Shown: positions 1 through 64,000 of the stretch, piece after piece
Layout of the letters: the number at the start of each line of letters is the position of its first letter
How positions within the stretch are numbered: position 1 is the first letter of the stretch
Assembly: GCA_016630905.1 (NCBI GenBank)
Contig: WBMQ01000004.1
Span: 1,550,001-1,614,000, forward strand
Direction of reading: 5' to 3'
Origin: Capillidium heterosporum
Lineage: Eukaryota > Entomophthoromycota > Entomophthoromycetes > Entomophthorales > Capillidiaceae
DNA length: 64,000 bases
Made by a program: the position numbers and the translations under genes
The notes under the pieces: generated by a model
Told to the model about the DNA's origin: nothing
The model's input: the letters and a program-made list of their open reading frames with translations, nothing else
The model's database searches: none

Positions 1-572
1 CTCTACAATGACAAGGTTGTTGATGGCTTTAGTGAAAGAGATGTGTTTCACTATAGAGTTCTATGAAGTAGTTGCTTAAGTTTCGGAAAAAGATATTCTG
101 GAAGATGGTTGATACAGAGGGATTGGTAGGTATAATACAAACCAAGTCAGGGTAAACTTAATTGAAAACGATATGTAGCCAATAGCTCTGCTGGTGATGT
201 TAAGGGATATTTCTGAGGTATCGACCTTGAGGTTATCTTTGATACACTCTTAACATTTGGCTTTGATAAAATCTAGCTTTTGGACAATAGCGATACTCAA
301 TGTAAAAGTTAATAAACCTATAGAATAGAGCTGTGTATTACTTTGCAACTTATATCAAGCTTCAATTTTTTAACAACTAAAACATATACTTAATGGATTC
401 ATTTTCTACTATAGTTGGTTTAAAATTCTTTACATCTTTTTATCAGCTGCAGATATAGTAAACATACAAAAATTAGCCAATATAAAATGTGGACATAAGC
501 TATTTAAATAAAATATACAGTGTTTATTTAGAGTGTTATGGTGCATAATAGTGCAAAATATAGCGTAGATAT
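1..572. other. AT-rich sequence, no gene seen
   Basis: No open frame with recognisable protein content and no RNA gene is visible. It adjoins the transposase remnant and may hold the rest of that element's terminal sequence, but I could not identify an inverted repeat. Confidence 0.4.
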
Positions 573-953
573 TTAAGATAGCGAGAGAATATTACCTGTA
601 ATAACTTTGCACTGAGTACAATCCTTATAGAACGACTTTGCCTTATTAGCCCAGTTGATGCAGTTTTTAGGATTTATATTTTTATCAAATTCATCACTAA
701 AAGCATAGTACATTTCTTCTCGATTTTTAAAATTAGTTGCCTTAACATATAGTTTTGCAGTATTGAATAGATATTCAATTAGATTTAGGAGTGAAGAAAA
801 AGAAGGTAAAAACTTTGCCATAGAATTTTTACTTAGCATTGCTTGTAATTTCCTATATAGCTCTTTACTTTAATCTTCAAAAGTCAAATGATAATAAAAT
901 ACATTATTAAGGAAAATAACTCTATCTTTAAAAAACTCAATGTAATTTATAAA

Positions 954-958
954 GAGTG
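954..958. repeat. Target-site duplication GAGTG (left copy)
   Basis: GAGTG directly precedes the LTR start TGTAAG and recurs at 1679-1683 directly after the LTR end. Five bases is the usual duplication length for Ty3/gypsy integrases. Confidence 0.75.
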
Positions 959-1678
959 TGTAAGGAAATCCTTTTAATCAGCTGTAGCTTCACTTAATAA
1001 CTAGAATTCAGTTTTACATTCAGGACACATAGATTACCAGTTCGGCATCGATCCTAGCAATGCTAGAAGTTCTTTTCTCTTTAGCATGAATTAAGCGTTT
1101 TATTTAGCATTGACTGTCTCTAAATCAGCCTTGGCATTTTTTGGGTTAATGATGAATGCTCAGAAAACAAGAGGAATAGTGTTACTGATAGATTAGGGAA
1201 AATGTCAATTACTAGTATCCTAAGTACCAACTACTAAAGACAAGTCACCTATATAAGGCCCACGGTGAACTTAGTAGTAGGTTAAGTTATATTTAAATAA
1301 ACATATTGAATCATTTGATATTTCTTCTGCTATTGGCATAGTATAGACTCCCTGCATAGTATAACGTAGAACTGATAATCGGCATCCCTTGACAGTAGAG
1401 AGTTGCGCTGATCTGAACCAAACAAAAGAACTGAACCGAATTGATCTGAACTAAACCCTAGAACCCTCCTGAACCAATGAACCCGACTGTGCTCCTTAGC
1501 CTGATGGCTACCCTTGGAGTATTCCTATCTGCCCACTGTCTCTGGATTAGGCTACAAGCACGAGCCTCCTCCTTATATAACCTTATGGTCAACGTTCTTA
1601 GCCTTTATGGAGTCCTGGCTACCATTGCTCCCTGGCTAACCCCAGCTGGTGAACGTTCCTTATGGGCGTTTCCCAACA
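959..1678 (+). mobile_element. Solo LTR, family 2, inserted in the transposase remnant
   Basis: The 720-bp unit begins TGTAAG and ends CCCAACA and is flanked by a 5-bp direct repeat GAGTG (954-958 and 1679-1683). Removing it restores continuity of the flanking transposase remnant. A diverged second copy lies at 10677-11293. An ATG frame starts at 1477 and stays open to the LTR end, encoding a hydrophobic peptide (MNPTVLLSLMATLGVFLS...). This recalls the Gag leader of the family 1 element, so the LTR probably encodes the first part of a Gag protein. No internal region remains. Confidence 0.75.
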
Positions 1679-2010
1679 GAGTGCCAAATTTCGGTTGCTG
1701 TTACTAAAGTAGCTAGTTTATTGCCAAATCTATTTAAATAGCCAATATGCTTTCACCTAATTAGGATATTATTGTTATAATGTTTGCTAAGTTCCATTTA
1801 TTAAATTTCATAACTTTGGCCTTTTTGCTTGCTAATGCCCATCTATGTTTTGTTATGAAACTCATGTTAAAGGCAGATTTGTCCAAGTAAAACCCATTGC
1901 ATCCAAACCAATTGAAATGTAAAGCTACAAAATCATACCTAGCATTACACTTGTCCTCTGTATTCTATACAACAGGAATTTTTGAACTTTCCAGGTATAG
2001 TTACACTAAT

Positions 2011-2523
2011 CTAATGTATTTGTAATGGGTTTATCTATTGTATTTATCCTAAATATATCCTGTAAGTTAGCATTAAGCTGACTAACCATTTTCCTATTCT
2101 TATGATTTAAATCCAAAGCAATGTAGCTACCTCATCTTAATTAAAGAAACATAGTCTTCCTTATCTGTCCTTTTTAAGTAAATTGTATTTTTTACTTAAT
2201 GCATTGCAAGTCCTACTATAAATTGTTTTGTAGCATTTTTTATATCTTTTATAAAAATAGTTTCTGAAAAATATATTGCTAGTATTATCTTGCTTAAATA
2301 GATTAACTTTCTCTTTTATTAAATGCTTTTCTTATTTTGAACAGTTATTTTTAGATTTAGCTTTAAGCTTTTTCTTGTTTTTTATACTAAAAAATATATT
2401 GAAAAGGCTTTTTATTTCTTTTTAAAGTTCTTATTCCTTATAAAGTTTACTTATATTTGCATTATTATACCTAAATTTTTGATTTAGTATAACAACCTTA
2501 ATTATTATAATTTCTAGTATAAG
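2011..2523. other. AT-rich decayed repeat sequence
   Basis: No coding content is visible. At 2485-2510 there is a degraded copy of the family 1 LTR terminus (TATAACAACC...), just before the better preserved decayed LTR start at 2524, so LTR debris extends here. Confidence 0.4.
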
Positions 2524-2913
2524 TATAATAACCCTAATTGTTACAATTCCTAACCTAAGGTTATCAACTGATTTTCTTTGTACACTATACTATTTTCTTC
2601 CTTTACTAACTTTTGATGTCCACTTTCCATTTATATCTAGTTTTGAATAGAAATCTATTTTATTTATTAGATATTCTTGACAATTTTCCATATTTGTAGT
2701 TTTGGCTATAAGTTAGGAACCTTAGCTATTACTAGCATAGCATTTTTATATTAGGATTTGGATATTCAGCAAGTATTACTAAGATACTAAAAGGGTATTT
2801 AAACCCCTAAGGTACTATTAAAAGCCTGCATCTTAACAATACTCCACCTTACTATTTTCTAAATAGCTATTATTCATCTCTTAATCTCAACTATCAACTA
2901 TAGTTATTGTAAC
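2524..2913 (+). mobile_element. Decayed solo LTR (family 1), left part
   Basis: This aligns with the start of the better preserved solo LTR at 3289-4025 but is full of C-to-T and G-to-A changes (TGTAACAACCCTGG has become TATAATAACCCTAA). It stops at GTAAC (2909-2913), the target duplication of the full-length element. The rest of the same LTR resumes after that element at 10384-10658. It is therefore the oldest layer of the cluster and hosted the later insertion. Confidence 0.75.
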
Positions 2914-4701
2914 TGTAAGGTCCAGGGAGGTATCGCTGGATCCAGTCAATGATGGCATCATATTGGGAACTCATGACGTGGTAGGTCAGGAAAGCGGAAC
3001 TAAGGCCCACTACTGCATTGGTGACAAAAGCTTGAATTCTCCGGAGGGCAGGCCGGACAGCCAGGTGAAGGAGATACAACATAAGGAGCGCCCATACAAT
3101 GGTAGTCAAGTCCCAGTTCCAGGGGGGAACTAAAGAGACGGGTTGGGACTGGGAAGTGGAGTGGTGCTGAACTAAAGGGGGCCGGCTAGGTAGTGGTTGT
3201 GCGACCACCGGTGCCACAGTGTTAGGGTCAAAAGTAGGGGTTGGTTGATAGGTCAACGTTGGTTCAAAGGGGTAGACAGTATTAGTAATGTAACAACCCT
3301 GGTTGTTACAATTCCTAATCTAAGGTTATCGACCAATTTTCTTTGCACACTATACTATTTTCTTTCCCTTACCAATCTTCGATTTTCTACTTTCCATTTA
3401 TATCTAGTTTCGAACAGAAATATGTTCTATTTATTAGATATTCTTGACAATTTCCCATATTCGTAATCTCGGCTATAAGTTAGGAACCCCAGCTATTACC
3501 AGCATAGCATTTTGATATCGGGATTCGGATATTCAGCAAGTATTGCCAAGATACCGAAAGGGTATTTAAACCCTTGGAATGCCATTGAAGGCTGGTATCT
3601 TGACAACGTTCCACCTCGCTATTTTCTAAATAGCTGTTACTCACCTCTTGATCTCAACCATCAACTATAGCTGTTGCGACAGCCTGATCTGTTTCCCTTG
3701 CCATAGCTGTCTCTGACAGCCTGATCTGTTTCCCCTGCCATAGCTGTCTCTGACAGCCTGATTCTGTTTCGTCTACGAATAAAGTATTGTTCCTGGTCAG
3801 CCTTTTAGTTATTAGATCGTGCGAATATGTGGTTCGACTTCTATACCCTCTTAGCTCACTCCGTTCAAACTTTCTTCGCTTCCCTTTGGACTTACCTCCT
3901 TTGGGTGATTCATATTACCAATGCTGTGGTCGGCATTGGTTCTACTGTCCCAACCTCTCATGTCATACGCTCCCATTATGACACCATCATTAGTTGGATT
4001 CAACGGCACCCCCTTGGACCTTACAAGTAACATTAATTGCCCAAAGAAGATGAGATCCGAGGGTAGCGAGGATCGTCAAAAGGTAATAGGAGGCTGGAAG
4101 GACAGGGAGACTAGACCACATAGTATTACTATGCCGAAAGTAAAAGTACGGGTAAAGTATAAGTTTATTTAGGGACAAAGGGCAAGATCAGGCTGCTGGG
4201 AACAGCTATGGCTAGGGACAGGGGGTGAGTAACAGCTATTTAGAAAATAGCAAGGTGGAACGTTATCAAGATGCCGGCTTTTGGTAGTCGTCGAGGGGTT
4301 TAAATATCTCTTTGGCATTTTGGTTGTAGGGATGCTAGCGGGATTGGTTTCCCCTTCGGCAATCCACTACTCTATAGATTAATTGAGTGTTTACCAAGTT
4401 TATCCAAAAGAGCCGGTAATTCGATTAACTACTACTGGTGCGTTTCTATGGTTGGAAGGTGTAGATCAGCTAATGTGCTGCTAATCACTAGAGTTCCCAG
4501 GTTATGGTCAAGTTTAAGAAGATAATCAAGGTAATCGAAATAATTGATATGTGGGGTGGATTCATAACTAAGATAGTTATGAATTGGAGAACAAAAAAAA
4601 AGAATTTGAAAATTAGTAAGAAGTAGAAAGAGGAAGGGAATCTAAGAAAGGAATAGGTCTATGACCTAATAATCGGGGTTGTGACAACCAGGGTTGTTAC
4701 A
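2914..4701 (-). repeat. 3' LTR of the chromovirus, split by a solo LTR
   Basis: Positions 2914-3288 match 9341 to about 9715, and 4026-4701 match 9711-10383. The intervening 3289-4025 is a separate LTR insertion with its own AGTAA duplication. The LTR edge at 4701 (TGTAACAACC on the minus strand) abuts a purine-rich tract, as expected for plus-strand priming. Confidence 0.88.
3289..4025 (+). mobile_element. Solo LTR (family 1, short subtype) nested in the 3' LTR
   Basis: The 737-bp unit runs from TGTAACAACC to GGACCTTACA, flanked by AGTAA at 3284-3288 and 4026-4030. It contains AATAAA (about 3780) and, from an ATG at 3827, an open frame to the LTR end (MWFDFYTLLAHS... ending in GPY) homologous to the Gag leader of the full-length element. 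It lacks the Pro/Gln-rich stretch present in the 1,043-bp LTR, so it represents a shorter subtype. It is the youngest insertion in the nest. Confidence 0.85.
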
Positions 4702-7700
4702 CTATCCCCCTTCTTCCCCCTTCTCATAGAGCTTCTTGGTCTTACAGTGAGGGTTTGATAAGTAGTACTGGTCCACCTTGTCTTTGCAGTTATTGCAGTT
4801 CCGAGCTGGTATCCAGGAATTTTCTACCTCGTCATAATCTTTCCATTTGATCAGGAACCAAGGCTTGTGGTAACGGATTTTGGCTGCTATGATTTTCTCA
4901 ACTTCAAACTCTTCAGAGGGTGAGATTTCTATAAGGTTGGTTGGAGGTTGTTCAGCCGGCTTTGGGGATGGTGTTAATTGACTTACATGGAAGATATTAT
5001 GGACTTTGACTGTATCGGGTAGTTTTACTTTATAGACTAACCTTGATTTGCGTTCTAGGATCTGGTAGGGACCGTAACGTTTCCAGTCTAGTTTTTTCAA
5101 GGGCCTTTTACTGCATAAGTTGGGGGCATCAATCAATACCCAGTCTCCAAGCTCGTAGGAAGGTTCCTCCTGATGATGTTGATCGTAGTATTTCTTATAG
5201 TATTCTTGGCTACGCTCTAGGCATCCTTTAAGCTGAGTCTGGACAGTAGCGATGTGACGGACTCGTTCTTCTGCTGATGGTATCTGCTCTTTATGGGGTC
5301 GACGAGTATTGAACTCTGGATGGAATCCATAATTGGAGTAAAATGGAGAAGTGCCTATGCTCTGGTGATACGAGTTGTTGTAAGCAAATTCGGCCAATGG
5401 TAGGAGTTGGGACCAATTATTCTGCTGATAGTTCACAAATCATCTCAAATAGCCTTCCAACGTGCGATTGGTTCTTTCGGTTTGACCGTCTGTCTGGGGT
5501 CTGGCTGCTGTACTCAGCTTTAGAGTGATACTTAACAGTTCACATACTCGAGACCAAAAGGCACTCACAAATTGGGGCCCTCGATCTGACAGTATGCTGT
5601 TAGGAGTTCCGTGCTTAGCAAAGACCTGGTTAATGAATACTTTGGCCGTTTCTTCTGCGGTAATAGACGACATTGGAATGAATAAGGCGTATTTGGTCAG
5701 ACGATCAACAATAACCATCACATAACGATAACCTTCTGAGCTGGGGAGTTCACCAATAAAATCCACTGTGAGTTCTACCCATGGCTTTGCTGGTACCCCC
5801 AAAAGTTGTAATAAGCCTGAAGCTTTTGTATTCCTATCACGGCAGCGTGCACAAACTAGGCAATCCTTCACATACTTCTCGACTTGGGTCTTTAGCTAAG
5901 GCCAAAAGAACTCGTGTCGAATTAGATCCCAAGTTTTCTTTACCCCTCCGTGGCCGGCGATTGGGTGGTCATACTTCAGGCTCATTACTTCTGCCTGTAA
6001 TTCTGGAGTTGGGACTACACAGCGACAATTAAAATACAATAGGTCATCATAGAGTTCAAAACCCTTTGGTACTTGTTTCTTTTCTTTTAGTGCTAGGTAG
6101 TACAGGTGAGTTCTGTGACTTTCCTTTATCCTTCCAAACAGATCTGTGGGGGTACCTTCTTTTGAGAAGACAGCTCCCATGATGAACTTTTCGGGACCTA
6201 GGAGGGTTGTAGTATTAACTAGATCACGGTACTTCAGGGCTTCCACTAGATCTGATCTCCTGCTTAGGGCATCAGGTAGAACTTGCTTACTACCTGGTCG
6301 GTAGGTGATGAAGAAGCGGTACTGGGCTACGAGTTGGCTCCAACGAAACTGTCGTGGTGTCAGTTTCTGGGAAGTTTTAAAGTATTCCAAGTTGCGGTGA
6401 TCGGAGTACACTACAACGGGATACTTACTACCAAGTAAGTACTGTTTCCAGTGGTCAAGGGCGTCTAGGATGGCAAGGAGCTCCTTATCATATACTTCAT
6501 AATTTATTTGGGCAGCAATAAGCTTCCTAGCGTGGTAGGCTACTGGTCGTAACCCTGTTCCATCCTGTTGGAGCAACACTGCACCCAGTGCATAATCACT
6601 GGCATCTGTCTGAAGGAAGAATCGCTCTTCCACGTTCGGGATTTGCAGGACTGGAGCTGTACATACCAATTTCCTTAACAATTCGAATGAATGTTCACAT
6701 TCCGGGGTCCAGCTAAGTGTTTTTGACATGCCTGCAGTTAGCGCAGTCAAGGGTAAGGCAATTTGGGAGTAGTTGGGTATAAAACGGCGTGAGTAGTTCA
6801 CAAATCCTAGGAAAGATCTGACGTCCTTCTTCGTCTTTGGGTGACCCCAGTCTAAGACGGCTTGTACTTTGTCTGTAGAGATTTGAACTCCCTTATCACT
6901 AATAAAGTAACCCAGAAACTCTGTTTCTGTTTGATGGAAGATACACTTTTTGATCTTTAGGGGGAGCTGGTTGTCGTTGAAGATCTTCAGTACGGTTTTG
7001 ACATGCTGGACATGCTCCTCTAGAGTGTTACTAAAGATCAAGATATCATCCAAGTATGCTGTAACAAATATATCCAGGTAGGGGAAAAGGAGCTCGTTCA
7101 CCATGTTTTGGAAGGTCGCTGGGGCATTAGTCAAGCCAAAAGGCATAACTACCCATTCAAATTGACCATAGCGACACTTGAAGGAGGTCTTCCACTCATG
7201 GCCTGGGGCAATTCGGATCTGATGGTACGCGTTAGGAAGGTCCAGTTTCGTGAAATACTTTTTTCCCTTGATTCGGTCCAACAGCTCTTCTACGTTTGGG
7301 ATAGGGTACCGATTCTTAACAGTAATGTCATTTAACATCCGGTAATCTACACATAAGCGCCGGGTACCATCTGACTTGCCCACAAACAACAAAGGCGCGC
7401 ACATTGGTGCCTTACTCTCTCGTATGAAACCTTTGGCTAGTAAGTCGTCAATGAATAGCTTTAATTCCTGCAATTGCTTTTCGGACATTGGGAACAGTTT
7501 GGGTGTTGGAAGTTTAGCATTAGGGATTAAGTCGATTGCATGATCATGTTTGGTAGGGACTCTCAGTCGGTTTTGATTTGAACTATCCCATACAAAGTGA
7601 AACTGGCGGTACTCTTCAGGTGGGAGAGGGAGGAGGTCATTTTTCGTGATTACTGGTTCGACTTCAGGAAGTAATGGGATATCTAGTAACGCTTCTGGAG

Positions 7701-8208
7701 GGACTTCCAAAGAATTGGGATATTCCTGGAGGCATTTGAACTCCTGGTCTTGAATGTATAGACTCTTCCGATCCCAGTTAAAGATAAGTTTTGCCTGAGT
7801 TATCCAGGGGAGCCCTAGTACCAGTGAGAATGGCATGTTTTCTAGGCAGATTGGGTCAATGGTATAAGATGGTGGGAGATTTTCCTTATGTAACAGTAGG
7901 GAAAAGGGGACTTTGGCTCTTTTGGTGCTAGAGCTTAAGGGTGAACCTGTTAGTCCTTGAAGCTTAGGGCCAAAAGGGTCCGATGTGGTAACGATTGATG
8001 TGGCATCTACAAGCTTTTGGGAAATTAGGTTGTAAGTGGCCCCAGTATCAATTAAGGCAAAAGTATGGAAGGGGACCTCCAATGCTAACGTTACTGGGAG
8101 GAGTAGATGTTGGTAGGGACTAGGGACAAAAGAGGTTGCTTGTACTTCATAAGGATCTAGCTTGCCCAAGGCAGGAAGTACCGGGCTTATTGAAAACTTG
8201 GTGTTACC
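4702..8208 (-). CDS. pol: Pol polyprotein (PR-RT-RNaseH-IN-chromodomain), two in-frame stops
   Basis: The frame opens near 8208, overlapping the gag end by about 20 nt in the -1 frame; no ATG is needed if frameshifting is used. Order: aspartic protease (LIDTGATY), reverse transcriptase (YLDD), RNase H (QTDASDYALG, YSDHRN), integrase zinc finger (HPIAGH, then CLVCARC), DDE core (VDFIGELP, LSDRGPQF, QTERTNR) and a C-terminal chromodomain (FEVEKIIAAKI, WKDYDEVENSWIP). The frame is interrupted twice: TAG at 5893-5895 between WP and LKTQVEKY in the zinc-binding region, and TGA at 5437-5439 after EGYLR. Each could come from one C-to-T or G-to-A transition. All catalytic motifs remain, so decay is recent. 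Confidence 0.88.
4703..4725 (-). other. Polypurine tract next to the 3' LTR
   Basis: The minus strand reads as an almost pure purine run (AAGGGGGAAGAAGGGGGA) ending at the pol stop codon TAG, directly followed by the LTR start TGTAAC. This is the plus-strand primer position. The last pol codons are therefore built from the tract, and the stop abuts the LTR. Confidence 0.75.
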
Positions 8209-9806
8209 TCATTATCGATATTCTTGGTGGGGCATTTGTTAATATTATGGGTATTAGAGGCACAATAGAAGCACAAGCTATTGTCTTTACGTCTTTGGAT
8301 CTCTTCCTGAGATAGCTTAGGTCGAGACTTAGGGAACGTTGCAAGAACCCGAGAACCTGTATCCTTCAGACTCGGGGCATAGCCAGGGCCGATGGCAGCA
8401 ATGACTTCAGATGGGTTATTATCTGGCGGTGTTAGCAGGTCTCCTACTTCATGTATCCTTGGTGGACTTGAGGAAAGATTAGGCTCCTGCTCTACACTTT
8501 CTTGGTTAGACAGTCGTGCGGTTTGGGTCATGGCTTCCAATAAGGTTTTGGGAAAAGGTAATAGGCGCATTTTTTCGTACAAGGGCTGCTTGATACTCTT
8601 CAAGTATAGGTCAATTTTCACTTGCTCATCGTAGGGAGTGAGCTCAGCGTACTCTAAGAACCTTAAGTTGAAATTACTGGTTTTTTGAGCTCCTTGTCGA
8701 AGACCTAGGATCTTAGTGTACTCTCGCTCTGATGAACCAAAGAAGGTAAGAAAGCGTTCGGAGACTTCCGCATAAGACAAGTTTTCCTGAGCAGTCGCTC
8801 TACCCATGTTTTTGCTCCAAGAGCAGGCTGGGCCTGATGTAGCGGCTAGTAAATGGGTGATCTTATCTGCATCTCGAGTGATAGGAGGTTCTTGAGTGTG
8901 GAAATAGAGTCCAAGGTCACGTAAGAAATTGAGGATAAGGTGCTCTTCACTATTGAACCGGGGAAATGGGTGTTGTGCGACTGGGGGCTTGTGAATAACG
9001 TTAATCAACTGGGTAGGGTTAGCTTGGGTCGTAATGATTTGATTAGCAACAGTATTTATAGCCATGTTAGAATTAGTCTCAGAGGTAGTTTTGGTTGTTA
9101 CAATGGTAGCGGCTTCATCAATTGGGTCCACTATTTTTTGAACTTCAGTTGAAACTTTCTTTGCTTGTTTATCTGTGACTGGAATTACCCGGTCTTGAGT
9201 ATCTTGAGTTGAGGCGATCATTGGCAGGATATAGGCGTGATAGAGACAAATCCCTAAGACGGTACATCCGGGGAGCAGGGCCGACAAAACCAGAACATTG
9301 GGGTGGGCTGGCATGGAGTCGGTTAGAGATCTTAACAAACTGTAAGGTCCAGGGAGGTATCGCTGGATCCAGTCAATGATGGCATCATATTGGGAACTCA
9401 TGACGTGGTAGGTCAGGAAAACGGAACTAAGGCCCACTACTGCATTGGTGACAAAAGCTTGAATTCTCCGGAGGGCAGGCCGGACAGCCAGGTGAAGGAG
9501 ATACAACATAAGGAGCGCCCATACAATGGTAGTCAAGTCCCAGTTCCAGGGGGGAACTAAAGAGACGGGTTGGGACTGGGAAGTGGAGTGGTGCTGAACT
9601 AAAGGGGGCCGGCTAGGTAGTGGTTGTGCGACCACCGGTGCCACAGTGTTAGGGTCAAAAGTAGGGGTTGGTTGATAGGTCAACGTTGGTTCAAAGGGGT
9701 AGACAGTATTAGTAACATTAATTGCCCAAAGAAGATGAGATCCGAGGGTAGCGAGGATCGTCAAAAGGTAATAGGAGGCTGGAAGGACAGGGAGACTAGA
9801 CCACAT
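8187..9806 (-). CDS. gag: Gag with N-terminal membrane segments encoded in the LTR
   Basis: From the ATG at 9806 (MWSSLPVLPASYY...) the frame gives about 539 residues. The first ~155 codons lie inside the 5' LTR (down to 9341) and the frame crosses the LTR/internal junction without a break (GPY-SLLRS). Hydrophobic segments appear at the N-terminus (YYLLTILATLGSHLLWAI), mid-leader (LTTIVWALLMLYLLHLAV) and just after the LTR (VLVLSALLPGCTVLGICLY). A conventional capsid-like region follows (FPRFNSEEHLILNFL...), then one CCHC zinc knuckle (CFYCASNTHNINKC) near the C-terminus, as in nucleocapsid domains. Membrane-spanning segments in a Ty3-type Gag are unusual. An upstream in-frame TTG would extend it by 19 codons but the ATG is preferred. 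Confidence 0.82.
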   Translation of the reverse strand: MWSSLPVLPASYYLLTILATLGSHLLWAINVTNTVYPFEPTLTYQPTPTFDPNTVAPVVAQPLPSRPPLVQHHSTSQSQPVSLVPPWNWDLTTIVWALLMLYLLHLAVRPALRRIQAFVTNAVVGLSSVFLTYHVMSSQYDAIIDWIQRYLPGPYSLLRSLTDSMPAHPNVLVLSALLPGCTVLGICLYHAYILPMIASTQDTQDRVIPVTDKQAKKVSTEVQKIVDPIDEAATIVTTKTTSETNSNMAINTVANQIITTQANPTQLINVIHKPPVAQHPFPRFNSEEHLILNFLRDLGLYFHTQEPPITRDADKITHLLAATSGPACSWSKNMGRATAQENLSYAEVSERFLTFFGSSEREYTKILGLRQGAQKTSNFNLRFLEYAELTPYDEQVKIDLYLKSIKQPLYEKMRLLPFPKTLLEAMTQTARLSNQESVEQEPNLSSSPPRIHEVGDLLTPPDNNPSEVIAAIGPGYAPSLKDTGSRVLATFPKSRPKLSQEEIQRRKDNSLCFYCASNTHNINKCPTKNIDNEVTPSFQ

Positions 9807-10383
9807 AGTATTACTATGCCGAAAGTAAAAGTACGGGTAAAGTATAAGTTTATTTAGGGACAAAGGGCAAGATCAGGCTGCTGGGAACAGCTATGGCTAG
9901 GGACAGGGGGTGAGTAACAGCTATTTAGAAAATAGCAAGGTGGAACGTTATCAAGATGCCGGCTTTTGGTAGTCGTCGAGGGGTTTAAATATCTCTTTGG
10001 CATTTTGGTTGTAGGGATGCTAGCGGGATTGGTTTCCCCTTCGGCAATCCACTACTCTATAGATTAATTGAGTGTTTACCAAGTTTATCCAAAAGAGCCG
10101 GTAATTCGATTAACTACTACTGGTGCGTTTCTATGGTTGGAAGGTGTAGATCAGCTAATGTGCTGCTAATCACTAGAGTTCCCAGGTTATGGTCAAGTTT
10201 AAGAAGATAATCAAGGTAATCGAAATAATTGATATGTGGGGTGGATTCATAACTAAGATAGTTATGAATTGGAGAACAAAAAAAAAGAATTTGAAAATTA
10301 GTAAGTAGAAAGAGGAAGGGAATCTAAGAAAGGAATAGGTCTATGACCTAATAATCAGGGTTGTGACAACCAGGGTTGTTACA
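9341..10383 (-). repeat. 5' LTR of the chromovirus (1,043 bp)
   Basis: On the minus strand it begins TGTAACAACCCTGGTTGTCACA and ends GGACCTTACA. It contains an AATAAA at about 9851-9856 and the gag ATG at 9806. No obvious tRNA-complementary primer site starting TGG follows the LTR end (the next bases are GTTTGTTAAG), and that position lies inside the gag frame. Confidence 0.88.
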
Positions 10384-10658
10384 GTAACAGCCTGATCTGT
10401 TTTGTCTACAAATAAAGTATTGTTTTTAGTCAGCCTTTTAGTTATTAGATTGTATGAATATATAGTTTGACTTTTATACTCTCTTAGCTTACTCTGCTCA
10501 AACTTTCTTTACTTTCCTTTAGACTTACCTCCTTTAGATGATTTATATTACCAATTCTGTAGTTGGCATTGGTTCTACTATCCCAATCTCTCATGTTATA
10601 CACTCTTATTATGACATTATCATTATTTAGATTCTATAGTACCTTCTTAGACCTTACA
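10384..10658 (+). mobile_element. Decayed solo LTR (family 1), right part
   Basis: It begins with the GTAAC duplication and continues the LTR interrupted at 2913, ending TTAGACCTTACA. Compared with 3750-4025 the great majority of differences are C-to-T or G-to-A in all sequence contexts, and the leader ORF is destroyed. Confidence 0.75.
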
Positions 10659-10676
10659 AAAAGTCTATACTATACT

Positions 10677-11293
10677 TGTAAGAAAATATTCCTAGATCAG
10701 CTATAGTTTTACCTATAAACTGAATTCAAGTCTAGAAATGCCTTTATAACAGGAATCAAGTAATCAATCCTATAGTCACTATATCTTATTTCTTACACTT
10801 CTTAACAATCACAATTATCTTCTAAAAATACCAAATGAGTATCTGGAACATTTACTACTAAAGACAAGTCACCTATATAAGGCCCATAGTAAACTTAGTA
10901 GTAGATCAAGTAATTATTAAATAAATATATTGAATATTTGATATTTTCTTTTGCTATTAGCATAGTATAGACTTCCTATGTAGTATAATTGAAAACTAAT
11001 AATTTGCATTCCCTCCAAGACTGAGAGTTGCATTGACCTAACCTGAATCAACAACCTGAACTAAACTAAATCTGAAAACTTAAGCTAAACAATGGATTTG
11101 ACTACATTCCTTAGTCTTGTAGCTATAGTTAGAGTAGTCCTGTCTACTTACTGCCTTTGGATCTGACTCCAAGCATGATTATCCTTTCTGTATAACATTT
11201 GTATCAACTTCCTTAGCCTTTATGGAGTACTGGCTACCATTACTGCTTAGTTGACTCCTGCTAGTAAGTGTTCTTGGTGGACATTTTCCAATA
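10677..11293 (+). mobile_element. Decayed LTR, family 2
   Basis: A diverged copy of 959-1678, starting TGTAAG and ending CCAATA where the better copy has CCAACA. The leader starting at the ATG near 11092 (LTTFLSLVAIV-like) is broken by stops. No matching target duplication survives. Confidence 0.65.
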
Positions 11294-11566
11294 TAATTAT
11301 TAATTTAAAAAATGCTAAAGTTAATTTAAAAACAGCTAATGCAAAATAAAATACTTAATTCATATTAAAAAGAAAAGAACTTTTAGTATTGCTAGGATTG
11401 ATACTAAACTAGTAATCTATAAGTCTAAAATATAAAACTAAATTTTAGTTATTAAGTAAAGTTGCAGCTAACTAAAAAGATTTTCTTATATATAATAAGA
11501 AAAAGAAACTAAAAAAGAATAAGTCTATAACCTAATAATCAGAATTATAATAACCAGAATTGTTAT
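11294..11566 (-). mobile_element. Decayed LTR fragments, minus orientation
   Basis: Positions 11294 to about 11460, reverse-complemented, match the first half of LTR family 2 (around 1005-1150). About 11500-11566 match the minus-strand start of LTR family 1 (AATAAGTCTATAACCTAATAATCAG...), again with transition changes. Boundaries are approximate. Confidence 0.5.
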
Positions 11567-12541
11567 ATATATTATGTTGTAGGCTAACCAGTATAAATAC
11601 AGTAATTACTTTACAATTAAATATTATATAAAAACTTTATTCTTATAATACTTTTAAGAATTCTTAAAACACTTAATTAAACTAATTTAAACTTAAATTT
11701 ACAATTAGGGTAAACTTAAAGGAAAGGCCTCAAACAATTCTAAAATGACTCAGAAACTCCTTTTTCCTCTATTGGTAAAAGCAATCCAGAAAATTCTTTT
11801 TTTCCTTCTCTTGCTTTTTCTTCATCTTATCTTCCCCCCTCTTTATCTCTTCTCAAGCTTTGCTATATATACTGTAACTCCAAAGTAAAGTATAACTTGG
11901 AGGCTTACAAATAGGTCTTTTCCAACAAAACGGAGAGTCCATGCTCCGGTTGCAGTTGTCCACCTCAGCATTTAGGATTCACTTTCTCTGCAGGATCAAA
12001 ATCGGAGAATCCGAAATCGAATCTAAACCAAGTCTATGTCCTTAATGGGAAATCGGTCTTGGGTAAGTTAAGTGAATTGTCAATTAATTAGAATAATGAA
12101 AAATGAATAGGCGGTGATTTAAAGCACAGGAAATGGATAAGTAAATGTGTAATCCAAAGCACAATGTTGAATGATAGTAAAACTATGAGTTACCTACAAA
12201 AAATAAAAATAGTCCGATGTCAACATACGACTTAACCAGAAAGCTAAGTTTACATCTAGTGCTTTATAATACTTGCATCTTTTATAATATGTACACAAAA
12301 ATCTATCTACTAGTTATTGATAACTTACAAAGAGATGTTGCAATACCCAGCCAAAAGTTTACAGCCTAATGTTCTAAAAGAGTGTTTATTTTTTCACTGA
12401 CCCTCATTTTAATTTAAAGTGAAGGGTATCATGTTGAACCACAACTTAGCATGCCAAAACTAGTCCTTTTATATCGACATCCAGAGAGCTTTAAAAGGAA
12501 ACAGATCCTACAAGTTACTGCTTTATCAATTTGAAATAGAG
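11567..12541. other. Intergenic, no gene seen
   Basis: About 1 kb between the transposon cluster and the STR2 homologue. It has no convincing ORF, tRNA or repeat. The less AT-rich stretch at 11920-12060 looks unique but encodes nothing I recognise. Confidence 0.4.
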
Positions 12542-14521
12542 ATGGCCAACTTGGAACCCCAACAGAGCAAAGGTATAGAGCTGAACCAGTCCCAGTACAA
12601 GAGTCAAGACTTCCCACTATGTGGATCTATTCCACCTTATACGAAGCATGCAGTGTCGGTATCCTTACCTAAATGGCAAGATAGCGTAGATTGTATGGAA
12701 GTCAGCCTTAGAGTGACATCCATTATGAAGTTTGGTTATCCTAGGTTCTTTGTACACGAATCAGTAAAGAAGGCAACAATATAATAACAATACTATTATT
12801 AATATAATCCTGTTTTATACTATAGTTGAATTTAAGGCTATCCAAAATATTGGGACAAACCAACTTATCAAGCTACTCGTTCCCATCCAAAAGGGTTGTA
12901 GAGAGTTGTTTAGAATATTTAAACAGTCATATAGATTCGGTTGAAGGAGGTTTGAAAAGCTTGAAGGTGATCAAAATTACCGAGCACAAGTTGATAGTCG
13001 ATGACAATAACATTATAATTTTGTTTTTGATTTTCTTTCCCGCAGAGCTAGAGAAGCTAGTCAAGAGTTTTTGGCAACATACCGGCGAGATTATCAGCTC
13101 TAGGTTAGCGGAGACGTGCCTAAAGGCTATCGACAGTGAGGCCGATAGCTTAAACCTAAAGTTTAGGAAGCTTAGATATACCAACACCGACAAATTTGGA
13201 AACAGTGGTGAGGAGAGTGCTGAGCATGGAGAAGTGTACTTTGAGGAAAGATTCGGTAGAAATTTATCTCTGCAATTAGTTAGCAATGCCAAGTTGGCAC
13301 TAAGACGTAGGCTGGCTTCCAATAATAAAGTCGATTTCGACAATCTATCCGATCTGAATACCATCAACAGTAACAGTAGCAACGTTGGTGGTAATGGCGA
13401 CTGCGATGATGTCTACCTTTACCCCACCGGTATGTCGGCAATATACAACGCACATCAAATACTTTTAAAAGCTTTAGGAGCTATCAAATCGGTCTGTTTT
13501 GGGTAAGTATACATAAACCGTTAGTTTTAATTCAAAGTTAACCACTTTATACTTATTTTACTGTAGGTTTCCGTACACTGACACGTTAAAGATCCTTGAG
13601 AAATTCGGTCCTGGATGTCACTTCTTTGGGTTTGGGGACGATGATGACCTAACTAAATTGGAAAGATTGTTGGAAGTTGAGCCCATCCTAGCTCTTTTTG
13701 TCGAATTCCCTGGTAACCCACTGTTAAAGTCACCTGACCTGCAAAAGATCAAAGAACTGAGTTTGAAGTATAACTTTGCTATAGTAGTTGATGATACCAT
13801 CACCACTTCAATTAACTTGGATATTTATGACTGGTGTGACATTAGGGTCTCCAGCTTAACTAAAATATTTTCAGGGAGTGCCAACGTCATGGGTGGCAGG
13901 TAAATGCTATTTGTACTCACTATTAACATATATATTTGCACAGTTTAATATTATCAAAATCTAGTCCAATTTACGCACAAGTAAAAGAAAGCTTGAAAGT
14001 TAACTATGAAGACAATCTATTTGGTGAAGATGCCATCGTTTTAGAACGAAACTCGCGTACCTATATCGAACGCATCTACCAGATCAACAATGATACCGAA
14101 GTGTTGATTGACTACCTAATCACCAACCCCAAAAGTAACCCTTTTATTATAACATCCATGTCTAACTATCCTATACATAGTCTTACAGGTCTACTATCCC
14201 AAACTTACGACTCAACAGAACTACGAGAAATTCAAACGTAAGGACGGCAAAAGTGGGTATGGTGGACTGCTTTCCATCACCTTTAGAACTGAGCAACAGG
14301 CCATCCAATTTTACGACAACCTGCTGTGTGCTAAAGGCCCTAGCTTAGGCACCAACTTTACTCTAGCTTGCCCCTATACCTTACTAGCCCACTATCACGA
14401 GTTGGAATGGGCAAAGCAGTTCGACGTAGTCAAAAGTTTGGTTAGAGTTTCCATCGGCTTGGAGGGTTCCACTTGGCTACTGGAAGCCTTCAAGTTCGCT
14501 TTAGATAAGGTCGATGATTAA
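12542..14521 (+). CDS. STR2: Cystathionine gamma-synthase (STR2-type), 4 exons
   Basis: Predicted PLP-dependent transsulfuration enzyme of the fungal STR2 family, which joins an activated homoserine to cysteine to give cystathionine. Exons: 12542-12763, 12826-13502, 13567-13899, 13944-14521 (about 602 residues). Family landmarks in order: IPPYTKHAVSVSLPKW and GYPRFFVH at the N-terminus, FGRNL, YLYPTGMSAIY, GFPYTDTL, FVEFPGNPLL, VVDDT, the PLP-lysine context SSLTKIFSG, ERNSR, and the C-terminal GPSLGTNFTLACPY. The N-terminal extension is typical of fungal STR2 rather than bacterial MetB. One extra base near 14221 shifts the last exon out of frame (TEL/TEY); exon lengths sum to 3n+1, consistent with a single insertion, probably a sequencing error. 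Confidence 0.9.
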
Positions 14522-15050
14522 AGCTTTATTTTTCGCATAGTGCTGTATTTAGTTGTTTTGATAATTGGTGAGTATGGCATAGCTAATTTCCCACTATCTA
14601 TTGGTACTTTCAAATGTACATGAACTAGCAATAGTTACTAAATCAACCCTAGCCATTGCATTCTTAGAAGTGCCACATAGAAGCTTCATAAATACACTAC
14701 ATAGTGCATATCTTAAAACTATAAATTTAGACACATGCCTCTACTAAAGACAGCAGCCTATTCTCGCCTTCCATGCAACAAGCTTATAAGCACATTTCTA
14801 ACTATAGGCTATTTAGTATTAATAAAGTGAACACTGACTGCTAGTTGTAGAAATGGACAAATGTCGGCACCATATCAACTAGATAGATAAACTTATCCAC
14901 ACACTGGTAAATTGATGGAATTCAAGTCACATACTTGAAGTATATATCTGCATAGCTTAGATAAATTTGGATTGATTGAAGCAGGTTCGAAGTAATTAAT
15001 TTCTTTGAGTATGCATCCAGTGAAAAAGAACAAGTTGCTTAAAACAACAA
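14522..15050. other. Intergenic, no gene seen
   Basis: Sequence between the STR2 stop and tRNA-Tyr 1; no coding or RNA features seen apart from the AACAACAA motif directly before the tRNA. Confidence 0.4.
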
Positions 15051-15134
15051 CCCTCTTTAGCTCAGTTGGAAGAGCGTGGGACTGTAATTCAAATAGTCAT
15101 CCCGAGGCCCCTGGTTCGATCCCAGGAGGAGGGA
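15051..15134 (+). tRNA. tRNA-Tyr(GTA), intron-containing, copy 1
   Basis: The 84-nt gene has a 7-bp acceptor stem (CCCTCTT / AGGAGGG, discriminator A), D arm, anticodon GTA and a T arm with GGTTCGATCC. About 11 nt (TTCAAATAGTC) interrupt the anticodon loop after position 37, the normal place for a eukaryotic tRNA-Tyr intron. A T-run (CTTTTT) at about 15138 is the Pol III terminator. The same sequence recurs at 19698-19781 and 45956-46039. Confidence 0.95.
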
Positions 15135-15686
15135 CATCTTTTTGGGACCTGCTCTGGTACCCTTTTTTGCCAAGTTTTCCAGCCGATCTGGAATCTTACA
15201 TTTTTAAATCACTAGGTTTGAGATTAAACCAAGACTCTTCTCAATTTAAATCAGGCTTTTATAAGCTATTTGATACTATACTTTTGGGGAGTAAGCTACC
15301 TAAGACTTGGCGCTTAAGTCCTTGTTGATACACTTAATCCCTTCCAAAAGCCATTTGTTTGGGAAAGTGGCTTAAATTATTAGTATAAAGTTGGGCTACT
15401 GCTATTCAATTTCAACGGCAACCTTATAAATAACAGCCAGTTTTACATTGGAGTATAGCTAAATATGAAACAAAATTAGGCCCTCCTAACAAGCTGCCCA
15501 GTTTTACTTGTTTGGACTCGGCCTTTCTGTCAAAGTTTTATCAGTTTTTATCACTTTACCTTTCAAACCGCACCTTTTCAAAGTTTTCTCAAGCTATTAG
15601 GCATTTTTAGCACCAAGTCAAGTTTAGCATAGGAACGAAATCGACACTACAACACTTATTTATCAAAATTTTTAGAATATACAAGT
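15135..15686. other. Intergenic, no gene seen
   Basis: The open frame that runs through the tRNA into this stretch is fortuitous. Probable upstream region of the TVP15-like gene. Confidence 0.4.
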
Positions 15687-16624
15687 ATGGGCCAACCCTC
15701 GAAAACCTTGATAAAGCTATTCAACTTCTACACTTTGAATTTACTGTTTAACTTCCTCAATCTAACCATCTACAGTTTGCTACTGGCTGGAACGGTAATC
15801 TCCATCTTACAGCAGATAACCAATGTAATTGTCATCAACGTGTTCGCTGGGTAGGTCATTTTGTTTCAAAATAGATGCTAACATGTATCAACTTTTATTT
15901 AAATAGGGGCAGTATTATACTACTGATGATTACTGAATTTTTCCTCTCCAAGATTGTAATAGTATATTTCAAGTTCATAATAACTTTGCGGGGCCGAGGA
16001 CTACTATACGTAGTTCTAGGGTTCATAGTCTATCAGATCAACCTTACTTACAACGTAATAGTAACCTACAGCGCCGTGACGTTAGGACTTTGTTACTTCA
16101 TCATATCCTTCCTACCCCAACTACATCCTCTCAACGACATTCGAGTCAATTATTTAGCTTACCGTACTTTTTGCGAAGAAGTTAACGACAACCTGTTCTA
16201 CGGTATCAGCCCAAACACCAACCAACTCAACGGAGAAGTAACTAATGTAATTGATTCCAATTTGAACCAAACTTTGCGCCACAACCATAACATTAACACG
16301 CCAAAGATATCTTCCGAACCTTCCAACAACTACGGTAAAGGGAACTTGGAGGAGGAGCCTATTTTGGAAGCTCTAAGTAAATTTGATGGCAAAGGTTTAA
16401 AGGGGCACGCTACACTAGCTATGGAGATCAACAACGCGTTGCAGGATTTCAGCTACTCCGACTTCTCACCTACCTCCTCCGACAACTTGGATACTTCGAC
16501 GCAGATTAACAGCTTGGACTTGGATCGTACTTCCCCTACCTTGAATAACGATGATGGTGAGCAAAGTAGAGTAGACTATAGGTACAGGAATAGGATTCAA
16601 TTGGATACTTTTAGGAAAGCTTAG
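15687..16624 (+). CDS. TVP15/COPI-associated-like four-helix membrane protein
   Basis: Two exons, 15687-15850 and 15907-16624, giving 293 residues without frame problems. The first ~150 residues contain four hydrophobic helices (around LFNFLNLTIYSLLLAG, SIILLMITEFFLS, GLLYVVLGFIVYQ and YSAVTLGLCYFIISFL) with an RGRGLLYVVLG motif between helices 2 and 3. This layout matches the COPI-associated/TVP15 family of Golgi vesicle membrane proteins. The C-terminal ~140 residues are hydrophilic, Asn/Ser/Asp-rich and probably a disordered cytosolic tail, longer than in yeast TVP15. Assignment rests on topology and the glycine-rich motif, so it is moderate. Confidence 0.6.
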
Positions 16625-17577
16625 TATTCGATACTTTTATCTTCATACCTCTCTTTACTATTTGATTTTAGAGTCTTTCACATGGACGTTTAGGTTTTAG
16701 TCCTACTCTTAACTTTTAGCAACACTATTAATTATTTTTAAAATGCCATTGAAGCTTTACTGCCTGTCGTTGTTGCCACCTATTCCTTTTTTACTTTGTG
16801 CTACTCTATAATAAACGATTCCTTTTATTTTCGTTTTGTCCAGGGTAATTATAGGTACATGTAATGTTTTTAAATTAAAGCTACTATATTTTTATGAGAT
16901 TTTGTCTTTATATATTAAGAAAGCATCACTGAGAAAGCCTATTCCAAACTTTAAAAAGCCATCGACCTATTTTCGGAATTTAATAAGGATATCTTTGGAG
17001 TTTCCTTTGGTTTATTGTTGGGTACGACTAGGTTATATTTTTAACTTTGTAATGCTTATTAGTCACTATAACTTTTAAACTGGGCCATAGAAAGCATTCT
17101 AGGTAGTATGCAGTAGCTTTTGGTAAAGTATGGATGTCAGTCCATGAAAACTCTGCTATATTCGATCAATTCAATTTATAAGTATGCTTCCTTTTAGATT
17201 TATTATAATAGCTTATCAAAAAGTACTATACGTATAAGAAGCATAATGCATTGTTTTGAATAACTGGGAAGGAAGCGTTGATACATAATAGTATTGCCAA
17301 TGTAAATAGGGGTTCTAAGTATGCCAGTACTCCTCTATAACTGTGGCATATAAAATGTACATCTAAAACCATATATTGCATTTAAAATGGCAATATAATG
17401 AAGCAATAGTTATATATATAGGCGCTTTTTGGCTTTAGAAGAAAGTATATACTTTTGGCTTCAAACTTTACAATGGCCAATACAAAAGCTTTTAGCCACA
17501 ACATAACTTCAAGATATAAAACTAAACCTTGAAATTTTCTATTACAATAACCAATATAAAATTTATAGTATACCAAT
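16625..17577. other. Intergenic between convergent genes
   Basis: This holds the 3' ends of the TVP15-like gene and the MIR gene. The short frame at 16836-17078 has no ATG start and no recognisable content. Confidence 0.4.
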
Positions 17578-18477
17578 TTAAACCAACTGGGCGTACCACT
17601 TGTTGTTCTCATCCCTGCCATTACCATACGCAGCAACTTCAGAGTGGGTGGCACCGTTGACGTTGATAGCTCTCTCGTGGCTGAACAGGTACATGCCGGT
17701 CTTTTCGTGTCTAAGGGCGATGGGATCATTGGGCTGCCAGCTGCCGTTCTCCTTCTGGCCGTTGTAGTTGAATTTCTCGATGATCCAGTTGTCGTTGTCA
17801 TCAGACAAGCCCTGGTTGCCGTATCCGGAAACCTCCTGGTACTGGGAGATGGGTGAGTTGACGTTGGAGTGGGAGTGGAGATGACGACCGGTGGCGATGT
17901 GACGGATACGCACTACCTGGTTGTACTGGATAACACCACCATTGTTCAAGTTATAGCCGGGCAACAGCTCCCACTTGTCGTTCTCGGAGACGTTCCACTG
18001 GTTGCAGGTGATCTGCTGCTGTTGACTACCAGTCTGGTAGCTGATGGAGGCTGAGGAGAGGTACCTACCGGTGTTGTTGTGCTTAAGGGCGATGCGAGAC
18101 CCGATGCTGATGCCGTTACCGCCTGGGGCAGGGGGGCACACCTGGGGTTGTTGCTGGTACTGACCTTGGTTTTGTTGGTATTGGCCAGCAGGTGGGTTAG
18201 CTCCGGCTGATGGGTTGTAGGCACCCTGGTTCTGATTGTAGGAAGGAGGCTGCTGATTGTAACCTTGGTTTTGGTTGTAGCCCTGGTTTTGGTTCTGATT
18301 GTAGCCTTGATTTTGGTTATATCCCTGGTTCTGCTGCTGATTAGGATTCTGATAGTTACCACTGAATTGAGTGGAGTCAGTCTTGACACCGTGGACAGCG
18401 TTGTAGATCCCAGAGAACAGACCACGATCCTGATTTTCGTTTTGGTCCTGACCTTGGTTGTTGTTGTAGTTGCTCAT
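17578..18477 (-). CDS. MIR-domain (beta-trefoil) protein with Asn/Gln-rich N-terminus
   Basis: Single-exon gene of 299 residues; ATG at 18477, no signal peptide, so probably cytosolic. Residues 1-120 are low complexity with tandem NQGYNQNQ/NQGYNQ units. Residues ~124-299 hold three trefoil repeats with the MIR signature: GSRIALKHNNTGRYL, VVRIRHIATGRHLHSH and PIALRHEKTGMYLFSH, each followed by a tryptophan near the repeat end (KWELL, NWIIEKF, KWYAQL). MIR domains occur in protein O-mannosyltransferases and in Ca-channel receptors; stand-alone MIR proteins are seen in several fungi with unknown role, possibly glycan or protein binding. A TATA-like element (18533-18539) lies about 60 bp upstream, in a short intergenic region shared with the divergent glutaredoxin-like gene. 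Confidence 0.8.
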   Translation of the reverse strand: MSNYNNNQGQDQNENQDRGLFSGIYNAVHGVKTDSTQFSGNYQNPNQQQNQGYNQNQGYNQNQNQGYNQNQGYNQQPPSYNQNQGAYNPSAGANPPAGQYQQNQGQYQQQPQVCPPAPGGNGISIGSRIALKHNNTGRYLSSASISYQTGSQQQQITCNQWNVSENDKWELLPGYNLNNGGVIQYNQVVRIRHIATGRHLHSHSNVNSPISQYQEVSGYGNQGLSDDNDNWIIEKFNYNGQKENGSWQPNDPIALRHEKTGMYLFSHERAINVNGATHSEVAAYGNGRDENNKWYAQLV

Positions 18478-18532
18478 AGTGCTATCAGTGCTATTTTTTG
18501 AAATCTAAAGGTGAGCCTCACTCCATATCTAA

Positions 18533-18539
18533 TTTATAG
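18533..18539 (-). promoter_or_regulatory. TATA-like element of the MIR gene
   Basis: The minus strand reads TATAAAT about 56 bp before the ATG at 18477. Confidence 0.45.
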
Positions 18540-18677
18540 TGTTTTTTAGGAGTTTCTTATGACGTTGCCATAAATAAAATACCTTCCAACCCTTCAAGGG
18601 ATTAACGCCGCTCCTTAAACTGGTGGAAATTATGCTATGCTATCTGGTATATCATTGGCTAACCATATTTTAAAGCT

Positions 18678-19061
18678 ATGGGAACAAGTTTCAAAGTGAT
18701 CTCATCCCCTTTAGAACTTTTAACGATGTCATCTAGATTGATTCTAACCGTCTTTACTGGGAAAAACTGTTCCTTATGTGTTACCGCCAAAGATGCCTTG
18801 AAAAAGATCCAGGCTAAAGTAAATTTGATATTAATCTCCTTCTAAATCTTTATTTGCATCATGCATTAGGTACCATTTGAGATCGAAGAAGTGGATATTT
18901 ATAAACTGAAGCATCTGAAGTGGAAACACAAGTATAAAAACGACATTCCAGTTATCCATTACAAGCTACTCAAAGATGGAAACGAGTTGGAAGAATTGCT
19001 TACTATGCACAGAGTTAATGAGACTGAGGTAACTGAAAAGCTTTTAAAGTTGCTAAAGTAA
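18678..19061 (+). CDS. Glutaredoxin-like (DUF836) thiol protein
   Basis: Two exons, 18678-18818 and 18870-19061, encode 110 residues. The sequence has a thioredoxin-fold start, LILTVFTGKNCSLC, with a CxxC redox pair (CSLC), the beta-strand FEIEEVDIYK, and the cis-proline segment DIPVIHYK. This matches the small glutaredoxin-like family PF05768 (yeast YDR286C, human C5orf63). A second in-frame ATG at 18726 would give a shorter protein; the longer form might carry a targeting extension. The cellular role of the family is not established. Divergent from the MIR gene with 200 bp between starts. Confidence 0.8.
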
Positions 19062-19697
19062 TAAATTCTATATACTTCATTTTAAAGCTTAACAATATGA
19101 ATTTAATTTCAATTGTAGAATACATCTTAAGGTATGGCTTTACAATACATTTATTATTTTAAAGCAATTCATTATTACCCTTTCAAAATATTTATGTCGA
19201 TTTTAATAACAATTCTTTTATATTTAAAAGCTATATACACTAATTATATCGTTTTTTGAAATGTTTACCAACTTTGTATTTTAATTGAAAGCTTCGAAAC
19301 CAAAGCAAACTTGCATATAAGCCTCTTGTTTGTATACATATAATTTAATGTATAATGGTGTTTCAATAAGCAGGCTTATAGCTACTATAATAGTATCTTT
19401 TATAGAATTTATAAACATTTTAATTTGCAAGCATTGCTACTATAGATTATATATTCGAATATTATATTAGTTTCAAACTTATTTCCAGCAATGAAATTCT
19501 AATATAAGACGTCTCCTAAAAACTTATTCATTAAAACATGTATATTATTGCAGGATACTTAATAAGACATGTCAATGTCAAAAACAACATTGCGATGTTT
19601 TCTATCCTTAAATTTGGTACTTAAAGGTGTAACACGGGACATGTATATTAGAAAAGGTACAGAAAGACCAGCATCAGGAAATCTATGTAAAAAGGAA
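19062..19697. other. Intergenic, no gene seen
   Basis: AT-rich sequence between the glutaredoxin-like gene and tRNA-Tyr 2; nothing recognised. Confidence 0.4.
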
Positions 19698-19781
19698 TCC
19701 CTCCTCCTGGGATCGAACCAGGGGCCTCGGGATGACTATTTGAATTACAGTCCCACGCTCTTCCAACTGAGCTAAAGAGGG
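19698..19781 (-). tRNA. tRNA-Tyr(GTA), intron-containing, copy 2
   Basis: Identical to the gene at 15051-15134, including the 11-nt intron. On the minus strand the upstream flank TTAAAACAACAA matches that of copy 1, and a CTTTTT terminator follows. The shared flank suggests a duplicated tRNA unit or a conserved initiator context. Confidence 0.95.
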
Positions 19782-20336
19782 TTGTTGTTTTAATCAACTT
19801 GATGTTTCACTTAATGTAAATATATATCCTAATAATTTAAGTGCATATTAGTGAATTAGGCTAGTTATCAATTTCTATACTCCAACTGTTTATATGTTAA
19901 AATCATTTGATATATGCATTAGTTAATGATAATCTTCATATTTAGTACACTCGATTTGTAGTATGTTGTCAATTGTATATTTTATGAATATGCTAATCCT
20001 AACTATTAGGCCAGGTATTTTCATATTATAGCTATTGGTAACAATATGGGTTGAAGCTGCAGTTGTAAATTTATCTTGTATACTACAAAAGTATATAGCT
20101 ATCTTTTTATAGAATTAATAAGGTCTTGGCAGCATTCCAAACTTTAAACATCACAATCTATTATTGTTCCAATTATTTAAAATTTTCAAGCTTCACAAAA
20201 CTCATCATCATGAAATCTGATAGTTAAATTACAACTTCGCATACTCATAGATAGATAAATTAAACGTAAAAGACTAGAACACTTGAACCTAAAAATTTAT
20301 TGGGTATTTGTTTACTCTTCAAAACTTCCTTTCAGC
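19782..20336. other. Intergenic, no gene seen
   Basis: This contains the UBA1 3' flank; no ORF or RNA gene recognised. Confidence 0.4.
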
Positions 20337-23300
20337 TTACTCCTTAATTCGCATACGTACGTAGGGGATATCCTATTCGAAAAATAATCAGTACTAAGTC
20401 CAATTTCTAAAAATATTTACGTCGATCTCTTCTCCATCTAGAGTATCACCCATAACCTCGATAGTAAGGTATTTAACGTGTTCGGGGATGGTACTCTTGG
20501 TGATGTGCTCGTACAGCTTGTGTATCCTATTTTTCAAAAAAGTTAGTCTTGCCTTGAAAATGTAGATAAGAGGTAAGTACTTCATGTTGAGACGTTCGGC
20601 CGTTTGAGTTTTAGGTAGGAAGGACGAGTACACCAAGGTAGTTCCCACTGTAATCATGGTGAGGTCGATCTCAAGCTTCTCCTTGAAGTGCTTTACCAAC
20701 TCAGTTAACGTCAACGGGGTCTCCATGTCAAACCGGTCCCACTGGGTGAACTCGTTGTCCAGGTACTGTTACAAAGGTTAGTTTTGGCTTAAAAATTACA
20801 CAAATACCTTTTTGGTGGCAGCACGGATGGGTTCCGAGAAACCAAAGAAAGGGAGAGCCAGGTTAATGAACCCGTTCTTGAAATCTTCGATGGGGCGCTG
20901 CTGATCAACCGTGTTATCGATGACCTTGTATAGCTCCAAGCACACTAAACCGGTGACGAGGGAGGTGGTGGTGGCGATGGCAGGGATGATCTTACCAGCA
21001 ATACCCTTGGTCGTATGACGATCAGCGTGCTTGATACCGTAGTTGCTGGCACGCAGGTTGGAAGCAGCCGTGATGAAGTCCAAGTGGAAATTGGTATCAT
21101 CGTCCTAAACAATTATATTAAGTACAATTTGTGACGTAAAGTATAACCTTTTCAAATTCAGACGGGAACAGGCGGGAACCGCTGAAGGCCAAGGGGTTGG
21201 GTAGAGCCTTGATTAAATCCTCAACGACATCGGGGGCGTCGGAGGTACCAGTTGGATCGCTGTCTTGGACCTGAATTTTGACACCGCTGCGAGGGGTGAA
21301 CGGAGGTACTTCGACCTTGGATACGTAGTCAGCGATGATGGAAACGTCGGTGGCACCTTGGATGCCAAAGTTAAAGGCTCTCAGGTTAGCTGAGGCCAAG
21401 ATGAAGTCGAGGTGCAACGGATCGTTGACGTTGAAGACAATGGGTGTAGGTTCTCTCTTAGGTCCGGACCAGAACAAGTTACCAGCTGAAGTGACCTAGT
21501 GATCTTTTAATACTAGAGTTATTAGCATTATAAGTTTACAGAATCGGGTGGGAAGTTGAAAAGAAGCTGGGAAATGGTGTTGAAATAGAGGGCTTGGAAC
21601 TGAAGGCGAGCCCACTTTACACAGTCTTGGAAGTTGGAAGGCTTTTCAGTTGTCAAAGCTAAGCCGATACTTTCCACAATCTCTTTCTAAATTTAGAGTA
21701 AGTATTTAAATTATGCAATGGAAAGAGTACCGGGTTGCCACCAGCCTTTAACAATTTGGGGATGAAGTCAGGTTGGGAAAGGTATTGGTTGACATTCTCG
21801 GCTTGCTGGACAAACAGTCCTTCGAACAAATCACGTGACCACTAAAGCAAACTTCAATTATTAACCTATCAATAAAAAGTTACCTGGATGGTGTGATCGA
21901 TCAAATTGGGGAAGTTTTTCAAGGTGCACATAGGGATCGACTTCTCAGGTGGGTCTTGCGAGCTGGAGTAGGATTCAGTCAGATGGGGAATGACCACCTG
22001 GGTGTTACCCTTGGTACCCAAAGTACCGGATTCTAACAACGACTTCCTGTACAGTACGCACCGACGGTCCATGTAGGTACGTGCTTCGACGTTGTCCAAA
22101 GCATTGGTAACCAGGTCTAACGAGTCAAAGAAGTCATCGTCGTAGACGTTTTCAGTGTCCTGACCGACACGGTTGGCGTGGGCTACGATGTTCTTGGCCA
22201 AGTAAGGGTTCATGGCGACGACAGCGGCCGAAGCAGTCTCACTCTTCAATTTACCGACATCCTTGGATCGAAACAAGAACTGGCGATTGAGATTGGATTT
22301 TTCGATGGTATCCATATCGGTGACGATGATCTTACCCTGGGGTCCACTACCCAGGCCCATCATGGCCCAGTTCTTGAGCATTTCACAGCCGATGGCGCCA
22401 GCCCCAACAAGGAACTGTTTGGAGTTCATGATCTTGGCCTGGAAATCACTACCAAAGACGGCAGTCTGTCCATCGTGGCGGGTTCCCTTGGGCTGTACAT
22501 TGTCTCTGGTAGGGGGTAAGCTATGGGGGAGGGACTCCAACGAATCAAAGTAGAAGAACTGTTGGATGGGACCAAATTTACCACTTACAGCCTAAAGTAT
22601 AAATTGCTATTGGATAGAGTAAATTAAAGTAGGTTACCTTGATAACTTCCTGAGCTACCAGCCCACCAATGACCGAAGCCATGGGAGCCAAAACACCTCG
22701 ACTCTGGTAGGAAAGCTCTCGGATAAGTTTCTCATCAATCTCAATCTACAAAAAATAAGTCCCTTGTATCAAAAGTAGTTCCTACCGAATCGTTATTCTC
22801 GGCAGCAATTTCTTTAGCCAAGCTGACGACCTCGTTGGCATCGTTCTAGTTATTCAAGATTAGCCATTACTATTTAGTAAGAGTAAAGCGTTACGTCGTC
22901 ACGGGGAAGGGGGAATTCATTGCTATGGGTTTTAGCAAATCGATCTAAAGCCTGGAATCCGTAGTGTAACTGAGCTGGACGTTCCATTTTGGCAAAATCG
23001 GTGATTATAAAATCAGGGTTGGTCAAAGACTCTTCCAAGCTTTTCTAAATTCAGCAAGGTAAGAGAAACCTACAAGGAAAGCTAAATATACTTACAAATT
23101 TGATGGTAGAAGGCATCTTAACTTGGGTGAATATTCCACCAGAGACGTTGGAATCCTCATTTGTAAAGGTAGGTAGGCCGGTGGTATCTCCGATGGAGAA
23201 GGTATGGGGTGAGATAACCTTGACCTTTCTTGGCTCCGAGTCGTTGAGACCAGCCATGTCACCCTTAATTTCTGAGAATTTGACGTAGTCTCCATCCTCC

Positions 23301-24152
23301 AAATTATGTCGGGTTTCTTCGAGCACAGTTACTATACCTTCAACTTCCTAATAGAATCGAAAAGTATGGTAAGATTAGGCTGCGTTTTTAGCAAAGAGTT
23401 TTTACCCGAGTGATACCGGCTACAATACCCGATTTGGGGTTCTCACCTGTCTTATCGTGAATTACAAACTCAGGACCAAAGTCACAGAAGGCCATGCTAA
23501 AATTTTAACTAATGAGCTATTAAAATGAAATTAAGCTACCCGAAGAGACCACGGATGTCAGCTGAAATGAACTTAATGCCGTTGACATGGGTAAATTTGT
23601 TGATCTCCAGCTGCCTCGAAAGCTTAGCTTCGGTAACTACGACCACCTACTCTCATTTTAGTAAAATTGAGTTTATCAAAACAAAATTTACTTGGAACTG
23701 GGCAAATTTATCTTCAGTCAACTCTCCCTCCAACAAGGGTGATGGGTACATACTGGTTCAGTTCAGCCAACCTAGGTAAGGAGATCTCCCCACGGGGTTT
23801 CCCAACATCCTGTTCACGGAGATAAAACTGAAACTTTGCTTAGAATTTTTATATTTATGCTATTTTCTTACTTGAGCCGATAAGTCTGAAACAGTAGCCA
23901 AGGTAGGATCATACAGAGCTACCGACTTTACACCGGCCAATATGACGTTCTTAGCTATCTCTACACCTAGTGCTCCCAGACCAACGATAAGGATGTTGGA
24001 GCCGGCCATACGTTTCATAGCGTCATGTCCTAACACGTACCTATAGTAAAAATAATTTCCATTAGATATGGGATTGTAGAGTTTAGTAGTTACAGCTGAC
24101 GGGAGTATAACCCTTCGTCGATCTTGATGTTATCTTGGTTGGTAGTTTCCAT
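20337..24152 (-). CDS. UBA1: Ubiquitin-activating enzyme E1, 16 exons
   Basis: E1 enzyme that adenylates ubiquitin with ATP and forms the E1-Cys thioester. I assembled 16 exons: 24094-24152, 23872-24040, 23692-23827, 23540-23646, 23406-23496, 23096-23347, 22895-23044, 22786-22845, 22638-22745, 21884-22591, 21731-21841, 21540-21686, 21148-21495, 20808-21104, 20421-20765, 20337-20372 (about 1,040 residues, normal length). Landmarks: N-terminal [18 protein letters not shown], inactive adenylation half [16 protein letters not shown], active half [33 protein letters not shown], the catalytic cysteine in [10 protein letters not shown] (about residue 598), and the C-terminal ubiquitin-fold domain ending [11 protein letters not shown]. 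Exon 3 carries one extra base near 23733-23741; total length is 3n+1. The very high intron number contrasts with its neighbours. Confidence 0.95.
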
Positions 24153-24455
24153 AGTATGGTTCTTGTAAATTTAAGAAGCTTTTGGAACTGTGCCCGCTTA
24201 TTAGGCTTCGCTTACTAAAGCAAGGGTGTTTGCGTCATAGGCTTAAAATTTTCAAAGTGGAATCTAGCAGGTTCTACTAGATTTTGAACTAGGGAACTAA
24301 CAAAAATATATTGAAGAGAATATACGGTTTATTCAATTAAACTATCAATATATATGATAAAGTGCAAAGTGAATAAAATTGACTTTTTAAAGCGAGTACT
24401 TTCTATAAACTTTATTGCTTATCAACATCCAAAGTTTGTTCGTTAATGAACCAAA

Positions 24456-24862
24456 CTATTCCTCTTTCTTGACATCATCTAGAGGGGAATCCAAATTCTT
24501 CTTCTCCTTCAACCGCTGTAGCTTCTGTCGAATTTCACTTAGCTGCTGTTCCACCTCCTCCTTACTCCTGCCCGGCGTCTAAAAATAATCAACAAAAAGC
24601 AATAAAATTTTTAAATACATTACACTCTTCCTTACTAGGATAAAATTTGACCTAAAGAACGTTAATAGATTGCTCTTAGCTATGGTTACAGTAAGAAGTA
24701 GCTTACCCCTTTGACATGCTTCTCAATAAAACTTGGGTCTCCCAAGTACAACATCATGGAAATGGGGAAAAAGATGTAAAAGCCGTACTAAATCAAAGCC
24801 TGTTTAAAATTGTAGACTTTTCATAAGCTTACTTTAAATATTTCCAGTCTAGGACCCGCCAT
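24456..24862 (-). CDS. PET100: PET100, cytochrome c oxidase assembly factor
   Basis: Small mitochondrial inner-membrane protein needed late in complex IV assembly. Four exons: 24833-24862, 24707-24787, 24624-24651, 24456-24578 (about 86 residues). The N-terminus MAGPRLEIFKYGFYIFFPIS is the hallmark of the family and forms the single membrane anchor, followed by MMLYLGDP, a KFYPS segment and a charged coiled-coil tail (EEVEQQLSEIRQKLQRLKEKK). Exon lengths sum to 3n+1; the tiny 28-nt third exon probably holds one extra base, since its flanking exons are in phase. The gene is too fragmented for simple ORF finding. It lies about 300 bp upstream of the UBA1 start, same strand. Confidence 0.88.
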
Positions 24863-25849
24863 TGCTTACTTGTGCTTCTAAAACTAAAAAATAAAGGTTG
24901 GGTTATGGGAGTTGGCTTTATGGAGTTCAAACTTTGTAAACGAAAAACTTTCGATGGTAAAAGCTCTGGTATAATTTGTTGTTCTTTTGGAAATCTATTA
25001 TAGTTGCTTGATTTATTAAGTTTGTAAGGCATGCTTTCTTAAACAAACTAACGAGCTTTATCAGAAATACTTGAGCTTAGCTTAGGCTGCAACGGGAAGG
25101 TTCGGAACTTCTTTAAAATGTTGATATGTAAATAATAGGTAAGGCTTAATATGTTTTATCATAATTAGAGCCTACTTCAATTACCTTAGCCGATATGAAA
25201 GTTTAAATAAACACTTGGAATTTTTAGAGTTATCATAACTACTGAAAGAGTTAAAGTTCCAAATGCTAGTACGTTTATTTTTATATAGATCGTAACATAA
25301 AGCATATGCCCACAGTTTATACCATAACCTCTTGTTGAAAGCTTTGTGAAGATGAGTATAGGTTGGAAAGGTCTTAGGAGCATATTCTACCTACTTCCAG
25401 CTAGTAAATAGTAAATCGTAAATTCTAGGTGAGGTTATAAGTAGGTATGGGACATTTTTAATGGCAGTAAAACATTTGTACGAAGTTGTATCAAATAAGA
25501 TATATTTTAAACTAAAATTTGAAAAGTTGATGTGGATGTAGTTATAAGTGATTTTCAAGCCAGTATACTTTGAAATGATAATTGAGGAGAAGCGTTTAAA
25601 TCTTATACTTATTTTAACGGATTTTCTTTTCCCTAATATAGGATTCTACTTTCTAGCTTAATAAAAATTCACCTTATAAGGAAAACTTGGAAGTATAGGG
25701 CTGCTAATAATTGAACACTTCTCTTTAATTATCACTTTGCTATGAGAATAGATACCAATTCATCTAGGTTTTAACAATCATCTTTATTATGGAGGCAAAG
25801 TAAAAAGGCATATAAGCAGATAAACTTTATTAGTTAATTAATTGTTAAA
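24863..25849. other. Intergenic, no supported gene
   Basis: A 65-codon hydrophobic frame on the minus strand (25186-25383) has an ATG but no recognised family and no splice extension I can defend. Confidence 0.35.
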
Positions 25850-27570
25850 TCAGTAAGCAGCAGCAACCCCATACTTTCGAGAATCGGTAACTGCCAACAG
25901 TCCCATGCTTTCTACACTTGCCACCCTTCTCCTTAACTACCAAGTTGATAATAGATTCGGGGAAAACGACATCGGCAATCGTAAAGTTGATATTCTTCAA
26001 GTAGTTCAAAGTCAAGTTACTAAACCCACGAGTCTCTAATCGTAAGCTCATCGGGTACCAGCTGATGGTGGAACCTAGGGTACTCCAATGCAACTTCCGG
26101 CTTAGTACCAAAGTTCAAGATGTCAATTAAAATTTGACTTACACCACTTATAATTCTTGAACCACCACTACCACCGATAACAATTCAAACTGCCATCAGG
26201 TTTAGTTAGGATAAGAGGAGCCATAGAGGATTGAGGTACCTTGCTAGGTACAACAAAGTTATAAGGAGAGGGTTGTAGGCCGTAGTTGTTGGGTAGACCA
26301 GGAATACTGAAATCGTCCATTTGATTGTTGAACAAAATTCCGGTGCTGGCGTCCAAAACTTTAGAACCGAACTCAGTGTTGACGGTCGAAGTTACGGAAA
26401 CTGCTAAGCCATGCTTGTCAACTATGGAAATATGCGAAGTACCAAAGTCGTCATCGATCTTGGTCAGGTTCAAGCCGATATCCTTGTAGTAGAAGGAGGG
26501 GTAAAAAGGTTTTGTTTTGGACGAAAGATTGGGCGGCTAGGGCGGCTTTGCTGTCAGATAAGAGGTAAGCGAGCTGCTTATCAATGTTGATGAAGTTGGG
26601 GTCACCTAATAGGGACCGACCAGCAAACCCGAACTTTAAAGTTTCGATAAGACGATGTAGGTACTCGGTCGAGAATTGAGTATTGGAAGGTAAGGATTTG
26701 TTGATGGATTCTACGACCTTGAGGATGAATTTAACGACTGGGCCTGAAGAGGGGGGAGGTGGGAAATAAAAAGTGTGGCCAAAGACATCGGCCTTGAAAG
26801 TTTTGCTAACTCGGGGTTTATAGTTTTCCAGATCTTCCAAGCTTAATATACCTCCTTCTTTTTGGATGGTATCGACAATGGATTGGGCAACTTTACCTTT
26901 ATAATAGCCATCGGGGCCAAGTTCACTGAATAAGCTGCAAAGTGTTAGCTAAACTCTCATACTTGATAGTTTGGTTCTCCGTCTTCAAGCTACCATCGGG
27001 ATTGACAAAAATTTTAGTCAAACCAGTCGAATTTCGAACATTAACTTCCCTGCGGATCAATCGCAACTCCAACTGCTTGGTAACCTGATGGCCATCTCTA
27101 GCTATCTTAACAATAGGCTTCAAGATGCGCTTCCAACTCAACTTGCCGTACAGCTTGTGAGCTTCGTACAATCCTTTGATCTCACCGGGGACACCGACTG
27201 CTAATCCACCTAAAGTTGATTTGGAGGTATTGTTTACAAACATTGTCTTGTTAGCTAACTTGGGAGCCACTTCCCTAAAGTTTATGAAGGTAGCTTCGTC
27301 CTTTTCCGCTTCCTTGATGACCATGAAGCCACCACCACCTATACCAGATGCGAAGGGGTAAACCAAACCTTGACATAGGGTGGATCCTATAGCTGCATCT
27401 ACGGCCGAGCCGCCTTCCTTCAGCAAAGTCAGTCCCAAGCTGGAGCATAGGGAAGAGTCGGCGGATACAGCACCTGAAGATCCACGTTGCGGTTGGTTAG
27501 GGAATATCGAGGTACGGTACTGGTCACCTAACACCAAACTTAGGACTAGGGAGAGGATGGTTAATTTCAT
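25850..27570 (-). CDS. Gamma-glutamyltranspeptidase 1 (tandem copy, five +1 shifts)
   Basis: GGT hydrolyses or transfers the gamma-glutamyl group of glutathione and autoprocesses into two subunits. The ATG at 27570 opens a signal peptide (MKLTILSLVLSLVLG). Family blocks: GGSAVDAAIGSTLCQG, FASGIGGGGFMVI, the FREVAP region, ELGPDGYYKGKVAQ, LLGDP, then the catalytic threonine in GTSHISIVD, TVNTEFGSKV, GILFNNQMDDFS, and IGGSGGSRI, ending SRKYGVAAAY. The frame breaks five times (about 26931, 26505, 26185, 26055, 25910); each is repaired by dropping one base, and 1,721 nt is 3n+2, consistent with five insertions (571 residues). It could be a pseudogene, but the unbroken motif set and the one-directional shifts favour sequencing error. 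Two paralogues lie upstream on the same strand. Confidence 0.85.
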
Positions 27571-28093
27571 ATTGCTAAAAGATAAGTTTGGTTCAGCTAC
27601 ATAATTTCAACTTTATATATTGCAACCATATATTTTAAACCTCGTGATCGATGGAGTGCAAGTTCTTCAGCAATAGGAAGGTTTTAATATACTTTTTAAT
27701 AAATTTGGAAGCAGGTGACCAAGGGTGAATCTAGCTCTACGATAAATTTGATATCTTTTGGCATCTTTGAGCTTTCGAGAGTAGCTTTGAAAAGTTTCTA
27801 TCAATTGTATAACAAACTAGGAATCCATTTTTAGCAAAAGCGAAAAAGCATATCAAACTATTTGCCCATATCTTTTCGATTCTAAATTCCATTTACTCTT
27901 TATATAAGTGTTTAATTTATCCTTTTAAATGGTATCATACTTGAAGGATATCCCCTAATTTTGTGAACAAAGGATTGCAGAATGGTGTCATCCAAGTTAC
28001 ATTTTACTATTTTATTTTACCATAACTGCCTTTTACAACATTTATTACTTTCGAACCTAATCCGAAACCAAAATACATACAATCCTGCCTTAT
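27571..28093. other. Intergenic between GGT-1 and GGT-2
   Basis: This holds the GGT-1 promoter (a TATATAAA-like element on the minus strand near 27612) and the GGT-2 3' end. No other gene. Confidence 0.45.
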
Positions 28094-29889
28094 TTAATAA
28101 GCCATAGCTAACCCATTCTTTCGCAAATCGGATATGGCAATCACCTTATCGAACCCTTTACCTTGCTCTAAATTTGGGTACCCATCTTCCCTAGGTTTAG
28201 CGAAGACTACATTGACGTTAGACTCGGTGATTTCGTTCTCAACAATAGTAAAGTTCAGCTGTTGCAAGTACGTTAAAGTCTCCTCGCTGAATCCACCTTT
28301 CTCCAGCCTGAGATTGCCGGGACTGAGTTGATTATGGATCCTAGGGTACCCCATACCTTCCTTCAACTCCAGGCCTAAAGTAAAGTAATCACTCAAGGTT
28401 TGGGCTACGCTAGTGACGATTCGAGAGCCACCACTCGATCCAATAGCTATAGTTTCCTTTGTCATTAAACAAGATCAGTGGAGTCATGGAGGACTGGGGA
28501 CGTTTCCCAGGCTTTATGAAGTTGAATTGGGAAGGGGCTAGACCGAAGGCGTTAGTTACACCTGGGGTACTGAAGTCATCCATCTGGTTATTGAATAGAA
28601 TACCAGTATTGGGATCTAAAACTTTGGATCCAAATTCGGTGTTGGTAGTCGAGGTGACGGAGACAGTTAAGCCGAACTTGTCGATTACTGAGATGTGCGA
28701 AGTACCTCTATCTTCAGTGAATTCTGTAGGGTCTATTCCAATCGGTTTAAAATAGAAGGAGCTGTTGAGGGTCTGGCTAGTTAAAGTTTCTTGAGCTTCC
28801 CTCGCCTTGTCTTTACTTAGTAAAAATTGCAATTGTTGATCAATATTGGTAAAGTCGGGATCTCCCAAGAGGAACCTACCTGCAAATCCAAATTTAAAAG
28901 CCTCAATAAGTTGGTGCAGGTACTCTAAACTGAACTTAGTAGGGTTGGTCTTGGTCTTGAAAATCTCCATAACTTTGAGTATAAATGTGGTTACTGAACC
29001 GGAGGCGGGAGGTGCTGGAAACAAAAAAGTAAACCCAAATATCTGTGTCGTTAGTGATTTCTCGATTTTGACTCTGTAGTTCTGTAAATCTTCTAATGTG
29101 ATGATACCACCATTCTCCTTTAAATTTTGGACTATGGATTCGGCTACCCAACCCTTGTAAAAACCATCGGGCCCCAGCTCACCAATACTTTGCAAAGTCT
29201 TAGCTAGATGGGGGTTTTTGAGAAGTTGACCCTCCTTCACCAAACTACCATCTGGGTTGCTGTAGAATGCGTTAAGGTCTTTAAACCTGGCGATCAAGTC
29301 CCTATTACGAACCAATCGTATTGCCACCTGTTTCGTCACGTTGTATCCATTCCTGCATAAGTTGACGTTGACTTCAAACAGCCGTTTCCAGTCCAGCTTG
29401 CCGTATATCTTGTGTGCTTCATGCAATCCTAAAATTTCACCAGGGACTGCGACCGCTAGCCCACCATCGGTAGATGACTGCTTGGGATTAGTAAACATAT
29501 CTTGTCTAGACTGCATAGGTGCCGTTTCTCTAAAGTTGATGGAAAGGCCTTTTTCGTCACCAGGAGATTTGATTAGCATGAAACCACCACCACCTATACC
29601 TGATGCAAAAGGATATATGATGCCTTGGCAGATGGTAGAACCTATCACTGCATCCACGGCTGAACCACCTTCTTTAAGTAAGTCTATACCGATTTGAGAG
29701 CACAACTGGGCGTCGGCTGCTACCCCACCTAACTTACCTAGATTTTCAATCTGGGGATAGAGAATCTTACGTAATGGAACTAGCAAAATGAAAAGGGTTA
29801 GTTGGTGAACCTTTGTTGTCAATTAACTTACTGACTTGACTTAACAGTGTTGCTGGTAATAGATTTAGTAGGAGTAGGTGAATCTTCAT
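28094..29889 (-). CDS. Gamma-glutamyltranspeptidase 2 (tandem copy)
   Basis: Two exons: 29832-29889 encodes the signal peptide (MKIHLLLLNLLPATLLSQV), and 28094-29779 the enzyme, about 580 residues in total. It carries the same family blocks as its neighbours: GGSAVDAVIGSTICQG, FASGIGGGGFMLI, catalytic Thr in DRGTSHISVID, TTNTEFGSKV, GSSGGSRIV and the C-terminal SDLRKNGLAMAY. Closest to GGT-3, with which it shares the exon 1/exon 2 arrangement and the 3' end (stop codon within TATTAAATAA). One extra base near 28455 (NDKG/NDKE) splits the frame; length is 3n+1. A TATA-like element is present about 10-20 bp before the ATG. Predicted to act extracellularly or in the vacuole. Confidence 0.9.
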
Positions 29890-30383
29890 CGTACAGATTT
29901 TATATATTCTCTTTTGAAACAAAAGGATTTATAAAACTATTTCGTCTTATATATATGTAGTTGAACTGGAATTGTTCATTACCACATTTTCATTTACTCC
30001 TTATAAAATGTTTAGTAGAGGTGTCTTTTTTAAACTGTTGGGGAAGCTCTATAAAGCCTTTTGTAGGTTTCGGTTAAAAGTTGATGGATTTTTCTATCAC
30101 TGATAGCCAATATCTTTGATTCATTTAGCGAGTATACCTAATTGAAGTTTATTTAATTTACATTTAAATATAGGAAGTTGCATGTAAGTAGATTTATTAT
30201 TACCTATGCCTTATTTACCTAGCTTGATATCACCGATAAAGATTTTAAATCTGATCTGTATAAAGACGAAGCTGACATAAAGGTTATTTCATCACCTTAG
30301 TTCCCATTAAATGGCTTAATTCCTCTATCCAGAAAAATTAATTGAACTATAAATATGAGACAGATGTAATATCCTACGTTTAT
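29890..30383. other. Intergenic between GGT-2 and GGT-3
   Basis: About 500 bp with the GGT-2 promoter and GGT-3 3' flank; no gene seen. Confidence 0.45.
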
Positions 30384-32193
30384 TTAATAAGCCATAGCTA
30401 ATCCATCTTTTCTCAAATCAGATATAGCGACAACCTTCTCGAACTTATTACCATAACTCGGTCTACCGTAGCTCCCATACCCACTCTTTCCAAGTTTAGC
30501 CATAACAACATTGACGTTGGATTCGCTAATCGCATTTTCAACGATCGTAAAATTTAACCTCTTCAAGTAAGCCAACGTCTCTGGGCTGAACCCTCCCTTC
30601 TCGACCCGTAGGCTATCAGGGCTAAGCTGGTGGTGAACTCTAGGATATCCCATACCATCCTTCAACTCCAAACCTAGAGTGAGATGGTCACTTAAACCTT
30701 GGGCTACGCTGCTAATAATCCTTGAACCGCCGCTAGCTCCAATAGCTAACGTCTCCTTGTCGTTGAACAGAATAAGCGGAGTAATGGAGGACTGGGGGCG
30801 TTTTCCAGGTACAATGAAGTTGTATTTTGAGGGAGCTAGGCCGAAGGCGTTAGTTACGTTTGGAGAGCTGAAGTCGTCCATCTCGTTATTGAATAAAACA
30901 CCAGTGTCGGGGTCCAGAACCTTTGATCCGAAGCTAGTGTTGGTGGTCGAGGTAATAGAGATTGACAGCCCATCCTTATCTATCACTGAGACATGTGAGG
31001 TGCCTCTATCTTCGTTGAAGGTGGTAGGGTCAATGCCGATCGGCTTGAAATAGAAAGCATTGTTAAAGGTTCGGTTGGACAAAGTTGCCTGTGCTTCGAT
31101 TGCCTTATCCTTACTTAACAGGAACTGCAGCTGCTGATCAACGTTTATAAAGTCGGGATCTCCCAGCAGGAACCTACCGGCGAATCCGAATTTAAGCGCT
31201 TCGATAAATTGATGTAAGTACTCCAAGCTGAATTGGGTAGGGTTAGCCTTGGCTTTGTAAGCTTCCATAACTTTCAATATGAAGGTGGTTACTGAACCGG
31301 AGGCGGGAGGTGGTGGAAATAGAAAACTGTAATTGAATATACGAGTAGTCAACGGTTTCGAGACCTTGACCTTGTAGTTCTTCAGATCTTCTAAGCTGAC
31401 GATACCATTATTCTTTTTCAGATTTCTAACCATGGATTCGGCTACCCAACCCTGGTAGAAGCCATCGGGTCCCAACTCTCCCACGCACTGTAAAGTTTTA
31501 GCCAAACTGGGGTTCTTGATGAGCTGTCCCTCCTTCACGAAACTGCCATCCTTGTTGCTGTAGAAATCTTTGAGATCCTTGTATTTGGAGATGACCTCCT
31601 TGCTCCGTTCCAATCTCAGTGCCAGCTGCTTGGTCACGTTGAACCCATTTCTACATAAATTGACGTTGATTTCGAACAGACGTTTCCAACTCAACTTTCC
31701 ATATCGCTTGTGGGCTTCGTACAGCCCCAAGATTTCACCAGGGACCGCTACAGATAACCCGCCTTCCGTTGAAGGCTGCTTAGGGTTGGTGAACATATCT
31801 TGCCTTGATTTCTGTGGGGCCGTCTCACGAAAGTTTATAAACAGACCTTCATTATCGTCCTGCGACTTGATGACCATGAAACCTCCTCCACCGATACCTG
31901 ATCCAAATGGGTAGATGATTCCTTGGCATATAGTAGCTCCAATGGCTGCGTCTACAGCCGAGCCACCTTCCTTGAGTAAATTTACACCGATCTGGGAGCA
32001 CAGTTTGGCATCGGCTGCTACTCCACCCTTCGTACCTATCTTTTCGACTTGGGGATAGAGAGTCTTACGTAATGGGTCTAGTAAAATGCAAGAGTTAGTT
32101 GGTGGATCTTGAAATTTCCCTTTCAAACTTACCGGCTTGACTTATCAACAAAGTTGGTAGTAGGTTTAGTAAAAGTAAGCGTATATTCATCAT
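30384..32193 (-). CDS. Gamma-glutamyltranspeptidase 3 (tandem copy, intact)
   Basis: Two exons, 32133-32193 (signal peptide MMNIRLLLLNLLPTLLISQA) and 30384-32077, total 584 residues with no frame defect. All GGT landmarks are present: GGSAVDAAIGATICQG, FGSGIGGGGFMVI, FAGRFLLGDPDF, the nucleophile Thr in DRGTSHVSVID, TTNTSFGSKV, GVLFNNEMDDFS, IGASGGSRII, and C-terminal SDLRKDGLAMAY. This intact copy is the reference for judging the shifts in copies 1 and 2. The ORF visible without splicing begins at a TTG inside the intron and should not be used as start; a second ATG immediately follows the first. The three copies are head-to-tail, 500 bp apart. Confidence 0.93.
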
Positions 32194-33415
32194 AGAGATT
32201 ATGTATTTTTTCTTTTGGAGTGCCATACAAATGTTTTCACCACATATATATATGCTTTTAATTGTATGTGAATCTTTCACTACAATATAATCGTTAAGCC
32301 GCTTCATGGCGACTTAGTTTAATAGAAATGCCTTTCTTCAGTTGTTAAACATATATGATATTTTTAACTTTAAACTAAACATCGATGGATTTTCTGACCA
32401 CTGACAACTGTCTATCTTGATCTGTTTTACGGCATACAATAGGTTGAAATTTTAGCTTTTGCATTTATAGGCCTATTTTCAAGCAAATACATTGGAAGCT
32501 TCCTATACCTATGCTCATTTTTCATAACTTTTATCAAGTGTATGTAAAGGCCTGAAGGCTGTTTCATATTTTAAGTGGAAAGCATAAGGCAATATGTATT
32601 TTAAAATATGCTTTCATCCTTGAGGTTTCTATATATTTATACCTTTGACTTGATCTAGGCGAAATCTAAACGGAGAAGCCTGTTTCAAATTAATGGAATA
32701 TCCAAATTTAAATTTTATCAAGAGCTAGCATTCTACTAATTTGGAACGAGTTAGTTTTCTAGGTACTATTGTAGCTGAGATTAGTATATCATTAAAGTAA
32801 TATACCGAAAGGTACATAGTACAGTGTATATTTTATTATTTTAGCAGGCTATCAAAATGCTAAGAAAGGTAATGTAGGTTTAGCTTACTCTTTAAGTACC
32901 CGGGCTTCTTTAAAGCTATTTGATATAATAGCTATGGTACTACAATGCCAGTCTACAATATTTATAGCTGAACTATACCTTATGCTTATAGAATATAATA
33001 AAGTACTATAATATAAAAGCTATACAAAAACTTTTATGTAACTGTTTATGTTATAAATTTGAGTCTGCTTGAAAGTCAAAGCCAATTACCCAACTTTGCA
33101 ATTGAGCTAATGTAAGGTAAACTGCTATAGCCAATATACTTGGATTAGATTGTGACTTTATTGGATATATTTTGCAAATGGCCCTTATATAATTTGAAAG
33201 TGTAACTTGAACGGTGATAAAATAATAATCCAATAGCTAAATCAAACTTTATCAACTCTATTTGTACCTATAACAAGCTTTCACCCAACTGAAGCTTCAC
33301 AGCTGGTTTGGAGAACTAAGCTGCAATCAAAAAAGTTGGTCATCATCTAAAAAACTTTGAAGCTTCAACCAACCTTCATCCCATCAACCGAATCTAAAAA
33401 GAATTAGAGCCATAT
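32194..33415. other. Intergenic, no gene seen
   Basis: About 1.2 kb AT-rich spacer between the divergent GGT-3 and BUD27/URI genes. Short frames here lack recognisable content. Confidence 0.4.
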
Positions 33416-34991
33416 ATGGATATAGAAACAGAATTCAACAACCTACTGATAGCCAAAAATCAAAGTCAAAGTGCCAAGCATCTACTCGATGAATATGAAA
33501 AGGTAACCGATCTACTAACCGACTTCAACACCAACTTGAATTACAAAGTTATGGTAAGTATCTGCAATACCCTCGTTCAAACCTAAAAGCTGTTCTGTAG
33601 GTACCTTTTGGTAGTTTAGCTTTCATACCCGGTAAAATCTATAGCACCAATCAGTTTACGGTAGCTCTAGGGGAGAATTGGTTTGCTGATCGAAGTTTGA
33701 ATCAGACTTTAGCTATCTTGGAACGCCGTAAAAGTTATTTAAAAGAACAGTTAGAGGCTCTAAAACCGAACTTGGAGAATTTAACTTCGAAGTTGGGCAT
33801 AAATTTAGATAGTAGAGGCAGTGGTATTAAGGAGTATCAGGTAAATTTATTTTTAGGAAAGCTTTTGTTTATTTATTTCTTAGGTAGAGGATGGTACTAA
33901 GTTTGTAGATATACGTGAGGAATATGTAAGTGAAGATGAAGCTGAAGCTGAAAAAGGTAAATTTACAAATTTGATTTTATAAATACAAATGTTTAATGCC
34001 ATTTTTAAGCAGTTCAATCAACCCAACCTAAGATAAAAGGTAAAACGGCCGAGGAAGCCGAGTTCGATCGAAAACTTCTAGCCTTCATGTCCCAAGTGGA
34101 AAGTGACGACGAAGAGGAAATTGAATCGAGTGATGAAGACGCCAAGCCCTTCCCCACTTACAAGAAATCTATGTACGATTTGGAAGAAGTTGAGGAAGAA
34201 GAAGCTTATGAAGAGGGTAGGAACTACGTAGACAAATACGAGTCGGATAGTGAAGTATCCGATCCCAACCTTTCTGACTCGGATCAAAGGACGACCAAGA
34301 ATGTGGCAAAGAGCTTCAGCGAATTAAACCTAGGAGGTAAGAAGAAGGTTAGTTTCGACAGCTCAGTAAAGGATCCTTCTACGAGACCCCCTGAAGCTTT
34401 TCGAAAGGGGTTACCTGGGGAGCTATACAAGCAGCTTATGGAGGGGAACTACTCAGCCATCTACGACAGCTTGCCCGATGTTGCCGTCGGCCAAGACCAG
34501 GATCTTGGCGATGGGATAAGCTATCAAGTTATACCCAATGATGCTGTCGAATTTAACAATGAAGAGGTTGATGAGGATGAGGAAGTTGAAACTGAAAGCA
34601 AAGTTAAAAATAAAGGTAAAGTCATGGAGCTGAATGTAGTGGAGCGACCTACCACCTGTACTGATCCCGACGAATTGGAAACAGCCTTAGACAACAAACT
34701 GGTAATTCTGAATGACAGCTACCGTTCAACGATACTAACCACTATCTTTTTAACTTTTAGATTCAGGATGAGTACCACAAATATCGATCTGCATTCATAG
34801 CATCCCACGTCGGCTACAATTCCTCTCCCCTAGAACAAGAGATGGTAATCTTTTTAATTTAGATAAAGATTTATTTAATATATTTTCAAAAACTGTAGAA
34901 GGCATATACTCAATATGAGACAGAAGAAAAACCTATCAAGAAGATGTCAAGGTTTAAGGCAGCTAGGCTGGCTAGTAAAAACCAACAGTAG
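33416..34991 (+). CDS. BUD27: URI/BUD27-type unconventional prefoldin, 6 exons
   Basis: Prefoldin-like RPB5-interacting protein that helps assemble RNA polymerases and links TOR signalling to transcription and translation. Exons: 33416-33553, 33601-33840, 33884-33956, 34013-34701, 34761-34844, 34899-34991 (438 residues, no indels). The N-terminal ~130 residues form the prefoldin alpha-type coiled coil with the diagnostic hairpin VPFGSLAFIPGKIYSTNQFTVALG and an LERRKSYLKEQLEAL helix. The middle is strongly acidic (ESDDEEEIESSDED, DEDEEVE), as in yeast Bud27 and human URI. The C-terminus ends in the conserved basic SRFKAARLASK motif. Introns are 43-59 nt. Confidence 0.85.
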
Positions 34992-36484
34992 TTTTAATGT
35001 GGGATATTAGACTATTAAAAAGCAAGGCTAGTTATTTAAAGACTTAGTTTTCTTAAGTTTTATTCCTTGAATAATATTGCTAGAAATCTGATAAACCGGC
35101 TATTTAAGACACCTGATAAGGTACAATAACCTTTTTGATTATCAGTATAATCCTCGGTTGAAAAGATATTTCTTTATTTTTAGTACACTTGTTTCTGGAT
35201 GAGAACTGTTTTGTGTAGCATTATTAGGCCTAACAGGAACTATACAGTACTGTTAAAAGTGATTTGACAAGTCTGACGGTAGCTATATGTCTTCTTTCTA
35301 CAGATATAGGCACTAACCATGCCTTTTAGCTTTATATACCATTGGTGATGCTTAAGCTTTTATTGTCTGCATTTTACAGGATAAAAGTTTTGCATCAATT
35401 TAAAGAAGCTGATGCAAGATAGCTTACAGGCGATGGCTAGCTTTGCAAATTTTAAGGTTAGAACCGTAAAGGGTTCGATGATCTAGTTCAACTTCGACAT
35501 CGGTACTTGGATTTCGTGTGATCTAAAAATAGAAAGGTTAGAATAAAATCTTCTATATACTTAGTTGGGACAGCAAAGATGAGATAAGGCCATGTTGCTT
35601 GTCCTGGGAGGTAGGATAGGTCTTTGGATCGGGAAACCTAAGTGATTTAGTAGCTCAAGATGGCATTGTAAAAATCTGAACTAAAGGTTCAAAAATGTGG
35701 GCAAAATGACCATTCTCAAAGCTGTATATGAAATAAAATTTAAGATTCAAGTAGATTAGGAGGTCACCTGGGAAAGTTCGACTAAAACTTTAAAATGGCA
35801 AATACGATCAACATTCAAAAATGATGCCAACAGCGAGATGAAAAATGATATTGGCTAATATGGAGAGTAGAATGTGAAGTAGAGAGTTTGTAAAGCGTTC
35901 AAAAATGAAATTTGATCTATTGTTTACGGACCCAACGGAGGGTAAAGCGTAGAGTCGGTTAAATAAGTTACTATCCTGGCTATAGGGCATCTCCAAAACC
36001 CAATAGATGTACAAAACAAAGGCATTTTTCTCCATCTTTCAATTACCGATAATCGGTAAATAAAACATGTGTTGATTGGTATGTCTCCAAATAATAGTGG
36101 AGGCCGGCAAATTATATTGGTTTATACCAAATAGGAATCGCAAACTAGAACAGGTACTGTCTTCGACTAATGTTTTACTTTTAGGGCTGTCAAAAATTTT
36201 CACTTGGAATTCCAAATCTTGTTTATGAAAGCAGTTAAAATAAATTTCCCAGGTTTTCCAATAAATATTCTGGCGAAACAGATGCTGAGAACGTTGCCAA
36301 CCATCCATCTGATGTGCACTGCTTGTCTATCGCGCATGAAATAGGTCAAGCTGCTATTAAATTAAACTCCTTCCGTTAGATCGGCTATCAATTTGAATAC
36401 AAATTGGATTAACGTGGTCAGGATGGTCTCAATTTTTCCTATATACGTTTAAAACCCTTCAAACTATCATGAGCGAATCCCTGG
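34992..36484 (-). other. Intergenic with possible eroded membrane-protein gene
   Basis: Minus-strand frames at 36039-36308, 35808-36035 and about 35500-35640 are consecutive and hydrophobic in part (LLHILLSILANIIFHLAVG), which could be pieces of one decayed or multi-exon membrane protein. I could not link them with convincing splice sites or recognise a family, so no CDS is called. Confidence 0.2.
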
Positions 36485-36491
36485 TATATAA
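36485..36491 (+). promoter_or_regulatory. TATA box of the Cys-rich repeat gene
   Basis: TATATAA followed by GG, about 120 bp upstream of the ATG at 36610, the only strong TATA match in the region. Confidence 0.5.
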
Positions 36492-36609
36492 GGAGTCGAT
36501 TAAAGCTCAAGTTTTCTCAAATCCTGTTTAAAAGTTTAGCATATCCATTTTTGACACTTAGAGTAGAAATTAGAATTTACAACCCATTAGAAGCGTGTAC
36601 CTCTAGAAC

Positions 36610-39600
36610 ATGCACCCAATACTCTCCTTGATCCTGGGAACTCTGGTAGTTTCGGCTCAAGACTATTTAGTATGCCCACCAAACAACGCGGTGTGCACCT
36701 ACAAGGGGGTGAAATATACCTTCGGGGCGATCGGTCAACCCATTTGCTGGAAGAAATCTAGCTACGGATGGGAGTGTACCAACCCCGGGTACGACGGCGA
36801 GTGTCCACCAGGCTACATCGATATTATAGATGAAGAATGTGTCAATCCCAACCCACCACCCTGCCCTAAACCCACTACCTTTGACATCAAATGTACAGCT
36901 CCTGACGGCTCCACTGCCACATCTGGTAGCCCTGGAAACAACCTGTGCTGGAAGATGAAAGACAACAAGTGGATCTGTGGACCAAAGTCGGGAACCAAGT
37001 GTAAGCAAGACGAACTGGAGATGTCCAAATGTCTGCCCAAGGTTGAATGTCCCAAGAACCCCACCTTCCGACTTGGCTGCGATGCCGGAAACGGCCAAAC
37101 CTCTATTTATGGGGATGCTGGCGCCAACGTGTGCTGGTCTCCTACTCAAGATGGAAAGTGGAAGTGTGGTCCCAAAGCTGGAGGCAAGTGCCAGGTTTCT
37201 CAGATCGATATATCAACCTGCCCACCCCCCAAGGTAACTCCACCTACCTGCCCGCCTCCCAATAGCTTTACCCTTAAATGCAAATCCAACCCGGCCTCCG
37301 ATACCACTTTCCTCAACTACGCTGCTAACCCATGCTGGTACCACGACACGAATCCCAATGAGTGGCTCTGTGAACCTAAGGTCGGTGGTGTTTGTAGGAA
37401 GGATGCCCTCGATGTTGGTCCTTGCAAGCGTGATAAACCACCACCGGATTGCCCACCTCGCGACAACTTCCGTCTGTCTTGTGACGCCGGTAGTGGCAAG
37501 TCTTCCTACTTCGGAAACCCTGGAGTCAACGTATGTTGGACCCAGTCCGATGACAAGAAGTGGCAATGTGTTCCTAAGGTTGGTGGTAAGTGTACCTCCT
37601 CCCAACTGGATATCACTACCTGTCCTCCTCCCACACCTACTCCTCCTAAATGTCCTCCAGCTGACAGCTTTGATCTCAAATGCAGTACCGATCCCTCATC
37701 CACCTTCTACAACCCCGGCAGCAAACCTTGCTGGTACTATCAAGAAGGGTGAAACTGCTTTCAGCTGTGAAGCTAAGGATGGCGATAAGTGCAGCGCCGA
37801 CGCCATCGATATTGTCAAATGCGATCGTGTTAAGCCTCCACCATGCCCTTACAATGCTGACTACCGTCTTACTTGTGATGCTGGAAATGGCCAAACTGCC
37901 ATCTTCGGTAACCCCGGTACTAACGTTTGTTGGTCTCTAAATAAGGGTGGCGACTGGCAATGTGGTCCTAAGACCAACGGAAAATGCTCCCCTGCTCAGC
38001 TAGATATCAGTACATGTAAACACCCCAATCCTAAACCTCCTAAATGTCCTCCCAAGAATAGCTACGACCTTAAGTGCAGTACTGATCCCTCATCCACTTT
38101 CTACAAGCCTGGCAGCAAACCTTGCTGGTATCATAAAAACGGTGACGAAGCTTGGAGTTGTGAAGCTAAGGTTGGTGATAAGTGCAGTAATGCCGATACC
38201 ATCGACGTCGATACCTGCCCACGCGATCCTTCACCACCACCATGTCCTTATGACGCTGACTACCGTCTCACTTGCAATGCTGGAAATGGCCAAACCGCCA
38301 TCTTTGGTAACCCCTGGTGAAAATGTCTGTTGGTCTCAGAATGGTGATGGCAACTGGCTATGTGGACCTAAGGCCAACGGAAAGTGTGCTTATTCACAAC
38401 TAGATATCAGCACTTGTCCCTCCTCCTAAACCTGATGTTCCTAAATGTCCTCCCAAGGATAGCTACGACCTCAAATGCAGTACTGATCCCTCATCCACCT
38501 TCTACAAGCCTGGCAGCAAGCCTTGCTGGTATATCAAGAAGGGTGATGAATCTTGGAGCTGTGAAGCTAAGGTTGGTGATAAGTGCAGCAATGCTGATGC
38601 CATCGATGTTGATACTTGTCCACGTGATCCCTCACCACCACCATGTCCTTACAATGCTGACTATCGTCTCACCTGTGATGCTGGAAACGGCCAAACCGCC
38701 ATCTTCGGTAACCCCGGTGACAATGTTTGTTGGTCTCAGAATGGTGATGGCAACTGGCTTATGTGGACCTAAGGCCAATGGAAAGTGTACCTATTCGCAA
38801 CTTAGATATCAGCACTTGTCCTCCTCCTAAATCCTGATGTCTCCTAAATGTCCTCCCAAGGATAGTTACGACCTCAAATGCAGTACTGATCCCTCATCCA
38901 CTTTCTACAAGCCTGGTAGCAAGCCTTGCTGGTACATCAAGAAGGGTGATGAAGCTTGGAGCTGTGAAGCTAAGGTCAATGATAAGTGCAGCAATGCTGA
39001 TTCCATTGACGTCGATACCTGCCCACGCGATCCTTCACCACCACCATGTCCTTATGACGCTGACTACCGTCTCACTTGTGATGCTGGAAATGGCCAAACC
39101 GCCATCTTCGGTAACCCTGGTGACAATGTCTGCTGGTCTCAAAACGGTGATGGCAACTGGTTATGTGGACCTAAGGCCAATGGAAAGTGTACCTATTCGC
39201 AATTAGATATCAGCACTTGTCCTCCCCCCAAACCTGATGTTCCTAAATGTCCTCCCAAGGATAGCTACGATCTTAAGTGCAGTACTGATCCCTCATCCAC
39301 CTTCTACAGCCCCGGCAGTAAACCTTGTTGGTACATCAAGAAGGGTGAAACTATTTTCAGTTGTGAAGCCAAGGTCAATGATAAATGCAGTAATGCTGAC
39401 TCCATCGATATCGGTACTTGCCCACGCGATCCTTCACCACCACCATGTCCTTATGACGCTGACTACCGTCTCACTTGTGATGCTGGAAATGGCCAAACCG
39501 CCATCTTCGGTAACCCTGGTGACAATGTCTGCTGGTCTCAAAACGGTGATGGCAACTGGTTATGTGGACCTAAGGCCAATGGAAAATGTGCTTATTCACA

Positions 39601-42600
39601 ACTAGATATCAGTACTTGTCCTCCTCCTAAACCTGATGTTCCTAAATGTCCTCCCAAGGATAGCTACGACCTCAAATGCAGTACTGATCCCTCATCCACT
39701 TTCTACAAGCCTGGTGGCAAACCTTGCTGGTATATCAAGAAGGGTGATGAAGCTTGGAGCTGTGAAGCTAAGGTTGGTGATAAATGCAGCAATGCTGATG
39801 CCATCGATGTTGATACTTGTCCACGTGATCCCTCACCACCACCATGTCCTTACAATGCTGACTATCGTCTCACCTGTGATGCTGGAAATGGCCAAACCGC
39901 CATCTTCGGTAACCCCGGTGACAATGTCTGTTGGTCTCAGAATGGTGATGGCAACTGGCTATGTGGACCTAAGGCCAACGGAAAGTGTGCTTATTCACAA
40001 CTAGATATCAGCACTTGTCCTCCTCCTAAACCTGATGTTCCTAAATGTCCTCCCAAGGATAGTTACGACCTCAAATGCAGTACTGACCCATCATCTACTT
40101 TCTACAAGCCTGGTGGCAAACCTTGCTGGTATATCAAGAAGGGTGATGAAGCTTGGAGTTGTGAAGCTAAGGTTGGTGATAAGTGCAGCAATGCTGATTC
40201 CATTGACGTCGATACCTGCCCACGTGATCCCCCACCACCACCATGCCCCTATAATGCAAACTTCCGTCTTACTTGTGATGCTGGTAATAATCAAACTGCT
40301 ATCTTCGGTAACCCTGGTGTCAACGTTTGTTGGTCTTTGAACGGCGATGGTGATTGGTTATGTGGTCCTAAGGCTAACGGAAAATGTGCCTATTCACAAT
40401 TGGATGTCAGCACTTGTACTCCTCCCAAGCCTAATCCTCCTGAATGTCCTCCACCTGACAGCTTCGATCTTAAGTGCTCTAATAATCCTTCATCAAGCTT
40501 CTTCCAATCCGGTGCTACTCCCTGTTGGTATCACAATTTGGACGACACTGCTTGGAGTTGTGAAGCCAAGGTCGGTGATTCGTGTAACAAAGATGCCATT
40601 GACGTTACCAAGTGTCCTCATGTCCCTCCTCCTCCTCCATGCCCTTACAACCCAGACTACCGTCTTACTTGTGACGCTGGTGATAACAAGACTGCCATCT
40701 ATGGCAACCCTGGTGACAACGTTTGTTGGACCCAATCCGATGAAGGTGATTGGTTATGTGGACCTAAGGCCAATGGCAAGTGTACTACTTCTCAGCTAGA
40801 CATTACTACATGTAAACCTGCTCCACCTAATCCTCCTGAATGCCCTCCCAAGGATAGTTACGATCTTAAATGCAGTACTGACCCATCATCTACTTTCTAC
40901 AAGCCTGGTAGCAAGCCTTGCTGGTACATTAAGAAGGGTGAAACTGCTTTCAGTTGTGAAGCCAAGGTCAATGATAAATGCAGCAATGCTGATTCCATTG
41001 ATATCGGTATTTGCCCACGTGAACCACCACCACCACCATGCCCCTATGATGCAGACTTCCGTCTTACTTGTAATGCTGGTAACGACCAAACTGCCATCTT
41101 CGGTAATCCTGGTGTCAACGTTTGCTGGTCACAGAACAGCGATGGTGATTGGCTATGTGGACCTAAGGCTAATGGAAAGTGTACTTATTCACAGTTGGAT
41201 ATTAGCACTTGTACTCCCCCCAAGCCTAATCCTCCTGAATGCCCTCCCAAGGATAGTTACGATCTTAAATGCAGTACCGACCCATCATCCACCTTCTATA
41301 GCCCCGGTAGCAAACCTTGCTGGTACATCAAGAAGGGTGAAGCTGCTTTCAGCTGTGAAGCTAAGATCGGCGATTCCTGTAATAAGGATGCCATCGACGT
41401 TGCCAAATGTCCACATGAACCTCCTCCTCCACCCTGCCCCTACTTCCCAAGCTTCCGTTTAACTTGCAACGCCGGTAACGGTCAAACTGCAATCTTCGGT
41501 AACCCAGGTGTCAATGTATGCTGGTCAGTTTCTCAAGATGGTGAATGGCTATGTGGACCTAAGACTAACGGAAAGTGTACCTATTCACAGTTGGATATCA
41601 GCACTTGTACTCCTCCCAAGCCCACTCCTCCTGATTGCCCTCCACCTGACAGCTTCAACCTCAAATGTACCTCGAATCCACCATCTTCTTCCACTTTCTT
41701 CGATTATGGAGCCAACAGATGTTGGTACCATGATGGTGACACTGCTGAATGGAGCTGTGAGCCTTTGGCCGGTGATGCCTGTAACAAGGATACTGTCGAT
41801 GTCAAAGACTGTAAGCGTGACAGACCCCCACCAAACTGCCCTTACTTCCCTACCTACCGCGAAACCTGCGAAACTGCCTCTGGTCAAACTGTACTTTATG
41901 GAAACCCTGGAGTCAACGTCTGTTGGTCATTTGGTGAAGAAGATAAGTTTGTTTGCGGACCTAAGGCTAACGGAAAATGTGCTTCGACCCAGTTGGATAT
42001 CACAACTTGCAAGGAGCCAACCCCTGTTATACCTAAATGTCCTCCTCCTGACAGTTTCAAGCTTCCATGTACCTCGAATCCTCCTTCCAATTCGACCTTC
42101 TCCCAACCTGGAAACAACGTATGCTGGTTCCACGACGGTGATGAATCGGTTTGGTACTGCGAGCCTAAGGGACAAAGTGGCTGTGAAAAGGATTCAATCA
42201 ACGTCAAGGATAACTGTCCACATGCTGATCCACCTCCTCTATGTCCTGCACCCAACGATTACCTCCTCCACTGCGATGCTGGTAACGGTTTGGCCCCAGT
42301 TGCTGGAAACCCCGGAAACTTCCCTTGCTGGACCTACTCTTCCGAAAAGTGGTCTTGCGTTGCTAAGGTTGATGGCAAGTGTACTACTTCTCAACTCGAC
42401 ATAACTACCTGTAACTTCGACGTTCCAAAGACTCCTGATTGTCCACCCATGGATGCAGTTGACCTTACTTGTGAGTCGTACCCCGCCTCCAACTCGACTT
42501 TCTATGAACCTGGAACTAACGTATGCTGGTCTAAGGCTTTGAACGACCAATCTGTCTGGTTATGTGAAGGAAAGACCAACAACGGTGCCTGTCAACAAGG

Positions 42601-43855
42601 TGAACGTGATGTAACGGGTTGTCCTAAGCTCCCACCTGCACCACCCTGTCCATACGACTTGACGTTCCTGACCCGCTGTACCACAAAGGATGGCAAGGGA
42701 GCCTTCGCTGGCAACCCTGGACCTAACAAATGCTGGACTAAGGGCGAATCTGGATGGAATTGTGGAGCTGTTGCTAGTAATGGAAAGTGCGGTTACTCCG
42801 AGCTTGACATTACCACTTGTAATGTACCCACTCCTCAACCTCCACCCTGTCCTTCCGTTGACCAATACGAATTAGCCTGTAACTCTAACCCACCATCAAA
42901 CTCCACCTTCGCCAGCCCTGGAATCAATCTCTGCTGGATCAAGAGTGGAGATGACTGGAACTGTGAGCCAAAGACTAACGATGGCAGTTGCCAGAAGGTT
43001 GAACTTGACATCACTACCTGTCCACCACCCATTCCTCCTCCAGACTGCCCACCTGAAAATCAGTACCTCCTCACCTGTGATGCCGGTAACGGAAAGATTT
43101 CGTTCGCTGGTAACCCTGGTGATAACGTCTGCTGGACCCTTAACGGTGATGCTTGGAACTGTGGACCCAAGAAGGATGGCAAGTGCAAGTATCCCTCAAT
43201 CGATATCAAGACTTGTCCATTCAAGACTCCCGATACTCCTACCTGCCCAGCTAAGGATCAAGGAAGCTTGAAGTGCACTTCGAACCCACCTGGAAACTCC
43301 ACTTTCGACAACTACGCTCCTAATAACTGCTGGTCTCCTGACTCCAAGGATCCCACCAAATGGAACTGCCGTCCTTTCACCAACAATGGTGCTTGTCAAG
43401 CTGGTGAGCTTAACGTAGCCACATGTCCTCATACTCCACCCTGCCTGCCATCCGACAGTACCTGTACCTACTACGGTGGTTCTTACAAGATCACCGATCC
43501 CAAGGCCCCAGCCTGCTGGATTAAGTCAGTAGGTAAGTACGGTGGCGGCTACAGCTGTATCCCCAAGCCTAAGAACCAGCCTTGTAAGTCGGGCTACATT
43601 GACATCAAGCCCTGCTACCCTGATTGCCCCTCAGAGTACGCCTCTTGTACTTACAAGTACCAACAGTACTTTGCCGGCACCATCAAGGCCAGTGACAAGT
43701 CAGCCCCTGCCTGTTGGTCCGCCAACCCCGAGGGTCAGACCAAGACTTACAGTTGCGTCCCCAGGACTGGAAACACCTGCCCCGAGAGAACCGTCGATGT
43801 CACCAAGTGCTTCAACAAGTACGATGTAGTTGACGATGATGACGATGAATCTTAG
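36610..43855 (+). CDS. Giant secreted Cys-rich tandem-repeat protein
   Basis: The ATG at 36610 opens a signal peptide (MHPILSLILGTLVVSAQ) and the gene ends at 43855 with an acidic tail (VVDDDDDES); no GPI or membrane anchor is visible. I count about 36 units of ~66 residues, each with six cysteines in the pattern C-x8-9-C-x15-18-CW-x~9-C-x7-8-C-x~10-C. Two unit types alternate: CPPKDSYDLKCSTDPSST... and CPYDADYRLTCDAGNGQT.... The pair forms a 399-bp period, nearly identical between 38.4 and 40.2 kb and more diverged at both ends. The frame shifts seven times, all between about 37735 and 38845, each by one extra base; 7,246 nt is 3n+1, as expected for seven insertions, giving about 2,412 residues. 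I do not recognise the domain. A cell-wall, spore-coat or adhesion role is only inference. Confidence 0.85.
37735..38845 (+). other. Cluster of seven single-base insertions
   Basis: Compared with sister repeat units, extra bases occur near 37739 (TGGTAC-T-ATC), 38315 (AACCCC-T-GG), 38419 (TGTCC-C-TCC), 38760 (TGGC-T-TATG), 38803 (AACT-T-AGAT), 38832 (CCTAAA-T-CC) and 38840 (GATGT-C-TCC). Removing each restores the repeat frame. None occurs in the following 5 kb of the same repeats. Confidence 0.85.
38450..40440 (+). repeat. Tandem 399-bp coding repeats
   Basis: Consecutive copies start around 38450, 38850, 39250, 39650 and 40050 with only scattered substitutions, mostly synonymous. Such similarity implies recent amplification or gene conversion, and makes the copy number in an assembly uncertain. 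Confidence 0.85.
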
Positions 43856-44464
43856 TTTAAATTGATTAAAGATTTCCCTTTTTTACAGTTTTAGTTTCTA
43901 ATTTGTATTTTCTTTACAAATAGAATCAGGTATAATTGTATAGGAAGAAATGTACTATTTCCAACAATAAATGTATCAATAAATACTCTTAAATGTACGG
44001 TATAAAACGTATAAATACTTTTACTAAAGATAGGATATTATATTTTAATGAATTACCGAATTTAAGCGAAGCACAGCTAATATGTTACCCTTTACCATTC
44101 TATACTTGTTCACCAGCTTTGTTATTTAAAACTACTTTTTATTTTGGCTGCTAAAATCATCGTATTTAGCGTTTACTTATCTAGGATTGTAGCGATGAAA
44201 GCAAGGTTCATCATCTAGTTCATTACAGTTGAAAACGTAAATGTATCAACTCGAAATCACAACTTTGATACTTCAAGCTTAATTTATAGAAGGTAGATAT
44301 CATTGAATAGCAACGGTAGCTAAGTGACTACCATATTTAACAAAAGTTGTTTACATTGTAAAATATCAATAGTATTAAAAACTTATACGAGTCAAGTGGC
44401 TTAAAAATTAACTGGTAAATGAAACCATAAAATGGCTTGAAATTAAAAATAGCAACCATACCCT
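43856..44464. other. Intergenic between convergent genes
   Basis: 3' flanks of the Cys-rich gene and the C2 gene (AATAAA-type signals near 43965-43985). No other feature seen. Confidence 0.45.
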
Positions 44465-44968
44465 TTATCTCAAATATTCGATACGTAAGAGAACCTCACC
44501 TGAGTTCTTGGACCCCTTTCCGATGTTGTACCAGGATTCAGTTCTTCCATTTTGAACAATTCCTTGGATAGGGATCTTGGTTTCACCAATCAAGTCATCG
44601 CGGATGGTGTCGAGGTCCCAAACTTGCAGGTGCACTTCACTGTTGTCCTTGACAGGGCTTAAAAGTAAAGGTTTAACTTATAGTTAACAAATAAGCTTAC
44701 AAGGTGAAAGTTTCGTTCCAGGTAGCTGCTGAACCAGCGTTCTTGATGGTCTTGGTACGCTCTTTGTTGTGGTTACATTTGATTATGGCGTAGGCATCGT
44801 TCTTTCCTAAATTAAAGTCAGTTTAAATGCTGGTATACTGCTTACCGATGAGGGGGAGGTCTTGGTTCGTCAAGTTGCGAGCTTCAACTGTTTATAATTA
44901 GTACAAATTTAAAATAAAGCCAACTTACCAACTGTGATTCTTAAACTTCCAATGTTGGTACCAAACAT
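44465..44968 (-). CDS. Single C2-domain protein, 4 exons
   Basis: Exons 44929-44968, 44846-44887, 44701-44806 and 44465-44657 give 126 residues, almost entirely one C2 domain, the beta-sandwich that binds Ca2+ and phospholipid. Seen: LRITVVEARNLTNQDL at strand 1, then GKNDAYAIIKC with the first Ca-ligand loop Asp, the ATWNETF core motif, VHLQVWDLDTIRDDLIGET with the second acidic loop, and WYNIGKGSKNSGEVLLRIEY at the end. In loop 1 Asn-Gln-Asp-Leu gives one acidic residue before GKND, so Ca2+ coordination may be partial. It lacks a signal peptide, so it is cytosolic. A TATA box (45003-45010) is 35-42 bp upstream. Stand-alone C2 proteins are known in fungi and plants, with membrane-targeting roles presumed. 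Confidence 0.88.
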
Positions 44969-45002
44969 ATTTGTTACTTTCAAAATGAGCAGCTTGGACC
45001 CC

Positions 45003-45010
45003 CTTTTATA
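45003..45010 (-). promoter_or_regulatory. TATA box of the C2 gene
   Basis: The minus strand reads TATAAAAG followed by GGG, 35-42 bp before the ATG at 44968; the short distance implies a very short 5' leader. Confidence 0.55.
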
Positions 45011-45955
45011 CCTTTGCTTGCAAAAATAGGTTATTCCTTTCGGTAGCTATGTATTACGTTTCATCTGTCCTTTGGAATTTCAGCGCTATTATCACCGCTT
45101 TTGCACCTTTCCAAAGCTTGGTTGTTGAACAAACAATTGGTTAGACTCATAATGTTCTGTTTGGATTTAGTAGGCCTACTTTTACAGCTGAAGTTTAAAC
45201 TATAGATTAAAATAATTATGAACAAAAGAGCTGCTATAAGCTAGGATAACAATATATACGTCATCACTGGCATTCCTGGCTTTAGCTAATTGTCCTGCTA
45301 TCAAGTGTGGATGCTGGTTTATCGAATTTGAGTTCAAGCCCATTTATAGTTCGATACAAGACATTAAAACCTACCTCAATAGGTACAACAAATTCAGCAA
45401 TGTGCTGTCAAACATAAAAGCAGATTGAAATCCAAAATTTGGCAAATATAAAGCGTATACCGCTAATCGATGTATGATAGTGAGTTGGTTTCAATATTAT
45501 AAGATTTGATCGTATTAGACAAGTACTATGCTATGCTCTCTCTAATGATTGAATTTAGATTAAAATCTATTGCTATTACTCACTACCTTCATTCAAACAT
45601 ACGTTGCAGTATATACATGTTTCCCAAATATTAATAATAGGCTTTAAATAATCATGTTGAACGAATCATTTGTCCAAAAATGAGTAAATAGAGTGAACGT
45701 AATGTTGATTGATCGCCTTGATTAACCTCTATTATACAAAGTATAAAATAATTTTGGAAATATTACTACTATGGCTATAATACCAAATTGGAACACATAA
45801 CTCACATAGTATAGTTTGTGTTTCGAATATATGATATTTGTATAAATGTAAAGAAACTGGAAAACTTGCAACAAATATTTATGGCTTCAACTTTGATTTC
45901 TTAAATTTTATAGATATTTATCCTGGAATATTTGCCATCTTGTATAAGTAACAAA
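45011..45955. other. Intergenic, no supported gene
   Basis: A plus-strand frame around 45246-45429 encodes a Cys-containing peptide (NCPAIKCGCW...) but has no ATG and no convincing upstream exon, so it is not called. Confidence 0.3.
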
Positions 45956-46039
45956 CCCTCTTTAGCTCAGTTGGAAGAGCGTGGGACTGTAATTCAAATA
46001 GTCATCCCGAGGCCCCTGGTTCGATCCCAGGAGGAGGGA
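45956..46039 (+). tRNA. tRNA-Tyr(GTA), intron-containing, copy 3
   Basis: Same 84-nt sequence and intron as the genes at 15051 and 19698. A CTTTTT terminator follows. The upstream flank differs from the other two except for AACAA just before the gene. Confidence 0.95.
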
Positions 46040-48383
46040 TTCTTTTTATTTTTACTTCCCACTTATCCTATCAGAAGAATTGGATCCTGACGATGATACT
46101 ATTTGTTTCCATTTTTTAATTTCATGTAAAGAATATAGCTTTTGCTTTGTTTGGTATAATAAGCTTTTTAGTAACTTTATTGGTAATACTACATTTGCAT
46201 TTGTATAGTACATACTATCAAAGAACTTGAAATATAGTACTACTCGTTTTAAGCCAGTTATGAAAGTCAAGGAAATGAACTTTAATGGATTAGTTATAGT
46301 AGCTTATAACTACTGATAATGTAGCTACGTTATTTAAAAGTAAGTATAAATCATCTTTAGATTAATTCTATAAGGAGGGGCTTTTAGAAAGAAAACAATA
46401 GCTTGAGGGTTAACACGATCATATTTAATAGGCGTCTCCATTGCTTTATTCGAACATATACATGTAAACCTAGTTTGGTTATTCTGCCAAATGACCACAA
46501 TTAAATTGCATCTAAATGGGGCTGGATACGCTACTAAATATTGAAACCGTTTAATAGAGCCAAGTATACTCCCGTTTAAATTGACATTCCACTTGATAGA
46601 AGTGCATATTGTTCCATTGCATTCAATCTTTGATATATTTATACTTTATTGTTGTCGATAGGTGAATCTGGTTGACCCATTTAAGTTCAAATTGGGCTGG
46701 AACGTACTGTAGGTATATGAAATGGTACATTGAAAGGGCATCGTATAATTAATACAATTTGATACATCTACTTAAATCATCTGCTATAGATAAGTGTTGG
46801 TTCAGATTCTATACCCTGATCCAAGTGGCTTTAGCAAATCTTTTTTGGGAACCTACCTACAATTTTAGAGCCCAGTTTAAACTACGGATATGCATTTTTA
46901 CCTATATTCGTTTTGGAATTGAACTCTAGTTCTATATGATTAAATTAGAAGCTATTTGCGAGCACCTAAACATACTTTATAAGCGTACCCAAGTTTAACT
47001 TACCCATTCCATTTCGCTTGGAAGGAAATGCACACGTCGTATACGGTTTAGTTAAAACTTGCAAGGGTTGTCTAAGGTTATTGAGATTCAAGACGTTTGA
47101 AAAGATTGTCGGGTCTAAGGTTTGGAGAAGCTTATCGCACGAATCAAAAATTTCCAAATGCAAATACCAACAGTGTCCAAGAAAATATATTTGGAACAAA
47201 GAACAGTTCCAAAGGATGTTGGCGCCTGGTAAATTAGTATATAATTCCCGTTGGTGCTGTAAATATCAGGCTGAATTGTCCAATAGTTTCGGCGAGTTGC
47301 GTTTAGCAGAATGGAGGTTTATTAATTGGTCACAACATCTATTGAAAAGGAAATTTCCTCAGCGATTTAGGGCAATTTCTCTAGGTGCAATACCCAACTA
47401 ATAAATTGGTTCACATTGCAGGTTGTTGCCAGTTTGAATGAAGCTGCAGCAAATTTTATGGAAATGCTTCAATTTGCATCCCAGAATTTGGCTTCTGAAA
47501 AGCATAGCTAGGAATATTAACGAAGCTTCATATATATCAGTTCTATAGCTTCGAGGTATGTGTTTGAAGTATATAAAGATAACAAGTACAAACTCTATTT
47601 CGAGTTTGATAAAGTGCCAAGATAACGGAATTGAGGCGGACTAAAAAGGTACTGTCAGCATAAGTTTATTGTACCCAATCCCACATGATCGCTATTCAAA
47701 TTAGTTAAAAATAAACTTTAGGAACAGCAAGGTCTATAGCCTATCACCTCCTAATAAAGGTGAACGCTGTCTTAAAAGGATAAGGTTGAGACCAATTAAA
47801 CGCCAATTTAACTTGATTTTGGAGTAGTTGGTTTCACATAAACCATTCCCTACCATCCCTAGAAGCTTAACTTGGTTCCAACCAATGGGGTGCTTACTTG
47901 AGCTATTGGGTGACTAAGATTGGATCCAAGTTTAGGTCCGTTAGGTGGAGAATCTCAAAGTTTGTTAGTGCTGGATTGGTAGTATTGCATAAAAGTATAG
48001 CTTAAAAACTATAAATAAGGCCGACTCGATTTGGAATCGAATAACTCTCTCTTTCCATTCTAAGTTTTGAGCCTCTTTTTTGGGATCGTCCTTCCATTTT
48101 CCTTTTTCAAACTTCTGTATTAAGCTTAACAGTAGAGCACTATTTAAGTCCATCTTCTTTAAGCCAATTTTCTTTGCCATTTCTATAATAAGAAGCCTAT
48201 TCTACTCCAAACTTCTTTCAAAGTTATCTGGTTTCAACAGCGTAAGTTTACTATATTTGTCTTCGAAACTATGCCGTATACCTTTCCTCCCATTTCTTTA
48301 TATGTATATTGAGAATACGGGTGGTTTCGAATACGTTGTTATCCTTGCCTTTTTACCTCTTAACTAATCCTTCTTTAGTTAGA
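46040..48383. other. Intergenic with unassigned ORFs
   Basis: A plus-strand frame through 47018-47401 (open from about 46997, no ATG, several Cys pairs such as CKGCLR and SRWCCKYQ) and a minus-strand ATG frame at 47965-48180 (MAKKIGLKKMDLNS...) could be exons of unknown genes. Neither has a recognised domain. The last ~200 bp are the MCM1 upstream region. Confidence 0.25.
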
Positions 48384-49510
48384 ATGAATAACAACGGAAA
48401 CATCATCAACAACTCCTTCCCTGAGGGCAACGGCGATTATCCATACGAAAATGGACAACAGAACTCCTCCATCACCAACATACAGTTTGCCAACGGCAAT
48501 ACTGTCTCTGACGACGACGAGCCGGAGGATGCTACCAGCGGTCGTAAAGCTGGACGCCGTAAGATCAAGATAGAATACATCCAAGATAAAAGCCGCCGTC
48601 ACATTACATTTAGTAAGCGTAAGGCCGGTATTATGAAGAAGGTAATATTCAATAGGTTGTGTAAGCTAATTTAGTATAGGCTTACGAGCTCAGTACTCTT
48701 ACTGGCACCCAGGTCCTTCTCCTAGTTGTTTCAGAGACCGGTCTTGTCTACACTTTCACTACCCCTAAGCTCCAGCCCTTGGTTACTAAGGCCGAAGGAA
48801 AAAATCTAATCCAAAGCTGCCTAAACTCTCCCGACGACCCAGTTAAAGATGACGACCAATCCCCTGGGAACGAAAGTCCAGCTGCCAAGGAATCGACAAC
48901 CACTATGATTCCCAAAGACGTAACATTTTAATTAACTTCATCGCTAAACAGTTTTTAGTTGGACGATGGTAAACGTACGCTCGACCATACTAAGGATGGC
49001 AAAAACTCGAAGCGCGTTGCTCTAGAGCAATCCCCCAAAGCTTCAGTCCCATTTCCCGACGACCTTAAGAAGGAGCCCCAGTACTCCTCCAACCCTCCTC
49101 CTGGCTACTCAGCTTATTCTCAGGCCAGTTACCCCGGGAGTCACCAAACCACCCAGGGCCAAAGCTACCCTCAGCAACCCCCTTATCCTAACATGCCCGG
49201 TCAAATGCACCAAAGTCACCCCATGTCCAACCAGAACTCTGAGATCTACATGGGCCAAGGCCAACAGCCACCGATGCACCCCATGGCCCAGAGTCAACAC
49301 CACCCCGGTCAGCATGGTGCCTATCCCGGTTACAACAACCCACCTGGGCACTACCCGCAGCATGCCGTCCCCCCTTCCGGTGGTCAGTACGGAAACCAGC
49401 ACCAGGTCCCCTTTTACCACGGTAACAACGCCCAGCAGCATCCCAACTACTCGCACCCCACTGGTATGCCCAATGCCCACAATCCACCTGGTCCCCAATC
49501 TCGCCAATAA
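48384..49510 (+). CDS. MCM1: MCM1/SRF-type MADS-box transcription factor
   Basis: Exons 48384-48641, 48680-48919 and 48959-49510 encode 349 residues with no indels; the introns are only 38-39 nt. Residues ~55-110 are a type I (SRF-like) MADS domain: GRRKIKIEYIQDKSRRHITF, then SKRKAGIMKKAYELSTLTGTQV and LLLVVSETGLVYTFTTPKLQPLV, which binds CArG-type sites as a dimer. An acidic segment precedes the domain (SDDDEPEDA), as in yeast Mcm1 and SRF. The C-terminal 180 residues are Pro/Gln/His/Tyr-rich and probably an activation region. Likely a global regulator of cell-cycle, mating or metabolic genes by analogy with Mcm1. The antisense frames in the third exon are by-products of its composition. Confidence 0.93.
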
Positions 49511-50778
49511 TGATTGAGACTTTATACTTCGCAGAACGTCCGATACCATCACTTTCCTTTACCACTACTTCACGACCAAGCTAATACCTCTGTATTACCT
49601 GCAAAAATAGGGCCTAGTTGCATCCCAACTTTTGAAAATAATCCATAATTCCCTAAAATAAAATGTTTTATATTTTAAGCATTTTAATATATACTGTAAT
49701 ATTTAATACTTTTACACATAAAAGCTAAATATATTAGACGTTCCAATGCTTTTTTTAATATATGGTATATATGTATCTCTTAACCACTTCTTAAGCTAGT
49801 TACCCTAAATAATATGATAGCTTTGTACAGCATACAATCTAAAACTATAGGAATATTAGATGCACCGGTAGCATAGTAAGGTTAAAGTTTATTGGACCCA
49901 TTCGTGGTGATCAAATCACCACTATTCGACATCGATTCTTTATGCTAGATCTCTACATTTCTACGTATATACCCAACTATACTTTTATAAATACCAGTTT
50001 TCTTGTTTATCTACCTAGAGAATATCTCAGCTTTTATTAATTAGGTAGCTCTATCGAAATTCATCCTATAAGTGGGCTTTAAAAGCATAAAGGCTAAATT
50101 ACAGACAATCTTTTAGTACTATAGTAGGTGAAGTAAACTCATCCATCAAATCTAATTAAAGTTGGCGTTATGGATGCAGAGATGTGACAGAGTAACTAAT
50201 ATTGCCAAGTAAATCTACCTACTGTATACTTTCAATATATAATAAGTGTAATTCGAAATTCTTTGAGTAGTATTGAAAATTCGTAGCATAAGTGTACTTT
50301 GATTGATAGAATATACTAAAAAAATTTAATCCATCTATCGCTTAGATATACAATATATCAGATTTGTATACAGTGGGGCTTTTGTACAAAAAATGGCACA
50401 CTTATCAGAAATCCTATCAAGAATCGGAATTGAACTTTAACGAAACTTTGAATACTTTTAGAGCTTAATTTGGAGAAACATGTTACATTACCCCCAATAC
50501 TCTTCAACTTTGATTAAAATGGAAGAATATTATATTCTATGGGAGCTTAGGGCATACTCTGATCAAACATAGTTTTTTCAAAAGAATTCAAAGATGAAAA
50601 GTATTTGGGGGGCAGCAGGTAAGTTAGATCTCGCCCCAGTCATACTATAGCACATCCGCCATAATAGGATCCGATAGTTACTCAAAGCACTTTTTATAGA
50701 TACATTTATACAACCAAACATTAATCACCGATTCTAAAAGCAATATTCCCGAGCAATTCTACCTCTTATATTCTCCAC
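49511..50778. other. Intergenic, no gene seen
   Basis: About 1.3 kb AT-rich sequence after MCM1; nothing recognised. Confidence 0.4.
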
Positions 50779-51169
50779 ATGTCCAACGTAATTCGACTAA
50801 ACTTTGGAAGGAGAGTTTGCCGAGCTCCATACGCCCAACTTTGTCACTTCAAATCTATGTTACTACTTGTAGTTAGTACGTTTACTTACCTAACGTTATT
50901 AAATTGGTGGCAGCATGAGCTACTACAAGATTTTCAACACTACCACTCCATCTAGTTACCTATTCGAGTTAAACTTTAGAACATCAAAGTGTGTTTCCTA
51001 TAGGTTCTTATTTCAAAGTAGTAAAATCTATCAGTTTGTTATAGGTTTTACGATTAAGGGAGGTGGGGAATTAAATATGGGAAAAGTCAGCTATGATAAA
51101 GGGTCAAAAAGAGCAGATATTTATAGACCAGGTTGTAATGGTCAGCTTTACTTTATTTACATCTCTTAA
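50779..51169 (+). CDS. Orphan single-pass membrane protein (putative)
   Basis: The ATG at 50779 opens a 44-residue N-terminal part with one hydrophobic helix (SMLLLVVSTFTYLTLLNWW). A one-base shift near 50905-50915 is needed to continue into the downstream frame (MSYYKIFNTTTPSSYLFELNF...), and the total length is 3n+1, matching one extra base. The C-terminal ~85 residues look like a beta-rich domain with two cysteines (KCVSYRF, PGCNGQLYF). If joined, the protein is about 129 residues, possibly a type II membrane or secreted protein. No family recognised. An alternative is two unrelated small ORFs. Confidence 0.35.
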
Positions 51170-51186
51170 ATCTTATAATAATAACC

Positions 51187-51860
51187 ATGTACTTTTCCCT
51201 GGTAATAAAGGCGTCGATACTGGCTTTGATTTGGATAGTGCTGCTGAACGGGCAAATATTTGAAGTGCCAGAGGACGACTTTTCCGATATAGAACCCATT
51301 CCATCTTCGAGCCTAGGTCACCTAGTAGAATAGTCGTTACAAGTCCAACTCAGATCGTGGAGAAGGTGATATTAAGTACCAACACTTTCAAGCCAATCAT
51401 TCAACCAACCGTACAAAGTAGTTTAGGATCAGTTATAGCTACTCCTGCTGTATCGAATACTCTACCTACCCCGAGTAAGGTAAACGAGGAAACTCAGCCC
51501 AAAGATCAAATTCCAAACCCAACCTCAAGCCAAAGTTCAAGTTCGAATTCCAACGACATCAACACCGACACTTCATCCCTCTCCCTAGTTTTAAAAGTAT
51601 TACTAAGTTCGATACTAGTCATAGTGGTCCTATCCATAACTATATTCTACTTCTTCTGTATAAGACCGTTGAACAACTCCAACCAGGACGATAGTAAAAC
51701 TTTTATTGATAGACACTACCGCTACAAAAGTTTCAAGGTAAAAAGGGGTACCATTCAATCCATCAACTACAAAGGAGTTAATCCAATTGCCTGCTTGAAT
51801 TTACCGCCTCCCCCCAACTCACTACCTCCAGTTCTACTTACTAAAGGAGATAGGCTATAG
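51187..51860 (+). CDS. Orphan type I membrane protein (sensor-like topology)
   Basis: The ATG at 51187 starts a hydrophobic signal segment (LVIKASILALIWIVLLNGQ) followed by an acidic stretch. The frame must change near 51310-51340 to reach the long frame that ends at 51860; the length is 3n+2, matching two extra bases. The mature part is Ser/Thr/Pro/Asn-rich, typical of an O-glycosylated ectodomain, then a transmembrane helix (LSSILVIVVLSITIFYFFCI) and a ~70-residue basic cytoplasmic tail ending with a proline-rich run (LPPPPNSLPPVL). The layout recalls fungal wall-stress sensors, but no Cys-rich head domain is present and I recognise no homologue. Confidence 0.45.
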
Positions 51861-54248
51861 CAATAATTCGTTAGTTTTAGGTTGGTGTGATAAATGAGTT
51901 GTTGATTTAATTGTTACAAAATTTGATAATAAAAATTAGCTCGGTTCTATTTATATGGATTTCTTTGTATCTCTTATTGAGTTGTAGATAGACTGCTGAT
52001 TCAACAAAGGTATAGAACAATTAAGTAGGTTGTAGTTCATCAAGTTTTATAGGGTTAAATAAACTTGTATCCAGTTTGCAGGGAAAAGAACTACTAATCG
52101 CATCACTTCTATACACTTTTAGAATACTGGTTTAAAATACAAAAATATTAATTAAAAACGATTGAGATATTGGTTATATATGTATTGAACAGTATTTGAG
52201 TGGTTTAAGCATGGGATAGAGCTGTATATCGATCCACCTATACCTAAAATCAATATCAAAGATGATAAGATGATATTCCGAGGCTTCGTAACTACAACTG
52301 TTGATCGAATTGATTGTATACTATTGAGATGTATACTGAAATATATCAAGTATCAAAGGACCGATGGAATTTATCGTTAACTATATATATTCCATAAGCT
52401 ATCAATCTAATATTTAAGTAATATGAAAACTTCAAAAATCTAATGAACTATATTATACTATGGATTTTCCTATTAATGATGCAACTCACCAAACGACTAT
52501 AAAGTAATTAGCGAAGTGTATTGAATCCTACCTATATCCATCCAGCTTCCCCATTATCTTTGAGTTAATATATTCCATTGTCATATTAACCGATATATAA
52601 ATTATTTATTACCATATATGTACCCTACTTATTCAATTATCTCAATGTGTTCTATTAAATTGTCTTGCTAAGTTTTGACTAGGGTAAAAACAACTTTTTC
52701 GGTAGGCTCAAAATATTTTTTCCTACTATAAAGTAATAATCCGAGGTGTTATAAGGATAAAATAAACCTCCTTACAAATCGAATTATAGTGGATATGTTG
52801 GTTGGTAAGGACACGACGTTAGATTTGATAGATAAAAGTAATTTTGTACTAGTAGCTTATTTTTATAAGAGTTCTTAGTTGCGGAGGTATAGTCGGTTCA
52901 TTATAGTTTTTATTGTATATAACAATATCTTTTAAATTTGATAATGAGGTGCACCGATTTATACATTTGCTTTATTGTATGTGACAAAAGGACTTTTGTT
53001 ATCGGAAGGATAAGTTTGCATCGGATTCCAGTACAACTCAGCTCATTTGACAAGTTCTAAATGAACCTAGATGCTGTAGAAAATGCTTCCTAAAGGATAT
53101 GTGGTAGCTAATAAATGTTTCTAGATATATGGTTGATTAAAACTCAATGCTATATTAGATCCCATTTACCATTCCTTTTATATAAGTTAGGATTCCTGAA
53201 GTCTTGTGAAACGTAGTGCTTGTTACTTCGAGGAAAGCCCTTACAGCTCTTCAAACTTCCGATGAAATTTTTTCTATATATAGGTTGAACGTCACACTTT
53301 TCAAGTTTAATTAAAGAAGTTTCTACCCAGTCGGTATTTATATTCCAGATTCCTAGACCATGTCAGAATTACTGGAGGTGTTTGTCTTTATAAGCAAGGT
53401 TGGGTACCCCGTCTATGGAAAGAAACTCCTCCAAATCTTACGTAATATTGGTGGGCTCTAATTAATCCTACCTATCTTTCAAAGATTTGTTATCGGGATT
53501 GGATATTTCTATTATGTATCGGTACATTTCTGAACTATTAAGGGAATATGCCTTTAAGCTATATAGAAAGTTTTAGTCGATTGCAAATATTCGATTACAA
53601 ATAGCTTATTTTCGGATTAGTAAGTTGGGACTTCGAAGTTTGTATTTTTATGATTATGGAAGCGGTCGGCTACGGTTGACAAAGTCCTTGGTGTAGCAAA
53701 GATGATATAGTTATCCACTGCGGTTTTCGGTAGTTAGAAATTATATTCGGAAAGAGTCCTAAATTCCTTTAAATGTCTTAAGCTCTAGCACTGGCAGTTT
53801 GCCTTTGAATCTCATCGGTTTAAGAAGTGTAGGCGGGAATTCGGTGCCTGACAGGGCTGATGGACAGGTGGGTAATTTTTATAACGCAATGACCTATCAT
53901 AGGACAGTACTGTTCTGTGTCTCATGGCAGGAATTGCGAATCTACTCCAGTAGACTTCCGCCGCTATTAGAAATATCCTTCTCGAAAAAGTTTGAAATCA
54001 ACTGAAACCTTCGTTCTAGGTAAGGGACTCCTAAAATGAGTATAATCAATTTACAGCTTTGTTGTTTGGAAAAGCAAGTTTTTCCACTTAAAAGTATTGA
54101 TGTGATGTAACGTCTAGTTGGGAATAGATTGTCGATGCAGCATAGCTTATCGGTTGCTTTTAATCTTTCAAAGCCTACTATAATGAAATAAATATTGTAG
54201 TGCTATATAAAGAGTGGGTTTAGCTTAGCTTGACCAAAAGTTTTTACA
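51861..54248. other. Long intergenic stretch, no gene seen
   Basis: About 2.4 kb. Short frames (52152-52349 minus, 53799-54005 plus) lack recognisable content or a usable start. No RNA gene or repeat found. Confidence 0.4.
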
Positions 54249-56001
54249 ATGGAGCAAGTTTATCAACTGAATGACGACCAGCAGTTCGACGAGATATTAC
54301 CCAGCCCTTGCGACCAGTGCTGCGTAAAAAAGAAAAAGTGTAATCGACGCAACCCGTGCGACAACTGTCTCAAGAAGGGTATACAGTGTACCAACTATGA
54401 GAGTGCGTAAGCGTAGATACAAGATCCACAATCGTAACCAATTTGTCAACTTGAACGGGGCTCAAACTCAAGCTCTAGTCAACCGAAACCAAGGGCTGGA
54501 TAGCCCATTGTACATTAAGTTTAAGGTGCGACCTGCCCTCTACGAGGAACTTAGCCACTTTCTCAAAACAACAAAGGACAAATTTTTAGTGGAGTACCTC
54601 AACTACCTACTCAACTTTCCCATATCCAACTTAGCTTGCGTCAAAGTTCAATTCTACTTTGACACCATCAAATCAATAATCTACAATGAAACTACCCAAG
54701 GAGTAGTCAAGCGTCATAAGGAACCGTTTCTCTTTGACCAGATCCCCCTAACGACTTTAGCTAAATGCTACATGAATTACTTCCGGTACTGTAACATCGA
54801 CCTCCCTTTATTCACAAGAGCCCACTTCCAATCTAAACCGCGATCCAGATTCCTACTCGTTAGCCTGTGTGCTTTAGGCTCCATATTCTTGGAATCTGAT
54901 GACAACCCCAACTTGAAACTGACCTTATCGCTGCGGAACCACGCCATAAGTATGTCCAAGTTGCACTTGAATCCCAGTTTGGACGCGTTACAGGCCTTCA
55001 CTCTACTTATAACTTTGAACTTCAGTCTCAGAGAACACAGTTACCTGAGTTACCTGATAGCAGTATCTTCGAGGTTCACCTCCCTCTTAGGTTTATCTAG
55101 CTATCCAAAAGCCAATACCATGAATTCAGTGGAGCTTATTGAACGGAGGATGGCTTATTCGGCGGCTATGACTTTACGCTCGACCGAAACTATCCACTTT
55201 GACCACTGTGAGGCGCCATTGCAAACGAAATTGGATTCCAATCTCAGCAGCCTGTACCTGACCAGCATCCAACTTGAAGACAAGGACCTATCTCTAGCCG
55301 AGCTGTCGGACTACCTCGAGATATGTATCTGCGAGTACTCAACCTTTGAGCTACCCTTAAAGTCCCAACTCTCCGTCTTACGCAAGCAGGTACGCAGCCG
55401 CATTTTGGGGCTAGACGAACTGGGCAGCGAGTCGAGCAAGATTACCGTCGACTTGCAGCAACTTTTCAGACATTACGGTACCAAGATGAACCAGGTATTC
55501 TCCCGCTTCAAGTTCCCTGATAGTATACAAGCTAGCGCTGCCTCCATATTCCGGGCCAGCTTCTTGTCTTTAGTCAACCGGTTCTTACTGACGTTACGCA
55601 GTGTGTCGACACTGTACCTCCTCATTGGATCCAAGAGTAAGTTCCCAATCAAATTGAAGCCAATCGACCTGACCAGAGACTTTGTCGATCATAAGGAGCA
55701 TTACTTCATAAACACTACCATACTGCAAACCAACTTGAAGTTTGGCACCTCTCCCGTCTACTTGACCAGGATTTACAGTTTCGAATTGGCTTTGGCGACC
55801 TTTCGAAGTTACTTGACAGCCCATAATACTTCAAGGAGACGCAGTTTAGGTAATTTGAATGAAGCTACTTTCGATCGGATATCGCAGGATGAGTCGCGGA
55901 TCGTCATCTGTACCAAGCTGTTGAACAACCTCAAGGCTAGGTTCCCCAACGCCTACACCATTATATTCCCCGACTTGGATATCTTGAAATCCAACTTATA
56001 A
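54249..56001 (+). CDS. Zn2Cys6 fungal transcription factor
   Basis: About 583 residues. Residues ~21-48 form a binuclear zinc cluster: CDQCCVKKKKC, then NRRNPCDNCLKKGIQC, spacing C-x2-C-x6-C-x5-C-x2-C-x6-C, followed by the basic linker VRKRRYK. The remaining ~500 residues resemble the middle homology region of fungal regulators: helical, with LFTRAHFQSKPRSRFLLVSL and LCALGSIFLES, where xenobiotic/nutrient regulators have their fungal_trans domain. One extra base near 54395-54403 separates the zinc cluster from the rest; the length is 3n+1. Without that correction the protein would lack its DNA-binding domain. Target pathway unknown; no biosynthetic cluster flanks it. Confidence 0.85.
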
Positions 56002-56360
56002 CCTACTAGATTTAGATTCTATACTTTAGCCTACTTAATTTACTTTATTATTGAACCCTGTACTACTAAGTGGGATTGTAGTTCTTACCCTAATACCTGC
56101 TACTATTTAAATTCTGTGTATACCTAGAAACTTATTAAATTTTAACTAGTGAGATTTTCTTATATTTGATACTTGGCTTATAGGAGTACACTTTTGAGAT
56201 GTCAGTATTTCTAACTAAATGTTTGAATGTACTTGTATTAAGTTTAAAGATAGAAAGTAAATAAAAGTTAAGTTTGCTATATGGTGGTATTTATTAATTA
56301 GAATTAAAGTGAAACTGTCTATTGAGCAAATACTTTGAAATAGGTAGTGATGCTGATAGT
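56002..56360. other. Intergenic between convergent genes
   Basis: 3' flanks of the Zn2Cys6 gene and of the repeat protein gene; nothing else seen. Confidence 0.45.
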
Positions 56361-57386
56361 CTAGTACTTGTACTCATGCTTAGGAGCTTCATATTTAGGA
56401 ACTGGGCTTGGAGCCTCATACTTTGGGGCCGGCTTGGGGACTTCATATTTAATTTCGGGCTTGGGGGCTTCATACTTAGGAGCTTCGTACTTAACTTCAG
56501 GCTTAGGGGCTTCGTATTTTGGAGCTGGCTTAGGAGCCTCGTACTTTGGGGCTGGCTTGGGGACTTCATACTTAACTTCAGGCTTGGGGGCTTCATACTT
56601 GATTTCGGGCTTAGGAGCTTCGTATTTTGGAGCTGGCTTAGGAGCTTCATACTTAGGAGCTTCATATTTAACTTCGGGCTTTGGAGCCTCGTACTTTGGG
56701 GCTGGTTTGGGGGCTTCATACTTAACTTCAGGCTTGGGGGCTTCATACTTGACTTCGGGCTTAGGGGCTTCGTATTTTGGAGCTGGCTTAGGAGCTTCGT
56801 ATTTGACTTCAGGCTTAGGAGCCTCGTACTTTGGGGCTGGCTTGGGGGCTTCATACTTAACTTCGGGTTTGGGAGCCTCATACTTAACTTCAGGCTTGGG
56901 GGCTTCATATTTGGGAGCCGGCTTAGGAGCCTCGTACTTAACTTCGGGCTTAGGAGCTTCGTATTTTGGAGCTGGCTTAGGAGCCTCATATTTGGCTTCG
57001 GGCTTGGGGGCTTCATATTTGGGGGCCGGCTTAGGAGCTTCATACTTAACCTCAGGTTTTGGAGCCTCGTACTTTGGAGCTGACTTGGGGGCTTCGTATT
57101 TAGGTTCCTCATACTTATACAAACCATTCTGTTGAATACTTCTACGCTCTAAGACAACAGCCTGTTGGCTAACACCTTCAGCGGAAGCCTCCTGTTTGGG
57201 ATCTACCGATCCAATTCCACTCAAGGAATCCTTGTTTACGACGTTATGTACACCTTTAGCTTCATTTACCTTCTGTAGTGCTGGTACTTTAGACAGTATA
57301 CTGGCAAGGTCCAATGTCTCTGGAACTGGACTGCCGAGGATGGCTGAGATGGCGATAATACTGATGATGGATGACTTGAAATGCAT
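56361..57386 (-). CDS. Secreted YEAPKP 9-residue-repeat protein
   Basis: The ATG at 57386 begins a signal peptide (MHFKSSIISIIAISAILGSP). Residues ~20-90 are a unique, mildly charged region with a possible dibasic Kex2-type site (LERRSIQQ). The rest is about 28 units of YEAPKPxxK, mostly alternating PAPK and PEVK, with occasional 5-residue truncated units (YEAPK) and a terminal YKY. Total 341 residues, one exon, no indels. Tyr-, Pro- and Lys-rich repeats of this kind suggest an extended, cross-linkable wall or adhesive protein, but that is inference. A TATA box lies at 57481-57488. Because the repeat is 27 bp, the other frames are also open; they are not genes. Confidence 0.88.
   Translation of the reverse strand: MHFKSSIISIIAISAILGSPVPETLDLASILSKVPALQKVNEAKGVHNVVNKDSLSGIGSVDPKQEASAEGVSQQAVVLERRSIQQNGLYKYEEPKYEAPKSAPKYEAPKPEVKYEAPKPAPKYEAPKPEAKYEAPKPAPKYEAPKPEVKYEAPKPAPKYEAPKPEVKYEAPKPEVKYEAPKPAPKYEAPKPEVKYEAPKPAPKYEAPKPEVKYEAPKPEVKYEAPKPAPKYEAPKPEVKYEAPKYEAPKPAPKYEAPKPEIKYEAPKPEVKYEVPKPAPKYEAPKPAPKYEAPKPEVKYEAPKYEAPKPEIKYEVPKPAPKYEAPSPVPKYEAPKHEYKY
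56368..57120 (-). repeat. 27-bp tandem repeats (YEAPKP-coding)
   Basis: About 28 tandem units of 27 bp, a few of 15 bp, with synonymous variation between units (GGGGGCTTCATACTT, GGAGCCTCGTACTTT and similar). The pattern indicates slippage or unequal exchange within the reading frame. Confidence 0.9.
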
Positions 57387-57480
57387 TTCGTTTTAGCTTC
57401 GATCTGATGGTTTTGGTTGCAAGGTTTAAGAACTACTAGTATCTAATTGTAATGTTCCCTTTTTACGTCGAGCATTGCTC

Positions 57481-57488
57481 CTTTTATA
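57481..57488 (-). promoter_or_regulatory. TATA box of the repeat-protein gene
   Basis: The minus strand reads TATAAAAG followed by G, about 95-102 bp before the ATG at 57386. Confidence 0.55.
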
Positions 57489-58411
57489 CAACTGCTTTAC
57501 TATCGGTTTACTTAAACCGATGTTGATGTAGTTTTGTAAAATTACATCTAGTTTAACTCCTTTGCCCACTATGAACACAGCTTTTCAATGAACCGTCTTA
57601 TCAGCTTGAAAACTTAACCCAACATCGCTTTTGGTTAAACTTTTTGCCCAGATTTTGCTGTCGGTTGAGAGCAAATATTTTCTTTAGGGCTAACTTGTGG
57701 GGAAAGTTCAAAAAGTCGGCTGAGTTTGATGGTCAAACTTTCAATCTGAGCCAACATATACATGGTTTATATTTAGAAATGCTTATATGTTTGTATTCCT
57801 CAAGTTTCATGAGTTCAATTATAGTCTCTCAATTTCGCCATACTACTGAGATATTGCTATTGTAGTATCATATCTCCACAACTGCAAGTTCATTATGAAA
57901 TTAAACTAGGTAGTGATTAGATGATATATGTACTTTTAATATACCTTAACATTAGTTCATACATAGTATACTATACTTCTACTATAGCATATATATGATG
58001 AATAATATATATAAAACGCTGAACGATCTAAATTCGTAACTACTAAATTCATATCTCAGTTGGTAAAAGAGTATATTCCATACTTTATTATAAATATGTG
58101 CCGTTAATAGAATTGGGGTTTATAGTGCAGTATTAGAATTATAGTTTAGTGACAAACTAACGTATTGTAAACAAAATATGTAATTGCATATAGCTTATCA
58201 CTATTATTGCTATTTTAGAAAGCTACGCATGTAACGAATACCTTGCTATGAGCTGTTAAATCACCTTAAAAGTATTTAGCTTAAATTTCCAATTATAAGG
58301 GAAGGCTATTTCTAATCAAAGTTATATTCATATCATATATATGTTGAAACAATAATATATAGATATAAAACTATATAATAAACAAGTTTCAATACAAAGA
58401 TAAAGTAAATA
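57489..58411. other. Intergenic, no gene seen
   Basis: AT-rich spacer. A tRNA-like D-arm string (CTCAGTTGGTAAAAGAG) near 58055 lacks matching acceptor and T arms. Confidence 0.4.
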
Positions 58412-59120
58412 GTGGGTACTAAGTTTAATACAACTATCTTTGCCATAGTGGCTATTGCAGTAGTTCTCGGTAATCTAGTGCCCGAATCCGACCTCAAAAG
58501 TTGAGTGGTAAATAAATTACCCAATAGCAACCAAGTATGAACTAAAGAAAAGGAAGATGTCGAAAACTTTCAGAGTCAAAAATTCCAAGTAGTACAGAGA
58601 TCGTAGATCACCAGGCTATAAGAATTGTCTCAGGTTCAAAATACAAGATACATTTTGCTAATAGGAAATAGGGAAACCTACGATAATCATGTTGGAAAGG
58701 ACAAAAATGATTATAGCTATAGTAGATCAAAGGATTCCAACCCATAAGTATAGCAAAAGGAAACGTTACTATAGGGAAAATAAGGAAGACTATAGTGATG
58801 CTTCATACCCTGGGCAAAAGTTTGATGAGCATACCAAACGATATAGCAAGTATGATAATAGTGGTATTAGTGCTTATACATTAAACAATGACAGAGTTAG
58901 TTTCAATTATAACACTTTAAATTATAAACAGTTTTGATTTTAAAAGCTACGATCATAAAAGATGTAGTAAGATCGACAAATATGATGTCAAAGGCAATAT
59001 TGATGCCACATGGCAACATAGAAAAGCTGTTGCCCAATCCTCAAGGTACAAGTACAAGGACGGCAATATAAATTTTAGAGATTGGAAAATTATTTTAACA
59101 GCTACAGTGACCATGGCTTG
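58412..59120 (+). pseudogene. Possible decayed secreted-protein gene
   Basis: From GTG at 58412 the plus strand encodes a signal-like sequence (TKFNTTIFAIVAIAVVLGN) followed by LVPESDL, which resembles the start of the adjacent repeat protein (FKSSIISIIAISAILGSPVPETLDL). There is no ATG, a TGA follows at 58502-58504, and a later VVNK string also has a counterpart. Further downstream, Tyr/Lys/Asp/Ser-rich fragments appear in changing frames (RYSKYDNSG, SRYKYKDGNINF). I read it as a dead or badly sequenced paralogue or other secreted low-complexity gene. Low confidence, since the similarity covers few residues. Confidence 0.3.
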
Positions 59121-59645
59121 AATCTCAGAATGTAGCAAAGGTAAGTATTGGGATTTATGATGTCTATAGTTCCTATGGGTATTGGGCTTATATAAGATAT
59201 GCATTAATAAGCCCTTTATATATATATGTTTCTATTTTTTGATGTTTTTACAAAGTTATATACTTTAAAAATGAATAGATAATAAGTACATGGCTAAAAA
59301 TACTATACGATGTAGATAAGATTCAGGGATGTATAGGCGAAAGTATTGATGTCAACTAATCGTAATATCGTACACGCAGTACTATACACTGCATTATAAA
59401 AAGCGGCGTATACGTGTATTACAAAAATATAGCTTTTATAATCGACCTATATATCCCGTTTGCTTCGATCAAGTGACTAAAAATTTTAATGATTACCAAT
59501 ATATTAGATTCTTAGTAGAGCGAAGTAGGAAAGGAAGTTTTTAGAGTAATTATATCGGAGAAACAGATATTACAAAAGTAGCCAAAAATGAAATTGGCAC
59601 TCTTTCTTCAACAGCAGCTTCCCTAAAAGAAATAAAATCGAGACG
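59121..59645. other. Intergenic, no gene seen
   Basis: AT-rich sequence upstream of the orphan gene. A 12-codon ATG frame at 59588 ends before the chosen start. Confidence 0.4.
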
Positions 59646-60295
59646 ATGGAATTGGGTAGGAAATTAAGTACATCGACCGCCAACCCCAAACCAATTATAC
59701 AGACTCAAGTCTTCCAACTAAAAACTAAAGAAAAGGATCAAGTTAAAGTCAAGGTAGAGTCTAGAACCTTAACCCACGTACTAGGACCCGACACCGAGCC
59801 TTTAATCGACTGGTCCACTTACACTTCCTCCTCGTTTACCAAGAACCGAATAAAGAACTTCAACGTTAACTCTTCAACCGCCTCGCCAACTTCACCGGAT
59901 ATGACGGAAAGTCAAGTCCGGAGCCTTCGAACTTAATAAGAAACGGAACCAACAGTACCAAACACGAATGAAGATCTTGGAAAAGATGGAAGAGATTGAT
60001 TTGAGGAAGGAGCAAAGAGTACATGATAGGAGTGGATTGAATCAAGTAGATAAGGACGCTTTACTGGACCGAGCCAATACCTACGGTACCAAGGGGGTCC
60101 ACAAAGATACTCAAGCTAAGAACTTTGGCGAGGAGCAGGTAGGTTGTAGGTTTTTGTGCTGCAGTTGAACCTATATACATGAAGTACTAATAAACTCTTT
60201 TTCCATTGCTTTTTTCGTGTTTCTTTTAGAAATGGTATTTTAAAGGTAGATATACATTGGTTGGTCAAGGCTACTATATTTATACGTATATATAG
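59646..60295 (+). CDS. Conserved-looking orphan, charged coiled-coil protein
   Basis: ATG at 59646; exon 1 to 60138, intron 60139-60229, exon 2 60230-60295; about 185 residues. The N-terminal half contains THVLGPDTEPLIDW and an Asn/Ser stretch. The second half is a charged helix (KKRNQQYQTRMKILEKMEEIDLRKEQR) followed by KDALLDRANTYGTKGVHK and KNFGEEQKWYFKGRY. The frame shifts near 59905-59915; exon 1 is 3n+1, fitting one extra base. The composition and absence of a signal suggest a nuclear or cytosolic protein. I do not recognise the family; the exact end of exon 2 is uncertain. Confidence 0.5.
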
Positions 60296-60328
60296 CCACT
60301 TGGAAAATGAAGTTCATAGTACTAGTTA

Positions 60329-60400
60329 TCCTCTATGGTCCAGTGGTTAGGATTTTCCGCTTTCACCGGAACGGCCAGGGTTCGATTCCCTGTAGGGGAG
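60329..60400 (+). tRNA. tRNA-Glu(TTC)
   Basis: The 72-nt gene has acceptor stem TCCTCTA / TAGGGGA with discriminator G, D arm (GGTCCAGTGGTTAGGATT), anticodon arm CCGCTTTCACCGG with anticodon TTC, and T arm CAGGGTTCGATTCCCTG. No intron. A CTTTTT terminator follows at about 60411. Confidence 0.95.
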
Positions 60401-61409
60401 GATACATCATCTTTTTAACCCATGTGGGTTCTTATTTTTACTTTTGATATTTCGTTGTAACGGTTACTGAGTTGGTTGCCAATACCCCGGGTCATTATGT
60501 CAATTTTTTCGAAAATTTTGCTTGGTTAAATGAATGTAAGATGCATATACTTTAGTGAGAGTTAGTATTCCGTTCCAAATTAAATTGTCTATATTTCAAG
60601 TTAGCTAATATTTATTGTACATTTAATTTGGCATAAGCTAGTATCTAATTTTTGTTTTGAAATTTACCATCTCAATTATTTATTGGTATACAAACTTCGG
60701 ATAAATGCTGCAAATGGAGTATATGTGTGGGTTTATGCTCATTCTTTATTCTCATAGTTACAGCTATGTATGGGCTATTTGCTCAATTATATACTCGAAT
60801 AATAAAGCTATTCATCTTTTCGTTACCTCTAAAATCTATCGAAATTAGTTTGACAGGTTTTGTATAATTCTGCGTAGTAATTCACTATAATAGATTGCTT
60901 TTACAATAGACTCCAGTTATGTTCTTCTAAGCTATACTCTGAACTTCTATAATTGGTTAGTCTTCTACTTCCTTATTGCTTTTGGTCCCGATCCGTTAAA
61001 CCTTTTAAGACCTTGTAACTGAGTTCCATGTCTATATACCAACAATATATAGCTACAGTTACATTGGAACGATGGTATTATAAAATAGTTTAGTATATAA
61101 AAGAAGACATAGTATTTATAGGTCATTCTTTTATTTTTAACCTTTCAAACTGGAATCGAAGTTTGAAGTTTCGAAAGGGTAGTTTGAGTTTTTTTAGTGA
61201 CAAAGTCTAAACAACGATACACCATGACAAAGGTTTAAATTTAGTATAATTAAAAGCAACATAGTACAATGGATTACCAACTTTCTAAAAGCAATCCATT
61301 TATAAATAGTAGAAAAAACGACAGCTACCCAACAATTTTTCATTATAAAAACCGGTTTTTTAGACATTTTGTTACCGAGAGCAATTAGAATTAGAATATT
61401 GAATATTAA
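60401..61409. other. Intergenic, no gene seen
   Basis: About 1 kb of AT-rich sequence; no ORF or RNA gene recognised. Confidence 0.4.
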
Positions 61410-62282
61410 ATGTTAACACTCACCTTACTGAACCTACTCCTAATTTACTACGTGGAAGGCCACTCCTGGTTAGATTGTGTACAGGTTACTGATAAAGGAT
61501 GCGCTGGGTACGTAAGAGGATATGTAGGTCACATCGATGACCCCATGACTTGGAAAATTTTGAACCACGACGATAATCAGCCAGTCTGCCATCCAAATAC
61601 ACAGGTATATAGTGCATTTCAATATACATGCTGACAAGAATATATTTCTACTTTATAGGATTCTCCATTGAAGTATACAAGCCAGTACCCGAGGGCTAAA
61701 GCAGCTCCTGGCGACAAACTAACTGTACAATACTTGGAAAATGGGCACGTTACTAAAGATAAATTGCAACCTTACAACCAGCCTAATCCTAAAACTTACA
61801 CCATCCACTGGACTGGTAAACCATTCAAAGGTTACAACGACGGTAGTCAACTATTGTTACGTAAGGACTTGAATACCAATAACCGGCTCATCGAACTCAA
61901 CTTTGACGATGGCAGTTGTGCTGAAGACAACACCAAAGGTAGACCAGGGCCCAAACCTTGCTTAGGGAGTTTTAACTTACCTACAAATTTGGAAAATGGC
62001 ATCTATCAGTTCGTATGGTGGTGGAAGTTCGACAAAGATCCCTTGGTTGGGGAGGAATACTCTAGTTGCTTTGACGTCGAAGTTATCAACGGGTATAGAT
62101 CGGCCAACTATACAAGGCTCAATAGGAACGTAGCGCCCAAACCTAAAAAGGTTGTAGAGTACCCTAGGAGACCTACTAGTAACTTGAACCTTAATCGGAT
62201 TCAAAATAGTGCTGTGAAGCAGTTGAACCCATCGAGAGCCCCAGTTAGGGTCATTGATAGGAAAACCAACCATAGGCGTTAA
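61410..62282 (+). CDS. HSW-type secreted protein, LPMO-like histidine brace
   Basis: Exons 61410-61604 and 61659-62282 give 272 residues, no indels. A signal peptide (MLTLTLLNLLLIYYVEG) would be cleaved just before HSWLDCV, leaving an N-terminal histidine. A second candidate copper ligand is the His in LENGHV (about residue 90), and an aromatic run (YQFVWWWKFD) near the end of the domain recalls the core of lytic polysaccharide monooxygenases (LPMOs) and LPMO-like proteins. Four or more cysteines (DCV, GCAGY, VCHP, GSCAED, KPCLG, SSCFDV) could form disulfides. The last ~60 residues are basic and Pro/Asn-rich. An oxidative polysaccharide-degrading or copper-binding role is inferred from the N-terminal His and the second His only. 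Confidence 0.7.
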
Positions 62283-62551
62283 CTTTTTTGTTGAAAAGCG
62301 ATTAGATCTTATGCAGATACTACTATTTTAACATATAGTTTATTACACTAATTAATAAATGCTTATAACTCTACAAATTTTATATAGTAACTGTATACAT
62401 TATATTTAACCATTAGTATACTACACTAAACTATAGAAACTCTTGAATATATATAATTATCGATAAGATAAGCAAAGAATAGCATAAAATTAGACTAACC
62501 CGTTATACTTTAAAAGCAAAAGTTTGATTCATAAAGTATTGCCCCAACAAT
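62283..62551. other. Intergenic between convergent genes
   Basis: 3' flanks of the HSW-type gene and TOM70; no other feature. Confidence 0.45.
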
Positions 62552-64000
62552 TTATTGACGAGCATAAACTTTTTTCAGATGAGGGTACCTTTCAAAGACA
62601 CGTACGTGTGAATTGGCAGTCTAAATTTAAAAAAAATTAAAGGTAGTTCCAATAAGAAAGGTACCTCAAGGTGGGTTTGGGCACCTAAAACATCATAGCG
62701 GTTACGACCCAGCTCTACTAGTTTGGTATAGGCATCTACACTCTTTTCAAAATCCTGCTGCATGGCGTATAGTTGTCCCAACAAGGCGTAGGCGACGTCC
62801 GATTTAGGTTCATCTAAAAATTTCAATTTAAAACAGTTTAAAAATATCAAGTACGTTTTAGGGCCTCGAAACAGTTCTTTTCAGCACTCACAAAGTCGTA
62901 CCTAGCGTTAATATAAAACAAGGCCAAGTTGCAGTAGGGGGAGGGGAAGGTGGGGTCCAGCTCCAATGCTTTGGTGAGATGGGCGTAAGCATCGTCGAAT
63001 CGACCTTGGGCTTGCAAAATCTCGGCGTAATAGTTGTAAACGTCGGCGTTGTTGGGGAATTGCTTTAGTAATTTCTCATATATTATGTTGCAGAGGTGGA
63101 TGTTGCCCATCTTGAAGTTGACAACACCTAATTGAACGTATCCAAGGTAAAAGTCAGTTGAAAGTTCAACTGAACGTTGGTAGGCTTTGAGGGCCTCCTC
63201 AAAATTCCCTAACATAAAATGGATCTGCCCGATGTTGTAGTAGACGTCCTTGTTGTTGGGGAAGGCGTCCAAAACCTCAATAATGGTTTTCATTGCCAGG
63301 TCTGAATTCCCCTGCTCGAGTTGGCAACTGGCACTTAGGATGTGGGGCATAGGCCACTCCGGTTTCAGTTGACAGCATTTTTGGAATAAAGTCTCCGCTT
63401 CGTCGTACTTGAAGAGGGCAAAGTTGTAGATGGCAACTAGGTTTAGACTTTCGGCTTGGTATTTAGTTCCTAGATCTATGGCTTGTTGGGCATGTTCAAA
63501 GGCCTCCTCATAGTTCTTTGAAGCCATAGCGTTGTTAGCTAGTCGGTACTCTTTATCCCCTTGGCTCTCATCTTCAACTTCGTTTAAAACATCTAAAATA
63601 TACATTAGGATTAGCTTGTAAAAGAATCGTTACCGAATGTGAAATTCCCAACAAAAGATTCTATGTAAACTTTACTGGCAAGAACCGGTCCACGAGCCTT
63701 AAAAGGTTATAAATACAACTACTTTAAAATGCAAATTACCATTAGAATGTTTTCGGTCTCTTCACTTGCAATTAACTCCAATAGCCTTTCGATACCTATC
63801 CTCGATGGTTCACTCTTATTACCAGAAAGAAGGAGGGCTGCGGTATAGTCTTGAAAAAATCAATTTATATAGCTGTTGAAATATATACCATCAAGAGCTT
63901 CCCTTCGACTTTCGATGTTCTCGTAAGCTTGAGCTCGACGTAAAAAGGCTTTTAAATAAGTGGGGTCTTTTTCTATAGCACTGTCACAACACTCTATAGC
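62552..64000 (-). CDS. TOM70: TOM70 mitochondrial import receptor (N-terminus outside window)
   Basis: Outer-membrane receptor that takes preproteins and Hsp70/Hsp90 clients to the TOM channel. Exons seen: 63889-64000 (continues beyond the window), 63740-63849, 63634-63697, 62855-63592, 62665-62813 and 62552-62620, all in phase. The first part is the end of the clamp TPR region (KDPTYLKAFLRRAQAYE). The linker segment (ARGPVLASKVYIESFVGNF) matches the position of the fungal Tom70 core start. Then come tandem TPRs, including VYYNIGQIHFMLGNFEEAL and NADVYNYYAEILQAQGRFDDA, closely resembling yeast Tom70 in order and content, and a C-terminal helix (ANSHVRVFERYPHLKKVYARQ). The signal anchor is not in the window. 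Confidence 0.88.

Follow-up and report, generated by a model that had tools for sequence, protein, structure and literature searches.

The window, the whole 64,000-nt stretch of Capillidium heterosporum DNA that was analysed, contains a chromodomain Ty3/gypsy retrotransposon on the minus strand, here called element A, together with LTR sequences of two further families, B and C. The features of the locus are as follows.

9341..10383, minus strand: 5' LTR of element A (U3-R-U5), 1,043 nt, direct repeats with 2914-4701, ends TGTAACAACC...GGACCTTACA
2914..4701, minus strand: 3' LTR of element A, interrupted by a family B solo LTR
2909-2913 and 10384-10388: target duplication GTAAC of element A
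8187..9806, minus strand: gag ORF, ATG at 9806, stop at 8187, 539 aa
8511..8948, minus strand: capsid domain in Gag (Pfam Ty3_capsid PF19259, residues 287-432, E 1.1e-7)
8232..8273, minus strand: CCHC motif of gag (CX2CX4HX4C), read by eye in the translation, which we take to be a zinc knuckle
5896..8208, minus strand: pol, with protease, reverse transcriptase, RNase H and the start of integrase; -1 frame, overlapping gag
5440..5895, minus strand: pol continued, integrase core, bounded by in-frame stops in the window copy
4702..5439, minus strand: end of pol, SH3_Tf2-1 and chromodomain; the stop at 4702-4704 abuts the 3' LTR (4701)
3289..4025, plus strand: family B solo LTR inside the 3' LTR of element A, 737 nt, target duplication AGTAA; its end codes MWFDFYTLLAH...WIQRHPLGPY
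1477..1678, plus strand: end of a family C LTR, which codes MNPTVLLSLMATLGVF...FPN

The Pfam domains of pol are arranged in the order RVP_2, RVT_1, RNaseH, rve, SH3_Tf2-1 and Chromo, which is that of the Ty3/gypsy chromoviruses. The order is not that of Ty1/copia elements, in which integrase comes before reverse transcriptase, because here reverse transcriptase precedes integrase. The 120 relatives of pol among the matches listed are 36-50% identical to it, and the named sources include fungi, algae, a frog and a fish. In the window copy pol is interrupted by stops; two copies have an open pol frame (1,168 and 1,169 aa). A purine-rich tract, GAGAAGGGGGAAGAAGGGGGA, lies within the coding sequence at the end of pol (4702..5439) and is the putative PPT.

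The two pieces of the 3' LTR share 99.4% and 99.7% identity with the 5' LTR, so the insertion of element A is young. The element seems to sit in an older, decayed family B LTR, which from the repeats covers approximately 2526-2913 and 10389-10666. The first-pass annotation had seen in the element a step towards an envelope-like or organelle-targeted route of assembly. The pol stop (4702-4704) directly abuts the 3' LTR at 4701, so that there is no room for an env gene; nor was anything seen that would point to an organelle, and evolution of element A in either direction is not supported.

The LTR-coded leader of Gag

In Ty3/gypsy elements gag usually starts downstream of the primer site. The first-pass annotation placed the start of gag at an ATG (9806) within the 5' LTR, with about 155 codons in the LTR, and these coordinates were confirmed: the LTR spans 9341-10383 and holds 155.3 codons of the gag frame, which crosses the LTR end as ...LPGPY-SLLRSL into the internal region.

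9341..9806, minus strand: LTR-coded Gag leader, residues 1-155 and the first base of codon 156

Searching the 29.5-Mb genome with the gag protein gave at least 82 matches. The leader set comprises 66 rows (61 distinct) that span residue 7 or earlier to residue 155. The leader ATG is kept in 59 of these 66 rows (five have no aligned base at this position and two read Ile), and 37 have no stop.

Judged by its pattern of substitution, the leader of element A is protein-coding and under purifying selection. When compared with L003, a copy of a second subfamily in the same genome to which it aligns ungapped, dS is 1.04 and dN is 0.15, giving a dN/dS of 0.14 in frame; the changes affect 65 of the 115 synonymous sites and 47 of the 350 nonsynonymous ones (Fisher p 5.6e-19). 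Read in the two remaining sense frames, this comparison yields dN/dS values of 0.97 and 1.96. All 24 rows of the A3 subfamily behave in the same manner against the window leader (dS 0.78-1.23, dN/dS 0.13-0.21), so the check on dN/dS proposed in the first-pass annotation shows leader codons that do not evolve neutrally. In seven A3-type comparisons, dN/dS is 0.80-1.02 for sense frame +1 and 1.67-2.20 for +2. One antisense frame gives 0.16-0.26, mirroring the gag frame, yet it holds 6-8 stops; the remaining two antisense frames give 0.60-0.73 and 1.40-2.29. Being open as well as constrained sets the gag frame apart from the other five frames of the leader. With the nearer copy L007 (subfamily A2), dN/dS is 0.24 for the gag frame, the other sense frames yielding 0.67 and 1.29.

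The 466-nt leader is 76% identical to that of L003 with zero gap columns, as against 58% with 125 gap columns for U3 and 74% for R. In the comparison with L007 the leader (86.1%) is no better kept than U3 (88.7%) or R (96.0%). Within the leader, dN against L003 is 0.06 for residues 1-33 and 0.11 for residues 86-137, in comparison with 0.28 for the proline-rich linker (residues 34-85). The capsid is held more strictly than the leader (dN/dS 0.03-0.05 against L003, L005 and L006), and Gag outside the capsid gives 0.15-0.21, similar to the leader (0.14 against L003).

Priming and the predicted RNA 5' end

The candidate signals in the window copy are as follows.

9984..9992, minus strand: TATA-like box ATATTTAAA (LTR 392-400)
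9948..9957, minus strand: putative self-primer and predicted RNA 5' end, ATCTTGATAA (ATCTTGACAA in the eight exactly matching A/B copies)
9849..9854, minus strand: AATAAA ahead of the gag ATG, candidate poly(A) signal
9329..9338, minus strand: putative primer binding site (PBS) TTGTTAAGAT, 2 nt past the LTR, inside gag codons

Priming by the 3' CCA of a tRNA was considered and rejected, as there is no TGG in the first 26 bases past the LTR and it is the LTR of the element itself that the site matches. Directly past the LTR, families A and B have GT-TTGTCAAGAT; of the 14 junctions found, 13 have C as its middle base and the window copy has T. The reverse complement of TTGTCAAGAT, ATCTTGACAA, occurs exactly (10 nt) in the LTR of eight of ten A/B copies, although these copies are related and are not eight independent cases. 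An exact 10-nt match, found in these eight and in the family C copy L083, was reached by only 0-4 of 500 mononucleotide shuffles. In the window copy, primer and PBS are each one base off the other copies, leaving a match of 6 nt (equalled in 477 of 500 shuffles), and pairing is retained by means of two G-U pairs. The match in L081, whose LTR looks damaged, is 8 nt (44 of 500 shuffles). The primer site was the best duplex site in all nine copies scanned; in the window copy the margin is small (-8.4 kcal/mol, next best -7.4 kcal/mol).

Family C has its own version of this pairing. L083 has AAGTTATTAT in the LTR and ATAATAACTT after it, with the same 2-nt offset as in A and B. The copy C2:1464981 has AAGTAATTAT with ATAATTACTT, in which a base pair is swapped and pairing is intact; C4:9221 and C2:1464981 differ by this kind of pairing-preserving swap, T-A to A-T. 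Of seven family C junctions, two, with rearranged 5' LTRs, were set aside; among the five testable copies there are two with an exact match, two with a single mismatch and one with two mismatches.

The TATA-like sequence TATTTAAA is present in nine of ten A/B copies, the exception being L081. In the ten copies that have both sites, including the window copy and L083, the distance from the start of TATTTAAA or TATATAAG to the primer is 34 nt in nine and 35 nt in L003. The gag ATG is the first ATG past the primer site, with none between the two in 10/10 copies. Upstream of the gag ATG there is an AATAAA in 11/11 copies, at a distance of about 50 nt in A and B and about 180 nt in L083; given this position, U5 may consist mostly of leader coding sequence. 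The complementarity is plain from the sequence, and from it we infer both the RNA 5' end and self-priming in cells: the element RNA would start at the primer site and would then be cleaved to prime itself. The prediction pinpoints the exact base that is expected as the RNA 5' end. It had been anticipated in the first-pass annotation that the primer site must lie in coding sequence or be replaced by another mode of priming, and both appear to hold, since the putative PBS is within gag codons and the element seems to be self-primed as in Tf1.

The closest parallels are in yeasts. In Tf1 the first 11 bases of the RNA pair with the PBS (PMC7175516), and in Tj1 the PBS is complementary to the RNA 5' end and the element is self-primed (PMC4600332). 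Like these Ty3/gypsy elements of Schizosaccharomyces, element A has a putative PBS directly past the LTR that is complementary to the (here predicted) 5' bases of the RNA, and its pol carries the Pfam domain SH3_Tf2-1. Unlike Tf1 and Tj1, it starts gag in U5, ahead of the putative PBS, which falls within gag codons. In this respect it resembles Ty1, the Ty1/copia element of Saccharomyces, which is described as having a 5' UTR of 53 nt, a PBS at nt 95-104 and an R that starts at nt 241 of a 334-bp LTR (PMC5454406). By arithmetic on these positions, Ty1 Gag starts in the LTR and the Ty1 PBS is in the gag coding region, as in element A. However, only about 14 codons of Ty1 gag are in the LTR compared with 155 here, and Ty1, a member of a different superfamily, is primed by initiator tRNA-Met.

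Related families in the genome

Family B LTRs (at least 150 matches) end in a leader of 66 codons, the last 37 or so residues of which resemble the leader of element A (58% identity over 38). In three copies with a listed mate, the leader starts in the 5' and 3' LTRs are 2,087-2,088 bases apart. The internal parts of four copies were fetched, and three of these (L078, L079 and L081) have a single open frame of 517 codons. Read by eye, this frame consists of the leader, hydrophobic segment 4 (see below), a zinc knuckle, the remains of a protease and short pieces of RNase H and integrase, and lacks both capsid and reverse transcriptase; Pfam gives protease matches only, all below the cut-off. 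Twenty B leader rows, like those of family C chosen for open frames so that intact copies are favoured, were compared with L078. The dN/dS was 0.12-0.78 for the 12 nearer rows and 0.44-0.87 for the eight most divergent, and the two pairs tested for selection (p 0.055 and 0.65) showed no clear constraint. Constraint on the B leader is thus either weak or no longer present. We considered whether the family B frame is a selected ORF and rejected this: its protease and knuckle give a dN/dS of 0.16-0.18 against the window copy of A, which may predate the deletions, and the B leaders lack clear constraint.

Family C (at least 150 matches), a distant family, has a different, likewise hydrophobic LTR leader of 67 codons, MNPTVLLSLMATLGVF...FPN, which runs on into Gag. 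The Gag of L083 has a strong hydrophobic segment (mean 1.89) and a weak capsid match that is below the Pfam cut-off (E 0.0027). The layout of L124 is as in L083, but there is a stop soon past the LTR. Among 20 C leader rows compared with L083, again chosen for open frames, dN/dS is 0.19-0.37 for the 14 most diverged (pS >0.3) and 0.24-0.51 for the six nearer. Finally, L125, another gypsy element of the genome whose LTR was not delimited, lacks any such segment in its gag frame, where the 19-residue mean rises no higher than 0.95, and the hydrophobic leader is therefore not a general trait in this genome.

Hydrophobic segments of Gag and a proposed mechanism

The leader and the residues next to it contain four hydrophobic segments, for which Kyte-Doolittle means of the window copy are given.

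9711..9767, minus strand: segment 1, residues 14-32, in the LTR, mean 1.51
9471..9527, minus strand: segment 2, residues 94-112, in the LTR, mean 1.86
9399..9455, minus strand: segment 3, weaker, residues 118-136, in the LTR, mean 1.39
9240..9296, minus strand: segment 4, residues 171-189, internal, just past the LTR, mean 2.18

The first-pass annotation recognized such segments but counted two in the LTR and a third after it; there are three in the LTR, and the one past it is the fourth. In five A copies the 19-residue means are 1.31-1.53 (segment 1), 1.86-2.44 (segment 2), 1.39-1.65 (segment 3) and 2.07-2.21 (segment 4). In the rest of the window Gag, from residue 206 to 539, the mean is always below 0.5. 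The protease part of pol also peaks at 1.77, so hydropathy is by itself a weak guide. AlphaFold2, run on the single window sequence, places helices at residues 10-35, 91-134 and 169-203 among others, with a mean pLDDT of 51 (low confidence). The segments and the modelled helices fit membrane helices, and it is plausible from hydropathy and this low-confidence model that Gag is anchored in a membrane.

The matrix protein (MA) of retroviruses is the N-terminal, membrane-binding part of Gag, ahead of the capsid. It binds by lipid and charge rather than by several hydrophobic helices. The leader of element A is likewise N-terminal to the capsid but, unlike MA, has several hydrophobic segments. The retroviral MA family was not found in the element A Gag using Pfam, and a comparison with solved structures gave no match at E up to 1. 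Ty1 provides a model for how such a domain could act. The signal recognition particle (SRP) brings RNA on which Ty1 Gag is being translated to the ER, where it is proposed that assembly is nucleated, although Ty1 Gag is described as having no discernible TM domain or signal (PMC3945221). The Gag of element A differs in having N-terminal hydrophobic segments.

Taken together, the data suggest an explanation that we consider probable as a whole. A chromodomain Ty3/gypsy lineage would have shifted the start of gag into the U5 of its LTR. The RNA would begin at ATCTTGACAA, about 34 nt past the TATA-like box, and its first ATG would open gag. U5 would then mostly code an N-terminal domain with three hydrophobic helices, followed by a fourth just past the LTR and by a Ty3-like capsid, and the primer site within gag codons would pair with the first bases of the same RNA, allowing self-priming as in Tf1. 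The leader is most likely a matrix-like membrane domain by function. Its first helix would leave the ribosome early, recruit SRP and bring the translating RNA to the ER membrane, where Gag and genomic RNA would become concentrated for assembly of the particle.

Gypsy particles usually assemble in the cytosol, and the leader could be a genuine part of Gag that forms a soluble N-terminal assembly domain, its helices packing against each other or between Gag subunits. The borderline means of segments 1 and 3 (1.31-1.65) and the value of 1.77 reached by the pol protease part would agree with this. We think it unlikely, because segments 2 and 4 are strong in five A copies (1.86-2.44 and 2.07-2.21) and because the divergent family C copy L083 also has hydrophobic segments. 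Alternatively, there may be two products, a leader-less Gag from an internal start such as Met165 and a minor leader form that acts apart from assembly. There is a methionine about nine codons past the LTR in six aligned A and B copies (it is missing in the C copy), and an alternative transcript of Ty1 codes an inhibitory C-terminal half of Gag (PMC4599808). However, the gag ATG is the first after the predicted RNA 5' end in 10/10 copies and constraint on the leader (0.14) is about that on Gag outside the capsid (0.15-0.21, against L003), which makes this quite improbable.

Less probable again is a fusion or transfer protein that aids the passage of particles between cells or hyphae, a role that small membrane proteins coded by Drosophila retrotransposons have (PMC11952523). 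The sORF2 elements of the insect MDG1 group resemble element A in that an envelope-less LTR element codes a membrane or membrane-like protein; there, as described, the protein comes from a separate small ORF with fusogen-like features and has a single TM domain, a basic patch and, in many cases, a myristoylation motif, but here the segments are in a Gag leader, fused to Gag in one frame. It is most improbable of all that selection acts on the LTR as DNA or RNA, for packaging or promoter function, and that the open frame arises from this rather than from constraint on protein. It is true that cis signals reside in LTRs and that R is 74% identical between A1 and A3, close to the 76% of the leader; but the differences from L003 fall mostly at third codon positions (31/15/66 at positions 1/2/3), the gag frame alone is open and constrained, and the antisense frame with low dN/dS mirrors gag and has 6-11 stops.

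Searches with gag as a single query and as a four-row alignment found no relatives in 5.8 billion proteins, of which the best 7,996 candidates by shared words were scored, with lengths more than 1.75 times that of the query (for example, fused gag-pol) excluded. Similarly, none of 17 pattern matches in a scan of viral contigs was confirmed. A start of Gag in the LTR is already known from Ty1, and self-priming from Tf1 and Tj1. What appears to be new is a long, selected, membrane-like leader coded by U5 on a gypsy element, for which we found no report in the open-licence literature (most subscription papers are outside this).

If the preferred reading of a matrix-like membrane leader is right, one gypsy lineage unites a gag start in the LTR like that of Ty1, self-priming like that of Tf1 and a Gag of membrane-like character, and it lends itself to a natural test of the long-open question of how Gag meets RNA in cells. 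It is conceivable, though we regard it as rather doubtful, that U5 has turned into a piece of gene coding a membrane 'matrix' domain which serves as the packaging ticket of the lineage, such that the autonomous elements A and C and the short, capsid-less B all translate a leader, reach the same membrane and share particles. On the preferred reading, the LTR, which is usually seen as regulatory, would contribute 155 of the 539 residues of Gag as a conserved part. Additionally, the leader is present twice in each full element, and solo LTRs would retain a fragment of a membrane protein.

Coding layout of element A

In the minus-strand Ty3/gypsy element of the window, gag and pol overlap at positions 8187-8208 in the -1 frame, and the stop codon of gag is preceded by a run of four Ts that may act as a frameshift site. 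At 4702-4725, the stop codon of pol adjoins the 3' LTR and the likely polypurine tract lies inside pol codons, so that the internal region is coding almost throughout.

The leader of L007, a copy of the nearer subfamily A2, is close to that of the window copy (dS 0.38) whereas its capsid is distant (dS 1.0), and L007 is therefore probably a recombinant between subfamilies.

Families B and C

Family B (L078, L079, L080 and L081, with a solo LTR at window 3289-4025, plus strand) is a short element without capsid or reverse transcriptase. Three of the four copies fetched carry a single open frame with leader, zinc knuckle and protease remnant, so that gag and pol pieces are joined within one frame. 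The LTRs found far outnumber the internal parts. Read by eye, the upstream part of the L081 5' LTR has numerous small losses in comparison with L078-L080, perhaps owing to sequencing error; the L081 ORF is intact.

In two copies of the distant family C, L124 (G000:C44:1405700-1408500) and L128 (G000:C43:1567610-1567690), the 5' LTR, read by eye, seemingly stands head-to-head with an inverted C LTR, as if by snap-back of strong-stop DNA. In L124 the apparent junction falls at the predicted RNA 5' end.

Further features

A further gypsy element of the same genome, in which the stretch downstream of protease is presumably dUTPase-like, judging by motif, is listed first below, followed by features of the window.

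G000:C18:4700-7600, further gypsy element (L125)
Window 15025-15143 and 19689-19807, pair of 119-nt repeats (95%) in inverted orientation, containing tRNA-Tyr genes
Window 45956-46039, third tRNA-Tyr
Window 28410-31877, two adjacent gamma-glutamyltranspeptidase ORFs, same strand
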